Shown in pieces: positions 1 through 53,376 of a stretch of 53,376 nucleotides of DNA. Source of the DNA: Bacteroidales bacterium (GTDB taxonomy: Bacteria; Bacteroidota; Bacteroidia; Bacteroidales; Paludibacteraceae); NCBI GenBank assembly GCA_012519885.1, contig JAAYPI010000127.1, forward strand, positions 1 through 53,376, written 5' to 3'. The notes beneath the pieces were generated by a model. It made no database searches. It had not been told where the DNA came from and saw nothing but the letters and a program-made list of their open reading frames with translations. The translations under genes and the position numbers were made by a program. Numbering within the stretch: position 1 is the first letter of the stretch; each line of letters starts with the position of its first letter.

Positions 1-5
1 TATAC

Positions 6-38
6 AAGAACAGTCTCAGAACGGGGCTGTTCTTTTTT
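6..38 (+). terminator. Intrinsic terminator of a gene upstream of the window
   Basis: AAGAACAG (6-13) pairs with CTGTTCTT (27-34) around a 13-base loop and runs into a T tract. It probably ends a plus-strand gene lying before base 1. The A-rich opposite side would let it also work in reverse. Confidence 0.75.
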
Positions 39-180
39 ATTACATAAATGCAACAAAAAATACTCTTTCGTCTTACAATAAACAATCAATACCCCTACAT
101 TTAGTTATAAATTCGCATATATTAACATCTGTTTAGCGTTTCTTGTGAAAATTATAATAGTGATAGCAAAATAAGATACT

Positions 181-188
181 TATTTTTG
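181..188 (+). promoter_or_regulatory. Bacteroidetes -7 box for the pnt operon
   Basis: TATTTTTG fits TAnnTTTG and lies 53 bp before the pntAA ATG. No TTTG is seen at the ideal 20-bp spacing, so this is a motif-level call only. Nothing else is recognised between 39 and 241. Confidence 0.45.
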
Positions 189-241
189 TCGGCATATTCT
201 GAGTAGAAAAAATAAATTCATTAACGCAAAAAAAGTAAATT

Positions 242-1375
242 ATGATTCTGGGTCTTTTAAAAGAACATGGAGATGAAACCAGGGTAGCTTTACTTCCCGA
301 TAATGTTCAACAGTTGGTAAACCAACACGTAGAAGTATTAGTTGAAAGTGGAGCAGGCAATCTGGCTTTTGTTTCTGATAATGATTACATATCAGCTGGG
401 GCAAAAATAGTAGATAGGAAAACGGTATTTGAAAAATCATCAATATTATTGCAAATACAAGTACCGCTAGCTGAGGACGTAAAAAAAATTCAACCAAGCC
501 AAGTATGGATAAGTGCATTCAATCCATTATGGGAAACGGCACTAGTAAAAACATTTCAAGAAAAACAAATTACCACCTTTAGTTTAGACTCAATACCTCG
601 CTCTACGCGGGCACAAGCCATGGACATATTGTCGTCTCAGGCTACGGTAACTGGCTACAAGGCTGTACTTGACGCTGCTTTAATTTCGCCCACATTTTTC
701 CCTATGTTTATGACAGCAGCAGGCACTATTCGACCTGCCAACGTATTGATATTAGGTGCTGGAGTAGCTGGTTTACAAGCCATTGCCACTGCACGAAAGT
801 TAGGTGCTCAAGTTGAAGCATTTGATGTGCGAACAGCTGTACGTGAAGAAGTGAAAAGTTTGGGAGCACGTTTTGTTGAAGTAGAAGGTGCGGTAGAAGA
901 TAAAGCTGCAGGAGGCTATGCCGTAGAACAAACCGAAGAATACAAGCAAAAACAACAACAAGCAATTAACGACCATGCAGCTAAAGCAAATATTGTAATT
1001 TGTACAGCGCAAATACCAGGCAGAAAAGCCCCGTTATTATTACCAACAGAGGCAGTAGAAAGAATGAAGCCCGGCTCGGTAATTATCGATTTGGCAGCTT
1101 CTACAGGTGGCAATTGTGAGTTGACAAAAAACAACGAAACTATTAATCACAACGGAGTAATCATAGTAGGTCAATCAAATTATCCAGCTAAAATGCCATT
1201 GGATGCAAGTCGTATGTTAGGAAAGAATATCATGAATTTTTTGGCTTTACTTATTACCAAAGAAGGACAATTGCATGTAAACTTTGACGATGATATTGTG
1301 AAAGGAACTTGCGTTACCCATCAAGGAGAGATTGTAAACGAAAGAGTAAAAGCTGTAATTGGAACTATAAAATAA
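242..1375 (+). CDS. pntA: NAD(P) transhydrogenase subunit alpha part 1, NAD(H)-binding (PntAA)
   Basis: Soluble domain I of the proton-translocating transhydrogenase, which moves hydride between NADH and NADP+ while protons cross the inner membrane. The 377 residues match the split alpha-1 subunit. The conserved segment around PRSTRAQAMD (119-128) is followed by the Rossmann dinucleotide motif LGAGVAGLQA (171-180) and an acidic/Arg segment EAFDVR (192-197). There is no membrane segment, as expected for part 1 of a split alpha subunit. The first ATG gives the usual family N-terminus (MILGLLKE). It is followed 8 bp later by pntAB and then pntB, one operon. The split alpha arrangement is common in bacteria outside the enterics. 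Confidence 0.95.
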   Translation: MILGLLKEHGDETRVALLPDNVQQLVNQHVEVLVESGAGNLAFVSDNDYISAGAKIVDRKTVFEKSSILLQIQVPLAEDVKKIQPSQVWISAFNPLWETALVKTFQEKQITTFSLDSIPRSTRAQAMDILSSQATVTGYKAVLDAALISPTFFPMFMTAAGTIRPANVLILGAGVAGLQAIATARKLGAQVEAFDVRTAVREEVKSLGARFVEVEGAVEDKAAGGYAVEQTEEYKQKQQQAINDHAAKANIVICTAQIPGRKAPLLLPTEAVERMKPGSVIIDLAASTGGNCELTKNNETINHNGVIIVGQSNYPAKMPLDASRMLGKNIMNFLALLITKEGQLHVNFDDDIVKGTCVTHQGEIVNERVKAVIGTIK

Positions 1376-1383
1376 ACACTGTT

Positions 1384-1710
1384 ATGGAACAACTATTATC
1401 TTTATTTTTTGACTATAAAGAAGCAATCTTTATCATTGCTTTGTCGGTTTTTTTGGGCATTGAGGTTATTTCGAATGTGCCTGCTGTATTGCACACCCCG
1501 TTGATGTCGGGAGCTAATGCAATATCTGGAGTGATTATTATTGGCGGTATTATCCTTGTTGGACACGCTGATTTGTCGCGTTTCTCAGTAGAGTTGATAC
1601 TCGGTGTTTTGGCCTTGTTTTTTGGCACACTTAATGTGGTAGGAGGCTTTGCAGTAACTGATAGAATGCTCGAAATGTTTAAAAAGAAAAAACCTACTAA
1701 AACGAATTAA
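1384..1710 (+). CDS. pntAB: NAD(P) transhydrogenase subunit alpha part 2, membrane (PntAB)
   Basis: A 108-residue membrane subunit with three or four hydrophobic helices. It carries the family signature GIEVISNVPAVLHTPLMSG (about 24-42), in which the HTPLMSG loop is characteristic of transhydrogenase domain II. The tail is Lys-rich and cytoplasmic. The frame stays open upstream, but the ATG at 1384 gives the family's usual N-terminus (MEQLLSLFF) and avoids overlap with pntAA. It sits 8 bp after pntAA and 2 bp before pntB, so the three are surely translated from one transcript and form the proton channel together. Confidence 0.94.
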   Translation: MEQLLSLFFDYKEAIFIIALSVFLGIEVISNVPAVLHTPLMSGANAISGVIIIGGIILVGHADLSRFSVELILGVLALFFGTLNVVGGFAVTDRMLEMFKKKKPTKTN

Positions 1711-1712
1711 TT

Positions 1713-3152
1713 ATGGAATCTACTATATTGCAAACTATCCCCTCAGCATTGGCTACGGGAGACATTTTATTAGAACTGAGCTATCTGGTATCTGCTTTGT
1801 TATTTGTGTTTGGATTGAAAAAATTGTCGCACCCAGAAACTGCCAGAAATGGAAACTTATGGGCTGCAGCAGGTATGCTATTGGCAATGATTACAACGGC
1901 ATTGTTGCATAAGAATGCAGATGGCGAAACCATAAAATTGACCAATTTATTGGTGATTGTTTTAGCAATACTTGTTGGAGCAGTTGTAGGTTGGATTATG
2001 TCTCATCGTGTTAAGATGACGGCGATGCCACAGCTTGTTTCTTTGTTTAACGCCACAGGTGGAGCAGCCTCTGCATTGGTAGGCTTGCTCGAATATCCAA
2101 ATGCCGTTGCGGGAAATTATGGTTCTATTGCTGTTACAGTTTTGGGCTTAGTTATTGGTGCTGTTGCGTTTAGCGGAAGTATTATTGCTTATGGCAAATT
2201 AGATGGAAAGGTAAAAGACCTTCGTTTATCTGCTCTCACTTATATAAATTTATTAATGTTGGTAGCCGTTGTAGTGGTGTCAGTGTTATTGGTTATTTCT
2301 ACACAGCCACCATCCGACATGATGTGGGCAATATGGGTATTGTTTGCAATCGCATTGGTGTATGGCGTTTTGTTTGTTATGCCAATTGGAGGAGCAGATA
2401 TGCCTGTTGTAATATCATTATTAAACGCTTTAACAGGGATAGCTGCTACCATGGCGGGTTTTATTTACCAAAATCAAGCTATGATATTAGGGGGTATTTT
2501 TGTGGGTGCAGCTGGTATGATTCTTACCTTATTGATGTGTAAAGCAATGAATCGCTCTTTGATAAAAGTAATAATCGGAAACTTTGGTGGCGGTGGTGTC
2601 GGCGTAGATAAAGAAGTAGGCGAGATGAAAGAAATATCTGCTTCAGATGCATCTATTTTGCTAAATTACTCACAAAAAGTAGTAATAATTCCAGGTTATG
2701 GATTGGCAGTAGCACAAGCACAACATATTGTGCACGAGCTTGATCAATTACTCGAATCAAAAGGCGTAGATGTACGTTATGCTATTCACCCTGTGGCTGG
2801 TCGTATGCCGGGTCACATGAATGTATTATTGGCTGAAGCTGATGTACCATACGACAAATTGGTGGAGATGGATGATATTAATCCAGATATGCCCAATGTA
2901 GATGTGGCGGTAGTAATTGGAGCCAACGATGTGGTAAATCCCGCAGCGAGCGAAGATCCCTCATCTCCAATTTTTGGTATGCCAATTATTGGTGCTCATT
3001 TTGCAAAAAATGTTATCGTTCTAAAACGTGGAGCCGGCAAAGGATATGCTGGAATAGAAAATCACTTGTTCTACAACGAAAAAACACGCATGTATTATGG
3101 CAATGCCAAAGATTCGTTACAAAAATTAGTGGCTGAAATTAAAAATATGTAA
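1713..3152 (+). CDS. pntB: NAD(P) transhydrogenase subunit beta (PntB)
   Basis: The 479-residue beta subunit has about nine membrane helices (1-290) that complete the proton path, then the NADP(H)-binding domain III. Family motifs are visible: IPGYGLAVAQAQ (326-337), GRMPGHMNVLLAEA (363-376), GANDVVNP (403-410) and the nucleotide loop KRGAGKGYAGIENHLFY (438-454). The last differs slightly from the KRSM form of proteobacteria. The C-terminus is complete. With PntAA and PntAB it would generate NADPH at the expense of the proton gradient. A strong terminator follows within 30 bp, closing the operon. Confidence 0.96.
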   Translation: MESTILQTIPSALATGDILLELSYLVSALLFVFGLKKLSHPETARNGNLWAAAGMLLAMITTALLHKNADGETIKLTNLLVIVLAILVGAVVGWIMSHRVKMTAMPQLVSLFNATGGAASALVGLLEYPNAVAGNYGSIAVTVLGLVIGAVAFSGSIIAYGKLDGKVKDLRLSALTYINLLMLVAVVVVSVLLVISTQPPSDMMWAIWVLFAIALVYGVLFVMPIGGADMPVVISLLNALTGIAATMAGFIYQNQAMILGGIFVGAAGMILTLLMCKAMNRSLIKVIIGNFGGGGVGVDKEVGEMKEISASDASILLNYSQKVVIIPGYGLAVAQAQHIVHELDQLLESKGVDVRYAIHPVAGRMPGHMNVLLAEADVPYDKLVEMDDINPDMPNVDVAVVIGANDVVNPAASEDPSSPIFGMPIIGAHFAKNVIVLKRGAGKGYAGIENHLFYNEKTRMYYGNAKDSLQKLVAEIKNM

Positions 3153-3180
3153 TCGTTTATCTTCCCTATTCAAACGTTAA

Positions 3181-3214
3181 AACTGCTAAATAAAATTAAT
3201 TTAGCAGTTTTTTT
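3181..3214 (+). terminator. Intrinsic terminator of the pnt operon
   Basis: A perfect 11-bp stem (3181-3191 with 3199-3209; arm AACTGCTAAAT) and a 7-base AT loop are followed by a T run to 3214. It separates the transhydrogenase operon from the ArsR-type cluster. Confidence 0.9.
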
Positions 3215-3245
3215 GTGCCTTGTACCGTAAACTTATTTATCTTTG
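3212..3245 (+). promoter_or_regulatory. Promoter of the ArsR-type cluster
   Basis: A perfect -7 box TATCTTTG (3238-3245) has a TTTG 22 bp upstream (3212-3215), close to the usual TTTG-N20-TAnnTTTG. The operator-like inverted repeat starts at the very next base, so a bound repressor would cover the transcription start. Confidence 0.65.
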
Positions 3246-3263
3246 TTTCGTCTTTTTACGAAA
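3246..3263. promoter_or_regulatory. Inverted-repeat operator candidate, copy 1
   Basis: TTTCGT, six bases, ACGAAA. It lies directly after the -7 box and 8 bp before the repressor ATG. The same half-sites with the same spacing recur at 5397-5414 before the permease gene and were not noticed elsewhere in the window. A winged-helix ArsR dimer is the likely reader (inference). Confidence 0.7.
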
Positions 3264-3271
3264 TACGAATT

Positions 3272-3583
3272 ATGGCAAAGAAAAACTTTACAGAAGAACA
3301 AGAAAAATTAGCTCGTTACAACAAGGCATTAGGTCATCCTGTACGTGTATTTATTATGGAGTACTTAGTTAAGAATGCCTCAAAATGTTGCTATAGTGGC
3401 GATATGATAGAGAATTTACCCATTGCACGCTCTACCTTGTCCGAACACCTTAAAGAATTGAAAAAAGCAGGTTTTATACAAGGGGAAATCAACCCGCCGT
3501 ATATTAAGTATTGCATTAACAAAGAAAACTGGGAAGAAGCCAAACAGATGGTGATGGATTTTTATTCAATCAATAACGACTAA
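3272..3583 (+). CDS. arsR: ArsR/SmtB-family winged-helix repressor
   Basis: A 103-residue winged-helix protein. The segment KALGHPVRVFIMEYL (18-32) begins the ArsR-type fold, and the recognition helix region is ARSTLSEHLKELKKAGFI (52-69). The frame is open upstream, but the ATG at 3272 is chosen because the promoter -7 box and inverted repeat lie before it. Candidate thiol ligands are the adjacent pair C39-C40, where classical ArsR has ELCVCDL, plus C81 in the wing. That differs from the textbook As(III) site. It leads a five-gene thiol/arsenical cluster and probably represses itself and the permease. Family call firm; inducer inferred from context. Confidence 0.88.
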   Translation: MAKKNFTEEQEKLARYNKALGHPVRVFIMEYLVKNASKCCYSGDMIENLPIARSTLSEHLKELKKAGFIQGEINPPYIKYCINKENWEEAKQMVMDFYSINND

Positions 3584-3592
3584 TTTAAGATA

Positions 3593-3835
3593 ATGAGTAT
3601 GGAAATTAAAGTACTTGGACCAGGGTGTCCGAAATGTAAAAGTTTAGAAAAATTAGTGCAAGAAACAGTGCAAGAAATGCAACTTGATGCCACCATTACC
3701 AAGGTAGAAGATATTATGGAAATTATGCAATACAATATTATTGCCACTCCTGCTTTAGTGATTAACGGTAAAGTCGTGCTGAAAGGAGTTTTGCCCTCGA
3801 AGATGCAATTACAAACAATTTTGTCAACCAACTAA
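3593..3835 (+). CDS. Small thioredoxin-like protein (thioredoxin_3 / MTH895-TM0996 type)
   Basis: An 80-residue compact thioredoxin fold with the active site GPGCPKC (C12-C15) and a cis-proline at P53 in ATPALVINGK. No signal peptide, so it acts in the cytoplasm. ATG at 3593 is used; Met3 is an alternative. Such mini-thioredoxins are regularly encoded beside ArsR repressors and ArsP permeases in Bacteroidetes. In arsEFG-type operons a thioredoxin-like protein feeds electrons for organoarsenical handling, so this may be the ArsE-like member (inference). It lies 9 bp after the repressor and 12 bp before the next lipoprotein gene. Confidence 0.85.
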   Translation: MSMEIKVLGPGCPKCKSLEKLVQETVQEMQLDATITKVEDIMEIMQYNIIATPALVINGKVVLKGVLPSKMQLQTILSTN

Positions 3836-3847
3836 ACGCACCTAGCT

Positions 3848-4261
3848 ATGAAACAGAAAATGAGTATCCTTTTTGTTGTTTTTCTCTTGTTTGTTTCGTG
3901 TACCAAAACCGAATCTACAGAGCAAGTAGCCCAAAAAAACGATGTAGCCAAAGTAACTGTATATTATTTTCATGGTAAGCAACGTTGTCCTACTTGCGTT
4001 TCCATTCAGCAAGTAGCCCAATCGGCTGTCGATACGTATTTTGCCAACAACGAAGATGTACGTTTTGTAGAAGTAGATTTCTCTGTCAAAAAAAATGATG
4101 CTTTAGCCGAAAAATACGAAGTAGCATTTAGCTCGTTAATCATTGCTACAGCAGATGCTTATAGCGATATTACCGACCAAGCTTTTGCTCTCGCCACTAG
4201 TAATCCAGAACAATTAAAAACAATAATAAACCAAGAAGTTACCAAGTATTTAAATCAATAA
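3848..4261 (+). CDS. Periplasmic thioredoxin-like lipoprotein, ArsF-like
   Basis: 137 residues with a lipoprotein signal (hydrophobic 6-16, lipobox FVSC with C18), so the mature protein should be membrane-tethered outside the inner membrane. The thioredoxin-like core begins VTVYYFHGKQRCPTC (36-50), giving a CPTC redox pair at 47-50. This YYFHG-RCPTC signature resembles the family annotated as nitrophenyl compound nitroreductase subunit ArsF. The operon neighbours fit: mini-thioredoxin, CcdA-like membrane protein and ArsP-like permease. It could instead be a generic thiol-disulfide carrier receiving electrons from the CcdA-like protein. Specific substrate not proven. Confidence 0.72.
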   Translation: MKQKMSILFVVFLLFVSCTKTESTEQVAQKNDVAKVTVYYFHGKQRCPTCVSIQQVAQSAVDTYFANNEDVRFVEVDFSVKKNDALAEKYEVAFSSLIIATADAYSDITDQAFALATSNPEQLKTIINQEVTKYLNQ

Positions 4262-4265
4262 AAGT

Positions 4266-4661
4266 ATGAAAAAAACACTTATTTTAGCCTTATTGGCACT
4301 GATGTCAGTTACAGTAGTTGTAGCTCAAAAAGCCGAAGTTCTTTATTTTAAAGCCGATATGCCTTGTTGCAAAGCTCGTGCTTGTAATAACTTAGAAGCC
4401 GACATAAAAGCTGTGGTAGAGAAAAACTATCCCAAAGGAAATGTAGTATTTAAGCAAGTTCGTATTGCTGATGAGGCAAACAAAGCCTTGGTAGAAAAAC
4501 ACCAAGCCAAAGCTCAAACCATCGTTATTGTAGGCAAAAAGAAAAAGAAAAAACAACAAGTAATTGACGTATCAGAAGTAGTGCGTGGTTGTGTACGCAG
4601 TGGTGATAAAACTGAACTTGAAACCAAATTAGTAGAAGTAATTAATAAAGCCATTAAGTAG
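4266..4661 (+). CDS. Secreted Cys-rich protein of the arsenical-type cluster, unknown function
   Basis: 131 residues. A Sec signal peptide ends at about VVVA-Q (20/21), so it is periplasmic. The mature part starts AEVLYFKADMPCCKARAC, resembling a thioredoxin-like first strand, but with C34-C35-(4)-C40 instead of CxxC. A fourth cysteine is at 109 (VVRGCVRSG). A run of six lysines (91-96) sits in a basic loop. It lies 4 bp after the ArsF-like lipoprotein gene, and its TAG overlaps the GTG of the membrane protein by one base, so translation is coupled. I do not recognise a named family. A trithiol-binding or thiol-relay protein for the same substrate is the best inference. Confidence 0.75.
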   Translation: MKKTLILALLALMSVTVVVAQKAEVLYFKADMPCCKARACNNLEADIKAVVEKNYPKGNVVFKQVRIADEANKALVEKHQAKAQTIVIVGKKKKKKQQVIDVSEVVRGCVRSGDKTELETKLVEVINKAIK

Positions 4662-5374
4662 TGGAGTTTTTACAAACCATTGTTTCACAATCTGAAATTC
4701 CGATTTTAACAGCCTTTGTGCTAGGGTTGATGACTGCCATCAGCCCTTGCCCTTTGGCTACTAATATCACGGCTATCGGGTTTATAAGCAAAGACATGCA
4801 GCAAAAACGCAAGGTATTTATCAATGGACTTGTATATACATTGGGTAGGGCTGTGTCTTATACTGTGTTGGGTATTATGCTGATAGTGTTGTTTCAGCAG
4901 GGTGTAAGCCTTTTTAAAGTTCAGCGTTTTGTTAGTTTGTATGGCATGTATTTACTTGTTCCTTTTCTATTGGTAATGGGTGTTTTTATGCTCGATTTTA
5001 TTAAAATATCGCTACCGGGATTTAGTCGAATGACATTAAAAATGGAAGAAAAAGCATCGTCAGGTTCTGCATGGAGTTCCTTTTTGATGGGAATTGTATT
5101 TTCTCTGGCTTTTTGTCCGTATAGTGGTGTGTTATTTTTTGGGGCACTTATTCCGTTGTCTGTTTCAGTATCAGCAGGGTATGCCTTGCCTTTTGTGTTT
5201 GCTATAGCTACTGGTTTGCCTGTGGTTATTTTTGCCTGGATATTTGCTTTTAGTATATCCAGCGTAAGCTTGTTTTACAACAAAATAAAAGTATTCGAAA
5301 AATGGTTTAGACGTGTAGTTGGTGTTCTTTTTATCGCCGTTGGACTTTATTTTGCTTTTATTTTATTTTTCTAA
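4661..5374 (+). CDS. CcdA/DsbD-like membrane protein, ArsG-like
   Basis: 237 residues with six predicted helices in two repeats. Each repeat carries the CcdA/DsbD-type Cys-Pro: SPCPLAT (C30) and AFCPYSG (C152). Proteins of this type shuttle electrons from cytoplasmic thioredoxin to periplasmic thiol proteins. A subgroup is annotated ArsG, an aromatic aminoarsenical efflux permease. The start is GTG at 4661, overlapping the upstream stop by one base (TAGTG), typical of coupling. Here it would link the cytoplasmic mini-thioredoxin to the two extracytoplasmic Cys proteins, or export the product itself; sequence alone cannot decide. An AT-rich 53-bp gap with the second operator follows. Confidence 0.8.
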   Translation: MEFLQTIVSQSEIPILTAFVLGLMTAISPCPLATNITAIGFISKDMQQKRKVFINGLVYTLGRAVSYTVLGIMLIVLFQQGVSLFKVQRFVSLYGMYLLVPFLLVMGVFMLDFIKISLPGFSRMTLKMEEKASSGSAWSSFLMGIVFSLAFCPYSGVLFFGALIPLSVSVSAGYALPFVFAIATGLPVVIFAWIFAFSISSVSLFYNKIKVFEKWFRRVVGVLFIAVGLYFAFILFF

Positions 5375-5396
5375 AATAAAATTTTTTACCTATTCA

Positions 5397-5414
5397 TTTC
5401 GTGCTTTTACGAAA
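5397..5414. promoter_or_regulatory. Inverted-repeat operator candidate, copy 2
   Basis: TTTCGT-N6-ACGAAA again, extended by one base pair on each side to ATTTCGT/ACGAAAT (5396-5415). A weak -7-like TACCTATT lies just upstream at 5387-5394, placed relative to the repeat much as at the repressor promoter. The permease gene 13 bp downstream therefore probably has its own copy of the regulated promoter. Confidence 0.7.
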
Positions 5415-5427
5415 TAATTATTAAGTT

Positions 5428-6747
5428 ATGGAACTCAAAACGGAATTGAAAATACTAGCTGCCATTGTCGTAGTATTTTTAGGCATTTATTTTTTACCGC
5501 TCGAAAGTGTTGTTTTTGCTACGGCTATTGATGCTACGCTCGATTTGTCGCGATGGTACGCACGCGAGCATGTTATTTTGTGTTTGTTGCCAGCGTTTCT
5601 TATTGCGGGTGTTATTGCGGTATTTGTAAGCCAAGGTTCGGTAATAAAGTATTTTGGAGCCAAAGCCAAACGTTGGGTAGCGTATACCGTTGCGGCGGTA
5701 TCGGGCACAATTCTAGCCGTTTGCTCGTGTACTATATTACCCTTATTTTCTAGTATTCATAAGCGAGGAGCAGGCTTAGGTCCAGCAGTAGCATTTTTGT
5801 ATTCAGGTCCTGCAATCAATATCTTAGCCATTATTCTTACGGCACGTATTTTGGGTTTCGAAATGGGCGTTGCACGTGTTATTGGAGCAGTAGTGTTTAG
5901 TGTGGTTATCGGATTGATAATGGCATGTATCTACCGCAAAGAAGAAAAAGTGAAAGCACAAGAGCAATTATCGTTTCCTGACGTACCCGAAAAAAGACCT
6001 TTATGGCAAACATCGCTGCATTTCTTCACCTTGGTATTTATCTTGGTATTTGCCAATTGGGGGCGACCAGCCGAAGGCGATACAACGAGTTTTTGGTTTT
6101 ATCTATGGCATTATAAATGGTATATAACGGGAGTTTTTGGTTTGGTGCTTGTTTATTCAATGATACGTATTTTAAAACTCTCATCGTGGCAAGTGCTGTT
6201 AGGAGCTGTAGTTACTGTATTGGCTGCTTTTTTTATTGGCAATCCCTTGGTGGTAATGGTGGTAGCAATAGTAGCAGTAAGTTCTATTGCTTTGCTCGAT
6301 AAATCGGAAGACACAGACAACAAGGAGTGGATTTTATCTAGTTGGGGTTTTACCAAGCAGATTATGCCCTTATTGGCAATTGGGGTAGTGATAGCAGGAT
6401 TTTTGTTAGGCTCTACACACGATGATGTATCCATTCCAGGCATTATTCCCAACGAATGGGTAGCGTGGGCAGTAGGTGGTAATTCCATTTTATCAAACTT
6501 TCTAGCCTCTATTGTGGGAGCGTTTATGTATTTTGCGACCCTTACCGAAGTTCCCATCGTACAAGGGCTTTTAGCTTCGGGTATGGGCAAAGGTCCTGCC
6601 TTGGCATTGTTGCTCGCAGGTCCATCGTTGTCGTTGCCCAATATGTTGGTAATTAGAGGTGTAATGGGCACGCAAAAAACTATTGTGTATGTGGCTATTG
6701 TGGTTATATTATCAACTATTGCAGGAGTTGTTTTTGGCTCGTTGTAA
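5428..6747 (+). CDS. arsP: ArsP-like permease (DUF318 family)
   Basis: 439 residues, about ten membrane helices in two homologous halves. The first half has the thiol motif AVCSCTILPLFSSI (97-110, cysteines C99 and C101) followed by KRGAGLGPA and YSGPAIN. The second has GKGPALALLLAGPSLSLPN near the C-terminus. This is the DUF318 permease family, whose ArsP members export trivalent methylarsenite and aromatic arsenicals. The paired Cys in the VCSC motif is a hallmark of the family. It is preceded by its own operator and follows the ArsR/thioredoxin cluster, supporting a role in thiol-reactive metalloid efflux. Other DUF318 substrates remain possible. Confidence 0.85.
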   Translation: MELKTELKILAAIVVVFLGIYFLPLESVVFATAIDATLDLSRWYAREHVILCLLPAFLIAGVIAVFVSQGSVIKYFGAKAKRWVAYTVAAVSGTILAVCSCTILPLFSSIHKRGAGLGPAVAFLYSGPAINILAIILTARILGFEMGVARVIGAVVFSVVIGLIMACIYRKEEKVKAQEQLSFPDVPEKRPLWQTSLHFFTLVFILVFANWGRPAEGDTTSFWFYLWHYKWYITGVFGLVLVYSMIRILKLSSWQVLLGAVVTVLAAFFIGNPLVVMVVAIVAVSSIALLDKSEDTDNKEWILSSWGFTKQIMPLLAIGVVIAGFLLGSTHDDVSIPGIIPNEWVAWAVGGNSILSNFLASIVGAFMYFATLTEVPIVQGLLASGMGKGPALALLLAGPSLSLPNMLVIRGVMGTQKTIVYVAIVVILSTIAGVVFGSL

Positions 6748-6824
6748 ATAGTTTACAAGTTCATAAAGTTCATAAAGTTGCATATTTGTTTTCTTTCAAC
6801 TCTATTGCCTGGAATTCAATTAAT

Positions 6825-7008
6825 CTTCCTACTCCTCGTTTGTAACGACAATAATACGCTAATCCCAGCTATGGCAGCCAAAAGCCTTTTTTGGCGCAAG
6901 TTTCATAACTTGTGCCTGCGCTAGTGCGGTTCTGGGAAACGTGCCAATACCAAAATAATTGAAGAAACTTTTTTTTGAGTAGCACAGGTCACAGACCTGC
7001 ACTAGCGG
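6825..7008. repeat. Composite intergenic repeat, copy A
   Basis: Three blocks recur in the same order at 8263-8513. Block 1 (6825-6880) matches 8263-8318 with two mismatches over 56 bases. Block 2, around CTAGTGCGG and GTGCCAATAC, lies at 6920-6950. Block 3 (6981-7008) carries the hairpin CAGGT-CACAG-ACCTG. Between blocks 1 and 2 is a 10-bp hairpin (6893-6916, loop TCAT). It occupies the gap between the ArsP-like gene and the SIMPL gene. No open frame was found; 6748-6824 holds only a short AAAGTTCATA direct repeat. Confidence 0.75.
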
Positions 7009-7034
7009 TGCAAGGTATTCTTATTTAGAAACCT

Positions 7035-7739
7035 TTACTCAATACCAAATCGTATTGTTACTTCCGCTTCTACTTTTATTGGCTTAAACTCAATTTCTAT
7101 TGGAGAAGCTTCTAGTTTACGCTTAGAACTTCCATATCCTCTAACAACAATCTCTTTCAAATCGTCATTATAATTATTCCTTTGATAGTATTTATCTGTC
7201 ACAAATAATGCTTTGGTAATCTTTTGGTTTAATGGAGCAAGCAAGTATTCTGCTTGTCGTTTGGCTTTAAAAACAGCTTTTGATTTAAGTTCAAGGTTCC
7301 GTTCCTCAATTTTTGAATATTCAGTTTTATCAAGGGATACATTTGAAATCCCAATTTCTTCAAGTGCAACAATCACTTGTCCTGCTGTTGAAGCATCAAA
7401 TACTTTTAGAGAATATGCTTTGGTTTTTACAATATCTTTTTGTTTCAGAAAATATTTTTTAAAATTACTAGACAAATCAGAAAGGCTAAGCTGTGTTTGT
7501 AAATTTATGCCTATCGAATTTAATTTTTCCGCCATTCTTTCTTCTAATTCTTCAACAGAGATTTTATTCTTCTCGTCTTTTTCTCTGATGAGTATGTCAA
7601 GATATATGATGTCTGGTTTTATTAGGGTATCAACTATAGCAGTGGTTTCTAAATATGGTTGGTCAATAAAGTTTTTGCCTTGACCAAAAGTTATATTTGC
7701 AAACATAAATAATCCAAGGAATAAATAACCTGTTTTCAT
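7035..7739 (-). CDS. Exported SIMPL-domain (DUF541) protein
   Basis: 234 residues with a Sec signal peptide (MKTGYLFLGLFMFANITFG, cleavage near 19/20), so periplasmic or outer-membrane associated. The mature part matches the SIMPL/DUF541 fold: an N-terminal strand ending in PDIIYLDILIREKDE, a central helix-strand unit, then AVFKAKRQAEYLLAPL and a C-terminal strand with VEAEVTIRFGIE. The biological role of SIMPL proteins is poorly known. It lies 48 bp downstream of a small membrane-protein gene on the same strand, probably co-transcribed. The pair is bracketed by copies A and B of the composite repeat, hinting at joint transfer. Confidence 0.8.
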   Translation of the reverse strand: MKTGYLFLGLFMFANITFGQGKNFIDQPYLETTAIVDTLIKPDIIYLDILIREKDEKNKISVEELEERMAEKLNSIGINLQTQLSLSDLSSNFKKYFLKQKDIVKTKAYSLKVFDASTAGQVIVALEEIGISNVSLDKTEYSKIEERNLELKSKAVFKAKRQAEYLLAPLNQKITKALFVTDKYYQRNNYNDDLKEIVVRGYGSSKRKLEASPIEIEFKPIKVEAEVTIRFGIE

Positions 7740-7787
7740 ACGTAATATGTGTTTTTAAAGTGTTTTTTTTAGGTTGTTTTTAAACTA

Positions 7788-8174
7788 TTAACTTTTTCTT
7801 TTGTTTGCATAATATTCATTGATTGACTTCAAATTTTGCTCTTTGGATATAGAGCTAGTCTCAGATTCTTCAGAAGAATATTTTTTAGTATTTAGATTTT
7901 TTTCATTATTTTTTAGTTCTGGTGTTCTCGTATTTTTTTCTATTTGTATAAATAGTTTTATTATCTCAGCACTAGCAAATGAAATTAAAGGATATATAAT
8001 TCCAAAAATTAAAGAGAATATAACGATGTAGAATCCAGAAGTTTCATTATCAGCAACCAAATAGAATCCTATTATTATGCCAATAATTGAGATTATTAGA
8101 CACAATATACCAACTGTTTTACATAATTTCGATATAGTTAATAAAGCTGAATTAGAATAGTTCGAGTCAATCAT
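7788..8174 (-). CDS. Small two-helix membrane protein, unknown
   Basis: 128 residues, no recognised family. Two hydrophobic helices lie at about 19-42 and 48-75, followed by a polar, Lys/Glu/Ser-rich cytoplasmic tail (80-128). The start ATG at 8174 is supported by a -7 box TACATTTG 18 bp upstream. It forms an apparent two-gene unit with the SIMPL protein. Low-complexity, AT-rich coding is consistent with an accessory gene. Confidence 0.6.
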   Translation of the reverse strand: MIDSNYSNSALLTISKLCKTVGILCLIISIIGIIIGFYLVADNETSGFYIVIFSLIFGIIYPLISFASAEIIKLFIQIEKNTRTPELKNNEKNLNTKKYSSEESETSSISKEQNLKSINEYYANKRKS

Positions 8175-8191
8175 TTTTTATTTTTTCTATG

Positions 8192-8199
8192 CAAATGTA
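8192..8199 (-). promoter_or_regulatory. -7 box for the membrane-protein/SIMPL pair
   Basis: TACATTTG on the minus strand matches TAnnTTTG and is 18 bp before the ATG at 8174. A GTTG lies about 18-20 bp further upstream as a weak -33 element. Confidence 0.5.
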
Positions 8200-8262
8200 C
8201 AAAGATTTTTGATTATCCAACCGAAAATCTTTTTTATAGAGAAAATATTTAGCAAAAAATCT

Positions 8263-8513
8263 CTTCTTACTCCTCGTTTGTAACGACAATAATACGCTAA
8301 TCCCAGCTATGGTAGCCATAAACACCCATTATATTTTGAAAGTTCATTAAAACCTATTACATTTGAGGAAAAATTACACTAAACGTAGGTTTTTAGAGAG
8401 ACTGCAGTTAGTAGCGCCACTAGCGGGGGGCTGTGTCCCGTGCTAATACAAAAAGAGTACAAAAATGATTATAAAGACAATTACAGGCACAGGTCACAGA
8501 ACTGCAATAGCGA
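8263..8513. repeat. Composite intergenic repeat, copy B
   Basis: Second copy of the composite element, in the same orientation as copy A. Block 1 is at 8263-8318, block 2 around CACTAGCGG and CGTGCTAATAC at about 8410-8445, and block 3 at 8488-8513. Extra sequence separates blocks 1 and 2. It fills most of the 368-bp gap between the membrane-protein gene and the broken lipoprotein gene. No other gene was seen in this gap. Confidence 0.7.
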
Positions 8514-8542
8514 TAGGGAATACGATTCACAAATAATTAAAG

Positions 8543-9091
8543 ATGAAACTTCTAATTTTCTTTATTACAATTATCCTTTTCGTTCTTTCTGTTGCATGTA
8601 ATGGAAAGCGGAACTCTTCGCCTGAAAAAAATAATTTGACTCTAATCATAGATACTGTAATTGTTTATTAACCAAAGGAATATCAAGAAAAAATAATTGA
8701 TACAGTTTTGGATTCTGAAGATAATATAAGAGTCATAATTAAGATGGCATCCAGAATGGATCAACAAGTATCTCAGATTATAGAACTAGATAGTACTCGA
8801 ATTAAAAAAAATTGCTGGCGAGATAACTCATTAAGTTTTAGAATTTTTGTTGAAGACCAACTAAAATTTGATACTACCGTTGTAAAAGAAGCCTTAATTC
8901 AAATAGGAGATGATGATTTTTTAAAGAAATCAATTCTATATTCTGCTTGGATTGATAATTATGATAAAGAATTGAAAACAGTAATAATGGGCTTTAACGT
9001 AATTGTTCCTGATACTGATTGGGCGTATGAATTCTCCCTTTCCGTTGATAAAACAGGTAAATCCGACCTTTTACTGGATGAAATTAAATAA
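8543..9091 (+). pseudogene. Lipoprotein gene interrupted by an in-frame TAA
   Basis: Reading from the ATG at 8543 gives a lipoprotein signal (MKLLIFFITIILFVLSVAC, lipobox C19) and a Ser/Asn-rich linker. After 42 residues it meets TAA at 8669-8671. The same frame is then open to 9091 without further stops, for 182 codons in total. The downstream part reads like a soluble domain with IDTVLDSEDNIRVIIK and a conserved-looking DTDWAYEFSLSVDKTGK segment. A TTG at 8708 could start a truncated cytosolic product, but it would lose the export signal. Most simply a nonsense mutation or base-call error. Family unknown. Confidence 0.65.
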
Positions 9092-9112
9092 TTAACAAAG
9101 GCTAATTTCCCT

Positions 9113-9168
9113 CTTCCTACTCGTGGTTTGTATCGCAAAACTATACTAACCTCAATCATGGTAGCCAA
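9113..9168. repeat. Composite repeat block 1, diverged copy C
   Basis: Aligns with block 1 of copies A and B (shared CTTCCTACTC at the start and CATGGTAGCCA at the end) with many substitutions and one deletion. It lies between the broken lipoprotein gene and asnS, so each accessory gene unit here is followed by one copy. Confidence 0.5.
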
Positions 9169-9263
9169 ACACTCCATCAGATCCGATTTCTTTCATTCGA
9201 CCTTCAATATACTATCAATATTTTAAATCAGTAGAGGTTGGTAGATTTTTTTCAGAAAAATAC

Positions 9264-9301
9264 CAAAAAAAAGCCCCCATCAACTGGAGGCTTACTTTTT
9301 T
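9264..9301 (-). terminator. Terminator of asnS
   Basis: AAGCCCCC (9271-9278) pairs with GGAGGCTT (9286-9293) with one mismatch and a 7-base loop. On the minus strand it runs into a 7-U tract. T residues at 9296-9301 would allow bidirectional use. Confidence 0.8.
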
Positions 9302-9318
9302 CTGTATATAAATATATA

Positions 9319-10725
9319 TCAAAACTCAGCATTATTAGGAGTGCGTGGAAATGGTATTACATCGCGTATATTTGCCATACCAGTAACGAAAAGGAGCAAT
9401 CGTTCAAATCCTAATCCAAAGCCAGAGTGGGGAGCTGTACCAAAGCGGCGAGTATCCAAATACCACCAAATATCTTTTTCGGGCACACCCATTTCTGCTG
9501 CACGTTGGCGTAGCTTTTCGTAGTTCTCTTCACGCTGAGAACCTCCGATGATTTCGCCAATTTTTGGGAACAACACATCCATAGCTCGCACCGTTTTGCC
9601 ATCGGCATTTTGTTTCATATAAAACGACTTAATTTCTTTTGGATAGTCGGTCAATATAACGGGTTTTTTAAAGTGCGTTTCTACCAAGTAGCGTTCGTGT
9701 TCTGATTGCAAATCGGTTCCCCAGCCCACAGGAAACTCGAATTTTTTACCGTTTTTAACGGCATCTTCTAATATTTCTATGCCTTCGGTGTAGGTCAATC
9801 GGATAAACTCATTATCTACCACAAATTTCAAACGTTCTACCAGTTCTTTATCGTACATTTCTGATAAAAATTGGATATCGTCTTGGCAATTATCCAAAGC
9901 CCATTGTATGCAATGTTTTACAAAATCTTCGGCTAATTGCATATTGTCGGCAATTTCGTAAAACGCCATTTCAGGCTCTATCATCCAAAACTCAGATAGG
10001 TGACGAGGCGTATTGGAATTTTCAGCCCTAAAAGTAGGTCCAAACGTGTAAATTTCGCCCAATGCCATGGCAGCAAGTTCGCCTTCGAGCTGACCCGATA
10101 CGGTTAAACTGGCTTGTTTGCCAAAAAAATCGTCAGTATAGTCAATTTGTCCTTGTTCGTTCTTTTTAAGGTTGTATAAGTTGAGGGTAGTAACCTGAAA
10201 CATTTGTCCTGCACCCTCGCAGTCAGACCCAGTAATGATGGGAGTATGTACGTATACAAATCCTTTGTTGTGAAAAAAGTTGTGGATAGCCATTGCCATT
10301 TGGTGGCGCACTCTAAAAATGGCTCCAAACGTATTGGTACGTGGACGTAAATGAGCTATTTCGCGCAAAAACTCCAAGGTATGTCCTTTCTTTTGCAAAG
10401 GATATGTGTCGGGGTCAGCCGCTCCGTAAAGTTCTATTTCAGTAGCTTGTATTTCAACGGATTGTCCCTTGCCCAACGATTCGGTTAATATACCATTAAT
10501 ACTTACACAAGCACCTGTTGTAATGGGTTTTAGAATTTCTTCTCCAAACTTTTCCATATCCACTACCACTTGTATATTATTGATAGTGCTACCGTCATTA
10601 ATGGCGATAAAATTTACAGTTTTATTTCCTCTTTTCGTTCTTACCCAACCTTTAATATTCACTTTCTCACCAAATGATGAGGATTTTAGGGCTTCTACAA
10701 TTTTTTTTCTTTTGATTGCTTCCAT
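9319..10725 (-). CDS. asnS: Asparaginyl-tRNA synthetase
   Basis: Charges tRNA-Asn with asparagine. Length is 468 residues, the family norm. An N-terminal OB fold (about 15-115, [19 protein letters not shown]) precedes the class II catalytic domain. Motif 2 reads [21 protein letters not shown] and motif 3 reads [15 protein letters not shown] near the C-terminus, followed by [11 protein letters not shown] longer reading from 10779 is possible, but the ATG at 10725 gives the usual MEAIKRKK start and places the -7 box TACCTTTG 35 bp upstream. Monocistronic: terminators lie on both sides. Confidence 0.97.
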
Positions 10726-10759
10726 CTGCTGTAAATGATAAAATTTCGTAATTAAGCCA

Positions 10760-10767
10760 CAAAGGTA
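10760..10767 (-). promoter_or_regulatory. -7 box of asnS
   Basis: TACCTTTG on the minus strand, 35 bp before the chosen ATG; no clear -33 TTTG. It supports the shorter asnS start, because the alternative start at 10779 would lie upstream of this box. Confidence 0.6.
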
Positions 10768-10813
10768 AGTATTTTGCAATTAATTGTGGTAAAATTGCCG
10801 TTAAATTCTACAT

Positions 10814-10837
10814 AAAAAAGTCCCTTTGCGGGACTTT
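10814..10837 (-). terminator. Terminator of the glucan operon
   Basis: AAAGTCCC (10817-10824) and GGGACTTT (10830-10837) form a perfect 8-bp stem with loop TTTGC. On the minus strand it is followed by U residues. It ends the debranching-GT4-GH57-DUF4301 operon 9 bp after the last stop. Confidence 0.88.
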
Positions 10838-10845
10838 GTCTATTT

Positions 10846-12378
10846 TTAGGCTTGGTGTTCTTTTCTAAGCAGGTCATTTACCGTTTTTACTGGATTAAAT
10901 GTGCTGATAGGTACTTGTACAAATATGCTTATCCAGTTTGCCATTGCTCCGTTCCATAATCCTGGCAATTCTTGTGCTTTTAAGGTTTTTCCGTCTTTCG
11001 ATTTGGAGGAAATAAATCCAGTTTTGGGGTCAACAAAATCGGGTAAATAAAATTTTTCTCCATGCATATTTTTTGTGGCACAGACAATATCAACAGGGTT
11101 AAAATGGCTTGCTTTTACTGCAATGCGTTCTTGTAGCTTGTTTTTGTAGTCAATTTGCGATGATTCTACTACCTGTAAACTTTCTTCATTCTGTTCGTTT
11201 AGCACCCAAAATGGACCACCACCAGGTTCTCCCTCATTTTTTACCATACCACACACACGTATCGGTCTGTTTAGGGATTTTTTCCAAAAAGCAATTTTTT
11301 CCTCTTTCGGTGCTACTGCATATCGACTAGGTACGTGAATATATAGGGTGTTTTTGGCAAAATCTTCTATTATCTTAAGTGTGGCATCATCTACGTTGCC
11401 ATCGAGTTTTTTTAATAGATCGAAAGTTGCTGCTTGTATGCTCAGAAGTAAGCCTGCTAAGGCTTTTTTATAGGTGTAGGTCGATTGTTTTAAGGTGTCA
11501 ACTACTACATTGTCAATATTTTTTATGAAAATAATATCTGCATCACAATCGTTTAAGTTTTCAATCAACGCTCCGTGTCCTCCTGGTCTAAAAAGCATAC
11601 TACCATCTTCATTCCGAATAATTTCGTTGTTCTCGTTTACTGCTATGGTATCTGTTGATGGTTTTTGCTCAGAAAAAGATAGTTTGAATGTTACACTAAA
11701 TGCATCCTCGTATATGGGTAATACGTGGTTCATTTTTTCGATAAAAGCTGATTTGTGTTCGGGCGAAATGGTAAAATGCACAGCAACTTCATTCTGTACA
11801 TTTTTTGCATACGCCACTCCTTCTACTAAATGTTCTTCGAATGCTGTGCGGGTGTTTTCGGCATACCGATGAAACGATAGTAGGGCTTTGGGCAAATTGC
11901 CATAGTTAAGTCCGAGAGGGGTAAGCAAATACAAAATAATTTTGTTGTATTGTTCTTTTTGTAAGAGATCTTCGATGGTTTCTCCATCTTTTTCAATACA
12001 GGTTTTTAGCTCTTCGTAAAAGGCAAATTTAGATAAATGATGCATAAAGGCGGCTACATCAGGGTAATACGTACGTAAATAATGGGCATTGTGCACATGT
12101 GCCTCTAAAAATTCAGATAATCTTTTGAACATACGAGATGCAGCACCAGAAGCGGGTACAAATTTAAGAGCTTTGATTGTAGCTAGTTGTTTTTCGTAAT
12201 AATGAATATAGTCTGAAATTTGTTCGTTGTTTAACACAACAATTCCATTTCCAGGCGTAGCCGCTTGTTGTAAGTGGGCATATGGAAAACCTTTTTCAAA
12301 ATTGAGCAATTGAGTTTCCAGCTTTTCTTTTGCTATGCCTTTGTTTGCTAATTGTAATTCATCTTCTGGAGAAAACAT
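10846..12378 (-). CDS. DUF4301 protein, nucleotidyltransferase-like
   Basis: 510 residues, the DUF4301 family found mainly in Bacteroidetes. Near the N-terminus is FVPASGAASRMFKRL (about 73-87), a Gly/Ser loop resembling the nucleotide-binding loop of sugar-phosphate nucleotidyltransferases. Further on come FRPGGHGALIENLN (about 261-274) and GEPGGGPFWVLN, also glycine-rich and reminiscent of uridylyltransferase substrate loops. No signal peptide; cytoplasmic. It is the last gene of an operon with GH57, GT4 and a debranching enzyme (28-bp gap to GH57), so a role in supplying or activating sugar phosphate for glucan metabolism is plausible. That role is inferred, not shown. Confidence 0.8.
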   Translation of the reverse strand: MFSPEDELQLANKGIAKEKLETQLLNFEKGFPYAHLQQAATPGNGIVVLNNEQISDYIHYYEKQLATIKALKFVPASGAASRMFKRLSEFLEAHVHNAHYLRTYYPDVAAFMHHLSKFAFYEELKTCIEKDGETIEDLLQKEQYNKIILYLLTPLGLNYGNLPKALLSFHRYAENTRTAFEEHLVEGVAYAKNVQNEVAVHFTISPEHKSAFIEKMNHVLPIYEDAFSVTFKLSFSEQKPSTDTIAVNENNEIIRNEDGSMLFRPGGHGALIENLNDCDADIIFIKNIDNVVVDTLKQSTYTYKKALAGLLLSIQAATFDLLKKLDGNVDDATLKIIEDFAKNTLYIHVPSRYAVAPKEEKIAFWKKSLNRPIRVCGMVKNEGEPGGGPFWVLNEQNEESLQVVESSQIDYKNKLQERIAVKASHFNPVDIVCATKNMHGEKFYLPDFVDPKTGFISSKSKDGKTLKAQELPGLWNGAMANWISIFVQVPISTFNPVKTVNDLLRKEHQA

Positions 12379-12407
12379 AGTTCATCATTTTTTTGCGAAG
12401 TTAGGCA

Positions 12408-13679
12408 TTATTTTTTATTTTTTGTGTATAATTGTTTGGTCAAATTACTAATTTCTTTTTCTTGCTCTGTTATTGTTTTGAGTAGTGCATTTAATTCTTC
12501 GTTTTCAATAGAGCTAGGGTACTCGGCATCTACTCGCAAAAGAAAATCAGACAGGATGTTCATATAGTTAACAAAAGCATCATAAGCCGAATCATAGGGT
12601 GAATTATAGGCATTTCTGTGGCTCATATACCTAAAATAATCGGATGATTGAATCATAAGCCAATCTCTTTTCAATGTTTTGTGTTTGCACAAATGAACAC
12701 GTTCGGTAACGGCATATAATTTCTGAAGGGCTTCTTGTTGCAAATCGTTTCCCGTCCAACTACTTAGGTCCTTTTCTTCACTTCCCCATGCACTGGTATA
12801 AGGAGCCGATAATGAATCTTTGGACTCAAGTTTTTGTGTTGCTTCTGTTGGGGTAATAAACTCAATACCGTGAACTATTGCTTGATATGGTATAGCTTTT
12901 AAAAAATCCAAAATGCCAGAAGAAGCATCCTGTTTTAGACCAAAGGTTTCGTATCCTAGCCAGATATTAATTAACTCTTCTTCGGCAGGAGCGTTTGCTA
13001 TCCATTGTATGTATTTATCTGCCGTTAGAGGGTAGTCTGTCCAACTTTTGTCGGAAAATCGAAAAGTGATATCATCGCTTAGCTTATAATCTCGCATCAA
13101 TATTTTTAGGTTCTTTTTGTGCGGATGGTGGTACAAATAGTGAGCACTTTTCCAACCTAGTATGTCTCTTCCTCCTTCTACCACTATCGATTGGTATCCC
13201 ATTTGATATGCTTTTTCTCCGATTTCATCCGAATAAATAAGCTCTGCATTACGCAGTGTTGTTGGGCGATAGCCAAATAAATCTTCAATCTTTTTGGCGT
13301 GGAGTTGCACTTGTCGTTCAAACTCCAATTCATTAAACACAGATGCTAACGAATGAGCGTAAGGCTCTACTAAAAACTCAACACATCCTGTTGCGGCTAG
13401 CTCACGAAAGCTGTCAATTACTTCAGGAGCGTATTGTTCTAGTTGCTCGAGGGTACATCCTGAAATAGAGAAAGCACATTTAAAGGTTTTGTTAGAATGA
13501 TGGATGATATCAAGAATAGTTTTGTTAGCGGGAAGATACGATTTTTCTACGAGCAAACGAATAGTTTCTTCTGTTTGAAAATCATCATAATAATAATGGT
13601 CGTTACCTATTTCAAAAAAACGATAGCGTTTAAGTGCATAGGGTAGATGTAGTTGAAAATAGAAACAGATATTTTTCAT
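12408..13679 (-). CDS. GH57 alpha-amylase-like protein, general acid apparently missing
   Basis: 423 residues. GH57 features: FQLHLPYALKRY (8-19) as conserved region 1; RNAELIYSDEIG (143-154), where E146 is the expected nucleophile; and NIWLGYETFGLKQ (238-250) as region 4. In typical Bacteroidetes members region 4 reads DYETFG, with the Asp as general acid; here that position is Gly242. GH57 amylase-like homologues with incomplete catalytic machinery are known from Bacteroidetes, so this may be a catalytically silent or altered partner. The C-terminus ends in a short coiled coil. It lies 12 bp after the GT4 gene in the glucan operon. Cytoplasmic. Confidence 0.88.
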   Translation of the reverse strand: MKNICFYFQLHLPYALKRYRFFEIGNDHYYYDDFQTEETIRLLVEKSYLPANKTILDIIHHSNKTFKCAFSISGCTLEQLEQYAPEVIDSFRELAATGCVEFLVEPYAHSLASVFNELEFERQVQLHAKKIEDLFGYRPTTLRNAELIYSDEIGEKAYQMGYQSIVVEGGRDILGWKSAHYLYHHPHKKNLKILMRDYKLSDDITFRFSDKSWTDYPLTADKYIQWIANAPAEEELINIWLGYETFGLKQDASSGILDFLKAIPYQAIVHGIEFITPTEATQKLESKDSLSAPYTSAWGSEEKDLSSWTGNDLQQEALQKLYAVTERVHLCKHKTLKRDWLMIQSSDYFRYMSHRNAYNSPYDSAYDAFVNYMNILSDFLLRVDAEYPSSIENEELNALLKTITEQEKEISNLTKQLYTKNKK

Positions 13680-13691
13680 ATTCAGTCTTTT

Positions 13692-14948
13692 TTATTGATG
13701 TAAAACCATATCGTAAATTTTTCGAACTTTCAGTCCAGCTTTTTCCCACGTTATGGAGTCTACTTCTGCTTTTCCCTCGTTTCGTAGGCTCTTATACATA
13801 GCAGGATAGTGTACGATGGCATAAATAGCATCTGCCATGGCATCTATATCCCAATAGTCTGTTTTAATAGCATGTGCTAAAATTTCGGCACAGCCCGATT
13901 GTTTCGAAATTATACTTGGTGTTCCAACTTGCATGGCTTCTAATGGCGAAATGCCAAAAGGCTCCGACACAGATGGCATAATATATACATCGCTGTCAGC
14001 TAATAATTGATGAACTTGTTTCCCTTTCAAAAATCCTGTAAAATGGAACCGGTCGGCAATATTGCGTTTGGCTACTAAATCAATCATTGCATGCATCATG
14101 TCGCCACTGCCTGCCATTACGAAACGCACATTATTGGTTTTTTCCAATACCCTATGTGCCGCTTCTACAAAATATTCTGGTCCTTTTTGCATGGTGATTC
14201 GCCCCAAAAATGTAACTAATTTCTCTGAACGTTGTGCCTTTATGACAGTTTCGGCATGTTCGAGCGGTTCTACGGCATTATGCACCGTTGTTACTTTGTG
14301 TGGTGGTTGATGGTATTTATCAATTACTGTTTGTCGGGTTAAGTTGCTTACGGTGATAATATGATCCGCAGCATCCATTCCAGCTTTTTCTATGGCATAT
14401 ACCGTTGGGTTTACATTGCCACGACTTCTATCAAAATCAGTAGCATGTACATGTACTACTAAGGGCTTTCCGCTAATCTGTTTGGCAAATTTACCTGCTG
14501 GATACGTAAGCCAATCGTGCGAATGAATTATGTCAAAGTCGAGGCTATGGGCAAGTACGCTAGCTACTGCTTCGTAGTTGCTAATTTCTTCTACCAAATT
14601 ATCTGGATAACGCCCAGAAAAGTAGATACAGCCCAATTCGTTGGTTGAAATACGCGAAAAATCATACCGAATATTGTTTCTATAATGCAAATAATCATCT
14701 AAACGGGTTAGTTTTCCAATTATCTGCTCAATATACTCATTCGATGTTTCTTTGTACACTACTGGTACATGATTGGCTCCAACAAGGCGTAAAAAACTTT
14801 GGTCTTCGTCGCCATTGGGCTTTGGTAATACGAACGTTATTTCCATATCTGTTTGTTGAGCCATGCCTTTTGTTAAGCCATAGCTCGCTGTACCTAACCC
14901 TCCCAAAATTTGTGGAGGAAATTCCCAGCCAAACATCAATGCTTTCAT
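13692..14948 (-). CDS. GT4-family glycosyltransferase, glycogen/starch synthase-like
   Basis: 418 residues, GT-B fold. The N-terminus MKALMFGWEFPPQILGGLGT has the synthase-like WEFPP-x-GGLG donor loop. HSHDW and HVHATDFDRSRGN follow in the first Rossmann domain. The second domain carries FLGRITMQKGPEYF and the EX7E motif SEPFGISPLEAM (about 326-336). Position between a debranching enzyme and a GH57 protein is the usual Bacteroidetes glycogen locus, so an alpha-glucan-elongating enzyme is likely. Mannosyl or other GT4 specificities cannot be excluded. Its ATG lies 11 bp after the ancestral-looking end of the debranching frame (14960). Confidence 0.87.
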   Translation of the reverse strand: MKALMFGWEFPPQILGGLGTASYGLTKGMAQQTDMEITFVLPKPNGDEDQSFLRLVGANHVPVVYKETSNEYIEQIIGKLTRLDDYLHYRNNIRYDFSRISTNELGCIYFSGRYPDNLVEEISNYEAVASVLAHSLDFDIIHSHDWLTYPAGKFAKQISGKPLVVHVHATDFDRSRGNVNPTVYAIEKAGMDAADHIITVSNLTRQTVIDKYHQPPHKVTTVHNAVEPLEHAETVIKAQRSEKLVTFLGRITMQKGPEYFVEAAHRVLEKTNNVRFVMAGSGDMMHAMIDLVAKRNIADRFHFTGFLKGKQVHQLLADSDVYIMPSVSEPFGISPLEAMQVGTPSIISKQSGCAEILAHAIKTDYWDIDAMADAIYAIVHYPAMYKSLRNEGKAEVDSITWEKAGLKVRKIYDMVLHQ

Positions 14949-14959
14949 ATTCGTATAGT

Positions 14960-15046
14960 TTATTCGTCTTGTTGAATGTTTTGCAATAACCGCAATACCC
15001 TTAAAATTTCTGCTACATTCATAGCAAACGACATCCCTCCATGTCC
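14960..15046 (-). other. In-frame tail of the debranching enzyme beyond a TAA
   Basis: After TAA at 15047-15049 the same frame continues for 28 codons and ends at TAA 14960-14962. It begins GHGGMSFAMNVAEILR, which looks like the normal C-terminal helix of bacterial debranching enzymes. The open tail and its tight spacing to the GT4 start argue that the stop is a recent nonsense change, a sequencing error, or a read-through site. Confidence 0.7.
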
Positions 15047-16903
15047 TTAATATGGTGGATTACCATCGTATAGTTCCGATAAGGTGCCAATACATAATTT
15101 CTTCATTTCTGCCTCTAGTCCAACAACGATTCGCTCAATAAAAGACACTCCGCTTTTTTTATGTATTTTTAGATATGTTTCTGTGTATGCCCCTAATGTC
15201 CATGTCCAAACGGGTCCGTTGTGGTAATTACGATTACGTTCGAGCATTCCTCCTACATAATTTGGTCGATAAGAGCCACTTTTAGGGCTTAACGACCGTA
15301 GCCCCTTAGGTGTGAGCAATTCTTTGGTGCAAATATCTAAAATCGACTTCTGTTGCTGTTTGGTAAGAGGAGAATAGGGTAGCGAGGTGGCAAAAATCAT
15401 ATTCGGTCTCACTTCCATATTTCTTTCTATTCCATCAACATAATCATACAAATACATGCCGTTCCAAAACGTTTGTATAAATTCATTTCCTGCCAATTCA
15501 GCTTGGTAATGTAGAATATGCGATTGCTTGCTGTTTCCGTTAATTTCATGTATTGTTTCTGAACATTTTAAAGCATTGTACCATAAAGCATTAATTTCTA
15601 CGACAAAGCCTGTTCGGGGAGTAATAGGCTGATTGTTTTCTTCTGCATTCATCCATGTGGCAGGAGCTTCTTTTCCGCTAATATGTAATAATCCTTTTGA
15701 ATGCACAAATAGATTGGGATGTTTTTGTCTTCGAATAAACTCTACTACATCAACGATGAAATCGCCGTATTTTGCTATCATCTCCTCTTCGGATACATAT
15801 ACTCCATATTGTTGTAAACACCAAATACACCATAAAAGACTATCTGGTGAATCCAATTCTTGAATGTTGTCCGATAGTGTCCCCTTTTCCATGAATTGTT
15901 TGATAGCCTGTATGGATGAATGCATGATTTTTTCAAACATTTCTGTTTCTCCTATACAGATAGTGCAACCAGGAAGGGATATAAATTGGTCGCGAGCTCG
16001 TACTACAAACCATGGGTAGCCAGCTAATAAATACCAGTTATCCTGTGTGCGTGTATAAAATTGCACCGCAGAGTTTCGTAAACAATTATATAAATCTGTA
16101 CGAGGATTGCGTTTACTTACTTCTTTTTCCCACAATGTTTTCAGTGTTTTTATAGCACTTGATTCTGTACCCACAGCTACAATTACAGATTCTCCTTGCT
16201 TTAGGCTTACCTCAAATGTGCCAGGAGCATATAAGTCTTCTGTACATTCAAAACCTCGTTCTGCTTCTTTTGCATAATAGATATTTTTGTTCCAATGCGG
16301 AGTATGTTCGTAGGTGTTGCTTTTTGAAAGTTGTATATGTAATGTTGGGTAAGTAGGGTATAGTTGCACACTAATACCATTGGCAATTTCTGTGTAACTG
16401 TTGTTTATCAACGAATTTTCTTTACACAGTTCATGTACTGAACGAAAAGCTAAGAGAGGTTTTAATCGTAAAGTGGTTGCCGATTGAGTTTCAAGCATTG
16501 TATATTTTATCAATACTTTATTTTCGTAAAATACCATACAACGCTCTTTGGCAATTATTACACTGCCTACCCGAAATACTGTTTTTGAGATGGAATTGCA
16601 GTCAAACTCACGAATGTATTTATGTCCATTCGGAAAAATATGGTTGTTTGGATATTGATGTACGCTTAAATTAAATTCTGCACCATGTTTGCAAATTGTT
16701 TCGTCAATAGAGGATAAAAGTACATGATTATAAGTATCAATTTGCGGAAGTGGTACTACTAATTGTCCGTGGTATTTACGTGTATTGCAATCTACCAAGG
16801 TAGAGCTACAATAAGCTCCAGCACGATTGGTACGAATCATCTCTTTGGTGAGCGATTTTTCTAAATTAATTAGCAAATTTTTATCAAAATTCAAAAAATT
16901 CAT
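15047..16903 (-). CDS. Glycogen debranching enzyme (amylo-alpha-1,6-glucosidase type), premature stop
   Basis: 618 residues as read. The bacterial debranching N-domain is seen in TNRAGAYCSSTLVDCNTRKYHG (about 36-57). The GH133-like (alpha/alpha)6 domain shows LAGYPWFVVRARDQFISLPG (about 290-310), WMNAEENN, TPRTGFVVEINALWYNAL and GPVWTWTLGAYTETYL (about 565). It removes alpha-1,6 branches from glycogen. The reading stops at ELYDGNPPY, about 28 residues short of an in-frame continuation that looks conserved. The ATG at 16903 is chosen over a TTG at 16936 because it gives the usual MNFLNFDK start. First gene of the glucan operon; -7 box at 16955-16962. Confidence 0.9.
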   Translation of the reverse strand: MNFLNFDKNLLINLEKSLTKEMIRTNRAGAYCSSTLVDCNTRKYHGQLVVPLPQIDTYNHVLLSSIDETICKHGAEFNLSVHQYPNNHIFPNGHKYIREFDCNSISKTVFRVGSVIIAKERCMVFYENKVLIKYTMLETQSATTLRLKPLLAFRSVHELCKENSLINNSYTEIANGISVQLYPTYPTLHIQLSKSNTYEHTPHWNKNIYYAKEAERGFECTEDLYAPGTFEVSLKQGESVIVAVGTESSAIKTLKTLWEKEVSKRNPRTDLYNCLRNSAVQFYTRTQDNWYLLAGYPWFVVRARDQFISLPGCTICIGETEMFEKIMHSSIQAIKQFMEKGTLSDNIQELDSPDSLLWCIWCLQQYGVYVSEEEMIAKYGDFIVDVVEFIRRQKHPNLFVHSKGLLHISGKEAPATWMNAEENNQPITPRTGFVVEINALWYNALKCSETIHEINGNSKQSHILHYQAELAGNEFIQTFWNGMYLYDYVDGIERNMEVRPNMIFATSLPYSPLTKQQQKSILDICTKELLTPKGLRSLSPKSGSYRPNYVGGMLERNRNYHNGPVWTWTLGAYTETYLKIHKKSGVSFIERIVVGLEAEMKKLCIGTLSELYDGNPPY

Positions 16904-16954
16904 ACTGCTTGTGTAAGAAATAGGTAAAAATTGCAATTCTAACTATGATAAATG

Positions 16955-16962
16955 CAAAAATA
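16955..16962 (-). promoter_or_regulatory. -7 box of the glucan operon
   Basis: TATTTTTG on the minus strand, 52 bp before the ATG at 16903. Matches TAnnTTTG; -33 element not evident. Confidence 0.45.
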
Positions 16963-16978
16963 CATAATATTTTGATAT

Positions 16979-17012
16979 AAAAAAGGGAAAGAAGTGTTTT
17001 CTTCTTTCCCTT
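16979..17012 (-). terminator. Terminator of the TPR/outer-membrane barrel pair
   Basis: A perfect 12-bp stem (16983-16994 with 17001-17012, arm AAGGGAAAGAAG) with a 6-base loop. On the minus strand it runs into a U tract. It lies 20 bp after the barrel gene stop. Confidence 0.9.
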
Positions 17013-17032
17013 AAAAAAAAGGACTATGTACT

Positions 17033-18793
17033 TTAGAATGTAACCGAAGCACCTACCATTCCATTTATACCAAAGGCTTTATACCCGTAATAAGTATCGT
17101 AATTTGCATTGATTGCATTTCGCAAAGATCCAAATACGTGTAGCCAATCGAATACTTTATAAGAAACAGTAGCATTTACATCATGTATATTGTTCATGGC
17201 TACCACTTCTGTATCAACTAAGGCATTTCTACCTCCCATATAGTTATAGGCAATACCTGCTTTCCATTTAGCATCAATTTGATAGCTGGTTTGTAGTCCA
17301 ATTTCCCATGTTGGTTTATGCCACGCAAAAGCATTTTGACTTACATTCCATTTGTTATAACGACTGTTAACCGATACATCTAGTCCATCTATTTTGTCAA
17401 AAGTAAGCGATAAATCAACCGATAAAAGCGATGCATCTTTTTCTGTTACCACATCAAATGTGTTTGCGTATGCACTTGCAGGTGTACCTATAGGCATAGG
17501 AGCTACGTAATTAACCGTTCTGTTGATGAAAAAATACTGGTCGCGTATAATTTTATATCCCAAATACCCATCAAATAAAAGCCCATCCATCACTTTTAAT
17601 TTTAATCCTGTGTAAATATTTAGGGGTGTATAGGTGTCTTGCAAACTAACGTCGGGCGACACGTAGTTGTTTTCTGTTAAAATTGATGAATACGAATTGT
17701 GTTTAATATCCCCTACAATGCCACCATATAGATAAAATAAATCGGGAACTAAAGCAGCCTTACCTACAATGTTTGCAGCACCGCTTACAGGACGTTGGGT
17801 GGCTCCAATAATTGCAAATAAACTTGCACCCATGCTGATGTCCCAGTTTTTGCCAACAAAAATGTAGTAGGGAGTTAATTTAATGACACTCGTATTGCCA
17901 AAATCAGTCTCTTTAATAGCATAGTTTGCACTTAGCTCAAGTGGTTTCCTGTAAAAATAATTATCCACGTCAACCGAAACGCCTATTCTTCCTGTTTCTA
18001 GCGACCCACTAAGGTTTGTACCAACATAAAAATTATGTTCTTCTACTGCAATATGTGATGCAAAATACTGATAAGAAAGGTTGCTATTGTGTTGAAAAGA
18101 AGATTGTTGGTTTGTAGAAAATAGGCGAAAATTAGTACCCGCTTTTGTAAAACTTCCAATGCCTGATTCGAGCAAACTGTCGGCTTTAATTTTTACTATT
18201 TCGCGTTGGGTATCTCCCACCCACAAAGAGGTATCTATGTTTGATTTTCCATAATAATCAAACCCTTTATGCAAAAAATGAATACCAGAAACAAGACGAG
18301 AATTACGAAATTGATTTTCAAATGTAAATCCTGCTCGTGTGGTAGCAAACATAGCTCGCGTAGGTTCATTATCCTCAATTTTTAATTTTCCCCACGCAGA
18401 TTGATGTGATACATTAAGGTCAAGTAAATAGGTATCTCCTTGTAAAAGAGGATAATAAAAATCTCCTAGTAATTGCCAATGACTACCAATACCCGCTCTA
18501 AATACTCCGTTTTTTATTTCTCCCAATTGTGTGTCTTTATACGTATCGGTTGCTAAAGGGTTAAAACTTTTGTCAACTGTTGCCGGAGAAGAGCTAATGG
18601 TATATGTAATATCCTTTTTATCAATAGTATATTCTTCTGTTTTAGGAACGGTATTAATTTTTTTGGCATCTATTGCTGTAGGGTTGTATTCTCTTTCTAA
18701 AGTTACATCTCGTGAAACGTTTGATTGCGAAAAACTCAACGATGTATTGGCTAAAAATAGTACCAAAGGTAGTATATAGATTATTCTTTTCAT
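17033..18793 (-). CDS. Outer-membrane beta-barrel protein, TonB-receptor-like without plug
   Basis: 586 residues. A signal peptide (about 1-22, ending LSFS-Q) is followed by a short periplasmic segment containing TLEREYNPTAIDAKKI. Then come many alternating amphipathic strands with aromatic girdles, e.g. WKAGIAYNYMGGRNALV, ending in a terminal strand GINGMVGASVTF with C-terminal Phe, the usual outer-membrane barrel signature. No plug domain is seen. It lies 53 bp downstream of a large TPR gene and shares its terminator. The conserved pairing suggests a TPR periplasmic partner working with this barrel. Substrate unknown. Confidence 0.75.
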   Translation of the reverse strand: MKRIIYILPLVLFLANTSLSFSQSNVSRDVTLEREYNPTAIDAKKINTVPKTEEYTIDKKDITYTISSSPATVDKSFNPLATDTYKDTQLGEIKNGVFRAGIGSHWQLLGDFYYPLLQGDTYLLDLNVSHQSAWGKLKIEDNEPTRAMFATTRAGFTFENQFRNSRLVSGIHFLHKGFDYYGKSNIDTSLWVGDTQREIVKIKADSLLESGIGSFTKAGTNFRLFSTNQQSSFQHNSNLSYQYFASHIAVEEHNFYVGTNLSGSLETGRIGVSVDVDNYFYRKPLELSANYAIKETDFGNTSVIKLTPYYIFVGKNWDISMGASLFAIIGATQRPVSGAANIVGKAALVPDLFYLYGGIVGDIKHNSYSSILTENNYVSPDVSLQDTYTPLNIYTGLKLKVMDGLLFDGYLGYKIIRDQYFFINRTVNYVAPMPIGTPASAYANTFDVVTEKDASLLSVDLSLTFDKIDGLDVSVNSRYNKWNVSQNAFAWHKPTWEIGLQTSYQIDAKWKAGIAYNYMGGRNALVDTEVVAMNNIHDVNATVSYKVFDWLHVFGSLRNAINANYDTYYGYKAFGINGMVGASVTF

Positions 18794-18846
18794 ACAATTT
18801 TGTTTATAGGATTGTGATTACACACGATTCTGGCTTACTAACTTTA

Positions 18847-21800
18847 TTAATTATTCACTTTTTCATTCTCAATTTTAGCAATCTCTTCCAAACGAGTATT
18901 GATTTCTGATGCTATTTCTACATCGTCTTTGGGATAATTACTTTTTAAACTTAATAAGTATTGTTTTGCTTCAAAATAATTATCCTGTTCCATATATACG
19001 TCGGCGAGCAATATAAAGGCTTTGGCTAACCATTTGTGATGCGGAGTTCCCTTATCTATAAAATCAAACACTTCTTTTTCCGCTGATTCATATTGTTTGG
19101 CTAGGTAGTAATGTGTAGCAAGTAAGTATTTAGCTTCTGCTCCAAAGGCATTTCGTGTATCTTTAGCTAAGATTTGCATATCTGGCAGTGCATTTTGTGC
19201 TTTATTTAGCTCTAAATAACTCAACATACGTTTGTGTTGTGCTTCGCGAAGCAATTCAAGGTTGTTGCTATGCAAGGATATAAAATTAGTGGCATACGTA
19301 ATTGTTTCATCATAGCGTTTCAAAATATACGATGCTCTCATCAGTCCGATACGTGCTACCATTTTATTTTCGCTCGAACCAATCGCTTCGAGTTGTTTAA
19401 AATATTCCATTGATTCTGCATATTGCCCCAAATCATAGCTTATTTCTGCCGCCCTTGCTAAGGTTTCTTCCTGATTTGGATTCTCTTTATCAGATAGCAG
19501 TGCTTTATATAAAGGGAGGGCTTTTGCAGGCTGTTTTTGTGTATAATAACAACTTGCTAACAAATAGCGAGCAGTAGTACTATAACGCCCTTTGGGATAG
19601 GTATCTAAATATTTCTCAAAACTTGAAATTGCTTGTGGTATTTCGTTGCGCGAATAGACACGCTGAGCCGCTCTAAACAATAATGAGTCTTCTCTCGAAG
19701 GGGCTATTTGGATAGAGCCTTTTCCCAAAGCATTAACGAACTCGGTATATTCACTTACACGATTATCTTCTACCAAGATATTCTCAATAGCTTCCAACGA
19801 TATTCTAGCCTCTTCGCTTGAGGGATAGGTACGTACAAGTTGTTTGTACGACTCTAAGGCTGCATCTGTTTTTCCATCATTGTATTGCAACATCGCAATT
19901 TGTAAGCGTGCTTGTCGTATAAGCGGATGATTACGGGAGAATTTCTTTTCAATTTCTGCAAAGGTTTCAATAGCCTTATCGTTTTCTTTTAATACCACGT
20001 AGGTTTTACCAATTTCAATGTAAGCGTCATCTACCCATTCTGATTGAGGATACGTAGTAATTAAATTTCGTAAGGTTGATATTTTCTCATTATGATTTCG
20101 TTCTAATCCAGCAACAAATCCTTTTTGGAATGTAGCATAATCAGCTCCAGGTAATTGAGCCCCTGTTGCTATGGCTTGATTATAATAACGTTTTGCCTCT
20201 GCAAATTGTCTGTTTTGGTAATAAGAATCGCCAATACGATTATTGGCATCCAACACCATGAGGTTGTTGTCAGGTTTTAATGCAATGTATCGTTTAAACC
20301 ATGTTACAGCATCTGTGTAGTTCTTCAGTAAATAGTAGGTGTACCCCATACTATAATGAGCAATATCGTATTCTGCTAGTTTTTGTGCTTTAGGTGATTG
20401 TAAAAAGGTTTGAAAATTCTTTTCAGCTTGGGTATAATATCCAGTATTCAACAAACTTTCTCCATACCAGTAAAATGAACGAGTTTTAAAGTCCGCATTG
20501 TATGATTTACCCTTCAATATTTTCTCAAAATGCGATGTTGCTTGTTGGTAATTGTTATTGGCAACAGCCACTATACCCATATTGAATAAAATACGCTCTT
20601 CAGCTTCTTTAATTTTTTTATTGTCAGTTTTCAGGTTCTGAATAGAACGATATGCCTCTCCATAATTTTTTGTAGTTAAATAGCTGTTTGCTAGGTATTC
20701 ATACACTTTGTCTTTGCGTTTGGATGAGGGGAATTCGGTTAAAAAACGCTCAAAAGCAACTACTGATTCATTAAATGGAGAAAATGACTGTTCGTAACTA
20801 ACTACAGCAAAATTATACAAGGCTTCTTCTTGTATGCCTTTATCAAAGGTAAAACGAGAAGCTGTTTCAAAAGCTAGTCGTGCATTTTTCTTGTCGTTTA
20901 GCTTGACATATCCCATTCCCAAGTATAGGTAACTATTTTGTGCTAATAAATCTTCTCTGTTTGTTGTTTTAGACAAGTTTGCAATAGCTTTTTCATATTC
21001 ACCCACGTTGTAATGAGCTATCCCTAACATATAAAAATCTTCACGCGAAATTCGTTTTACTTGTTGCTCATACTGAGTAAGGTAATGTATGCTTGAGCTA
21101 TAATCTTTGGCAAGAAAACTACATTCGCCCATCATCCGTAATACTTCATTACGTCGATTGTTTTTAGGGTATTTCTTTATAATTTCTTTTCCGTAATTTA
21201 ATACTTTATCACAATTTCCTTGCTGATAATATAGTTGGGCAATAAAAAATGGAGCACTAGTATCAAATTCAGGATGATTTTCGACGCGTAAAAAATGAGT
21301 AAGAGCACTATCAAAATTGCCTAATCGTTGCTCTGCATAAGCAAAATAATAGGTAGCTGCATCGTAATAGGGCGTATTCGTGCCTCTGCGGAGTACTTGC
21401 TGAAATTCAAAACGAGATTTTTCAAAATTTTCTTGTTGATGGTATGCATAGCCTTTGTAGAATTGCAATTTAACTAGATCCGATTCGCGTAATCTATCTG
21501 TTTTTATGCTCTCAAAACGACGAATGGCTTGCTTAAATCTACCAGATTCGTACTCTAAAATGCCAATATATAGATTCGTAAGTTCTACGTCTGTTGCATA
21601 AGGGTATTTTGTCTGATATGCCTCGAGTTTAATTTGTGCGTCATTTTTTCTAAGTTCAAATGCTGAACGAGCAATGTAATACTCCGCTTCACGCACTATT
21701 TCGTCATTGTCTCGTTGGTCAAATTGTAAAAACTCTTCAAAATATCGTGCCGATGCAGCATAATTATTATTGTAGAAAAAGGACTTACCGTCTGCAAAAA

Positions 21801-21900
21801 GTTCAGCAGCAGTAGTGTTAAAAGGTGATTTTTGACTAAAAAGAGGAGTAACGGTTAAACTAAATAGTAGACAAAAAATGGAAACGTGTAAGTATTTCAT
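18847..21900 (-). CDS. Large exported TPR protein
   Basis: 1017 residues with a signal peptide (about 1-22, ending PLFS-Q). Almost the whole mature protein is tetratricopeptide repeats of the YfiO/BamD-like sort, e.g. GKSFFYNNNYAASARYFEEF, AYAEQRLGNFDSALTHFLRV, GDSYYQNRQFAEAKRYYNQA and YFEAKQYLLSLKSNYPKDD. Such proteins scaffold protein assemblies in the periplasm. It is followed by a plug-less outer-membrane barrel gene, and the two probably act together at the outer membrane. A -7 box TACCTTTG lies 67 bp upstream, divergent from the transcarbamylase promoter. Confidence 0.85.
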   Translation of the reverse strand: MKYLHVSIFCLLFSLTVTPLFSQKSPFNTTAAELFADGKSFFYNNNYAASARYFEEFLQFDQRDNDEIVREAEYYIARSAFELRKNDAQIKLEAYQTKYPYATDVELTNLYIGILEYESGRFKQAIRRFESIKTDRLRESDLVKLQFYKGYAYHQQENFEKSRFEFQQVLRRGTNTPYYDAATYYFAYAEQRLGNFDSALTHFLRVENHPEFDTSAPFFIAQLYYQQGNCDKVLNYGKEIIKKYPKNNRRNEVLRMMGECSFLAKDYSSSIHYLTQYEQQVKRISREDFYMLGIAHYNVGEYEKAIANLSKTTNREDLLAQNSYLYLGMGYVKLNDKKNARLAFETASRFTFDKGIQEEALYNFAVVSYEQSFSPFNESVVAFERFLTEFPSSKRKDKVYEYLANSYLTTKNYGEAYRSIQNLKTDNKKIKEAEERILFNMGIVAVANNNYQQATSHFEKILKGKSYNADFKTRSFYWYGESLLNTGYYTQAEKNFQTFLQSPKAQKLAEYDIAHYSMGYTYYLLKNYTDAVTWFKRYIALKPDNNLMVLDANNRIGDSYYQNRQFAEAKRYYNQAIATGAQLPGADYATFQKGFVAGLERNHNEKISTLRNLITTYPQSEWVDDAYIEIGKTYVVLKENDKAIETFAEIEKKFSRNHPLIRQARLQIAMLQYNDGKTDAALESYKQLVRTYPSSEEARISLEAIENILVEDNRVSEYTEFVNALGKGSIQIAPSREDSLLFRAAQRVYSRNEIPQAISSFEKYLDTYPKGRYSTTARYLLASCYYTQKQPAKALPLYKALLSDKENPNQEETLARAAEISYDLGQYAESMEYFKQLEAIGSSENKMVARIGLMRASYILKRYDETITYATNFISLHSNNLELLREAQHKRMLSYLELNKAQNALPDMQILAKDTRNAFGAEAKYLLATHYYLAKQYESAEKEVFDFIDKGTPHHKWLAKAFILLADVYMEQDNYFEAKQYLLSLKSNYPKDDVEIASEINTRLEEIAKIENEKVNN

Positions 21901-21966
21901 AAGTGTTCGATTTTTTCTGAATCAATGTATAACGCTAGAACGAATAAAAAATCAGATTATTACTTG

Positions 21967-21974
21967 CAAAGGTA
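21967..21974 (-). promoter_or_regulatory. -7 box of the TPR/barrel operon
   Basis: TACCTTTG on the minus strand, 67 bp before the TPR gene start. A divergent copy (22032-22039) serves the transcarbamylase gene, leaving a shared control region of about 57 bp. Confidence 0.6.
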
Positions 21975-22031
21975 TAAATTATATTTGAATTTAAAAACAT
22001 AAAAATCCTCAATCAATTTACGTTTTTTGTG

Positions 22032-22039
22032 TACCTTTG
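22032..22039 (+). promoter_or_regulatory. -7 box of the transcarbamylase gene
   Basis: TACCTTTG, 25 bp before the ATG at 22065. It rules out the longer in-frame start at 22029, which lies upstream of this box. Confidence 0.65.
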
Positions 22040-22064
22040 TGTTTTAATCAATTCGTCATTCATT

Positions 22065-23021
22065 ATGAGAACTTACACCAACGTAAAAGATTTAGGAAAT
22101 TTGCAACAAGCATTAAATGAGGCTTTTGAAGTAAAAAATAATCCTTATAAATGGGACACTCTAGGAAAAAACAAAACTTTGTTGATGGTGTTTTTTAATT
22201 CTAGTCTACGTACCCGTTTAAGTACACAAAAAGCAGGCATGAATTTAGGTATGAACACCATGGTACTCGACATTAATCAAGGAGCTTGGAAACTAGAAAC
22301 AGAACGCGGTGTAATTATGGATGGCGATACTACAGAGCACATCTTAGAAGCTATTCCCGTTATGGGTTCTTACTGCGATATTATCGGTGTTCGTTCGTTT
22401 GCTCGTTTTGAAAACAAAGAGTTTGATTGTCAAGATACCATTCTAAAACAATTTATCCAATATTCTGGCAAACCCGTATTTAGCATGGAGGGAGCTATCG
22501 GGCATCCTTTGCAGGCTTTTGCCGATTTAATTACCATTGAACAATACAAAAAAACAGATAGACCAAAAGTTGTGCTCACCTGGGCTCCTCACCCTAAAGC
22601 ATTGCCTCAAGCTGTGCCCAATTCGTTTGCCGATTTTATGAACGAAGCCAATGTCGATTTTGTTATTACACACCCCAAAGGGTATGAGCTTGATGAAAAG
22701 TTTGTAAGAGGTGCTCGTGTAGAATACGATCAACGCAAAGCGTTTGAAGGGGCTGATTTTATCTATGCTAAAAACTGGTCAGCTTTTCAAGATCCACATT
22801 ATGGGCAAATCTTGTCTAAAGATAGAGATTGGACAGTAGATACCGAAAAGATGGCACTTACCAATAATGCTTATTTTATGCACTGTCTGCCCGTAAGACG
22901 CAATATGATTGTTACGGACGATGTAATTGAAAGCCCTCAATCAATTGTAATCCCTCAAGCCGCTAATAGGGAGGTGTCTGCACAAACTGTTATTAAGCGT
23001 ATGTTAGAGGCATTGAAATAA
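22065..23021 (+). CDS. argF': N-succinyl/N-acetyl-ornithine carbamoyltransferase
   Basis: 318 residues, close relative of the Bacteroides fragilis enzyme that uses N-succinylornithine in arginine synthesis. The carbamoyl-phosphate loop is FFNSSLRTRLSTQKAG (43-58), then LDINQGAWKLETERG and the C-terminal catalytic HCLPVRRNMIVTDDVIESP. Residue 90, a proline in the B. fragilis succinyl-type enzyme and a glutamate in acetyl-type enzymes, is threonine here (MDGDTTEHI), so acyl preference is uncertain. The start at 22065 is set by the -7 box at 22032-22039. The B3/4-domain gene begins 8 bp after its stop. Confidence 0.93.
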   Translation: MRTYTNVKDLGNLQQALNEAFEVKNNPYKWDTLGKNKTLLMVFFNSSLRTRLSTQKAGMNLGMNTMVLDINQGAWKLETERGVIMDGDTTEHILEAIPVMGSYCDIIGVRSFARFENKEFDCQDTILKQFIQYSGKPVFSMEGAIGHPLQAFADLITIEQYKKTDRPKVVLTWAPHPKALPQAVPNSFADFMNEANVDFVITHPKGYELDEKFVRGARVEYDQRKAFEGADFIYAKNWSAFQDPHYGQILSKDRDWTVDTEKMALTNNAYFMHCLPVRRNMIVTDDVIESPQSIVIPQAANREVSAQTVIKRMLEALK

Positions 23022-23029
23022 GCTTTAGT

Positions 23030-23704
23030 ATGAACCTTTCAGTACAAATTAGTAGTAGCATCGCATCTTTATTGCCACATGTTGTTATTGGTCTGTTGCA
23101 ATGTAAGGTGTCTAATACGTCTTATAATGATGAATTATGGACAGATATTGAGGACTATTCTAAGCAATTCAAACAAACATACCAACTAGCTGACATAAAC
23201 CAACGAGAAACTATTGCTGCTACACGTGAAGCGTATAGAAAAACAGGAAAAGAACCGAATAGATATAGACCCTCAGCCGAAGCTCTTTGTCGCAGATTAG
23301 TGAAAGGAGAATCATTGTATCGCATTTCAACCATAGTGGATTGTATTAATTTAATCTCGGTTAAAACGGGCTATTCCATCGGTGGATTCGATAGAGATAG
23401 CATTATTGGGAATTCTCTTGAACTTGGCATTGGACAAGCTGGTGAAGAATTTTGTGCAATAGGAAGAGGGTTGTTAAATATCGAAGGGTTACCCGTATAT
23501 CGAGATGAAAAAGGACCAATCGGAACTCCTACTAGCGATCACGAACGTACAAAAATTTCTCTCAATACACACCATCTTGTGCTAATAGTAAATGGTTTTG
23601 ATGGCTCAATTACTTCTGTGCAACAAACACTCGATTTTTCCAGAGAATTGCTTCTTAAGTACACAAATGCTAGCAATATATCAGAAAAAATAGTACCGGC
23701 ATAG
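23030..23704 (+). CDS. Free-standing B3/4 (PheRS beta editing-like) domain protein
   Basis: 224 residues made almost entirely of a B3/B4 domain, known from the editing region of phenylalanyl-tRNA synthetase beta chains and from stand-alone proteins. Typical segments are YRKTGKEPNRYRPSAEALCRRL (about 69-90), VDCINLISVKTGYSIGGFD and PIGTPTSDHERTK. Stand-alone members are thought to bind or deacylate amino-acid derivatives, but the substrate is not established. It is probably co-transcribed with argF' (8-bp gap) and converges with a thioesterase gene one base away; no terminator is visible between them. Confidence 0.82.
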   Translation: MNLSVQISSSIASLLPHVVIGLLQCKVSNTSYNDELWTDIEDYSKQFKQTYQLADINQRETIAATREAYRKTGKEPNRYRPSAEALCRRLVKGESLYRISTIVDCINLISVKTGYSIGGFDRDSIIGNSLELGIGQAGEEFCAIGRGLLNIEGLPVYRDEKGPIGTPTSDHERTKISLNTHHLVLIVNGFDGSITSVQQTLDFSRELLLKYTNASNISEKIVPA

Positions 23705-23705
23705 C

Positions 23706-24176
23706 TTACTCCTCTAACGAACATCCGTTAAAGTGAAAAGAAGAAGATGCTGCTTCTTGTGAGGTGCAGAAATAACACATTTCTGCTGAGGCACACAATT
23801 GCTCCTCGTAATTATAAATATGAGCTTCAATAAATGCTAAATTGCGTTTTACCTCTGTTAGTTTGGCTTTGATATAAATATAAGGCTGGTTAATAACGAC
23901 TGTTTTATGGTATTTGATAGTTAATTTACTCGTAAAACCAACCGTTTGTAATTTGCGAGCTACCACCCAAGCTCCCATTTCATCTAACAAGGTGGCTTGT
24001 ATACCTCCATGCAATACGTTGGTAAATCCTTCATAGTGTTTTGAAGGCTCCCATTTGCAAATTAACTCTTCTCCTTCTTCAAAAAATTCCATTTTTATTC
24101 CTATCTCATTTGCTGGGCTACAAGCAAAGCAATTGTAGCCATCTAGAATTGTCCATGGATTTTGTATTTTTTTCAT
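23706..24176 (-). CDS. PaaI-type hot-dog thioesterase
   Basis: 156 residues with a single hot-dog fold. The central helix motif NVLHGGIQATLLDEMGAWV (about 53-71) holds the conserved His-Gly-Gly and the downstream acidic residue used in acyl-CoA hydrolysis. Two cysteines near the N-terminus (NCFACSP) and a Cys-rich C-terminal tail are extra. Cytoplasmic; substrate not predictable. It follows cysS on the minus strand with an 18-bp gap, so it is likely expressed from the cysS promoter. Confidence 0.8.
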   Translation of the reverse strand: MKKIQNPWTILDGYNCFACSPANEIGIKMEFFEEGEELICKWEPSKHYEGFTNVLHGGIQATLLDEMGAWVVARKLQTVGFTSKLTIKYHKTVVINQPYIYIKAKLTEVKRNLAFIEAHIYNYEEQLCASAEMCYFCTSQEAASSSFHFNGCSLEE

Positions 24177-24194
24177 GTTACAAGGTTTTTATTC

Positions 24195-25661
24195 TTATAG
24201 CGACCATTCAAATCCTTCTTTTGTATCTTTGATGCTAAAACCAAGAGTTGTTAATTCGTTTCTGATTTTATCTGATAGGGCAAAATCTTTGTTTCTTTTG
24301 GCTTCTAATCGTAGCTCAAGCAACAAGTCAATTGCTTTTTGGTATGCCTCGTGTTGAGTATTGTCTTTGGTTGTTTGTTGTAATCCTAATATGTCTTCAA
24401 CAAATAACTTGAATACTGATTTTAGTTCTGCTACATCCTTTGCACTTAAGCTGGCTTTTCCATCTGCCACAGTGTTAATGGCTTTTGAGGCTTCAAAAAG
24501 ATGTGATAATACTATCGGTGTATTTAGATCATCTTTCATAGCCTCTTCGCATTTAGCTCGCAAACCAGATACATCGATAGTAGATGTGGCTGAAGGAGTT
24601 ATTTTTTGCAAGCGTGCATACGTTTCAAGCAACTTGTTAAGTCCTTTTTCAGAAGCTTGTAATGCTTCGTTGCTAAAATCTACGGTGCTACGATAATGTG
24701 CTTGAAGAATAAAAAAGCGAATGGTCATGGCTGAAAATGCTTGTGAAAGCAGTGGATGCGAACCTCCAAAAAACTCATCTAATGTAATAAAATTACCTAG
24801 CGATTTGCCCATTTTCTGCCCATTAATAGTAATCATATTGTTGTGCATCCAGTAACGTACAGTTTCTTTGCCTAAAGCGGCTGTCGATTGTGCAATTTCG
24901 CACTCATGATGAGGAAAAACTAAATCCATACCTCCGCCATGTATGTCAAATTCTTCTCCTAAGTACTTCGTGCCCATAGCCGAACACTCCATGTGCCAGC
25001 CCGGAAAACCATCGCTCCATGGCGATTTCCATCGCATAATATGTTCTGGCGATGCTTTTTTCCACAAGGCAAAATCCACACTTTTCTTTTTTTCAATTTG
25101 CCCGTCAAGTGTTCGTGTTGTTTCAAGAAGTTCTTCTATATTTCTTCCTGACAATTTTCCGTAGTGGTACTGTTTGTTGTATTTTTCTACATCAAAATAT
25201 ACCGAACCCTCACTTTGGTAGGCAAAACCTGCATCAATAATTTTTTGTGTAAATTCAATTTGCTCCATAATGTGTCCAGACGCATGTGGCTCAATACTTG
25301 GTGGCAATACATTCAATTGCTCCATGGCTTTGCGGTATCTATTTAGGTAGAATTGAACAATCTCCATGGGTTCTTTTTGTTCTACTCTAGCTTTTTTTGC
25401 AACCTTATCTTCTCCTTCATCTGCGTCATGCTCAAGATGTCCTACGTCTGTTATGTTGCGTACATAACGCACCTTATAGCCTAAATGGGTTAAGTAACGA
25501 AACAGTAAATCAAAAGTAATAGCGGGTCGTGCATGACCTAAATGAGCATCGCCATATACAGTTGGTCCACATACATACAAGCCCACATTTGGGCTATGAA
25601 TGGGTATAAAAACTTCTTTCTTTCGAGTTAGTGTGTTATAAATTTGCAATGTATGTTCCAT
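24195..25661 (-). CDS. cysS: Cysteinyl-tRNA synthetase
   Basis: Charges tRNA-Cys. 488 residues, class I fold. Zinc ligands C31, C226, H251 and E255 are in place ([23 protein letters not shown]). The HIGH signature reads HLGH (40-43) and the KMSKS loop is KMGKS (283-287). An in-frame ATG-less extension reaches 25691, but MEHTLQIYN at 25661 is the usual start, and the -7 box TAATTTTG lies only 28 bp upstream, giving a short leader without room for a T-box. The thioesterase gene follows in the same direction. Confidence 0.97.
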
Positions 25662-25688
25662 AATTTCAACTGATTGTTTTCTTTCCTG

Positions 25689-25696
25689 CAAAATTA
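25689..25696 (-). promoter_or_regulatory. -7 box of cysS
   Basis: TAATTTTG on the minus strand, 28 bp before the chosen cysS ATG; fits TAnnTTTG. Confidence 0.5.
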
Positions 25697-25747
25697 CATA
25701 TTTTATTCTACTATAATTATGCTTTTATACAAGAATTCTTCATATTT

Positions 25748-26131
25748 CTAAGATTTCTTAAACGAATTTCCTCTAACGATTGCAATTAAGTCGTTTGTTG
25801 CCTCAAGTCGTATTTCTACATCGTATGTTGCGATAGTTCTACCTGCAGAAACCTGTTTAGATATTCCAATAAGTGTTCCTTCCTTGGCAGATTTTACATA
25901 GTGAATACTTGCACTCATCGTTACATGAGCTCCTCCAAGAGAGTTGACGGCTGCCCCTAAAGTGAAATCTGCTAAGGTAAATAAGGCTCCACCATGCACC
26001 AGATTCAAGCCGTTTAGATGCATGTTTCTTATTTCCATTTTTGCGATTGCTTCTCCATTTTTTGCTTCGACTAATTTAATACCCGAGTTTTTTGCAAATT
26101 GGTCGTAATGAATATGTTCTTTTTCTTCCAT
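25748..26131 (-). CDS. PaaI-family hot-dog thioesterase
   Basis: 127 residues. Hot-dog motif LNLVHGGALFTLADFTLGAAVNS (about 42-64), with the His-Gly-Gly and Asp of PaaI-like acyl-CoA thioesterases. The later VSAGRTIATYDVEI strand is also typical. It is closer to canonical PaaI than the protein encoded at 23706-24176 and differs from it throughout, so the two are paralogues in a broad sense only. A strong terminator separates it from the upstream OmpA gene, so it must have its own promoter, though no clear -7 box is visible. Confidence 0.85.
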   Translation of the reverse strand: MEEKEHIHYDQFAKNSGIKLVEAKNGEAIAKMEIRNMHLNGLNLVHGGALFTLADFTLGAAVNSLGGAHVTMSASIHYVKSAKEGTLIGISKQVSAGRTIATYDVEIRLEATNDLIAIVRGNSFKKS

Positions 26132-26148
26132 TATATGTTGTTATTGTT

Positions 26149-26185
26149 AAAAAAGCCCTGACGTCATGTTGACTCAGGGCTTTTT
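26149..26185 (-). terminator. Terminator of the OmpA gene
   Basis: AAAAGCCCTGA (26151-26161) pairs with TCAGGGCTTTT (26174-26184). The stem continues inward through GTCA/TGAC with one bulged C and a TGT loop. U tract on the minus strand. Confidence 0.9.
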
Positions 26186-26210
26186 CTATTAATTAAAGAC
26201 TACAATCTTT

Positions 26211-27578
26211 TTATTTCATTTTGCTGAACACAAAGTCAGTTCTTCTGTTCTTTTGGTTAGCATTTGGTGGATTGGTCATTCTTCCTTGTGGATTCAAGGT
26301 GATTCTTGAAGGATCAATGCCATGTTTGTTTACTAACTCTTGCTTAACAACTTCACCACGAGAAGTACTCAAACGTAAGTTGTAGTTGTGGCTACCAGGG
26401 TAGTCAGCATATCCTCTAAGTTCTACTTTCAATAATGGGTTTGATTTTAATTTTTGAGCCGCTTTTGCAATATTGTCGATAGAACGTTTTGTCAAGTTCT
26501 TTTTATCAAATGCAAAGTAAACAGACATGTCGTAATCAACTTCTTCTTCTTGCATTTTAGCTAATTCTTCGTAAAACTCAGTAGCTTTCAATACTTCATA
26601 AGGAAGGCTTTCTCCCCAATAGTTTACAAACGAACCTGCAGGTGTATTTGGTTCTCTATCTCTCCAATCTGGAACTCCGTCACCATCAGCATCTGGTTGG
26701 TCAGAAAGTAATCTTTCTACCTCGTTCATGCGTGGAGTTAAATCATTTGTAACAACACTATCAAGATCATCTACCTTGTTGTTTAATGAATCAAGCTTGT
26801 CAAGAATTTCTCTCTCCTTAGTTTCTTCTTGTCTAAATTTATCAGCAGTTATGTTTCTGATATGACCATCTTTTTGTCCAGAAGCAAATTTATAACGTAA
26901 ACTAGCAGTTCCTAATAAGAAATTATCGTTTTGAACGCCTCTAACGTAGGCTTCTCCTTCATAATTATCTTTGTTTGTTGCTCTATAGTGAACATTTAAA
27001 CCCACTGCTAATGGTTTAGAAATATTATATTCAAAGTTCAAAGACATAGGAACTAACAACGAACGTCCATCTTCAATTTCTTTTGGAGTTCTTGCAAAAG
27101 TCCAACCACCTGGAGGGATACTAGCTGGTACTATATTGGATTGAGACACATTATAGAAAGAAGCACCTAAACCAATGTTTGCATAGACATTAAACCTCCA
27201 TGTTTTTCTATACACATTTAATAAATTAGTTAGATTTAAAGAAGTAAATATATGTGCTTGATGCGATCCTCCTTCAAAGTCAAATTCTCCGTAATTAGAC
27301 CACCATCCTTGACTTGTTGAAGTTGAATACCCAGAATAAGGCATATATTGGTATTCAAAACCCAATCCCCAAAATGGAGTAAATGTATATTCAACTCCTA
27401 ATCCAGCTGTCCAATGGATATCTGCTCCAGGGTTTATTTGATTGTATCTTTGTGAAACGTCTCCGTCAAACTGAGAAGCTCCTCCATCGATATAAACAGA
27501 CCAATGAGTGTAGTCTGCAGCTGATAACGAAGTTATCGTTAGCACAGAAACTATCAAAAATGTAAATAACTTTTTCAT
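26211..27578 (-). CDS. OmpA-family outer-membrane protein
   Basis: 455 residues. A signal peptide (1-20, ends LSA-A) leads into an eight-strand-like beta-barrel (about 25-235). A short coiled coil with DKLDSLNNKVDDLDSVV (about 262-278) and a calcium-type thrombospondin-3 repeat DADGDGVPDWRD (about 294-305) follow. The C-terminal OmpA peptidoglycan-binding domain (about 345-455) has RGYADYPGSHNYNLRLS and the final NRRTDFVF. It should anchor the outer membrane to peptidoglycan. Flanked by its own -7 box (27609-27616) and terminator, it is probably monocistronic and strongly expressed. Confidence 0.93.
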   Translation of the reverse strand: MKKLFTFLIVSVLTITSLSAADYTHWSVYIDGGASQFDGDVSQRYNQINPGADIHWTAGLGVEYTFTPFWGLGFEYQYMPYSGYSTSTSQGWWSNYGEFDFEGGSHQAHIFTSLNLTNLLNVYRKTWRFNVYANIGLGASFYNVSQSNIVPASIPPGGWTFARTPKEIEDGRSLLVPMSLNFEYNISKPLAVGLNVHYRATNKDNYEGEAYVRGVQNDNFLLGTASLRYKFASGQKDGHIRNITADKFRQEETKEREILDKLDSLNNKVDDLDSVVTNDLTPRMNEVERLLSDQPDADGDGVPDWRDREPNTPAGSFVNYWGESLPYEVLKATEFYEELAKMQEEEVDYDMSVYFAFDKKNLTKRSIDNIAKAAQKLKSNPLLKVELRGYADYPGSHNYNLRLSTSRGEVVKQELVNKHGIDPSRITLNPQGRMTNPPNANQKNRRTDFVFSKMK

Positions 27579-27608
27579 ATAACGTGTTTTAGTTAATTAT
27601 TCAGGGGA

Positions 27609-27616
27609 CAAATATA
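27609..27616 (-). promoter_or_regulatory. -7 box of the OmpA gene
   Basis: TATATTTG on the minus strand, 31 bp before the ATG. No -33 TTTG at the ideal spacing. Confidence 0.5.
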
Positions 27617-27683
27617 AAAACAATATTTTTATTTTTTTCTTTTTTTTCAATAAAATTTTCATTTTTGCCTAATTTTTAGACTA

Positions 27684-29012
27684 TTACTCGCAAATTTCAC
27701 CTAAAAGTGTTGCTACCGTGGCATCTTTAATTCGTATTTTGGCGTATTCGCCGATTTTTTTGTTTTCTTTATTAAATACGACGACTTTATTTTCCGAGGA
27801 TTTTCCAAAAAGCTGATTGCGTGATTTTTTTGAATATCCCTCGATTAAAACTTCAACAATTTTTCCAAGATCTTTTTGGTTACTTTCTTTGGAAAGTTTG
27901 TTTTGTAAATCAACAACCTCTTGCAGTCTCGATAATTTGATTGCCTCTGGAACATTATCTTCGAGGTGTTTAGCTGCGTATGTGCCACTTCGTTCGGAGT
28001 ATTTAAACATAAAGGCGTTGTCAAATCCAACTTCTTGCATAAGTGAAAGCGTTTCTTGATGGTCGGCTTCTGTTTCAGAATGGAATCCTGTAAAAACATC
28101 AGTGGTTATACCACATTCTGGGATAATGCGTTTTATCATAGCAATTTTTTGCAAATATTCTTCACGAGTATATTTTCTATTCATTAAGGACAATATACGA
28201 TTACTACCTGATTGTACAGGTAGATGAATGTGTTTGCATAAATTATGGTATGTGGCAATAGTGCGAATTAATTCTTCGCTAATATCTTTTGGGTGAGAAG
28301 TGGTGAAGCGGATTCTTGTATCAGGGAATGTGTTTGCAGCCATTGCAAGTAAATCTGGAAACGTGTACTTGTTGTCTTCAGATGAATCAAGGTATGAATT
28401 TACATTTTGACCTAAGAATGTTATTTCTTTGTAACCTTTGGCTACTAAATCTTTCATTTCGTTAATAATACTTGTAGCAGGGCGACTTCTTTCTCTGCCT
28501 CGTGTGTACGGAACAATGCAATAAGAACAAAAATTATTACATCCTCGCATGATGGACACAAACCCACTAATTCGATTATGTCCAATACGCTGTGGTATAA
28601 TATCTTGATATGTTTCGGTTGTCGAAAGTTCAATATTTATAGCTTTCTCTCCAGATTCTACCGCTCCGATCAGATTAGGTAAATCAAGATACGCATCTGG
28701 ACCAACAACCATGTCTATGACTTTTCGTTCAAGTAAATCTTCTTTAATTCTTTCAGCCATACAGCCTAACACTCCAATAATGATATCTTTTCTTTTCTTT
28801 TTTAACGATTGAAAGTAATCAAGGCGTGAAAAAGCTTTTTGTTCTGCATTGTCTCTGATGGAACAGGTGTTAATGAAGATGGCATTTGCTTCGTTTATAT
28901 TGTCTGTGAGCTCGTATCCACTCATGCCCATAATTGATGCTACAACTTCGCTGTCTGCAACGTTCATTTGACATCCGTATGTTTCTATAAATAATTTTTT
29001 TTGGTTTTTCAT
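27684..29012 (-). CDS. miaB: tRNA-2-methylthio-N6-dimethylallyladenosine synthase (MiaB)
   Basis: 442-residue radical-SAM methylthiotransferase that adds the 2-methylthio group to i6A37 of tRNAs. The N-terminal UPF0004 domain has three auxiliary-cluster cysteines C14, C50 and C84 (TYGCQMN, NTCSIRDNA, LGCMAER). The radical-SAM CX3CX2C is GCNNFCSYC (C158, C162, C165), followed by the MiaB-typical YTRGRERSRP. The TRAM domain closes the protein. The ATG at 29012 is chosen because the -7 box TACCTTTG at 29037-29044 excludes the TTG at 29039. All essential cysteines present. Confidence 0.96.
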   Translation of the reverse strand: MKNQKKLFIETYGCQMNVADSEVVASIMGMSGYELTDNINEANAIFINTCSIRDNAEQKAFSRLDYFQSLKKKRKDIIIGVLGCMAERIKEDLLERKVIDMVVGPDAYLDLPNLIGAVESGEKAINIELSTTETYQDIIPQRIGHNRISGFVSIMRGCNNFCSYCIVPYTRGRERSRPATSIINEMKDLVAKGYKEITFLGQNVNSYLDSSEDNKYTFPDLLAMAANTFPDTRIRFTTSHPKDISEELIRTIATYHNLCKHIHLPVQSGSNRILSLMNRKYTREEYLQKIAMIKRIIPECGITTDVFTGFHSETEADHQETLSLMQEVGFDNAFMFKYSERSGTYAAKHLEDNVPEAIKLSRLQEVVDLQNKLSKESNQKDLGKIVEVLIEGYSKKSRNQLFGKSSENKVVVFNKENKKIGEYAKIRIKDATVATLLGEICE

Positions 29013-29036
29013 TTTATGTCCGAAATAATTAGGGTA

Positions 29037-29044
29037 CAAAGGTA
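29037..29044 (-). promoter_or_regulatory. -7 box of miaB
   Basis: TACCTTTG on the minus strand, 25 bp before the ATG, giving a leader of under 20 bases. Confidence 0.6.
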
Positions 29045-29120
29045 TGTTTTTTATTTTTTATAGTGAATATTCTTGGAATATTTAGCTAAAACAACGAATA
29101 AGCGTTAAATAAGGTTAAAA

Positions 29121-29164
29121 ATGCAAACGTTTGCATTGGAAATTACGCAAACGTTTGCGTAATT
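29121..29164. promoter_or_regulatory. Two perfect palindromes with core GCAAACGTTTGC
   Basis: 29121-29136 is a 16-bp perfect palindrome (ATGCAAAC and its complement). 29141-29164 is a 24-bp perfect palindrome (AATTACGCAAAC and its complement). Both share the 12-bp core GCAAACGTTTGC with centre-to-centre distance 24 bp. A central CG in an even palindrome is typical of LacI-family operators. No LacI-family gene is in the window. They sit 110 bp from miaB and overlap a possible -33 TTTG (29154-29157) pointing right. Confidence 0.7.
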
Positions 29165-29176
29165 CAAAACAAATGC

Positions 29177-29271
29177 TTTTCTTTGTATCAAGAAAAAGAA
29201 ACAATGATTTTTTTCATAGTTAAGGTTTAGGTTAGGTTAAAAGGGGGGCAGCGGCTCTCCTTTTAATTTTT
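29177..29271 (+). ncRNA. Candidate small RNA ending at a GC-rich hairpin
   Basis: TTTCTTTG (29178-29185), one base off TAnnTTTG, has TTTG exactly 20 bp upstream inside the second palindrome. Transcription from about 29192 would reach a 12-bp hairpin (29237-29248 with 29255-29266, two G-U pairs, loop CAGCGG) followed by a U-rich stretch, giving an RNA of about 80 bases. The -7-like box also lies in a small inverted repeat (TTTTCTT/AAGAAAA), so it could be something else. No reading frame of note. Confidence 0.35.
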
Positions 29272-29300
29272 GGTATCTAGTTAATTTTTTATTATCTTTG
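29269..29300 (+). promoter_or_regulatory. Promoter of the small membrane-protein gene
   Basis: TTTG (29269-29272), exactly 20 bp, then TATCTTTG (29293-29300). This is an ideal Bacteroidetes promoter, 28 bp before the ATG at 29329. Confidence 0.75.
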
Positions 29301-29328
29301 TAGTACACATTCATTATACACAAATACA

Positions 29329-29685
29329 ATGTCAATATCCACCATTATTTTTATCGTTGTTTTTATTCTATTCATAATACGTAAGTTGGGGAGTAAAAAA
29401 GAAGTAGTAGCACAGGTCCCTCCTATTGTGCATAAGCCAAAACCATTTTTGGCTGAAAATAAAAACAAACAACCACATGCTAATAACACTAAATCTTCCC
29501 AAGCGACTAATTTAAACAACACAAGTTTTTCTGATATGTCAACGATATCAGAAAAAAAACTGCCTCGAGATGAAAAACTACATAATGTTGTCGAAATTAG
29601 TACTGATAATGATTTTACCTTACATCAGGAGGATTTGAAAAAGGCAATTGTGTATGCCGAAATTATCAACAGGAAGTACGAATAG
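29329..29685 (+). CDS. Single-pass membrane protein with polar tail, unknown
   Basis: 118 residues, no recognised family. One N-terminal hydrophobic helix (about 4-18, ISTIIFIVVFILFII) acts as an anchor. It is followed by a basic patch, a Pro/Lys/Asn-rich linker and a cytoplasmic, more ordered C-terminus (FTLHQEDLKKAIVYAEIINRKYE). That last helical segment recurs in small Bacteroidetes membrane proteins of unknown role (impression, not searched). It has a textbook promoter and stands alone upstream of greA. Confidence 0.7.
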   Translation: MSISTIIFIVVFILFIIRKLGSKKEVVAQVPPIVHKPKPFLAENKNKQPHANNTKSSQATNLNNTSFSDMSTISEKKLPRDEKLHNVVEISTDNDFTLHQEDLKKAIVYAEIINRKYE

Positions 29686-29742
29686 AATTCTTAGCTCAAA
29701 GATTTATTCGATGAAATATTTTTTTCTTTGAAAAGAAAGCTT

Positions 29743-29750
29743 TATCTTTG
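29743..29750 (+). promoter_or_regulatory. -7 box of greA
   Basis: TATCTTTG, 105 bp before greA, leaving a leader of about 100 bases that contains the hairpin at 29773-29802. Confidence 0.55.
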
Positions 29751-29772
29751 CCGGAGTAATTACAAACACAAC

Positions 29773-29808
29773 AGAGAGTCTCGATTAATTTCGAGATTCT
29801 CTTTATTT
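29773..29808 (+). terminator. Hairpin in the greA leader, terminator- or attenuator-like
   Basis: AGAGAGTCTCGA (29773-29784) and TCGAGATTCTCT (29791-29802) form a 12-bp stem with one G-U pair, followed by TTATTTAT. It lies after the -7 box at 29743 and before the greA ATG. It may stop a short transcript, attenuate greA, or end read-through from the gene at 29329-29685. Confidence 0.5.
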
Positions 29809-29855
29809 ATGTAAATACGTTAAAGGACTATTTTTTTAATCTAAATTATTTTATT

Positions 29856-30326
29856 ATGAGTATTACGTACATGACCAAAGAAGGGTACAAGAAAATGATG
29901 GATGAACTAAATCATTTGGAATCGGTGGAACGCCCTAACATTTCGATGCAAATTGCAGAGGCTCGTGACAAGGGAGACTTGTCTGAAAATGCTGAATATG
30001 ATGCGGCAAAAGAGGCTCAAGGAATGCTGGAATTGAAAATTGCTCAGCTAAAAGAAACAGTGAAAAATGCTCGTATTATCAGTGAAAAAGATTTAAATAC
30101 AGATTATGTTCAGATTTTAAACAAAGTACGTATACGTAATTTGAAAAATAACCAGGAGCTTACTTATACTCTTGTGTCTGAGCAAGAAGCAAGTTTGAAA
30201 GAAGGAAAGATAGCGGTTAACACTCCAGTGGCTAAGGCATTATTAGGAAAAAAAGTAGGAGAGATAGTCGAAGTAACAGTTCCTTCTGGTGTATTACGAT
30301 TGGAAATAATAAATATTTCTTTTTAA
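29856..30326 (+). CDS. greA: Transcription elongation factor GreA
   Basis: 156 residues, normal length. The N-terminal coiled coil (about 10-75) enters the RNA polymerase secondary channel. The tip carries the catalytic acidic pair in DKGDLSENAEYDAAKEAQ (D41, E44) that stimulates cleavage of backtracked RNA. The C-terminal FKBP-like domain ends GVLRLEIINISF. The HIT gene follows 11 bp later and is probably co-transcribed. The leader with a stable hairpin may offer control at the elongation step. Confidence 0.96.
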   Translation: MSITYMTKEGYKKMMDELNHLESVERPNISMQIAEARDKGDLSENAEYDAAKEAQGMLELKIAQLKETVKNARIISEKDLNTDYVQILNKVRIRNLKNNQELTYTLVSEQEASLKEGKIAVNTPVAKALLGKKVGEIVEVTVPSGVLRLEIINISF

Positions 30327-30337
30327 AAAGATATACT

Positions 30338-30733
30338 ATGGCTAGTATTTTTAGTAAAATTGTTCAAGGAGAAATTCCTTGTCATAAGATAGCAGAAACC
30401 TCAGATTATCTAGCATTTTTAGATGTTCGTCCGTTAGTGAGGGGGCATGTATTGGTGATTCCAAAACAGGAAGTGTCGTATATTTTTGATTTGGAAGATA
30501 ATGTGCTGAGTGGGCTACATGTATTTGCAAAAAAAATTGCAAAAGCTATTGAAAAGGCTATTCCATGCAAAAGGGTTGGTGTTGCTGTAATTGGTTTAGA
30601 AGTGCCACATGCTCATATTCATTTAATTCCGTTGACAAAAGAATCAGATATCTATTTTTCTAATACAAAATTAGAGCTTACAGATGATGAATTAGCTTCT
30701 ATTGCCACTTCCATTAGAACATTTCTTGCCTAA
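30338..30733 (+). CDS. HIT-family nucleotide hydrolase (Hint-like)
   Basis: 131 residues. Classic histidine triad HAHIHLIP (H91, H93, H95) for hydrolysis of nucleoside phosphoramidates or related AMP conjugates. The usual N-terminus MASIFSKIVQGEIPC and the segment FLDVRPLVRGHVLVIPKQ are present. Cytoplasmic. It follows greA at 11 bp, and convergent aroK ends 54 bp away. A weak 6-bp GA-rich stem at about 30757-30790 may serve both ends. Confidence 0.94.
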   Translation: MASIFSKIVQGEIPCHKIAETSDYLAFLDVRPLVRGHVLVIPKQEVSYIFDLEDNVLSGLHVFAKKIAKAIEKAIPCKRVGVAVIGLEVPHAHIHLIPLTKESDIYFSNTKLELTDDELASIATSIRTFLA

Positions 30734-30786
30734 AGGGAGCTAACATATAATTGACAGAGGAGGAGAGTTTATAAGACTTTCCTCTT

Positions 30787-31335
30787 CTAATTTTCAACCA
30801 CATTAATAGTGAGATCGGCTTTTTTGTAATACGTACTTCTTTTAGGTAGTATTTCTTCTATAAATTCCACTATTTCTTCAGAAGTTTTATCTTTTAATAA
30901 AGGTCGTTTTGTTTTTCCTGTAATCAAACGTTGTGCAATATCAGGAGTGGGTGTTTCTAAATAGATGGTTAATCCTTTACTATTCATCAATGCCATATTA
31001 TTGTTAAAGCACGGGGTACCTCCTCCTGTTGCAATTACTACGTTTTCAATTTCCGCAATTTCTGCTAATATTTTCGTCTCAATTGTGCGAAACCCTTCTT
31101 CTCCTTTTTCAGCAAAAATTTCATTAATGGTTTTATGAAAATTATTTTCGATATATAAATCTGTATCGATAAACGAAAAATGAATTTTTTGGGATAGTTT
31201 TTTCCCAAATGTTGTTTTTCCAGTGCCCATAAAGCCAACTAAAAAAATTCTGGTACAGTTTTTTGCTATAAGAGCGGGCTGAATAATCGAGCTGATGATT
31301 GTATCAACTTTTGAGTTATTGGGCGATGTTTCCAT
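30787..31335 (-). CDS. aroK: Shikimate kinase with N-terminal extension
   Basis: 182 residues, against about 170-175 for most. Phosphorylates shikimate in aromatic amino-acid synthesis. Walker A GFMGTGKTT (34-42), shikimate-binding IDTD and EGFRTIE, the GGGTP loop and the lid with TKRPLL are all present. The catalytic fold starts near residue 28 (TRIFLVGF). The first 27 residues are an extension overlapping the 3' end of cls by 70 bp, and no other ATG lies between the cls stop and the fold. So the ATG at 31335 is used, with translation probably coupled to cls. Confidence 0.92.
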   Translation of the reverse strand: METSPNNSKVDTIISSIIQPALIAKNCTRIFLVGFMGTGKTTFGKKLSQKIHFSFIDTDLYIENNFHKTINEIFAEKGEEGFRTIETKILAEIAEIENVVIATGGGTPCFNNNMALMNSKGLTIYLETPTPDIAQRLITGKTKRPLLKDKTSEEIVEFIEEILPKRSTYYKKADLTINVVEN

Positions 31336-32699
31336 TGTGTATATTGTAAACGTTTACATTGTTTCATATCGTGTAAAAAGATATTACGTAGTTCCATGCT
31401 TTTGTCAGAGTCATACATAAATGCACTTACTTCGAAGTTTTGTTCAAAACTCCTAAAATCCATGTTTGCACTTCCGATAATTGCAAGTTCATTGTCAATA
31501 GCAATGCTTTTTGCGTGAATAAAACCTGCTTGATATTGATATACACGCACTCCAGCAGCTAGCATGGTTTTAACGAAAGATAAAGAAGCTTCTAATGATA
31601 TACGGGTGTCAGAACGACTTGGAATCATAATTCTAACGTCTATTCCAGATAATGCTGCAGATTCTAATGCATTGGATATGCTGTCATTAGGTAAAAAATA
31701 AGGTGTTTGTATATACACATATTTGGAGGCGTTTTGTATAGCGGCACAAAATCCTTGCATTATCCCTTCCCACATCGAATCTGGACCACTTCCTACTATT
31801 TGAATGGGTAGTTTATTGTATTGATCGTGTATAGCAAAATATTTTTTGTGATGTATTGCTGTTTTGGTAATATATAACCAGTCATTCAGAAATAATTGTT
31901 GTAATCCATCTACTGCATTTCCTTGTATTTTGATATGCGTATCCCTCCATATTCCCCAAGGCAAGCCTTTTGTATATCTATCTGCAATATTTACACCTCC
32001 TAAAAAGCCAATTTTCCCATCAATGATTAGTATCTTTCGGTGGTTACGATAATTTAATTTATTTGTAAAATAGGGGAATCGTAATTCGAAAAATGTTTGC
32101 AATATCACGCCTGCATTTTTCATCTCTTGTATGGTGGATCGTTTTAATCGCCAGCTACCAACATCGTCATATATTAATCGCACTTCCAGTCCTTGTTTCG
32201 ATTTTTTGATAAGCATATCTTTAAAGCGATTGCCTGTTTCATCGGTTTCAACGGCATAATATTCGGCATGGATATGTGCGGTAGCGTTATCCATAGCACT
32301 GAGTATATCGTCAAATAATTGTTTCCCATCGGTATAAATATTGACACTATTATGTGTAAATATGGAAGCATCTGTACTGTTTCTCAATAAATGAATTAAT
32401 CTTTCGTGTTTACTACAAATGTTATTTTCAGCACAAATTTCTTTAATAGATTGCCTTGTCCCAAAAGATAAAATTTTGTTTTTTAGCTTTTTTGATATAT
32501 TTCCTTGTCTATGATAACTTCTTCCCACAACAACATATAATAATAGTCCTATAAATGGGACAAAAATAAGTACCATAATCCACGCCGAAGTACGAACAGG
32601 ATGCTTGTTTTCTAACAATACAACCACAATGCTTGATACCACCGTATACACATACGTAGCAAGGAATATCAATATGAGTATGTCGGATAAAAATTCCAT
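31266..32699 (-). CDS. cls: Cardiolipin synthase (phospholipase D superfamily)
   Basis: 477 residues. Two N-terminal membrane helices (about 5-29 and 38-59) are followed by two PLD half-sites: HRKILIIDG (H220, K222, D227) and HAKSIAIDN (H395, K397, D402). It condenses two phosphatidylglycerols to cardiolipin at the inner membrane. The C-terminus RLFSPLL is the conserved family end, so the overlap with aroK is real. The ATG at 32699 shares one base with the ribD stop (TAATG) and gives the normal membrane start; a longer reading to 32786 would lie wholly inside ribD. Confidence 0.94.
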   Translation of the reverse strand: MEFLSDILILIFLATYVYTVVSSIVVVLLENKHPVRTSAWIMVLIFVPFIGLLLYVVVGRSYHRQGNISKKLKNKILSFGTRQSIKEICAENNICSKHERLIHLLRNSTDASIFTHNSVNIYTDGKQLFDDILSAMDNATAHIHAEYYAVETDETGNRFKDMLIKKSKQGLEVRLIYDDVGSWRLKRSTIQEMKNAGVILQTFFELRFPYFTNKLNYRNHRKILIIDGKIGFLGGVNIADRYTKGLPWGIWRDTHIKIQGNAVDGLQQLFLNDWLYITKTAIHHKKYFAIHDQYNKLPIQIVGSGPDSMWEGIMQGFCAAIQNASKYVYIQTPYFLPNDSISNALESAALSGIDVRIMIPSRSDTRISLEASLSFVKTMLAAGVRVYQYQAGFIHAKSIAIDNELAIIGSANMDFRSFEQNFEVSAFMYDSDKSMELRNIFLHDMKQCKRLQYTQWKHRPITQKLIQSSARLFSPLL

Positions 32700-33730
32700 T
32701 ATTCTTTTTTTACGTAAGTTGCACATGTATTTTTGCCAACTATTTCCATAGAACATAAAATTGATTCGGAAAATTGTGGAGCACAAGTACCTTCGTACAA
32801 TAAAACATCTGCGGTTTCTTCGTGAATTTCATCAAACAATCCTGTGTTAATAAAGGAGTCTAATAAAATTTTACCGCCCTCTACAATCAACGAATGGATG
32901 TTCCGTTTATACAATTCGTGTAACAGTTGGGGTATAATATCTTTGGTAAAGTCTATTTGTATCATACACGGGTTACCTTCTTCTTGCTTGATTGAGTTAA
33001 AAAGTAAGGTTGTTGTTTGCCCATTGTAAAGCAAGTAATTTTTAGGAATACGTAAATTTTTATCTATACCTATACGTACTGGGTTTTTTCCAAACCACCG
33101 CCTAGTTCGTAGCGATGGATTGTCTTTTAATGCTGTATTTGTGCCAACCAATATCGCCATATTTTCAGAACGCAATTTATGAACCAGTGTTTTTGTTATT
33201 TCATTTGACAGTTGTATTGGCTTTGGTTGTAGGGCATCAATATATCCATCGGCACTTTTTGCCCATTTCAACGTAATATATGGGCGATTTTTTAGTTGAA
33301 ATGTAAAAAAATATTTGTTGATTTCCATTGCCTGTGCTGCTAATATCCCACATTCCACAGCAACACCTGCTGTCTCCAAACGTGCAATACCATTGCCTGA
33401 TACTTTTGGGTTAGGGTCTTTCGTTCCAATATATACACGAGGAATTTTATACTGGATGATAAGGTCTGCACAAGGCGGAGTTTTACCGTAATGCGAACAG
33501 GGTTCTAAGCTAACATAAAGTGTTGATTCTTTTAATAATGCCTTATTCTTTACCGATTCAATGGCGTTTACTTCTGCATGTGCTTCTCCATACGTACGAT
33601 GGTATCCTTCTCCTATAATTACATCGTGATGTACAATAACACATCCAACCATTGGATTGGGAGCTACTCTGCCTTTGCCTAAGGAGGCTAATTGCAAGCA
33701 ACGGTGCATATATGTTTCGTGAATACTCAT
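32699..33730 (-). CDS. ribD: Riboflavin biosynthesis deaminase/reductase RibD
   Basis: 343 residues, bifunctional. The N-terminal pyrimidine deaminase carries the zinc site HAEVNAI (H51, E53) and PCSHYGKTPPC (C78, C87). The C-terminal NADPH-dependent reductase starts near LKWAKSADGYI (about 151) and includes VEGGKILLDSFI. Second and third steps of riboflavin synthesis. Head of a minus-strand set ribD-cls-aroK with overlapping ends, divergent from prmC across 72 bp. No other riboflavin genes or FMN riboswitch are nearby. Confidence 0.95.
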   Translation of the reverse strand: MSIHETYMHRCLQLASLGKGRVAPNPMVGCVIVHHDVIIGEGYHRTYGEAHAEVNAIESVKNKALLKESTLYVSLEPCSHYGKTPPCADLIIQYKIPRVYIGTKDPNPKVSGNGIARLETAGVAVECGILAAQAMEINKYFFTFQLKNRPYITLKWAKSADGYIDALQPKPIQLSNEITKTLVHKLRSENMAILVGTNTALKDNPSLRTRRWFGKNPVRIGIDKNLRIPKNYLLYNGQTTTLLFNSIKQEEGNPCMIQIDFTKDIIPQLLHELYKRNIHSLIVEGGKILLDSFINTGLFDEIHEETADVLLYEGTCAPQFSESILCSMEIVGKNTCATYVKKE

Positions 33731-33769
33731 TTTATTTGGTTTGAATGATGTCCTTACGTTAAATTTTTG

Positions 33770-33777
33770 TAGTTTTG
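33770..33777 (+). promoter_or_regulatory. -7 box of prmC-recX
   Basis: TAGTTTTG, 25 bp before the prmC ATG; matches TAnnTTTG. No -33 TTTG at the right spacing. Confidence 0.45.
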
Positions 33778-33802
33778 TATTGTCGTTTGTAATACTATAT
33801 CA

Positions 33803-34666
33803 ATGGATAAAATTGCTATCTCTGATTGTAAATTGTTTTTTACCCAAAGTCTTTCTTCTTTATATCCTCCCAATGAAATAGAAAGCCTATTTCGATGGAC
33901 AATCTCGCATGTATTGGGTATTCCTTTCTCTCATACCATTGCATACAAAGATATAAAAATTACTAACACGCAAGAAATTGATATTAAAACAATTGTAAAA
34001 AAATTACAACAAACACAACCGATACAATATATTTTTGGTGAAACAGAGTTTTTTGGATTATCATTCCATGTTAATTCGGATGTGCTCATACCACGTCCCG
34101 AAACGGAAGAGTTGGTCGAATGGATTTTAGCCGATCATAAGCAAGAAAGTGCATCCAAAAGAATACTTGATATAGGTACTGGAAGTGGATGTATCGCCAT
34201 TTCGTTAGCAAAAAATGTCCCAACTTCTCGTGTAACAGCTCTAGATGTGTCGCACAATGCCATTGAAGTAGCAAAACGTAATGCACACAACCATGAGCTT
34301 ACAATCCAGTTTATTGAGAAAGATATATTACATCTAAAAAACGGCGATTTAAACGAACAATTTGATGTTATTGTCAGTAATCCGCCTTATGTTTGTGAAA
34401 ACGAAAAATCCACTATCAATAATCATGTTTTGTTGCACGAACCGCATTTGGCTTTGTTTGTTCCTAACGATAATCCTTTGCAGTTTTACGAAGCAATTGC
34501 TCTATTTGCCCATACGAATTTAGCAATAAATGGAGCTGTATATGTGGAAATTAATTACCTCTTTGGAAAAGAAACACAACAACTTTTCCACCAGTATGGC
34601 TTTAGTACACACCTTAAGAAAGATATTGCTGGCAAGGATAGAATGATAAAGGCATGGAAAAACTAG
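33803..34666 (+). CDS. prmC: Release-factor glutamine methyltransferase PrmC
   Basis: 287 residues. Methylates the GGQ glutamine of peptide-chain release factors. The N-terminal helical domain (1-90) has the family segment QPIQYIFGETEFFGL. RPETEELV (98-105) follows, then the SAM-binding DIGTGSGCIAISLA (123-136) and the catalytic NPPY (193-196). Normal length. It overlaps recX by 13 bp, so the two are translationally coupled. Confidence 0.95.
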   Translation: MDKIAISDCKLFFTQSLSSLYPPNEIESLFRWTISHVLGIPFSHTIAYKDIKITNTQEIDIKTIVKKLQQTQPIQYIFGETEFFGLSFHVNSDVLIPRPETEELVEWILADHKQESASKRILDIGTGSGCIAISLAKNVPTSRVTALDVSHNAIEVAKRNAHNHELTIQFIEKDILHLKNGDLNEQFDVIVSNPPYVCENEKSTINNHVLLHEPHLALFVPNDNPLQFYEAIALFAHTNLAINGAVYVEINYLFGKETQQLFHQYGFSTHLKKDIAGKDRMIKAWKN

Positions 34667-35130
34667 ACAGAATAAAATCCCCCATTTTTTTAAAAACAGC
34701 TCTCTATTGTTCTTCGGCTGAAAGATGCAAAAGCGAGGTAATAGAACGTTTAAAGAAAGAGACCAATTCTTTAGATGAAATCGAAGAAATTGTAGCTATT
34801 CTGGAAGAAGAGGGATATATCAATGAATTACGTTATGCCATAAGCTATGTACGGGATAAATTCAGATTTAATAAATGGGGTAAAATAAAAATTTCCTATA
34901 TGTTACAATGTAAGAAAATACCCTCGTCAATTATTACAGAAGCTCTTGCCGAAATAGACGACGATACTTATCTGGAGACCTTAACAGCCTTGGTTCTCTC
35001 CAAAAGTAAATCCATTAAATCAACCAATCCATCGGATAAAAAAGCAAAAATATACCGATTTGCAGCAAGCAGGGGTTTTGAAAGCGAAAGTATCCGACAA
35101 GCCCTCATTCAGTGCAGAGTTGACAAGTGA
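34654..35130 (+). CDS. recX: Regulatory protein RecX
   Basis: 158 residues, the RecX family that binds RecA filaments and limits recombinase activity. It is built of three-helix repeats. Family segments are ALYCSSAERCKSEVIERL near the N-terminus, EEGYINELRYAISYVRDKF in the centre and RFAASRGFESESIRQAL at the end. The ATG at 34654 lies inside the prmC 3' end. No recA in the window. Its stop falls at the left arm of a long inverted repeat that probably terminates both recX and the convergent transporter gene. Confidence 0.9.
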   Translation: MEKLDRIKSPIFLKTALYCSSAERCKSEVIERLKKETNSLDEIEEIVAILEEEGYINELRYAISYVRDKFRFNKWGKIKISYMLQCKKIPSSIITEALAEIDDDTYLETLTALVLSKSKSIKSTNPSDKKAKIYRFAASRGFESESIRQALIQCRVDK

Positions 35131-35231
35131 CAGTTGAAAGTGAAAAGTATAAAGTTAGAAAGTTCATAAAGTTGTAAAGTTTTGTGGTTGTTGCTGGTGG
35201 GTTTACTTTATACTTTCAACTTTCAACTGTC
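35129..35231. repeat. Long inverted repeat between convergent recX and transporter genes
   Basis: Arms 35129-35155 and 35205-35231 are 27 bp with two mismatches (arm starts GACAGTTGAAAGT). They are separated by 49 bases that themselves contain AAAGTTNATA repeats. The arms use the same AGTTGAA-type words as the large arrays further right. Likely works as a two-way transcription stop. Confidence 0.75.
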
Positions 35232-35241
35232 TAACTTCCTT

Positions 35242-36894
35242 CTACAAAATAAGTAACACTAAAACTTGTGCAAACAAGATTCGTAAAAACATTGTCAATG
35301 GATACACCGTTGCATAAGCAGTAGATTGTGCCTGAATAGGAGCCACTGCATTGGCAAATTCTAATGCTGGGGGGTCTGTCATGGCTCCAGAAATAATGCC
35401 ACAGATTTTTAAATAATTATATTTCCGAAGTCGTGCATATATACCAACCACCATAATAGGAATGAGTGTGATTGCTATACCATACAACATCCACATATAG
35501 CCTCCTTGACGGAGAGTGTCTACAAATTTCCCTCCAGAAGATAATCCTACTGCTGATAAAAATAAGATGATACCTAATTCTTTTAGCATCATATTTGCTC
35601 CTGGGTTCATGTAAAAATCTAATTTACCAATGCGTCCTTTGTATCCAAGTAAAATTGCAACCAAGAGCGGACCTCCAGCTAAGCCAAGTTTTGCTGGGAA
35701 AGGAAGCCCTGGCAAAAGGATAGGAAAACTTCCTACGATAACACCAATAAAGATACCCAGAAATATAGGTAATACATTTGGCGATGAAAGTTCTTTGAGT
35801 GAATCTCCAATTTCTTTTTGTACGTCTTTTAATATTGCTTTTTTACCAACAATGCGTACAGTATCTCCCATTTCAACGGTGGTTTTCAGCGTTGGTAAAA
35901 TCTCAATCCCTGCTCTAAAAATCCTAGTAATATTTGCTTCGTAGCGACGATAGATACCTATTTGTTCTATGGTTTTACCCGCAATTTTACGACTGGTTAC
36001 CAGTACATTATACATCGCAAGATTGCCAGATACTTCCTGTTTGCCACCAATCTCTACTTCTCCTACTTTCAGTTTCAATGAGTCAAAATACTTTTCACTG
36101 GATACCCCATATATCCTATCCCCCACAACTAGCTGTATATCATCGTTTGCTATGATAAATTCTTTGTTACGCTCAATCCGAGAGATAACTAATTCTCTGT
36201 CTGTTAATGCTTTAATGTAAGATAACTTTTGTCCTATTAAGTTTGGATTTGTTACGGTTATTTCTACGCTTTCTAACGTTGATTTATTCGCTCCAACTTG
36301 ATTGTTGTAGTCTTCCATTTCTTTATCAACATTAATCTTAAATATCCATCTTATCAATAGCATCGTTAGAATAATACCTATTATGCCAAATGGATAAGCC
36401 ATTGCGTATGCCATACCACTGGTGTCAGCTCCATTAGAACCACTTTCAAGTATAATTTGTTGAGCAGCTCCCAAGCTTGGCGTATTGGTTACCGCACCAC
36501 ACAATATACCTGTTACTTCTGCCGCACTCATATCTGTAAGTAAATACAAAATATATGCTACACCAAATCCCATAAAAACAATTGCAAAAGCCAACAAATT
36601 TAATTTTAGACCTTCTTTGCGTAATGTGGAAAAGAAACGAGGACCTACGTCAATTCCGATAGCATACACAAATAAGATAAGTCCAAGTTCTCTACTAAAA
36701 TGAATAATATGGGGATCTGTTTCTGCTCCAAAATGCGATACAGCAATGCCCGCAAATAATACCCCAGCTATGCCTAGTTTAATGTTTTTAATTCCAATCT
36801 TACCAATAGCTATGCCAAGCAAAGCTGTTAAACATAAATATAGCAGCGTAGATGCTAATCCCGAACTCGAAAATAACCCAGTAATTGTTTCCAT
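35242..36894 (-). CDS. YidE/AspT-type transporter with two RCK-C domains
   Basis: 550 residues. Two membrane halves of five or six helices each (about 1-190 and 380-550) carry the duplicated family loops GAVTNTPSLGAAQQII and GAMTDPPALEFANAVA. Between them are two TrkA_C/RCK-C ligand-binding domains (about 200-365). This is the aspartate:alanine exchanger (AAEx)/YidE superfamily; AspT swaps aspartate for alanine, while YidE-like members are uncharacterised. The ATG at 36894 is chosen because the -7 box TACTTTTG at 36921-36928 lies just upstream. Transcribed toward recX; monocistronic. Confidence 0.88.
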   Translation of the reverse strand: METITGLFSSSGLASTLLYLCLTALLGIAIGKIGIKNIKLGIAGVLFAGIAVSHFGAETDPHIIHFSRELGLILFVYAIGIDVGPRFFSTLRKEGLKLNLLAFAIVFMGFGVAYILYLLTDMSAAEVTGILCGAVTNTPSLGAAQQIILESGSNGADTSGMAYAMAYPFGIIGIILTMLLIRWIFKINVDKEMEDYNNQVGANKSTLESVEITVTNPNLIGQKLSYIKALTDRELVISRIERNKEFIIANDDIQLVVGDRIYGVSSEKYFDSLKLKVGEVEIGGKQEVSGNLAMYNVLVTSRKIAGKTIEQIGIYRRYEANITRIFRAGIEILPTLKTTVEMGDTVRIVGKKAILKDVQKEIGDSLKELSSPNVLPIFLGIFIGVIVGSFPILLPGLPFPAKLGLAGGPLLVAILLGYKGRIGKLDFYMNPGANMMLKELGIILFLSAVGLSSGGKFVDTLRQGGYMWMLYGIAITLIPIMVVGIYARLRKYNYLKICGIISGAMTDPPALEFANAVAPIQAQSTAYATVYPLTMFLRILFAQVLVLLIL

Positions 36895-36920
36895 AAAATG
36901 AAGGTGCAAAATGTAGACCG

Positions 36921-36928
36921 CAAAAGTA
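36921..36928 (-). promoter_or_regulatory. -7 box of the YidE-type gene
   Basis: TACTTTTG on the minus strand, 27 bp before the ATG at 36894. Confidence 0.5.
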
Positions 36929-37334
36929 ATGAAAATTATTGAAAATGGTAAATGTTTAGTGTTGAATGTTGATAGTTGATAGTTGACAGTTGATGGTTGA
37001 TAGTTGAAAGTTGACAGTGGATAGTTGACAGTGGATAGTTGACAGTTGATAGTGTTTAATGTTTAGCGTTGCTCGTTTAGCGTTTCTCGAGCAGAACTGT
37101 CAACTACCCACTTTCCACTATCCACTAAATACGCGACCTCGTTTATGTAGCCAAAAAATGCAGTGAAATGAGCGGTTAAAAAAGAATGCTGTTTGAGATC
37201 CGATTTATCGGAGCGAGTTTTTATTGAGTTGATAGTTGAGAATTGACAGTTGATAGTTTCGCACGAACCACCAACAACGTTTCTCTTCCAACACTTTCAA
37301 CTTTTAACTATACACTTTCCACTGAATAATCGCA

Positions 37335-37400
37335 GTCTTGATTTTTTTTCCTTCGTTTTTTGTATCAAGACAAAAAAGGGAGTGGGTTTCAGGGCAAAGC
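37335..37400. repeat. Two small hairpins inside the repeat region
   Basis: GTCTTGAT (37335-37342) pairs with ATCAAGAC (37364-37371). About 15 bp later CAGGGC-AAA-GCCCTG makes a tight hairpin, a relative of the REP-like GGGC/GCCC element nearby. Confidence 0.55.
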
Positions 37401-37554
37401 CCTGAGTTAGTTGATAGTTGATAGTGTTGAATGTTTAGCGTTGCTTGTTTAGCGTTTCTCGAACAGAACTTTCAACTATCCTCTCTCAACTAAAATAACC
37501 GCACACTAATCATTAAACACTAAACACTATCAACTAAACAAACCAAGATTAACG

Positions 37555-37600
37555 CCTAATTCCAACCAAAAAAAGATATCAGGGCTAACGCCCCCTTTTT
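37555..37600 (-). repeat. REP-like element B, third copy
   Basis: Matches the reverse complement of 51651-51690 over about 42 bases. Includes the GGGC-TAAC-GCCC hairpin, the GATATC/GATTTC flank and the CCAACC-A-run-TAATTCC arm. Only the B half of the composite is present. Confidence 0.65.
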
Positions 37601-37845
37601 TAGTTGACAGTTGACAGTTGAAAGTTGAAAGTTGAAAGTTTTGCACGCTTAACGAGCGACGCTAAACGCTAAACACTAAACGTTTATCACTCTCCACTAT
37701 CAATTAAAACAACACTAAACGTTTATCACTATCAACTATCACTATCACTATCAACTATCCACTATCCACTGTCAACTATCAACTATCCACTTTCCACTAT
37801 CAACTATCAACTAACGAACCCTATTGTTTTTAGCAAAAAATGTAT

Positions 37846-38190
37846 TATCTTTACGTAAGATACTGTCTATGAACAAACCGCTTTGTTGTAAGCGGTTGTT
37901 ATTCAGTTGAATAAAGTTTTATGGAAGGATAAGCATTCTAGGATTTTTGAGCAAAAAAGCCCAAAATCCTTTTGTTGGCGATGTATGTAATAGTTAAAAA
38001 TACTTAAAAATCAGTCTTTTTACACTAATTGTCATCGTTTTGTAATGCAAAATAAGTAAAATAGGATGATCTGGGGATGTACAGTGGTACACCTTATTAT
38101 ATATAGAAGCAGGAAATTGATGACATTAGTCGGAAATAGACTGAGTTAAACAACAAAAATTTTAAAACAACAATTTAATAATTCTTTTTT
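37846..38190 (+). promoter_or_regulatory. Long structured leader of the giant surface-protein gene
   Basis: A near-consensus -7 box TATCTTTA (37846-37853) precedes a leader of about 330 bases. Hairpin 1: AACCGCTT (37876-37883) with AAGCGGTT (37890-37897). Hairpin 2: AGGATTTT (37940-37947) with AAAATCCT (37963-37970) followed by TTTTG, terminator-like. A third small stem TGTAC-AGTG-GTACA is near 38077. No known riboswitch class recognised and no frame found. Confidence 0.4.
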
Positions 38191-41100
38191 ATGGAAAACA
38201 AACATTTACTCAAAAATGCCACGTCTTTCAAAAAGTACTGGCACATTTTGTTGATGGTGTTCGCAGGTATTACTTTTAGTTTGCAGGTGCAAGCTAATGG
38301 TGGTATTGGACCTAAAGCCGTACGTATCAATGTTAATGGTACGCATACGTGGTATAATGTGCACAATCCTGCTTGGGATTATAATCCATGTGGTGAGTAT
38401 AGCACTATTAAGTCTGCTACAAATTTCTCTGGAGCTAATCTTGGAAGTGTTACCTTAGGCAATACTTTTCAATTATCTGGTTATGCTTTAATCGGATGGA
38501 CAGATGCTGCGAATGATTATGTATCTGGTAAGCTAGATTATAAAATCTGGAGACAAGGTGATTCTGAGCCAGGAAGCTGGAGTACAATAAACGTTGGAAG
38601 ATATGACAACTGTATGGGAAGTGCAACACAAGTGGTTTGTACATCTGGAAATGATAGGGTTGTTGGGTACAACAATGGTACTACAGATTTAAGGCAAACA
38701 GTTGCTGGAACATATAACTTTAAAGTTAAAGGTTTTGGTAGGGCACAATGGTATAATGGTAGTGCTTGTGGTAACTTTAATGCAAATGATGGTTCGGAGT
38801 TAACTGCTACTTTTACAGTAACAAATATCAACGATCCCTCATCTCCTACAGTTTCCGTGTCTGGAACAACAGCCACTTTGGGTTGGTCTAAGAATGCCCA
38901 AGCTAATGATGTAATGATTGTACGTTACGCCAAAGGAGCCTCTGTTACTGCGCCTACACAAGGTACAACTTATACAGCAGGAAATTCAATTGGCTTAGGT
39001 ACAGTAGTGTATCGCGGAAATGCTACTTCAACTACCAATGCTATTACAGCAGGAAGTGAATATGATTATTACTTTTATTCAGAAAACTGGAGTTATTATA
39101 GTACAGGAACTGTAAAAGTTACTTTGGAAAATCCTACAGTAACTACGCCTACAGTAACTTCTCCTACAGCAACCTCAATTGCAGCTACTTCTGCAACTCT
39201 GGGTGCTAATGTAACCTCCAACGGAGGTGTTGCTCTGACTGCCAGAGGTACCGTATGGGGTACATCACCAAGCCCTACCGGTAACAGTGTTGCTGAAGGG
39301 GGTACTACTACCGGCATATTTTCACACAGCAGAACAGGTTTAACGGCTAATACCTTATATTATTACAGAGGGTATGCTACTAACTCAGTGGGTACTTCCT
39401 ATTCGGCTGATGGCACATTTACAACCTTACCAGCTGCTCCAACTGTGGGTGCAGGTACGGGTGCAGCTGCTAATTCGTTTACAGCAAACTGGTCGCACCC
39501 AACACAAGGTGCAGCTTCTTATACGTACGAAATTCAGGTATCAACCAACAACAGTACCTGGTTGCCGGTTGCATTTTCGGCAACCGGTATTGCATCTGCA
39601 AATACAAGTACGTCAGTTACAGGTTTAACACAGGGACAAACTTATTACTTTAGAGTCAGAGCAACTAATGCTACCGGTAGTGGTGCATGGTCAGCCTCTT
39701 CTGCCGGTGTTACTACAACAAGTCCGTGTACGCCTCCGGCTAATGTAACAATCAGCGGTGGTGCAACACAATGCGGTGGTACAGTTACCTTAACGGCTAC
39801 CGGTGGTGCGGGTGGTACTATCTACTGGCAAACAGCTGCCGATGGCACATCTACTGCCAATGGCTCCGGTGCTTCTAAGGAAGTAAGTGCAACGGGAACC
39901 TGGTATGCACGTTCGTACAATTCGGCTGATGGAGGTTGCTGGGGTAATATCAGCAACTCTCAAACGGTTACTATCAATACAGTGCCGGTTGCTCCAACAA
40001 CAACAAACGGCAGCCGTTGCGGCACAGGTACTGTAAATTTATCGGCATCGCAACCCAGCGGCTCTAATACCAACAGATGGTATGCGGCTTCCGAGGGTGG
40101 AGCAGTGTTAGCTACAAACACAACTTATACTACTCCGTCTATTTCGTCTACAACTACGTATTACGTATCTGCATACCATAGCACAACCGGTTGCGAAAGT
40201 GCTGCACGTACTGCCGTAACTGCTACTGTAAACAGTACTCCTTCTCAACCATCTGTGATTACAGGAGAAACTTCTCCTCTACCTGGTGCTACCGAAGGAT
40301 ATAGCGTAACCAATGTTGGTGGCGTTACCTATACTTGGTCATTCCCTTCGGGATGGGCGCAAGTAGGTGGTGGTACTACAAACTCAGTTACAGCAACAGT
40401 AGGCACTAGTTCAGGCTCAATTTCTGTTACTCCAAGCATAGGTAGTTGCTCAGGCATACCTCGTACCTTGGCTGTAACGCCTCTCGAAGCACCAACTATT
40501 ACAGCGAAAGTGCCTGATGTAATCAACAACGATTTTACCAGCTTTGCTCCTATTCACGTTAGTGCCAACGGCTATTTAGACGGAGGAACGTTTACAGGAG
40601 AGTATTCATATCAATGGCAAAAATACAATACCGGCAATAGCACGTGGGAAAATTATACAGACGGTCATGGTGCTACTACCAACAATATCCGTGCTCCATT
40701 TAGTGGCGACTACCGTTGTATCGTTACTCGTGATGGTGTTTCAGTAACCTCAAATACGGTTACAATTACTGCTGCTGCTGGTAGTGCAACTACGGTAAAT
40801 ACAAATCTACCAGTAGTAATTATCAATACGGGTGGCGATAATATGCCTGACCAATGTGCTGGTACATATTGGAGTGAGTGTATTCCTAACCCAAGCAATG
40901 TAACACCTATTCCAGAAGCTAAAACAAGAATCCATGCAGACGTAAAAATCTTGTGGGACGGTACTGCTTCGGATACAGATGGTTTTGTAACAGAGAGCGA
41001 TATTAATGACTTAGATAAATTGCATTACGACCGCAAAACACGCGTAAGCTATAGAGGTTCATCAAGCATGAACTTCCCTAAAAAAAGCTATGCGTTTGTT

Positions 41101-44100
41101 ACAGGCGAACCGAATGTAAAAGATAATGGCGAATACCGCAAGGGTAAAACAAACATGTTCGGTCTTTCATCTGGTACACATGCCGACTGGATTTTATACG
41201 CAGCGTATGTGGATGCATCGATGATGCGTAACAAGATAGCTCAAGATACCTATGCTGCTATGACAGGACTTTGGGCTCCAAAGTCGCGCTACGTAGAACT
41301 GTATGTAGATGGCGAATATATGGGTGTATATGTGTTTATGGAAAAAGTAGAAGAATCATCTACCCGTGTTAATTTGGGTGGCTCTGATTACGGTTATTTA
41401 TTTAAGTTTGATAAAACAGATGTGTTCGACCGTGCTGAAGATCGTCACGCGAGCGACCCTGACCAAACAGACGGTAAAACTTTCTTTACGACCAAAACAG
41501 GAAAGAAAAACATTACAACCTACAATTCTGTAGTCGATCAAGCCTTTGAAGTAGAACAATTCCCCGGAAAAGCAGACATTGGCGACGGTAGTGGCAATGC
41601 AGAAAGTGCTTTGGCTGCACTCAAATCAAAATTCAATGAATTTGAAACTAAGTTAGCTGCTGGAGACTTTGAAGCAGTTCGTAACCTAATCGATTACGAA
41701 ACATGGGCTGATTGGTTTATCATTGCTGAGTTTACAAAAAATCCCGATGCTTTCCGTGCTTCAGCTTGGTTTGCATTAAACGATATTGACGCAAGAATTA
41801 AAGCCATTCCAATTTGGGATTATGAACTTGGCTTTAATAATGGAGCTACTGGTCTTAATTATGGCAATAGAAGTACTGCTGGTTGGATGTACACAGACGG
41901 AGGCCACAAATCGGATGCATTCCCAATCCCATTCTGGTGGGAAGGTGGCTCTAACTGGAGTGGAACTCCTAAAGGCTTGCTTGATGATCCATGTTTCAGA
42001 TCTATGATCAAGTCGCGTTGGGCTATACATACTGCTACGGGTGGTGCGTTAAGTGAAGCGGTGATAAATGCAAAAATTGCGGCTATGCATGCTTCGTTAA
42101 ATGAATCGAATGGCACCAATACTCCTATAGCTCGTGAAGTAGCAAAATATCCTGTTGCTAACAGAGGTGTTGCCGGTTATAATAGCCAAAGTTCTTATGC
42201 TACACAAAAATCAACAATCGAAACGTGGATTACAAATCGTAGATCTGCTTTAAGTACACTTATATTTAATTTAGCAGGAGGTATTGAGGTGGCTTCTGCC
42301 GTAGGTGCTCATCCAACAAGTAGTACTTATGTTACATATGACTATGATCCATTTGTATTAACCTTAGATACTGAAGATACGCCTATTGAATGGCAATTAA
42401 CACAACCAAAAGGTGTAACGGATGGATATTTAATCATTTCAGCTGATACAAAATCAGCTACGTTGATTGCTCCTCATCATACAGGCCCATATACACTTAC
42501 TGCTACTTCGCAAGGATCTGTTTGTGGCGAGCCTGCTGTATTGAACTACAATGTATATGTTGATGCTACACCAGCAGAAAGTTGCTCGGAATCTACCATT
42601 ACCGTACGTTTGAGCAAATCATCTGTTACTTCAGTATGGGGGGGCAGTGCTACTCCTCACGTATACGCTTGGGGTGGTGGAGCTACAGGATATGCTTGGG
42701 GCGAAATGCAAGCAATGACATTAAGTGGAGATTGGTGGGTACATACTATTAATGGTGCTACTTCAGGAACTGCGACTAACGTTATTTTTGCTAAAAATAG
42801 TACACCTACTGATGCTGATGCTTCGGATGACATAACTAATATTACAGCCTCAACTTGTTATAATGTTTTATCTGCCACATCTGGTGGAAGCAGCGGTAGC
42901 AGAAGAAATATCGAAACTGTATCTAGTGGATGTCCTTCAGGAGGAGGAACAACCTACATAAGAGTTAAGAAACAAGATAGTTATGCATCCAATACACCTA
43001 ATATATATGTATGGACAGGTGAAGTGAAATATGCAGGAGAATGGCCCGGAACAGCTATGACATCAAGCGGCGATTGGTGGGTATGGTCAACTACGGCTAT
43101 TAGTGCAGGTAATTTCATTATTAATGGAACTGGAGCTCAAACAGCTGACTTAACTTTTACTGGCGACAGATGTATTAGTGTTAATAATGGAGCAGTAACA
43201 GCACAAACGTGTCCTTCGGGCGTTACCGTTACCACACCCAATGCCCTTTTAGGCATTCAAGCAAGTACAGATGATACTGCATTAGAAGTAACCCTTAATG
43301 GGGTAGTGGGTAATACTGGTTGTGCTACTATCACCGCATATGGTTTCCAATATGCTGATAATCCGTCGTTTACTGGTGCTACTACATTGAGTACATCGGG
43401 TGCTCGTACACAAGGACAAACATTCTCAAGCACGTTTGATGCTTCTGATTTAACTTGTGGTGATACGTATTACTACCGCTCTTTCTTAACCAATAGCGTT
43501 GGTACAGATTATTCTGTAACGGGTACCTTCGAAGCTCCTTGCGAACCATGTAATAACTCAGGTGTTACGTATGATCAAGAAGTGTTTATTAATGCTTGCG
43601 ATGCAAGCAAAGTGATTGATTTATCGGCTGGCTTACGTGGTACTATTCCTGGCGATGCTGGTACACTTACGTATTCTGTTGTTGGTGATGCTACAGGTTT
43701 GAGTATTGATGGATCAAACGCAACCTTTAGCGGAAGTGCAAGCAAAGATTACCGTATTCAAGTTGAATTTAGTGCTGGCGATTATTGTGCTGTAAAAGAT
43801 ACATTGCATGTGAGCTATACAAATAATACACCTGCTCTTGGATTTACAAATACCCTTACACCAAGTGGATTGAGTTATGTTACCTATCCTTACAAAGATT
43901 TTGTATTGGAAGCAACAACGTTGGTGCCATCGAATGCAACCATTACATGGAGCTTGATAAGAACAGGGGTTACAGGAGGTGAAATTACGGTATCTCCAAA
44001 TGGTAAATCGGTTACGTTTGTAACAGACCAATTGGCTTCTTCTCCTAATAAATATACTATTCGAGGTACAATACCTGGAGTAGGAACCTGTGATGGAGTA

Positions 44101-47100
44101 ACTGCTGTTTGGGATGTATATGTAGATCCACAATCGTGCGAAGAGTCGAATGCTGGTTCTGTTGTTCGCTTAACAGACCCAGGATATACTTATCAACAAC
44201 AAGGTTGGAATGGTACTGCAATGATATATGTGTACTACAACAAAGCTGTAGGAGGTGCTTTAACTACGCCTAACGGAGCTTGGCCCGGTAAATGGACTGC
44301 TGTTAGCAATGGCTACTCATCAGTAACTATTCCTGCTAGCACCTATGCTGATGCTCAAGATGGAAAAGTATTTGTACAATTTGTTTCGCAATATGATTGG
44401 GGTGGAGCTAGAGGTGAAACATCCTCAATTGAAACGGTAAGTGGAAAGGTATATACCTTATCCTTGAGTGGAACACACGATAATGCTTCTCCAACAAGAA
44501 AATTTAACTCTACGAATACTGAAGTTGCGAATGCTTCTTTACCTTCTGTTGTGCGTGGTTTTGCACCTTCGTTTAATGACAACGAATTAACATTAAATGG
44601 ATATGTTCAGTGTAAAAATGGTGCAGATATAACGGCTCATGGTTTCCAATATGCTACCAATGCAGCGTTTACCAATGCGGTTACTGTAAATAAAACGCCT
44701 GGAACAATCAACGAAGCCACTGCATTTAGTAGTATAGTAAATGTGGGTAACCTAAATTGTGCTACTACATATTATTACAGAACGTTTGCTACCAATAGTT
44801 CAGGTACTGGATATTCTGATGCTTCTACGTTTTATGTACCAGCTTCTGAATATTGTGTAGATTGTGGTAGTTTTGAAGGTGATACCATTACCTTTACCAT
44901 TGATAGTGATTTCACGGCAGATAATGATTGTGCTCTTCGCTACCGTTCGTTAGAGGGTGCAGTGGCTAAATTGAAAGCCACACCAGATTTCTATGATGCA
45001 GCAACTACTGAATTGAAGAAATTTATCATTATGAATGTTGTGCCAAGAACTACACCATATGCGGGTACTGCAAATCCAGTATTCTCTGGTGGTGGTGAAA
45101 ACATTGGTTCATACACTGTTCACATGATTGATGATATCAACGACTTAGATGCGGTAGATTATCAATATATGTATAATGACACAGTGCCTCGTACCTTGAC
45201 GATACAAAGTGCAAGTGCTACCGTGAAACCAAGTATCAAAAGTATTATCTTACGTAGAGTGAAAAATGTACGTTTGAGTAATTTAGCTATTTTAGGTACC
45301 ACAACTTCTACGTCAGCTGAAACAAATGCCTTGGATATTGATAACGGCAGTGGGCAATGGATAGACGACGGACCTGCAGGTAGATACAAAGACGGTAATA
45401 TTGTTATAGAAAATTGTTACATTACATCGAAAGGATTTACATGCGTACACGTATCTGCTTATGAGGGAGTTACGTTCCGTAATAATGAGTTAGAAGCAAA
45501 ATTAACAGATGCTGAATTGTCGGTGGAAAATACCCAAAAATGGGGAGCTTCAGCTAAGTTTATTCGTACTACTAATATTTTGTTTGAACGTAATAACTTC
45601 CGTGGCGACCACGCTACCTTAGTATGGTTACAAGAAAGTAAGAATGTGTTGTTTATGAATAACGTATTTTGGGCAACTAATAACGTTAATGCACAGCAAG
45701 CATTTATCAAGCTGTTAGCTCAAGCAGGAGCTAATAATGTTGAAAACAATGCATTTTATTACAATACCTTGTTTTTGAACGATGGTACAAGTAATAATAC
45801 ACAAACAGACTTCTTCCGTTTGGGTAGGGCTGATATAGATGAACAAAAAGCAAACCAAGATAAATATATTGCATCTGGTATTGCATTTGAGTACAACAAC
45901 TGTTATTCTTACGAACCTACTGTAACAGGTAAACGTGCTGATACCTTCTTGTCTCGTAATGCGGCAGACTTTACCTTGTTGAAAAATAATAATTTCTGGT
46001 CAATTTCAGCAGGTACAGTATCTACGGCATTGTCTTTTGGTACAGGTGTTAACACGATTGGTGTAAAAGCTGAATTATGTTCTACAGCTCCAAACGATCC
46101 GATGGGTCTAGTAGTAAAAGGAGAAGACTTGAATGTTGGTTCAGCATTAACAACAGATATTACTGGTTTAGGTGCTATGAGCATTCACAGAAAAGACCGT
46201 TTACATACTGCCCCTATACGTCCTGTAAGTGGTACAGGTTGGACATTAGGAGCTTACCAACAAACAAATGGTATTTCTGTGGATACAATCATTTGGACAG
46301 GAGCATTTGATAATGACTGGGATAACCGTAACAACTGGATTGATGCAGCTACACGTCAAACATTATCATGTGTTCACCAATTATCTGAAGATCTTGTGGT
46401 TATTATACCATCTTATACAGGAAGTGAAATTTATCAGTCTCCAACTGGTCAGATTGAGCATGAACCAATATTACCAGCACAATTTGATGCTACTCATAGA
46501 CCAATTAAAGTAGACAATGAGCATGTAGACGCAGGTGCTGGTTTGACTTCCTTTACTCCTACTCAATTTGCTAAAAAGATCGAAATTGAATACGGTGGTA
46601 GCTTATTGAATGCACACAAATTGAAGCCAGGCGAAGACCGACGTTACGATGAAGTAACCATGCATTTGGATTTGAACAATAGATCTGAATGGGTATTGGT
46701 AGGACCAGTAGTACAACCATTTACTGATGGTACGAAAACAGCTGTTCGTCAGTTACAATCTGGTGATTTCTTCTTGAACTTTGAGCCTCACGTGTATATG
46801 AACTATGTAAATATTGATACTACCACAGGTGCTGTAACATGGGCTGCTCCATTTACACAATTAACCGAGCCTGTAGGTCCACAACAAATATTTGCAATTC
46901 GTGTGCCTGACCAATATGGTAATCAAAAACCTGTTCGCTTTAAATTGCCTGCTCAATTCTATTACCTTGATAGATTTGGTGGGACTGCCGAACAAAGAGC
47001 ATTAGGTACAGCTCCTATTAAATATACATTTAATGGTCGCTTATCAGATGAAGCTGGATTGCGTCAATACACTATCGAATCTGCTCACCAAATTTTAAGC

Positions 47101-48027
47101 AATACGTTCCCAGCAAACTTAGATGCTTCTACTGTAGCTGCTGCTGGTGGTACAGTTAAAGTGTATGATTATGATTTAAAATCATTTGTAGCTGCTGAGG
47201 GTGGAGAAACCATCAAACCAATGCATGGATTTATTTACTCACGTAGTAATGCTGAACAAACTACTTTACAAGTAACAGATTCTATGATTGTATTTGGTAA
47301 TACGAAGTACAGAAAGAGAACAGTAACACAACCATTGTTCTGTATGAATGTACAAAATACCAATAATACATATGGTAGTCGAATTGGTGTAAAATATAAA
47401 GCTGATAAAGCGGACGAGTTTGATGGAACGATTGACGCTGAAAAATTGTTTAATGATCAGGATTTAACTGTACCAGAGGTTTATATGTTAGCTTATAGTA
47501 AAAAACTTGAAACAAAAGGAATTAATCAAGCAACAGAAATAATTCCTTTAGGTATCCGTACAAATGCTGAAAAATCATTGAAGTTCACACGTCATAGTAC
47601 AGATGGTTATGAAGAAGTGATCTTAGAAGATAGACAAACAGGAAATTCATACGATATGTTAGCAAGCTCTACTGGATATGTTATTAACAACATACCATCG
47701 GGTAATAACGAAGGTCGTTTCTATTTACATCTTACTGTAGCTGAAGATCGTATCCCAAGTACTATTGGTGAAGAAACCATTGGCTCTTCGGATGCAGAAG
47801 AGTTTGATATTGCTATCTTTGCACAAGGTAAACAAGTAACAGTAAGTTCTTCGCAAAATCTTGTAATTGAAACAATTTTAGTAAGTGATATGGCAGGACG
47901 CACGCAAGTGTTTACAGCAAGTAATCCTCACTTCAACCAGTTAAATTTACAAGTGGCACAAGGTACTTATATAGTGAAAGTAATTGGCGATAAAGGAACT
48001 AAAGAAGCGAAAGTGATTATTAAATAA
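38191..48027 (+). CDS. Giant T9SS-secreted protein: Fn3/Ig-like, CotH kinase, starch-binding-like modules, beta-helix
   Basis: 3278 residues, no frame break. Signal peptide about 1-35 (cleavage VQA-N). A Cys-containing N-domain (36-230) precedes Fn3/Ig-like modules (about 230-870). A CotH kinase domain (about 900-1365) has YRGSSSMNFPKKSYAF, VNLGGSDYGYLFKFDK and IPIWDYELGFNN. Three modules resemble CBM26 starch-binding domains (about 1465-1560, 1587-1667, 1989-2110; HVYAWGGG, NIYVWTGEVKYAGEWPG, DWWVWS). Two YYYR-type Fn3-like modules are at about 1680-1780 and 2117-2224. A right-handed beta-helix (about 2337-2534) and a WTGAFDNDWDNRNNW module (about 2698) follow. The last 75 residues (VIETILVSDMAGRTQVF, GTYIVKVIGDKGTKEAKVII) are a type-A Por sorting domain, so it is exported by T9SS to the surface. 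CotH proteins phosphorylate protein substrates; the partner here is unknown. Confidence 0.88.
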   Translation: MENKHLLKNATSFKKYWHILLMVFAGITFSLQVQANGGIGPKAVRINVNGTHTWYNVHNPAWDYNPCGEYSTIKSATNFSGANLGSVTLGNTFQLSGYALIGWTDAANDYVSGKLDYKIWRQGDSEPGSWSTINVGRYDNCMGSATQVVCTSGNDRVVGYNNGTTDLRQTVAGTYNFKVKGFGRAQWYNGSACGNFNANDGSELTATFTVTNINDPSSPTVSVSGTTATLGWSKNAQANDVMIVRYAKGASVTAPTQGTTYTAGNSIGLGTVVYRGNATSTTNAITAGSEYDYYFYSENWSYYSTGTVKVTLENPTVTTPTVTSPTATSIAATSATLGANVTSNGGVALTARGTVWGTSPSPTGNSVAEGGTTTGIFSHSRTGLTANTLYYYRGYATNSVGTSYSADGTFTTLPAAPTVGAGTGAAANSFTANWSHPTQGAASYTYEIQVSTNNSTWLPVAFSATGIASANTSTSVTGLTQGQTYYFRVRATNATGSGAWSASSAGVTTTSPCTPPANVTISGGATQCGGTVTLTATGGAGGTIYWQTAADGTSTANGSGASKEVSATGTWYARSYNSADGGCWGNISNSQTVTINTVPVAPTTTNGSRCGTGTVNLSASQPSGSNTNRWYAASEGGAVLATNTTYTTPSISSTTTYYVSAYHSTTGCESAARTAVTATVNSTPSQPSVITGETSPLPGATEGYSVTNVGGVTYTWSFPSGWAQVGGGTTNSVTATVGTSSGSISVTPSIGSCSGIPRTLAVTPLEAPTITAKVPDVINNDFTSFAPIHVSANGYLDGGTFTGEYSYQWQKYNTGNSTWENYTDGHGATTNNIRAPFSGDYRCIVTRDGVSVTSNTVTITAAAGSATTVNTNLPVVIINTGGDNMPDQCAGTYWSECIPNPSNVTPIPEAKTRIHADVKILWDGTASDTDGFVTESDINDLDKLHYDRKTRVSYRGSSSMNFPKKSYAFVTGEPNVKDNGEYRKGKTNMFGLSSGTHADWILYAAYVDASMMRNKIAQDTYAAMTGLWAPKSRYVELYVDGEYMGVYVFMEKVEESSTRVNLGGSDYGYLFKFDKTDVFDRAEDRHASDPDQTDGKTFFTTKTGKKNITTYNSVVDQAFEVEQFPGKADIGDGSGNAESALAALKSKFNEFETKLAAGDFEAVRNLIDYETWADWFIIAEFTKNPDAFRASAWFALNDIDARIKAIPIWDYELGFNNGATGLNYGNRSTAGWMYTDGGHKSDAFPIPFWWEGGSNWSGTPKGLLDDPCFRSMIKSRWAIHTATGGALSEAVINAKIAAMHASLNESNGTNTPIAREVAKYPVANRGVAGYNSQSSYATQKSTIETWITNRRSALSTLIFNLAGGIEVASAVGAHPTSSTYVTYDYDPFVLTLDTEDTPIEWQLTQPKGVTDGYLIISADTKSATLIAPHHTGPYTLTATSQGSVCGEPAVLNYNVYVDATPAESCSESTITVRLSKSSVTSVWGGSATPHVYAWGGGATGYAWGEMQAMTLSGDWWVHTINGATSGTATNVIFAKNSTPTDADASDDITNITASTCYNVLSATSGGSSGSRRNIETVSSGCPSGGGTTYIRVKKQDSYASNTPNIYVWTGEVKYAGEWPGTAMTSSGDWWVWSTTAISAGNFIINGTGAQTADLTFTGDRCISVNNGAVTAQTCPSGVTVTTPNALLGIQASTDDTALEVTLNGVVGNTGCATITAYGFQYADNPSFTGATTLSTSGARTQGQTFSSTFDASDLTCGDTYYYRSFLTNSVGTDYSVTGTFEAPCEPCNNSGVTYDQEVFINACDASKVIDLSAGLRGTIPGDAGTLTYSVVGDATGLSIDGSNATFSGSASKDYRIQVEFSAGDYCAVKDTLHVSYTNNTPALGFTNTLTPSGLSYVTYPYKDFVLEATTLVPSNATITWSLIRTGVTGGEITVSPNGKSVTFVTDQLASSPNKYTIRGTIPGVGTCDGVTAVWDVYVDPQSCEESNAGSVVRLTDPGYTYQQQGWNGTAMIYVYYNKAVGGALTTPNGAWPGKWTAVSNGYSSVTIPASTYADAQDGKVFVQFVSQYDWGGARGETSSIETVSGKVYTLSLSGTHDNASPTRKFNSTNTEVANASLPSVVRGFAPSFNDNELTLNGYVQCKNGADITAHGFQYATNAAFTNAVTVNKTPGTINEATAFSSIVNVGNLNCATTYYYRTFATNSSGTGYSDASTFYVPASEYCVDCGSFEGDTITFTIDSDFTADNDCALRYRSLEGAVAKLKATPDFYDAATTELKKFIIMNVVPRTTPYAGTANPVFSGGGENIGSYTVHMIDDINDLDAVDYQYMYNDTVPRTLTIQSASATVKPSIKSIILRRVKNVRLSNLAILGTTTSTSAETNALDIDNGSGQWIDDGPAGRYKDGNIVIENCYITSKGFTCVHVSAYEGVTFRNNELEAKLTDAELSVENTQKWGASAKFIRTTNILFERNNFRGDHATLVWLQESKNVLFMNNVFWATNNVNAQQAFIKLLAQAGANNVENNAFYYNTLFLNDGTSNNTQTDFFRLGRADIDEQKANQDKYIASGIAFEYNNCYSYEPTVTGKRADTFLSRNAADFTLLKNNNFWSISAGTVSTALSFGTGVNTIGVKAELCSTAPNDPMGLVVKGEDLNVGSALTTDITGLGAMSIHRKDRLHTAPIRPVSGTGWTLGAYQQTNGISVDTIIWTGAFDNDWDNRNNWIDAATRQTLSCVHQLSEDLVVIIPSYTGSEIYQSPTGQIEHEPILPAQFDATHRPIKVDNEHVDAGAGLTSFTPTQFAKKIEIEYGGSLLNAHKLKPGEDRRYDEVTMHLDLNNRSEWVLVGPVVQPFTDGTKTAVRQLQSGDFFLNFEPHVYMNYVNIDTTTGAVTWAAPFTQLTEPVGPQQIFAIRVPDQYGNQKPVRFKLPAQFYYLDRFGGTAEQRALGTAPIKYTFNGRLSDEAGLRQYTIESAHQILSNTFPANLDASTVAAAGGTVKVYDYDLKSFVAAEGGETIKPMHGFIYSRSNAEQTTLQVTDSMIVFGNTKYRKRTVTQPLFCMNVQNTNNTYGSRIGVKYKADKADEFDGTIDAEKLFNDQDLTVPEVYMLAYSKKLETKGINQATEIIPLGIRTNAEKSLKFTRHSTDGYEEVILEDRQTGNSYDMLASSTGYVINNIPSGNNEGRFYLHLTVAEDRIPSTIGEETIGSSDAEEFDIAIFAQGKQVTVSSSQNLVIETILVSDMAGRTQVFTASNPHFNQLNLQVAQGTYIVKVIGDKGTKEAKVIIK

Positions 48028-48046
48028 TTGCAATAATGCTGAATAT

Positions 48047-48080
48047 AAAAAAAGGAAGAACGAAAGTTCTTCCTTTTTTA
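48047..48080 (+). terminator. Terminator of the giant gene
   Basis: AAAGGAAGAAC (48051-48061) and GTTCTTCCTTT (48066-48076) form an 11-bp stem capped by a GAAA tetraloop, followed by T residues. Confidence 0.93.
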
Positions 48081-48470
48081 GTTGACAGTTGACCGTTGAC
48101 AGTTGATAGTTGATAGTTGAAAGTGGACAGTTGATAGTTTTGCTCGAGCAACGCAAAACATTAAACACTAAACACTAAACACTTTCAACTATCAATTGTC
48201 AATTATCCACTAAGATGTCAGGGCTAACGCCCCTAATAATATGACGTATTGTATTTTGCTACGAAGATAGCAGAGCTACGCTCCTTTTTTCAGTTGAAAG
48301 TGGAAAGTGGACAGTTGATAGTTTTGCTCGAGCAACGCAAAACATTAAACATTAAACACTAAACATTCAACACTAAACATTCAACACTAACCATTAACCA
48401 TTAACCACTAACCATTAACCATTAACCACTAACCACTAACCACTAAACATTATCAACTAATCATTCAACT
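48079..48470. repeat. Heptanucleotide arrays between the giant gene and the PPDK_N gene
   Basis: The left arm (AGTTGAC/AGTTGAT words, 48079-48140) turns at TTTTGCTCGAGCAACGCAAAA into ATTAAAC/ACTAAAC and ACTATCA-type words. After a REP-like composite a second two-armed array follows. From about 48340 it is a run of ATTAAAC, ACTAAAC, ATTCAAC, ACTAACC and ATTAACC units in strict 7-base phase up to about 48450. It fills the 488-bp gap; no gene here. Confidence 0.85.
48212..48290 (-). repeat. REP-like composite element, left copy
   Basis: Element B hairpin GGGC-TAAC-GCCC (48221-48232), about 37 bases of spacer, element A hairpin GAGC-TAC-GCTC (48273-48283), then a T run. Read on the minus strand it has the same order and flanks as 51594-51676: A-run, GGAGCGTAGCTCTG-ATATCTT, spacer starting GTAG-AAAAT, AGGGGCGTTAGCCCTGA. 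Confidence 0.75.
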
Positions 48471-48487
48471 TTCTCAAATTTTTTAAT

Positions 48488-48495
48488 TACCTTAG
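48488..48495 (+). promoter_or_regulatory. Possible -7 box of the REC-PPDK_N gene
   Basis: TACCTTAG, one base off TAnnTTTG, 20 bp before the ATG. Weak call. Confidence 0.3.
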
Positions 48496-48515
48496 CATCA
48501 TCAAAAAACTATTAG

Positions 48516-51488
48516 ATGGACAAAACCTTAAATCTACAGAAACTCTATTTTAAAGATACTTCTTTTGTTAGTTTAATGAAAGAACGTATTTATAATATAC
48601 TACTTATTGCGAGCAAGTATGATGCTTTTATGCTCGAAGAAGATGGCAGGATTGATGAACTAATTTTCAACGAATATACAGCACTTAATTTGCGTTATCC
48701 ACCACGTTTTACTATTGCCAGTGAAAACAAAGAAGTAAAAGAATTATTACAAACGCGTCATTTTGACCTAATTATTGCGATGCCAACAAGTGATAATAGT
48801 CATATCTTGGAAATGGCAAATGAATTGAAGGTTAGTTACGCAGATATTCCAATTGTTGTTTTAACAACCTTATCACGTCGCATCTTTAAACGGGTATTTT
48901 CTGAGGGCGATTTTTTACATGTTGACTATGTATTTAGTTGGCTAGGAAATTCTGATTTATTATTGGCTATTGTCAAATTGCTAGAAGATAAGTTAAATGT
49001 AGATGATGATGTTACCTCAGTAGGTGTACAAGTTATTTTGTTTGTTGAAGATTCCATTCATTTTTATTCTTCTATTTTGCCATATTTGTACAAACATGTA
49101 TTTACTCAATCGCTGTCATTTATGACCGAAGCACTGAATGCTCACCAGCAAATGTTACGGATGCGAGGAAGACCTAAGATTTTATTAGCTCGCACTTACG
49201 AAGAAGCTATGTTTTTATATAAAAAATATCAAAAAAACATGTTGGGTGTAATAACTGATGTGCGTTTTCCTAGAGCGGGTCAGATACATCCAACCGCTGG
49301 ATTGGAGTTAAGTCAGGAAATTAGAAAGTTGGATCCGTTTGTCCCTATTATAGTTGAGTCAAGTGAGCCAAAGGGCGTTTGTGAGCAAACAGACAGGCTA
49401 TGTGTCATTTTTTTAGATAAAACAGACAAAACCTTTCACAAACAATTTAAAGACGCTATAACGCATCATTTTAAGTTTGGCGATTTGGTATTTGTGTCTC
49501 CTGACACCCGTGAAGCTTTGATAACGGTACATAATCTGCAAGATTTGCAGAAACATATTTTTGATATTCCTGCAAATTCTTTGTTTTATCATTTGGCTCA
49601 AAATGATTTATCTCGATGGCTCTATTCACGGGCGATGTTTCCGCTAGCTGAATATTTGCGTTATATCGTTATTAAAGACATAAAAGATATTGACAGGGCA
49701 AGACATATTGTGTTTGATGCGATTGTAAATTATCGCAAGATTAAAAACAAAGGTATTGTGGCTGGTTTTCAAAGCGATAGATTTGATGAATACTCCAATT
49801 TTGCACGAATAGGAGAAGATTCGATGGGAGGAAAAGGGAGAGGGTTAGCATTTTTGAATGCTGTTTCAAAACGTAATCCAACTTTGTATGATTTTGAAAA
49901 TACGCAAATAACTGTTCCTAAAACAGTTGTGCTTTGTACAGATATGTTTGATGAGTTTATGGAAACAAACAATTTGTATGTAGTAGCGTTGCGAGAAGAT
50001 GTATCCGATGAACAAATTTTAGAGGTTTTTTTGGAGGCAAGATTGCCACGAAAAATCATGAAAGATTTGTATGCTCTTTTAGGGGTAATTCAAAGTCCGA
50101 TTGCAGTTCGATCGTCTAGCTTACTAGAAGATTCTCATTATCAGCCTTTTGCGGGGATTTACTCCACCTATATGGTTCCGAATGTATCAGAGAGTCGTAC
50201 TACTACTTTACGGATGGTGTGTGATGCTATTAAAGCGGTATATGCATCTGTATTTTATGCAGATAGCAAAGCATACATGAAAGCCACTAAAAACCTGATA
50301 GATGAAGAGAAAATGGCTGTAGTGTTACAAGAAGTGTGTGGAAATGCTTATGGAAATCGGTTTTATCCTTCTTTCTCGGGAGTGGCACGATCGTTAAATT
50401 ATTATCCTATTGGCGAAGAAAAACCCGAAGAAGGTGTTGTTAATGTTGCATTAGGTTTAGGGAAATACATTGTTGATGGAGGGCAAACATTACGTTTTTG
50501 TCCAGCGTATCCAAATAAGGTGCTTCAAACGAGTACCATGGAGTTTGCTCTTAGTGAAACACAAAATTATTTTTATTGTTTGGATTTAGCACAAAGGTCG
50601 TTTAAACCAAGAGTAGATGATGGCGATAATTTGCAAAAACTACATATTAGAGAGGCTGAACAAGATGGTACATTACGTTGGTTAGCATCTACTTTTGATC
50701 CTATTGACCAAGTAATACGTGATGGAGTATATGCAGGTGGACGCAAGTTAATCACTTTTGTAAATATCTTAGAACATCAGTCTTTTCAATTGGCGGATAT
50801 ATTGAAAAATGTATTGACGGTTGGCGAAAAAGAAATGGGATGTCCAGTAGAAATTGAATTTGCCGTACATTTAGATTATGAAAAAAATGAGCAACACACC
50901 TTTTATTTACTTCAAATACGTCCAATTGTAGGCTTAAATGAATCGTTAACAGAAGATATAAGCCTTATTTCAAAAGAAAAAACTTTTCTCTCGACTACTA
51001 ATGCTTTAGGAAATGGCATTATGAATGATGTCTATGATGTAGTATACGTTAAAAAAGGAGCTTTCAATCCTTCTAAAAATATCTTGATAGCTTATGATAT
51101 CGAAAAAATAAATAAGCAATTAGTTGCTGAAGATAAATCTTATATATTGGTTGGTCCTGGTCGCTGGGGAAGTAGTGACCATTGGTTAGGTATTCCTATT
51201 AAGTGGCCACATATTTCGGGAGCACGCGTTATTGTTGAAGCTGGAGAAACATCGTATCATATCGACCCAAGTCAAGGTACTCATTTTTTTCAGAATTTAA
51301 CGTCTTTTGGTGTGTGTTATTTTACGATAACTCAAAACGAAGATGACTATTATGATTGTGCTTATTTGGACGAACAGGAAGCTTTGCACGAAACAGAATA
51401 TATACGTCATGTACGATTTTCATCTCCATTACTTGTAAAAGTTGATGGGAGAAAGAACAGAGGGGTGGTTTTGAGAGGGGATAGTTGA
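48516..51488 (+). CDS. REC-REC-PPDK_N protein (PEP/pyruvate-binding domain), phosphohistidine domain absent
   Basis: 990 residues. The N-terminus holds two receiver-like domains. The first (about 25-160) lacks the phosphoacceptor, with FDLIIAMP at that place. The second (about 172-330) keeps acidic E178-D179 (FVEDS), a candidate acceptor D248 (VITDVRFPRAG) and K302 (FLDKTDK). A PPDK N-terminal ATP-grasp domain follows (about 430-830): GEDSMGGKGRGLAFLNAV, PIAVRSSSLLEDS, PFAGIYSTYM, VVLQEVCG and a final LLQIRPIV. The catalytic-His swivelling domain and PEP barrel of true PPDK/PEP synthase are missing. The C-terminus has VGPGRWGSSDHWLGIPI. Possibly a phosphotransfer or nucleotide-binding regulator. 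Cytoplasmic, isolated between repeat arrays. Confidence 0.85.
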   Translation: MDKTLNLQKLYFKDTSFVSLMKERIYNILLIASKYDAFMLEEDGRIDELIFNEYTALNLRYPPRFTIASENKEVKELLQTRHFDLIIAMPTSDNSHILEMANELKVSYADIPIVVLTTLSRRIFKRVFSEGDFLHVDYVFSWLGNSDLLLAIVKLLEDKLNVDDDVTSVGVQVILFVEDSIHFYSSILPYLYKHVFTQSLSFMTEALNAHQQMLRMRGRPKILLARTYEEAMFLYKKYQKNMLGVITDVRFPRAGQIHPTAGLELSQEIRKLDPFVPIIVESSEPKGVCEQTDRLCVIFLDKTDKTFHKQFKDAITHHFKFGDLVFVSPDTREALITVHNLQDLQKHIFDIPANSLFYHLAQNDLSRWLYSRAMFPLAEYLRYIVIKDIKDIDRARHIVFDAIVNYRKIKNKGIVAGFQSDRFDEYSNFARIGEDSMGGKGRGLAFLNAVSKRNPTLYDFENTQITVPKTVVLCTDMFDEFMETNNLYVVALREDVSDEQILEVFLEARLPRKIMKDLYALLGVIQSPIAVRSSSLLEDSHYQPFAGIYSTYMVPNVSESRTTTLRMVCDAIKAVYASVFYADSKAYMKATKNLIDEEKMAVVLQEVCGNAYGNRFYPSFSGVARSLNYYPIGEEKPEEGVVNVALGLGKYIVDGGQTLRFCPAYPNKVLQTSTMEFALSETQNYFYCLDLAQRSFKPRVDDGDNLQKLHIREAEQDGTLRWLASTFDPIDQVIRDGVYAGGRKLITFVNILEHQSFQLADILKNVLTVGEKEMGCPVEIEFAVHLDYEKNEQHTFYLLQIRPIVGLNESLTEDISLISKEKTFLSTTNALGNGIMNDVYDVVYVKKGAFNPSKNILIAYDIEKINKQLVAEDKSYILVGPGRWGSSDHWLGIPIKWPHISGARVIVEAGETSYHIDPSQGTHFFQNLTSFGVCYFTITQNEDDYYDCAYLDEQEALHETEYIRHVRFSSPLLVKVDGRKNRGVVLRGDS

Positions 51489-51837
51489 AAATGGATAGTT
51501 GAAAATGGATAGTGATAAACGTTTAATGTTTAATGTTTAGCGTTGCTCGTTAAGCGTGCAAAACTGTCAACTCTCAACTGTCAACTCTCAACTAAAAAAA
51601 GGAGCGTAGCTCTGATATCTTGGTAGAAAATGAAAAATCCCAGGAAGTAGAGGGGCGTTAGCCCTGAAATCTTTTTTGGTTGGAATTAGTCGTTGAGCGT
51701 GGTTTGTTTAGTGGATAGTTGAAAGTGGATAGTGATAAATGTTTAGTGTTTAGCGTTTCTGGTTGGGCGTTTCTGGTTTAGCGTTGCTCGTTAAGCGACC
51801 TGAACTATCAACTATCAACTATCAACTTTCAACTAAA
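51484..51837. repeat. Heptanucleotide arrays after the PPDK_N gene
   Basis: It starts inside the last codons of the PPDK_N gene. ATAGTTG/AAAATGG units pass through TTAATGT, TTAGCGT, TGCTCGT and TAAGCGT, then turn to TGTCAAC/TCTCAAC units in the same 7-base phase (to about 51593). After the REP-like composite a second array runs from about 51700 to 51837. Together they fill the 405-bp gap; no gene seen. Confidence 0.85.
51594..51690 (+). repeat. REP-like composite element, right copy
   Basis: Element A (51601-51620, GAGC-GTA-GCTC hairpin), about 30 bases of spacer, then element B (51651-51671, GGGC-GTTA-GCCC hairpin) and a TTTTTTGGTTGGAATTAG flank shared with the inverted copy at 37555-37600. 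It is oriented opposite to the copy at 48212-48290, so the PPDK_N gene lies between inverted copies. Confidence 0.75.
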
Positions 51838-51866
51838 AAATAGAGTCAGTTTTCACTAACTCTATT
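51835..51866 (-). terminator. Terminator of the Cys-rich secreted protein gene
   Basis: A 12-bp stem (51839-51850 with 51855-51866, one G-U pair, loop TTTC). On the minus strand it is followed by U residues. 27 bp beyond the stop codon. Confidence 0.85.
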
Positions 51867-51893
51867 TGTATTTTTGTTATTATGCTTAAGTTT

Positions 51894-52292
51894 TTATGCT
51901 TCTTTTCTTTTTCTTCTCAATTTGACTCCAGCGTACCCTCCGCTAAGAAGTAACAGAAAGAAGAAGCCTGACCCAATGGGAAGAGAATATGTTTCGCAAG
52001 CATCCATACAGGTTGTATAAGCAATAAAAGCATCGTCTTCGCAAATAGGGTCTCCTCCACACGCAGCAAACGCAATCGTTAGGTCATCTAAACAAGCATC
52101 CATACATGCTTCATTCCCTAATACTGAATTAGTAGCACCAATTCTGTTTCCTACACTTAAGGTTGGCTCATCCATAAAACTTCCTCCATCAGAAAAGGCG
52201 GGACCAGAATATCCTTTGGAAGGCAACTCTGCACTAAAAGCGATAAAACTGCTTAGAATAAATATGGTTAGTAAAAGTATAAATTTCTTCAT
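51894..52292 (-). CDS. Secreted Cys-rich miniprotein with C-terminal membrane anchor tag
   Basis: 132 residues. Signal peptide 1-20 (ends AFS-A). The middle region has exactly six cysteines, C63, C67, C78, C84, C95 and C99, giving the symmetric spacing CX3C-X10-C-X5-C-X10-CX3C with two CMDAC repeats. This is the pattern of a disulphide-stapled helical hairpin. The C-terminus is LPIGSG, a hydrophobic helix (about 109-123) and KLRRKRK, resembling tripartite sorting tags (motif, helix, basic cluster) of the PEP-CTERM type. No family recognised. Own terminator downstream; upstream terminator at 52324-52351 separates it from the next gene. Confidence 0.75.
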   Translation of the reverse strand: MKKFILLLTIFILSSFIAFSAELPSKGYSGPAFSDGGSFMDEPTLSVGNRIGATNSVLGNEACMDACLDDLTIAFAACGGDPICEDDAFIAYTTCMDACETYSLPIGSGFFFLLLLSGGYAGVKLRRKRKEA

Positions 52293-52323
52293 CTGAGTAA
52301 GTATTAGTAAATAAAAAGCTCAT

Positions 52324-52351
52324 AAAAAAGCTATTATCGTGAGTAATAGCT
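52324..52351 (-). terminator. Terminator after the conserved unknown gene
   Basis: AGCTATTA (52329-52336) and TAATAGCT (52344-52351) form a perfect 8-bp stem with a 7-base loop. On the minus strand it is followed by six U. It lies 70 bp after the stop of the gene at 52421-53134 and 32 bp before the Cys-rich gene, which it could also attenuate. Confidence 0.75.
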
Positions 52352-52420
52352 CACAAAATACGGTGCAAATTTAATTTATATATTCCACAAAAAAAAATAA
52401 ACACGCCAAAAGTTTTCTTT

Positions 52421-53134
52421 TTAGTGCGATTTTTTTGTCATTGCTTGTCTCTCTTTTCTTCTTAAGTAATAGACAATTCCAAATTCTTTTGCTTTTTGTT
52501 GCATCTCATCCATACCATAATGAACAAAAGCTTGTTCAATTTGGTTCCAAGCATCAAGGATGATTTCGTCAGCTCGCATTCTCATTTTCTGCATATTTTC
52601 TGCATATCTCCCTACATTTTTCTGTGCTACTTTTTTTGAGTGATATGCTTCTTTAAAAATATCATAGTGTACTTGTACTTTTGCGATGGTCGGATTGTAA
52701 ATAGGAGAACTTCCAGCACGTGTTCGTTCGTTTTCTCCTTGTATAATATTTTTCCCCCATTCTAGAAGCAAAGTTTCTGTGCTTAAATCAGGCACGGCAT
52801 AATTGTCGGGCAATAGCTTATACAATAATTTTTTTTCAGGTTTTATTTCGTTACGAATACACGCTAAATTGAGGACTTGAATAAAATGGGAAATATATAA
52901 TCTCACATTTTTTATGTATTGTTGGTATTTGTTGTTTTTGTTTCCTTCGCTATTTATGGCTTGTTTGTATTCAAACATAGCATTTTCAAATTGAGGCAAA
53001 AAGCTACAAATTTCTTGTAGTATTCGTCTATCGAAAGGCAGTTCGGTGTCGATAGGCGAATTTTTGTAGCAAGCAACAGCCCGTAGTGCTCTCAAACGTG
53101 CGGCATCTGTATTTGGAAGTCTTCTGTAGGGCAT
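52421..53134 (-). CDS. Conserved-looking cytoplasmic protein, unknown
   Basis: 237 residues, no signal peptide or membrane segment. Mostly helical and basic, with a Tyr/Arg-rich N-terminus (MPYRRLPNTDAARLRALRAV) and a C-terminal helix ending YYLRRKERQAMTKKSH. The segment LLEWGKNIIQGENERTRAG and the following IYNPTIAKVQVHYDIFKEAY look structured. I do not recognise the family. It has an ideal promoter (TTTG-N20-TACATTTG) and a terminator, so it is a single-gene unit. Confidence 0.75.
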   Translation of the reverse strand: MPYRRLPNTDAARLRALRAVACYKNSPIDTELPFDRRILQEICSFLPQFENAMFEYKQAINSEGNKNNKYQQYIKNVRLYISHFIQVLNLACIRNEIKPEKKLLYKLLPDNYAVPDLSTETLLLEWGKNIIQGENERTRAGSSPIYNPTIAKVQVHYDIFKEAYHSKKVAQKNVGRYAENMQKMRMRADEIILDAWNQIEQAFVHYGMDEMQQKAKEFGIVYYLRRKERQAMTKKSH

Positions 53135-53160
53135 AAGGTTAACAAAAAATATGATAAACG

Positions 53161-53192
53161 CAAATGTACGTTATATTTTTGTAAAATCCAAA
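53161..53192 (-). promoter_or_regulatory. Promoter of the conserved unknown gene
   Basis: On the minus strand TTTG (53192-53189), exactly 20 bp, then TACATTTG (53168-53161), 27 bp before the ATG. A full consensus match. Confidence 0.75.
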
Positions 53193-53203
53193 TTCGTGTT
53201 CCA

Positions 53204-53376
53204 TTATTTTTCCCTTTGCATTAGTTCTGATGCTAATTTTTGTAAATGTACTATTTTTTCTTCTACTTCGCATGCTTTATTCAAAGCAAGTAGGGCTTTG
53301 TTATAATGCTCTTTCATTCGTTGTTGGCAGGCTTGTTTTACACCCGTTTCGTTGAATATTGAGGTCATTTGTACAA
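53204..53376 (-). CDS. Polyprenyl (isoprenyl diphosphate) synthase, 3' end only
   Basis: The last 57 codons of a minus-strand gene that continues beyond the window. The frame reads VQMTSIFNETGVKQACQQRM and ends LQKLASELMQREK-TAA (stop 53204-53206). The pattern helix, ALLALNKACEVEEK, then LxxLAxxLxxRxK is how the all-alpha isoprenyl diphosphate synthases end. The catalytic DDxxD motifs would lie outside the window, so this is a family guess from the tail. An internal ATG at 53368 is unlikely to be the true start. Confidence 0.6.
   Translation of the reverse strand, partial: VQMTSIFNETGVKQACQQRMKEHYNKALLALNKACEVEEKIVHLQKLASELMQREK

Follow-up and report, generated by a model that had tools for sequence, protein, structure and literature searches.

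We found a real, non-random repeat system that advances in 7-base steps within the window, the 53,376-nt stretch of the Bacteroidales bacterium contig JAAYPI010000127.1 analysed here. The explanation we prefer, at roughly even probability, is that its arrays are minisatellites born of slippage at gene borders, whose orientation is filtered by translation signals. The strongest new points are a 16-species series at a single gene junction, and a strand rule at gene ends that recurs in a word without runs of G.

Lag-7 self-match analyses gave an identity of 0.686 for the array at 36951–37132, which a preliminary description of this DNA had singled out, and 0.511, 0.613 and 0.522 for the three other sites it had named (37219–37818, 48079–48470 and 51484–51837, respectively). 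These values are far above the background of 0.267 over window bases 1–35000 and 0.240 within the 9.8-kb ORF at 38191–48027, whereas at lags 6 and 8 the arrays were close to background. TRF recovered the same arrays, with a period of mostly 7 or 14, such that both methods identify tandem 7-bp units of the kind known from intergenic heptamer repeats. The internal strand switch that had been read in these arrays is visible once the sequence is cut into 7-mers; the region is then a stack of eight two-armed units (e1–e8). AGTTGAN/AGTGGAN words make up the left arm and their complements the right; in most units the middle consists of TTTAGCG, TTTAGTG or AAACACT words and includes a TTGCTCG-like core. 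The units and the features beside them are as follows.

35118..35228, unstranded: heptamer array, weak and decayed, in which the recX ORF ends with its stop codon.
36951..37132, unstranded: e1, the array of the preliminary description; left arm AGTTGAN/AGTGGAN, middle TTTAGCG-type, right arm TCAACT/TCCACT.
37222..37330, unstranded: e2; left and right arms both short.
37408..37545, unstranded: e3; core 89% identical to that of e1 over 85 bp.
37600..37815, unstranded: e4; left arm AGTTGAA, inner AAACACT words, long right arm.
48054..48079, plus strand: perfect 8-bp terminator-like hairpin, GGAAGAAC-GAAA-GTTCTTCC followed by a T-run, just 5′ of e5 and after the ORF at 38191–48027.
48079..48216, unstranded: e5; core 94% identical to that of e6 over 82 bp.
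48290..48472, unstranded: e6; short left arm, long AAACATT/AACCATT run, short right arm.
51476..51596, unstranded: e7; includes the stop codon of the ORF at 48516–51488.
51706..51837, unstranded: e8; two-armed unit.
51838..51867, minus strand: terminator-like hairpin from the terminator scan, adjoining e8.

The hairpin at 48054–48079 is absent from the terminator-scan list; the interval 36900–52000 held 13 terminator-like sites, against 9.8 in shuffles (sd 4.0). Sigma-70 promoters were rejected as an account of the arrays: TTGACA-17-GATAGT does occur inside them, but the same interval contained 40 promoter-like sites against a shuffle mean of 47.0. An Rfam search of the window returned 0 matches at gathering score, and hence no member of a known structured RNA family. 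Other small elements lie among the units. A second repeat, GGGGCGTTAGCCCTGATATCTT, forms a small GGGC-GTTA-GCCC hairpin between heptamer units (37581–37594, 48219–48233 and 51652–51666), and in a tract of contig C30 (L157, 8980–9710) its first 12 bases recur without mismatch seven times, with variants besides. A third small hairpin word, AGAGCTACGCTCC, adjoins arrays at 48272–48284 and 51601–51613, once per strand. The two stacks of heptamer units flank a single 3278-aa ORF (38191–48027).

The preliminary description had further held that phase is kept across the two arms. Within the window this holds, as the arm finder gave the same 7-base start phase in 6/6 left/right pairs; as a general property it fails, since arm pairs in relatives occur in all seven phases. 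The window units are not independent of one another, because their cores are shared: e4 and e7 are 88% identical over 98 bp in inverted orientation, and cores on contigs C70 and C196 are 93% identical over 61 bp. Units related in sequence can share a common phase by descent, and we therefore rejected phase locking as a general law. The proposal that positions within the unit vary unequally fared better. Mismatch between adjacent units along AGTTGAN was 0.18, 0.12, 0.10, 0.31, 0.39, 0.29 and 0.63, a profile whose phase was fitted to AGTTGA, which somewhat favours this result. Unequal variation was seen in 6/6 sets, with the last base the most variable in five; in the arrays of genome G051 it was the fifth base.

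We then consider distribution. The window's own genome (2.28 Mb, 219 contigs) gave 101 overlapping word matches on at least nine contigs when two mismatches were allowed, and our filter found arrays in seven of eight own-genome stretches, contig C184 being the one without. A strict-pattern search of 41 genomes, own genome included, matched six, all of the same family; in one genus of that family the AGTTGA-type pattern occurs in 9 of 16 species (1 to 181 matches per genome). Scanning named genomes for three AGTTGAY units followed by AGT, a scan in which the own genome was possibly not included, found at least 80 loci, belonging to cyanobacteria, to Bacteroidota and, for at least nine loci, to sources labelled otherwise (among the matches listed: Firmicutes, Planctomycetes, Actinobacteria and others, mostly MAGs). 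The pattern read backwards is a poor control for such searches because AGTTGATAGTTGA is a mirror repeat. A restriction of the arrays to this locus, or a period-7 signal no stronger than background, would have counted against the preliminary description; neither is the case. Words differ by genome (the window has AACTATC, G051 has ACATCAT and AAAGTTG, and G053 has ACAGTGG and AATAATT), and across genomes the step is constant while the word is not. The layout seen in Bacteroidota, a convergent unit of complementary arms plus core, recurs with AGTTGAT/AGTGGAT words in a contig labelled Planctomycetaceae (L101, 5209–5408), and in genome G002 a 400-bp AAGAGGT/AAGGGGT-type array is followed by TCAACT words (L174, 4433–4938).

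Exact two-copy runs fell inside ORFs in 478/653 cases at period 5, 381/485 at period 6, 51/297 at period 7, 16/63 at period 8 and 18/24 at period 9. We called the ORFs ourselves, greedily and with a 100-aa minimum, and the count covers 1.15 Mb from five genomes, in which many stretches were picked for arrays and densities are therefore biased. Period 7 lies mostly outside genes, as intergenic heptamer repeats do, which, together with an array shared by two species that differs by whole heptamers (below), gives good support to the earlier suggestion that some process advances 7 bases at a time.

A tally of array positions against gene ends, which had been proposed as a check, placed 102/147 AGTTGA-family arms at a gene border, 34 far from borders and 11 inside ORFs, with a marked strand bias. 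The AGTTGA strand was sense in 43 and antisense in 15 arms at gene 3′ ends, and sense in 5 and antisense in 39 at 5′ ends. This bias persisted whether arms had no opposing arm within 120 bp (sense:antisense 22:10 at 3′ and 4:28 at 5′ ends; Fisher p = 8e-6) or were partnered (21:5 and 1:11, respectively). For other words, counted once per border by the sign of skew, period-8 arrays gave 11:8 at 3′ and 1:15 at 5′ ends (p = 0.0016), and the remaining non-AGTTGA period-7 words differed weakly (15:6 and 5:8; p = 0.08), whereas ATGTATG words showed no 5′/3′ difference (30:6 and 10:1). The strand rule is wider than one word, but it is not universal. The ATGTATG-type heptamer, a second one in G051 (contig C12, L299–L303), makes up 42/101 period-7 segments of that genome. 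In contrast to the AGTTGA family, it mostly has its G-rich strand in sense orientation at either gene end.

At gene 3′ ends the stop codon lay within the arm, allowing a 7-base margin, for 38/43 AGTTGA-sense arms but only 2/15 others. AGTTGA arms close all frames, so that an ORF running into one must end there; the point of this count is that arrays reach into gene ends. Supplying stop codons was rejected as a universal function of the arrays: the argument is not general because AGTGGAC and GGGAATC words contain no stop.

The orientation of neighbouring arms bears on a reading in which the hairpin itself is selected, the convergent arms folding as RNA or DNA to act as a terminator, insulator or transcript stabiliser between genes. 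Adjacent arm pairs were convergent in 41 cases and divergent in 0, with 11 right-right and 8 left-left, a tally in which at least one locus (L043 = G053:C1) was counted in two groups; in cyanobacteria 2/13 pairs were convergent and the rest pointed the same way. As the preliminary description had foreseen, the arms do fold: e1 has an RNA folding energy of −60.8 kcal/mol (z −5.27 against dinucleotide shuffles), and 7/8 window units fold better than 100 shuffles of their own 7-mers (z −2.0 to −6.1), which is in line with the hairpins formed by intergenic heptamer repeats of Nostoc (PMC2670836). The exception is e6 (48290–48472; z −0.6). However, by our own arithmetic the border biases alone predict only ~3% divergent pairs, so that the zero count requires no hairpin, and the same polarity is found in arms that have no partner to pair with. 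Left and right arm lengths were moreover uncorrelated in the three larger sets (rho 0.12, −0.10 and −0.12); for a five-member set the value was 0.82 (p = 0.09). Pairing is thus rejected as the sole organising principle, and we regard a selected hairpin as unlikely.

We located the ruvX-def junction in 16/16 species of the related genus and excised it with 12 flanking coding bases per side, so that the final ruvX codons are covered. In 11/16 the segment measures 41–53 bp and has no array, with a possible remnant, CGGTGGAAAA, in G054; the other five carry arrays that differ in words and length, in segments of 69 bp (G052), 73 bp (G007), 108 bp (G053), 117 bp (G055) and 173 bp (G051). G007 and G053 have a common array, to which G053 adds three units in the left arm and two in the right; the right side of G055 is made of other words, ACTCCTAA. 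Array-encoded residues such as SGQ take the place of the final RuvX residues (ESKR-like in most other species) in the carriers, and the ruvX stop codon lies inside or at the edge of the array. New here are the junction series and the whole-unit differences in both arms between two species, along with the strand bias of AGTTGA arms at the two gene ends, the stop codons found within 3′ arms, and the extension of the rule to 8-base but not to ATGTATG words. Among 187 orthologous neighbouring-gene pairs, an exact period-7 stretch was present in neither species in 137, in one in 37 and in both in 13, a count that spans 60–75 coding bases per side and so takes in some coding repeats. Examples of short against array-bearing gaps among the pairs listed are 0 vs 36 bp, −1 vs 50, −8 vs 62 and 9 vs 51. 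Among orthologues of the window's neighbouring genes, the comparison took in eight loci, at the C-terminal end of the 990-aa ORF.

These observations are consistent with arrays of minisatellite character whose origin and turnover proceed in 7-base (sometimes 8-base) steps, with slippage in DNA synthesis as the probable cause. Such arrays would persist at gene borders, since within a gene a change of 7 bases disrupts the frame, and translation may then filter their orientation. An arm growing into a gene 3′ end would be tolerated provided that its G-richer strand is sense, and in AGTTGA words that strand brings a stop in every unit; an arm beside a start codon would be tolerated if the sense strand is G-poor and free of stop and ATG codons, as in TCAACT. 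The latter fits the preference in Flavobacterium, where translation benefits from adenines and little structure ahead of the start codon (Baez et al. 2019, PMC6847099). With a filter of this kind at both borders, the two arms of a gap would usually converge, and the hairpin would follow. In the own genome, two-armed units with shared cores may also have been copied as blocks, which would account for their common phase.

Against slippage filtered by translation stand the ATGTATG words and the weak difference in the other non-AGTTGA period-7 words. Slippage also does not account for the choice of 7 over 5 or 6, for the same words recurring at many loci in several phyla, or for one unit position varying far more than the others. 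A bolder reading, to which we lend decidedly little credence, is that an active process common to Cyanobacteria, Xanthomonas and Bacteroidota builds DNA at gene ends in 7-base (or 8-base) steps, independently of the word and with polarity, running the G-rich strand inward from each border and rewriting the stop and last codons.

Arrays of binding sites for an RNA- or DNA-binding protein (cold-shock, S1 or CsrA type), with one contact every 7 bases, would suit the unequal conservation along the unit with its one free position, and the arms found near start codons. This reading is improbable, given that the words vary between genomes, even at one junction, and that 11 of the 16 species do without the ruvX-def array. 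A miniature mobile element inserting at gene borders would agree with the cores common to different loci and contigs (e5/e6 and C70/C196), with the sporadic distribution in the family and with the array-free state of more than half of the sister-species junctions. However, at this one junction the words differ between species and change by single units, convergent arms are present but no target duplication is evident there by eye, and the REP-type transposase Y1_Tnp was not found in the array-rich G007 and G051–G055; we consider such an element more improbable still.

A template-copying enzyme (a reverse transcriptase, telomerase-like) writing 7-base units is a very remote prospect: it would explain the same words at many loci and in several phyla with one freely variable position, and RVT_1 matches occur in G000, G051, G053 and G054, but RVT_1 was not found in the array-rich G007, G052 and G055 (drafts 78–100% complete, in which absence is no proof) and is present in the array-poor G042 and G045. 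Over 19 genomes, Y1_Tnp profiles matched five (four over the cut-off, with G000 and G002 among the matches) and RVT_1 matched six, the own genome having both. Neither enzyme tracks array abundance, and both were rejected as makers of the arrays. Rho loading on the C-rich strand was also considered.

A close parallel is provided by the GGGAATC / GGGGA(C/T)T heptamers of Xanthomonas and Nostoc, for which intergenic bias, convergent pairs and a strand rule are described and quadruplexes were considered (Rehm et al. 2015, PMC4692102). Like the AGTTGAN arrays, these combine fixed and free positions (GGGANTN), are biased to intergenic DNA (89–93% in Xanthomonas) and converge (70 and 75 convergent pairs in two species); their G-rich strand is antisense 0–50 bp before ORFs and sense 0–50 bp after them, stop-codon overlaps included, as is the case here. 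The AGTTGA arrays differ in word and phylum. They also differ in persistence, as the GGGAATC species pair mostly keeps its repeats at the same gene pairs, whereas the ruvX-def array is absent in 11/16 species. AGTTGAN has no run of Gs and AGTGGAN only GG, so that the quadruplexes considered for GGGAATC are not expected; the strand rule recurring in such a word therefore calls for a non-quadruplex cause.

Contrary to the statement that no named element of this kind exists in the phylum, TAACTGA direct repeats are reported from Beggiatoaceae, Cyanobacteria and five Bacteroidetes, where they are proposed to be bound by a protein of the cold-shock, S1 or CsrA kind (MacGregor 2015, PMC4679880), the only account of heptamer repeats in Bacteroidota that we found in the open-licence literature. 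Those repeats resemble ours as intergenic heptamers, often near start codons, in the same three groups, with relatives that have shorter gaps and no repeats, and with other heptamers in the same gaps. The words differ, being AGTTGAN and AGTGGAN here; the window holds AACTATC, AACTGTC, AAACACT and similar words, and TAACTGA is not its unit. Relative to TAACTGA, the two-armed convergent units, the strand rule at both gene ends and the array-supplied stop codons are described here. Cyanobacterial STRR heptamers of Calothrix and Nostoc (PMC2670836, PMC4692102) are likewise intergenic, hairpin-capable 7-bp tandem units, though of other words and another phylum. The P6b stem of the Nostoc trnL intron is likewise assembled on both sides from 7-base motifs (TDNGATT or NNTGAGT), with variation by whole repeats (Kaasalainen et al. 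2015, PMC4476775); that stem is part of a folded intron, whereas the present arrays lie in gaps between protein genes, and the window gave no Rfam match at gathering score to a group I intron. A proposal cited by both PMC4692102 and PMC4679880 traces the 7-base length to the contact of DNA polymerase.

The genus, with its 16 species (nine with and seven without the AGTTGA-type pattern), is a natural series in which to seek the source of the 7-base steps and to trace how arrays come to occupy the termini of housekeeping genes, ruvX among them.
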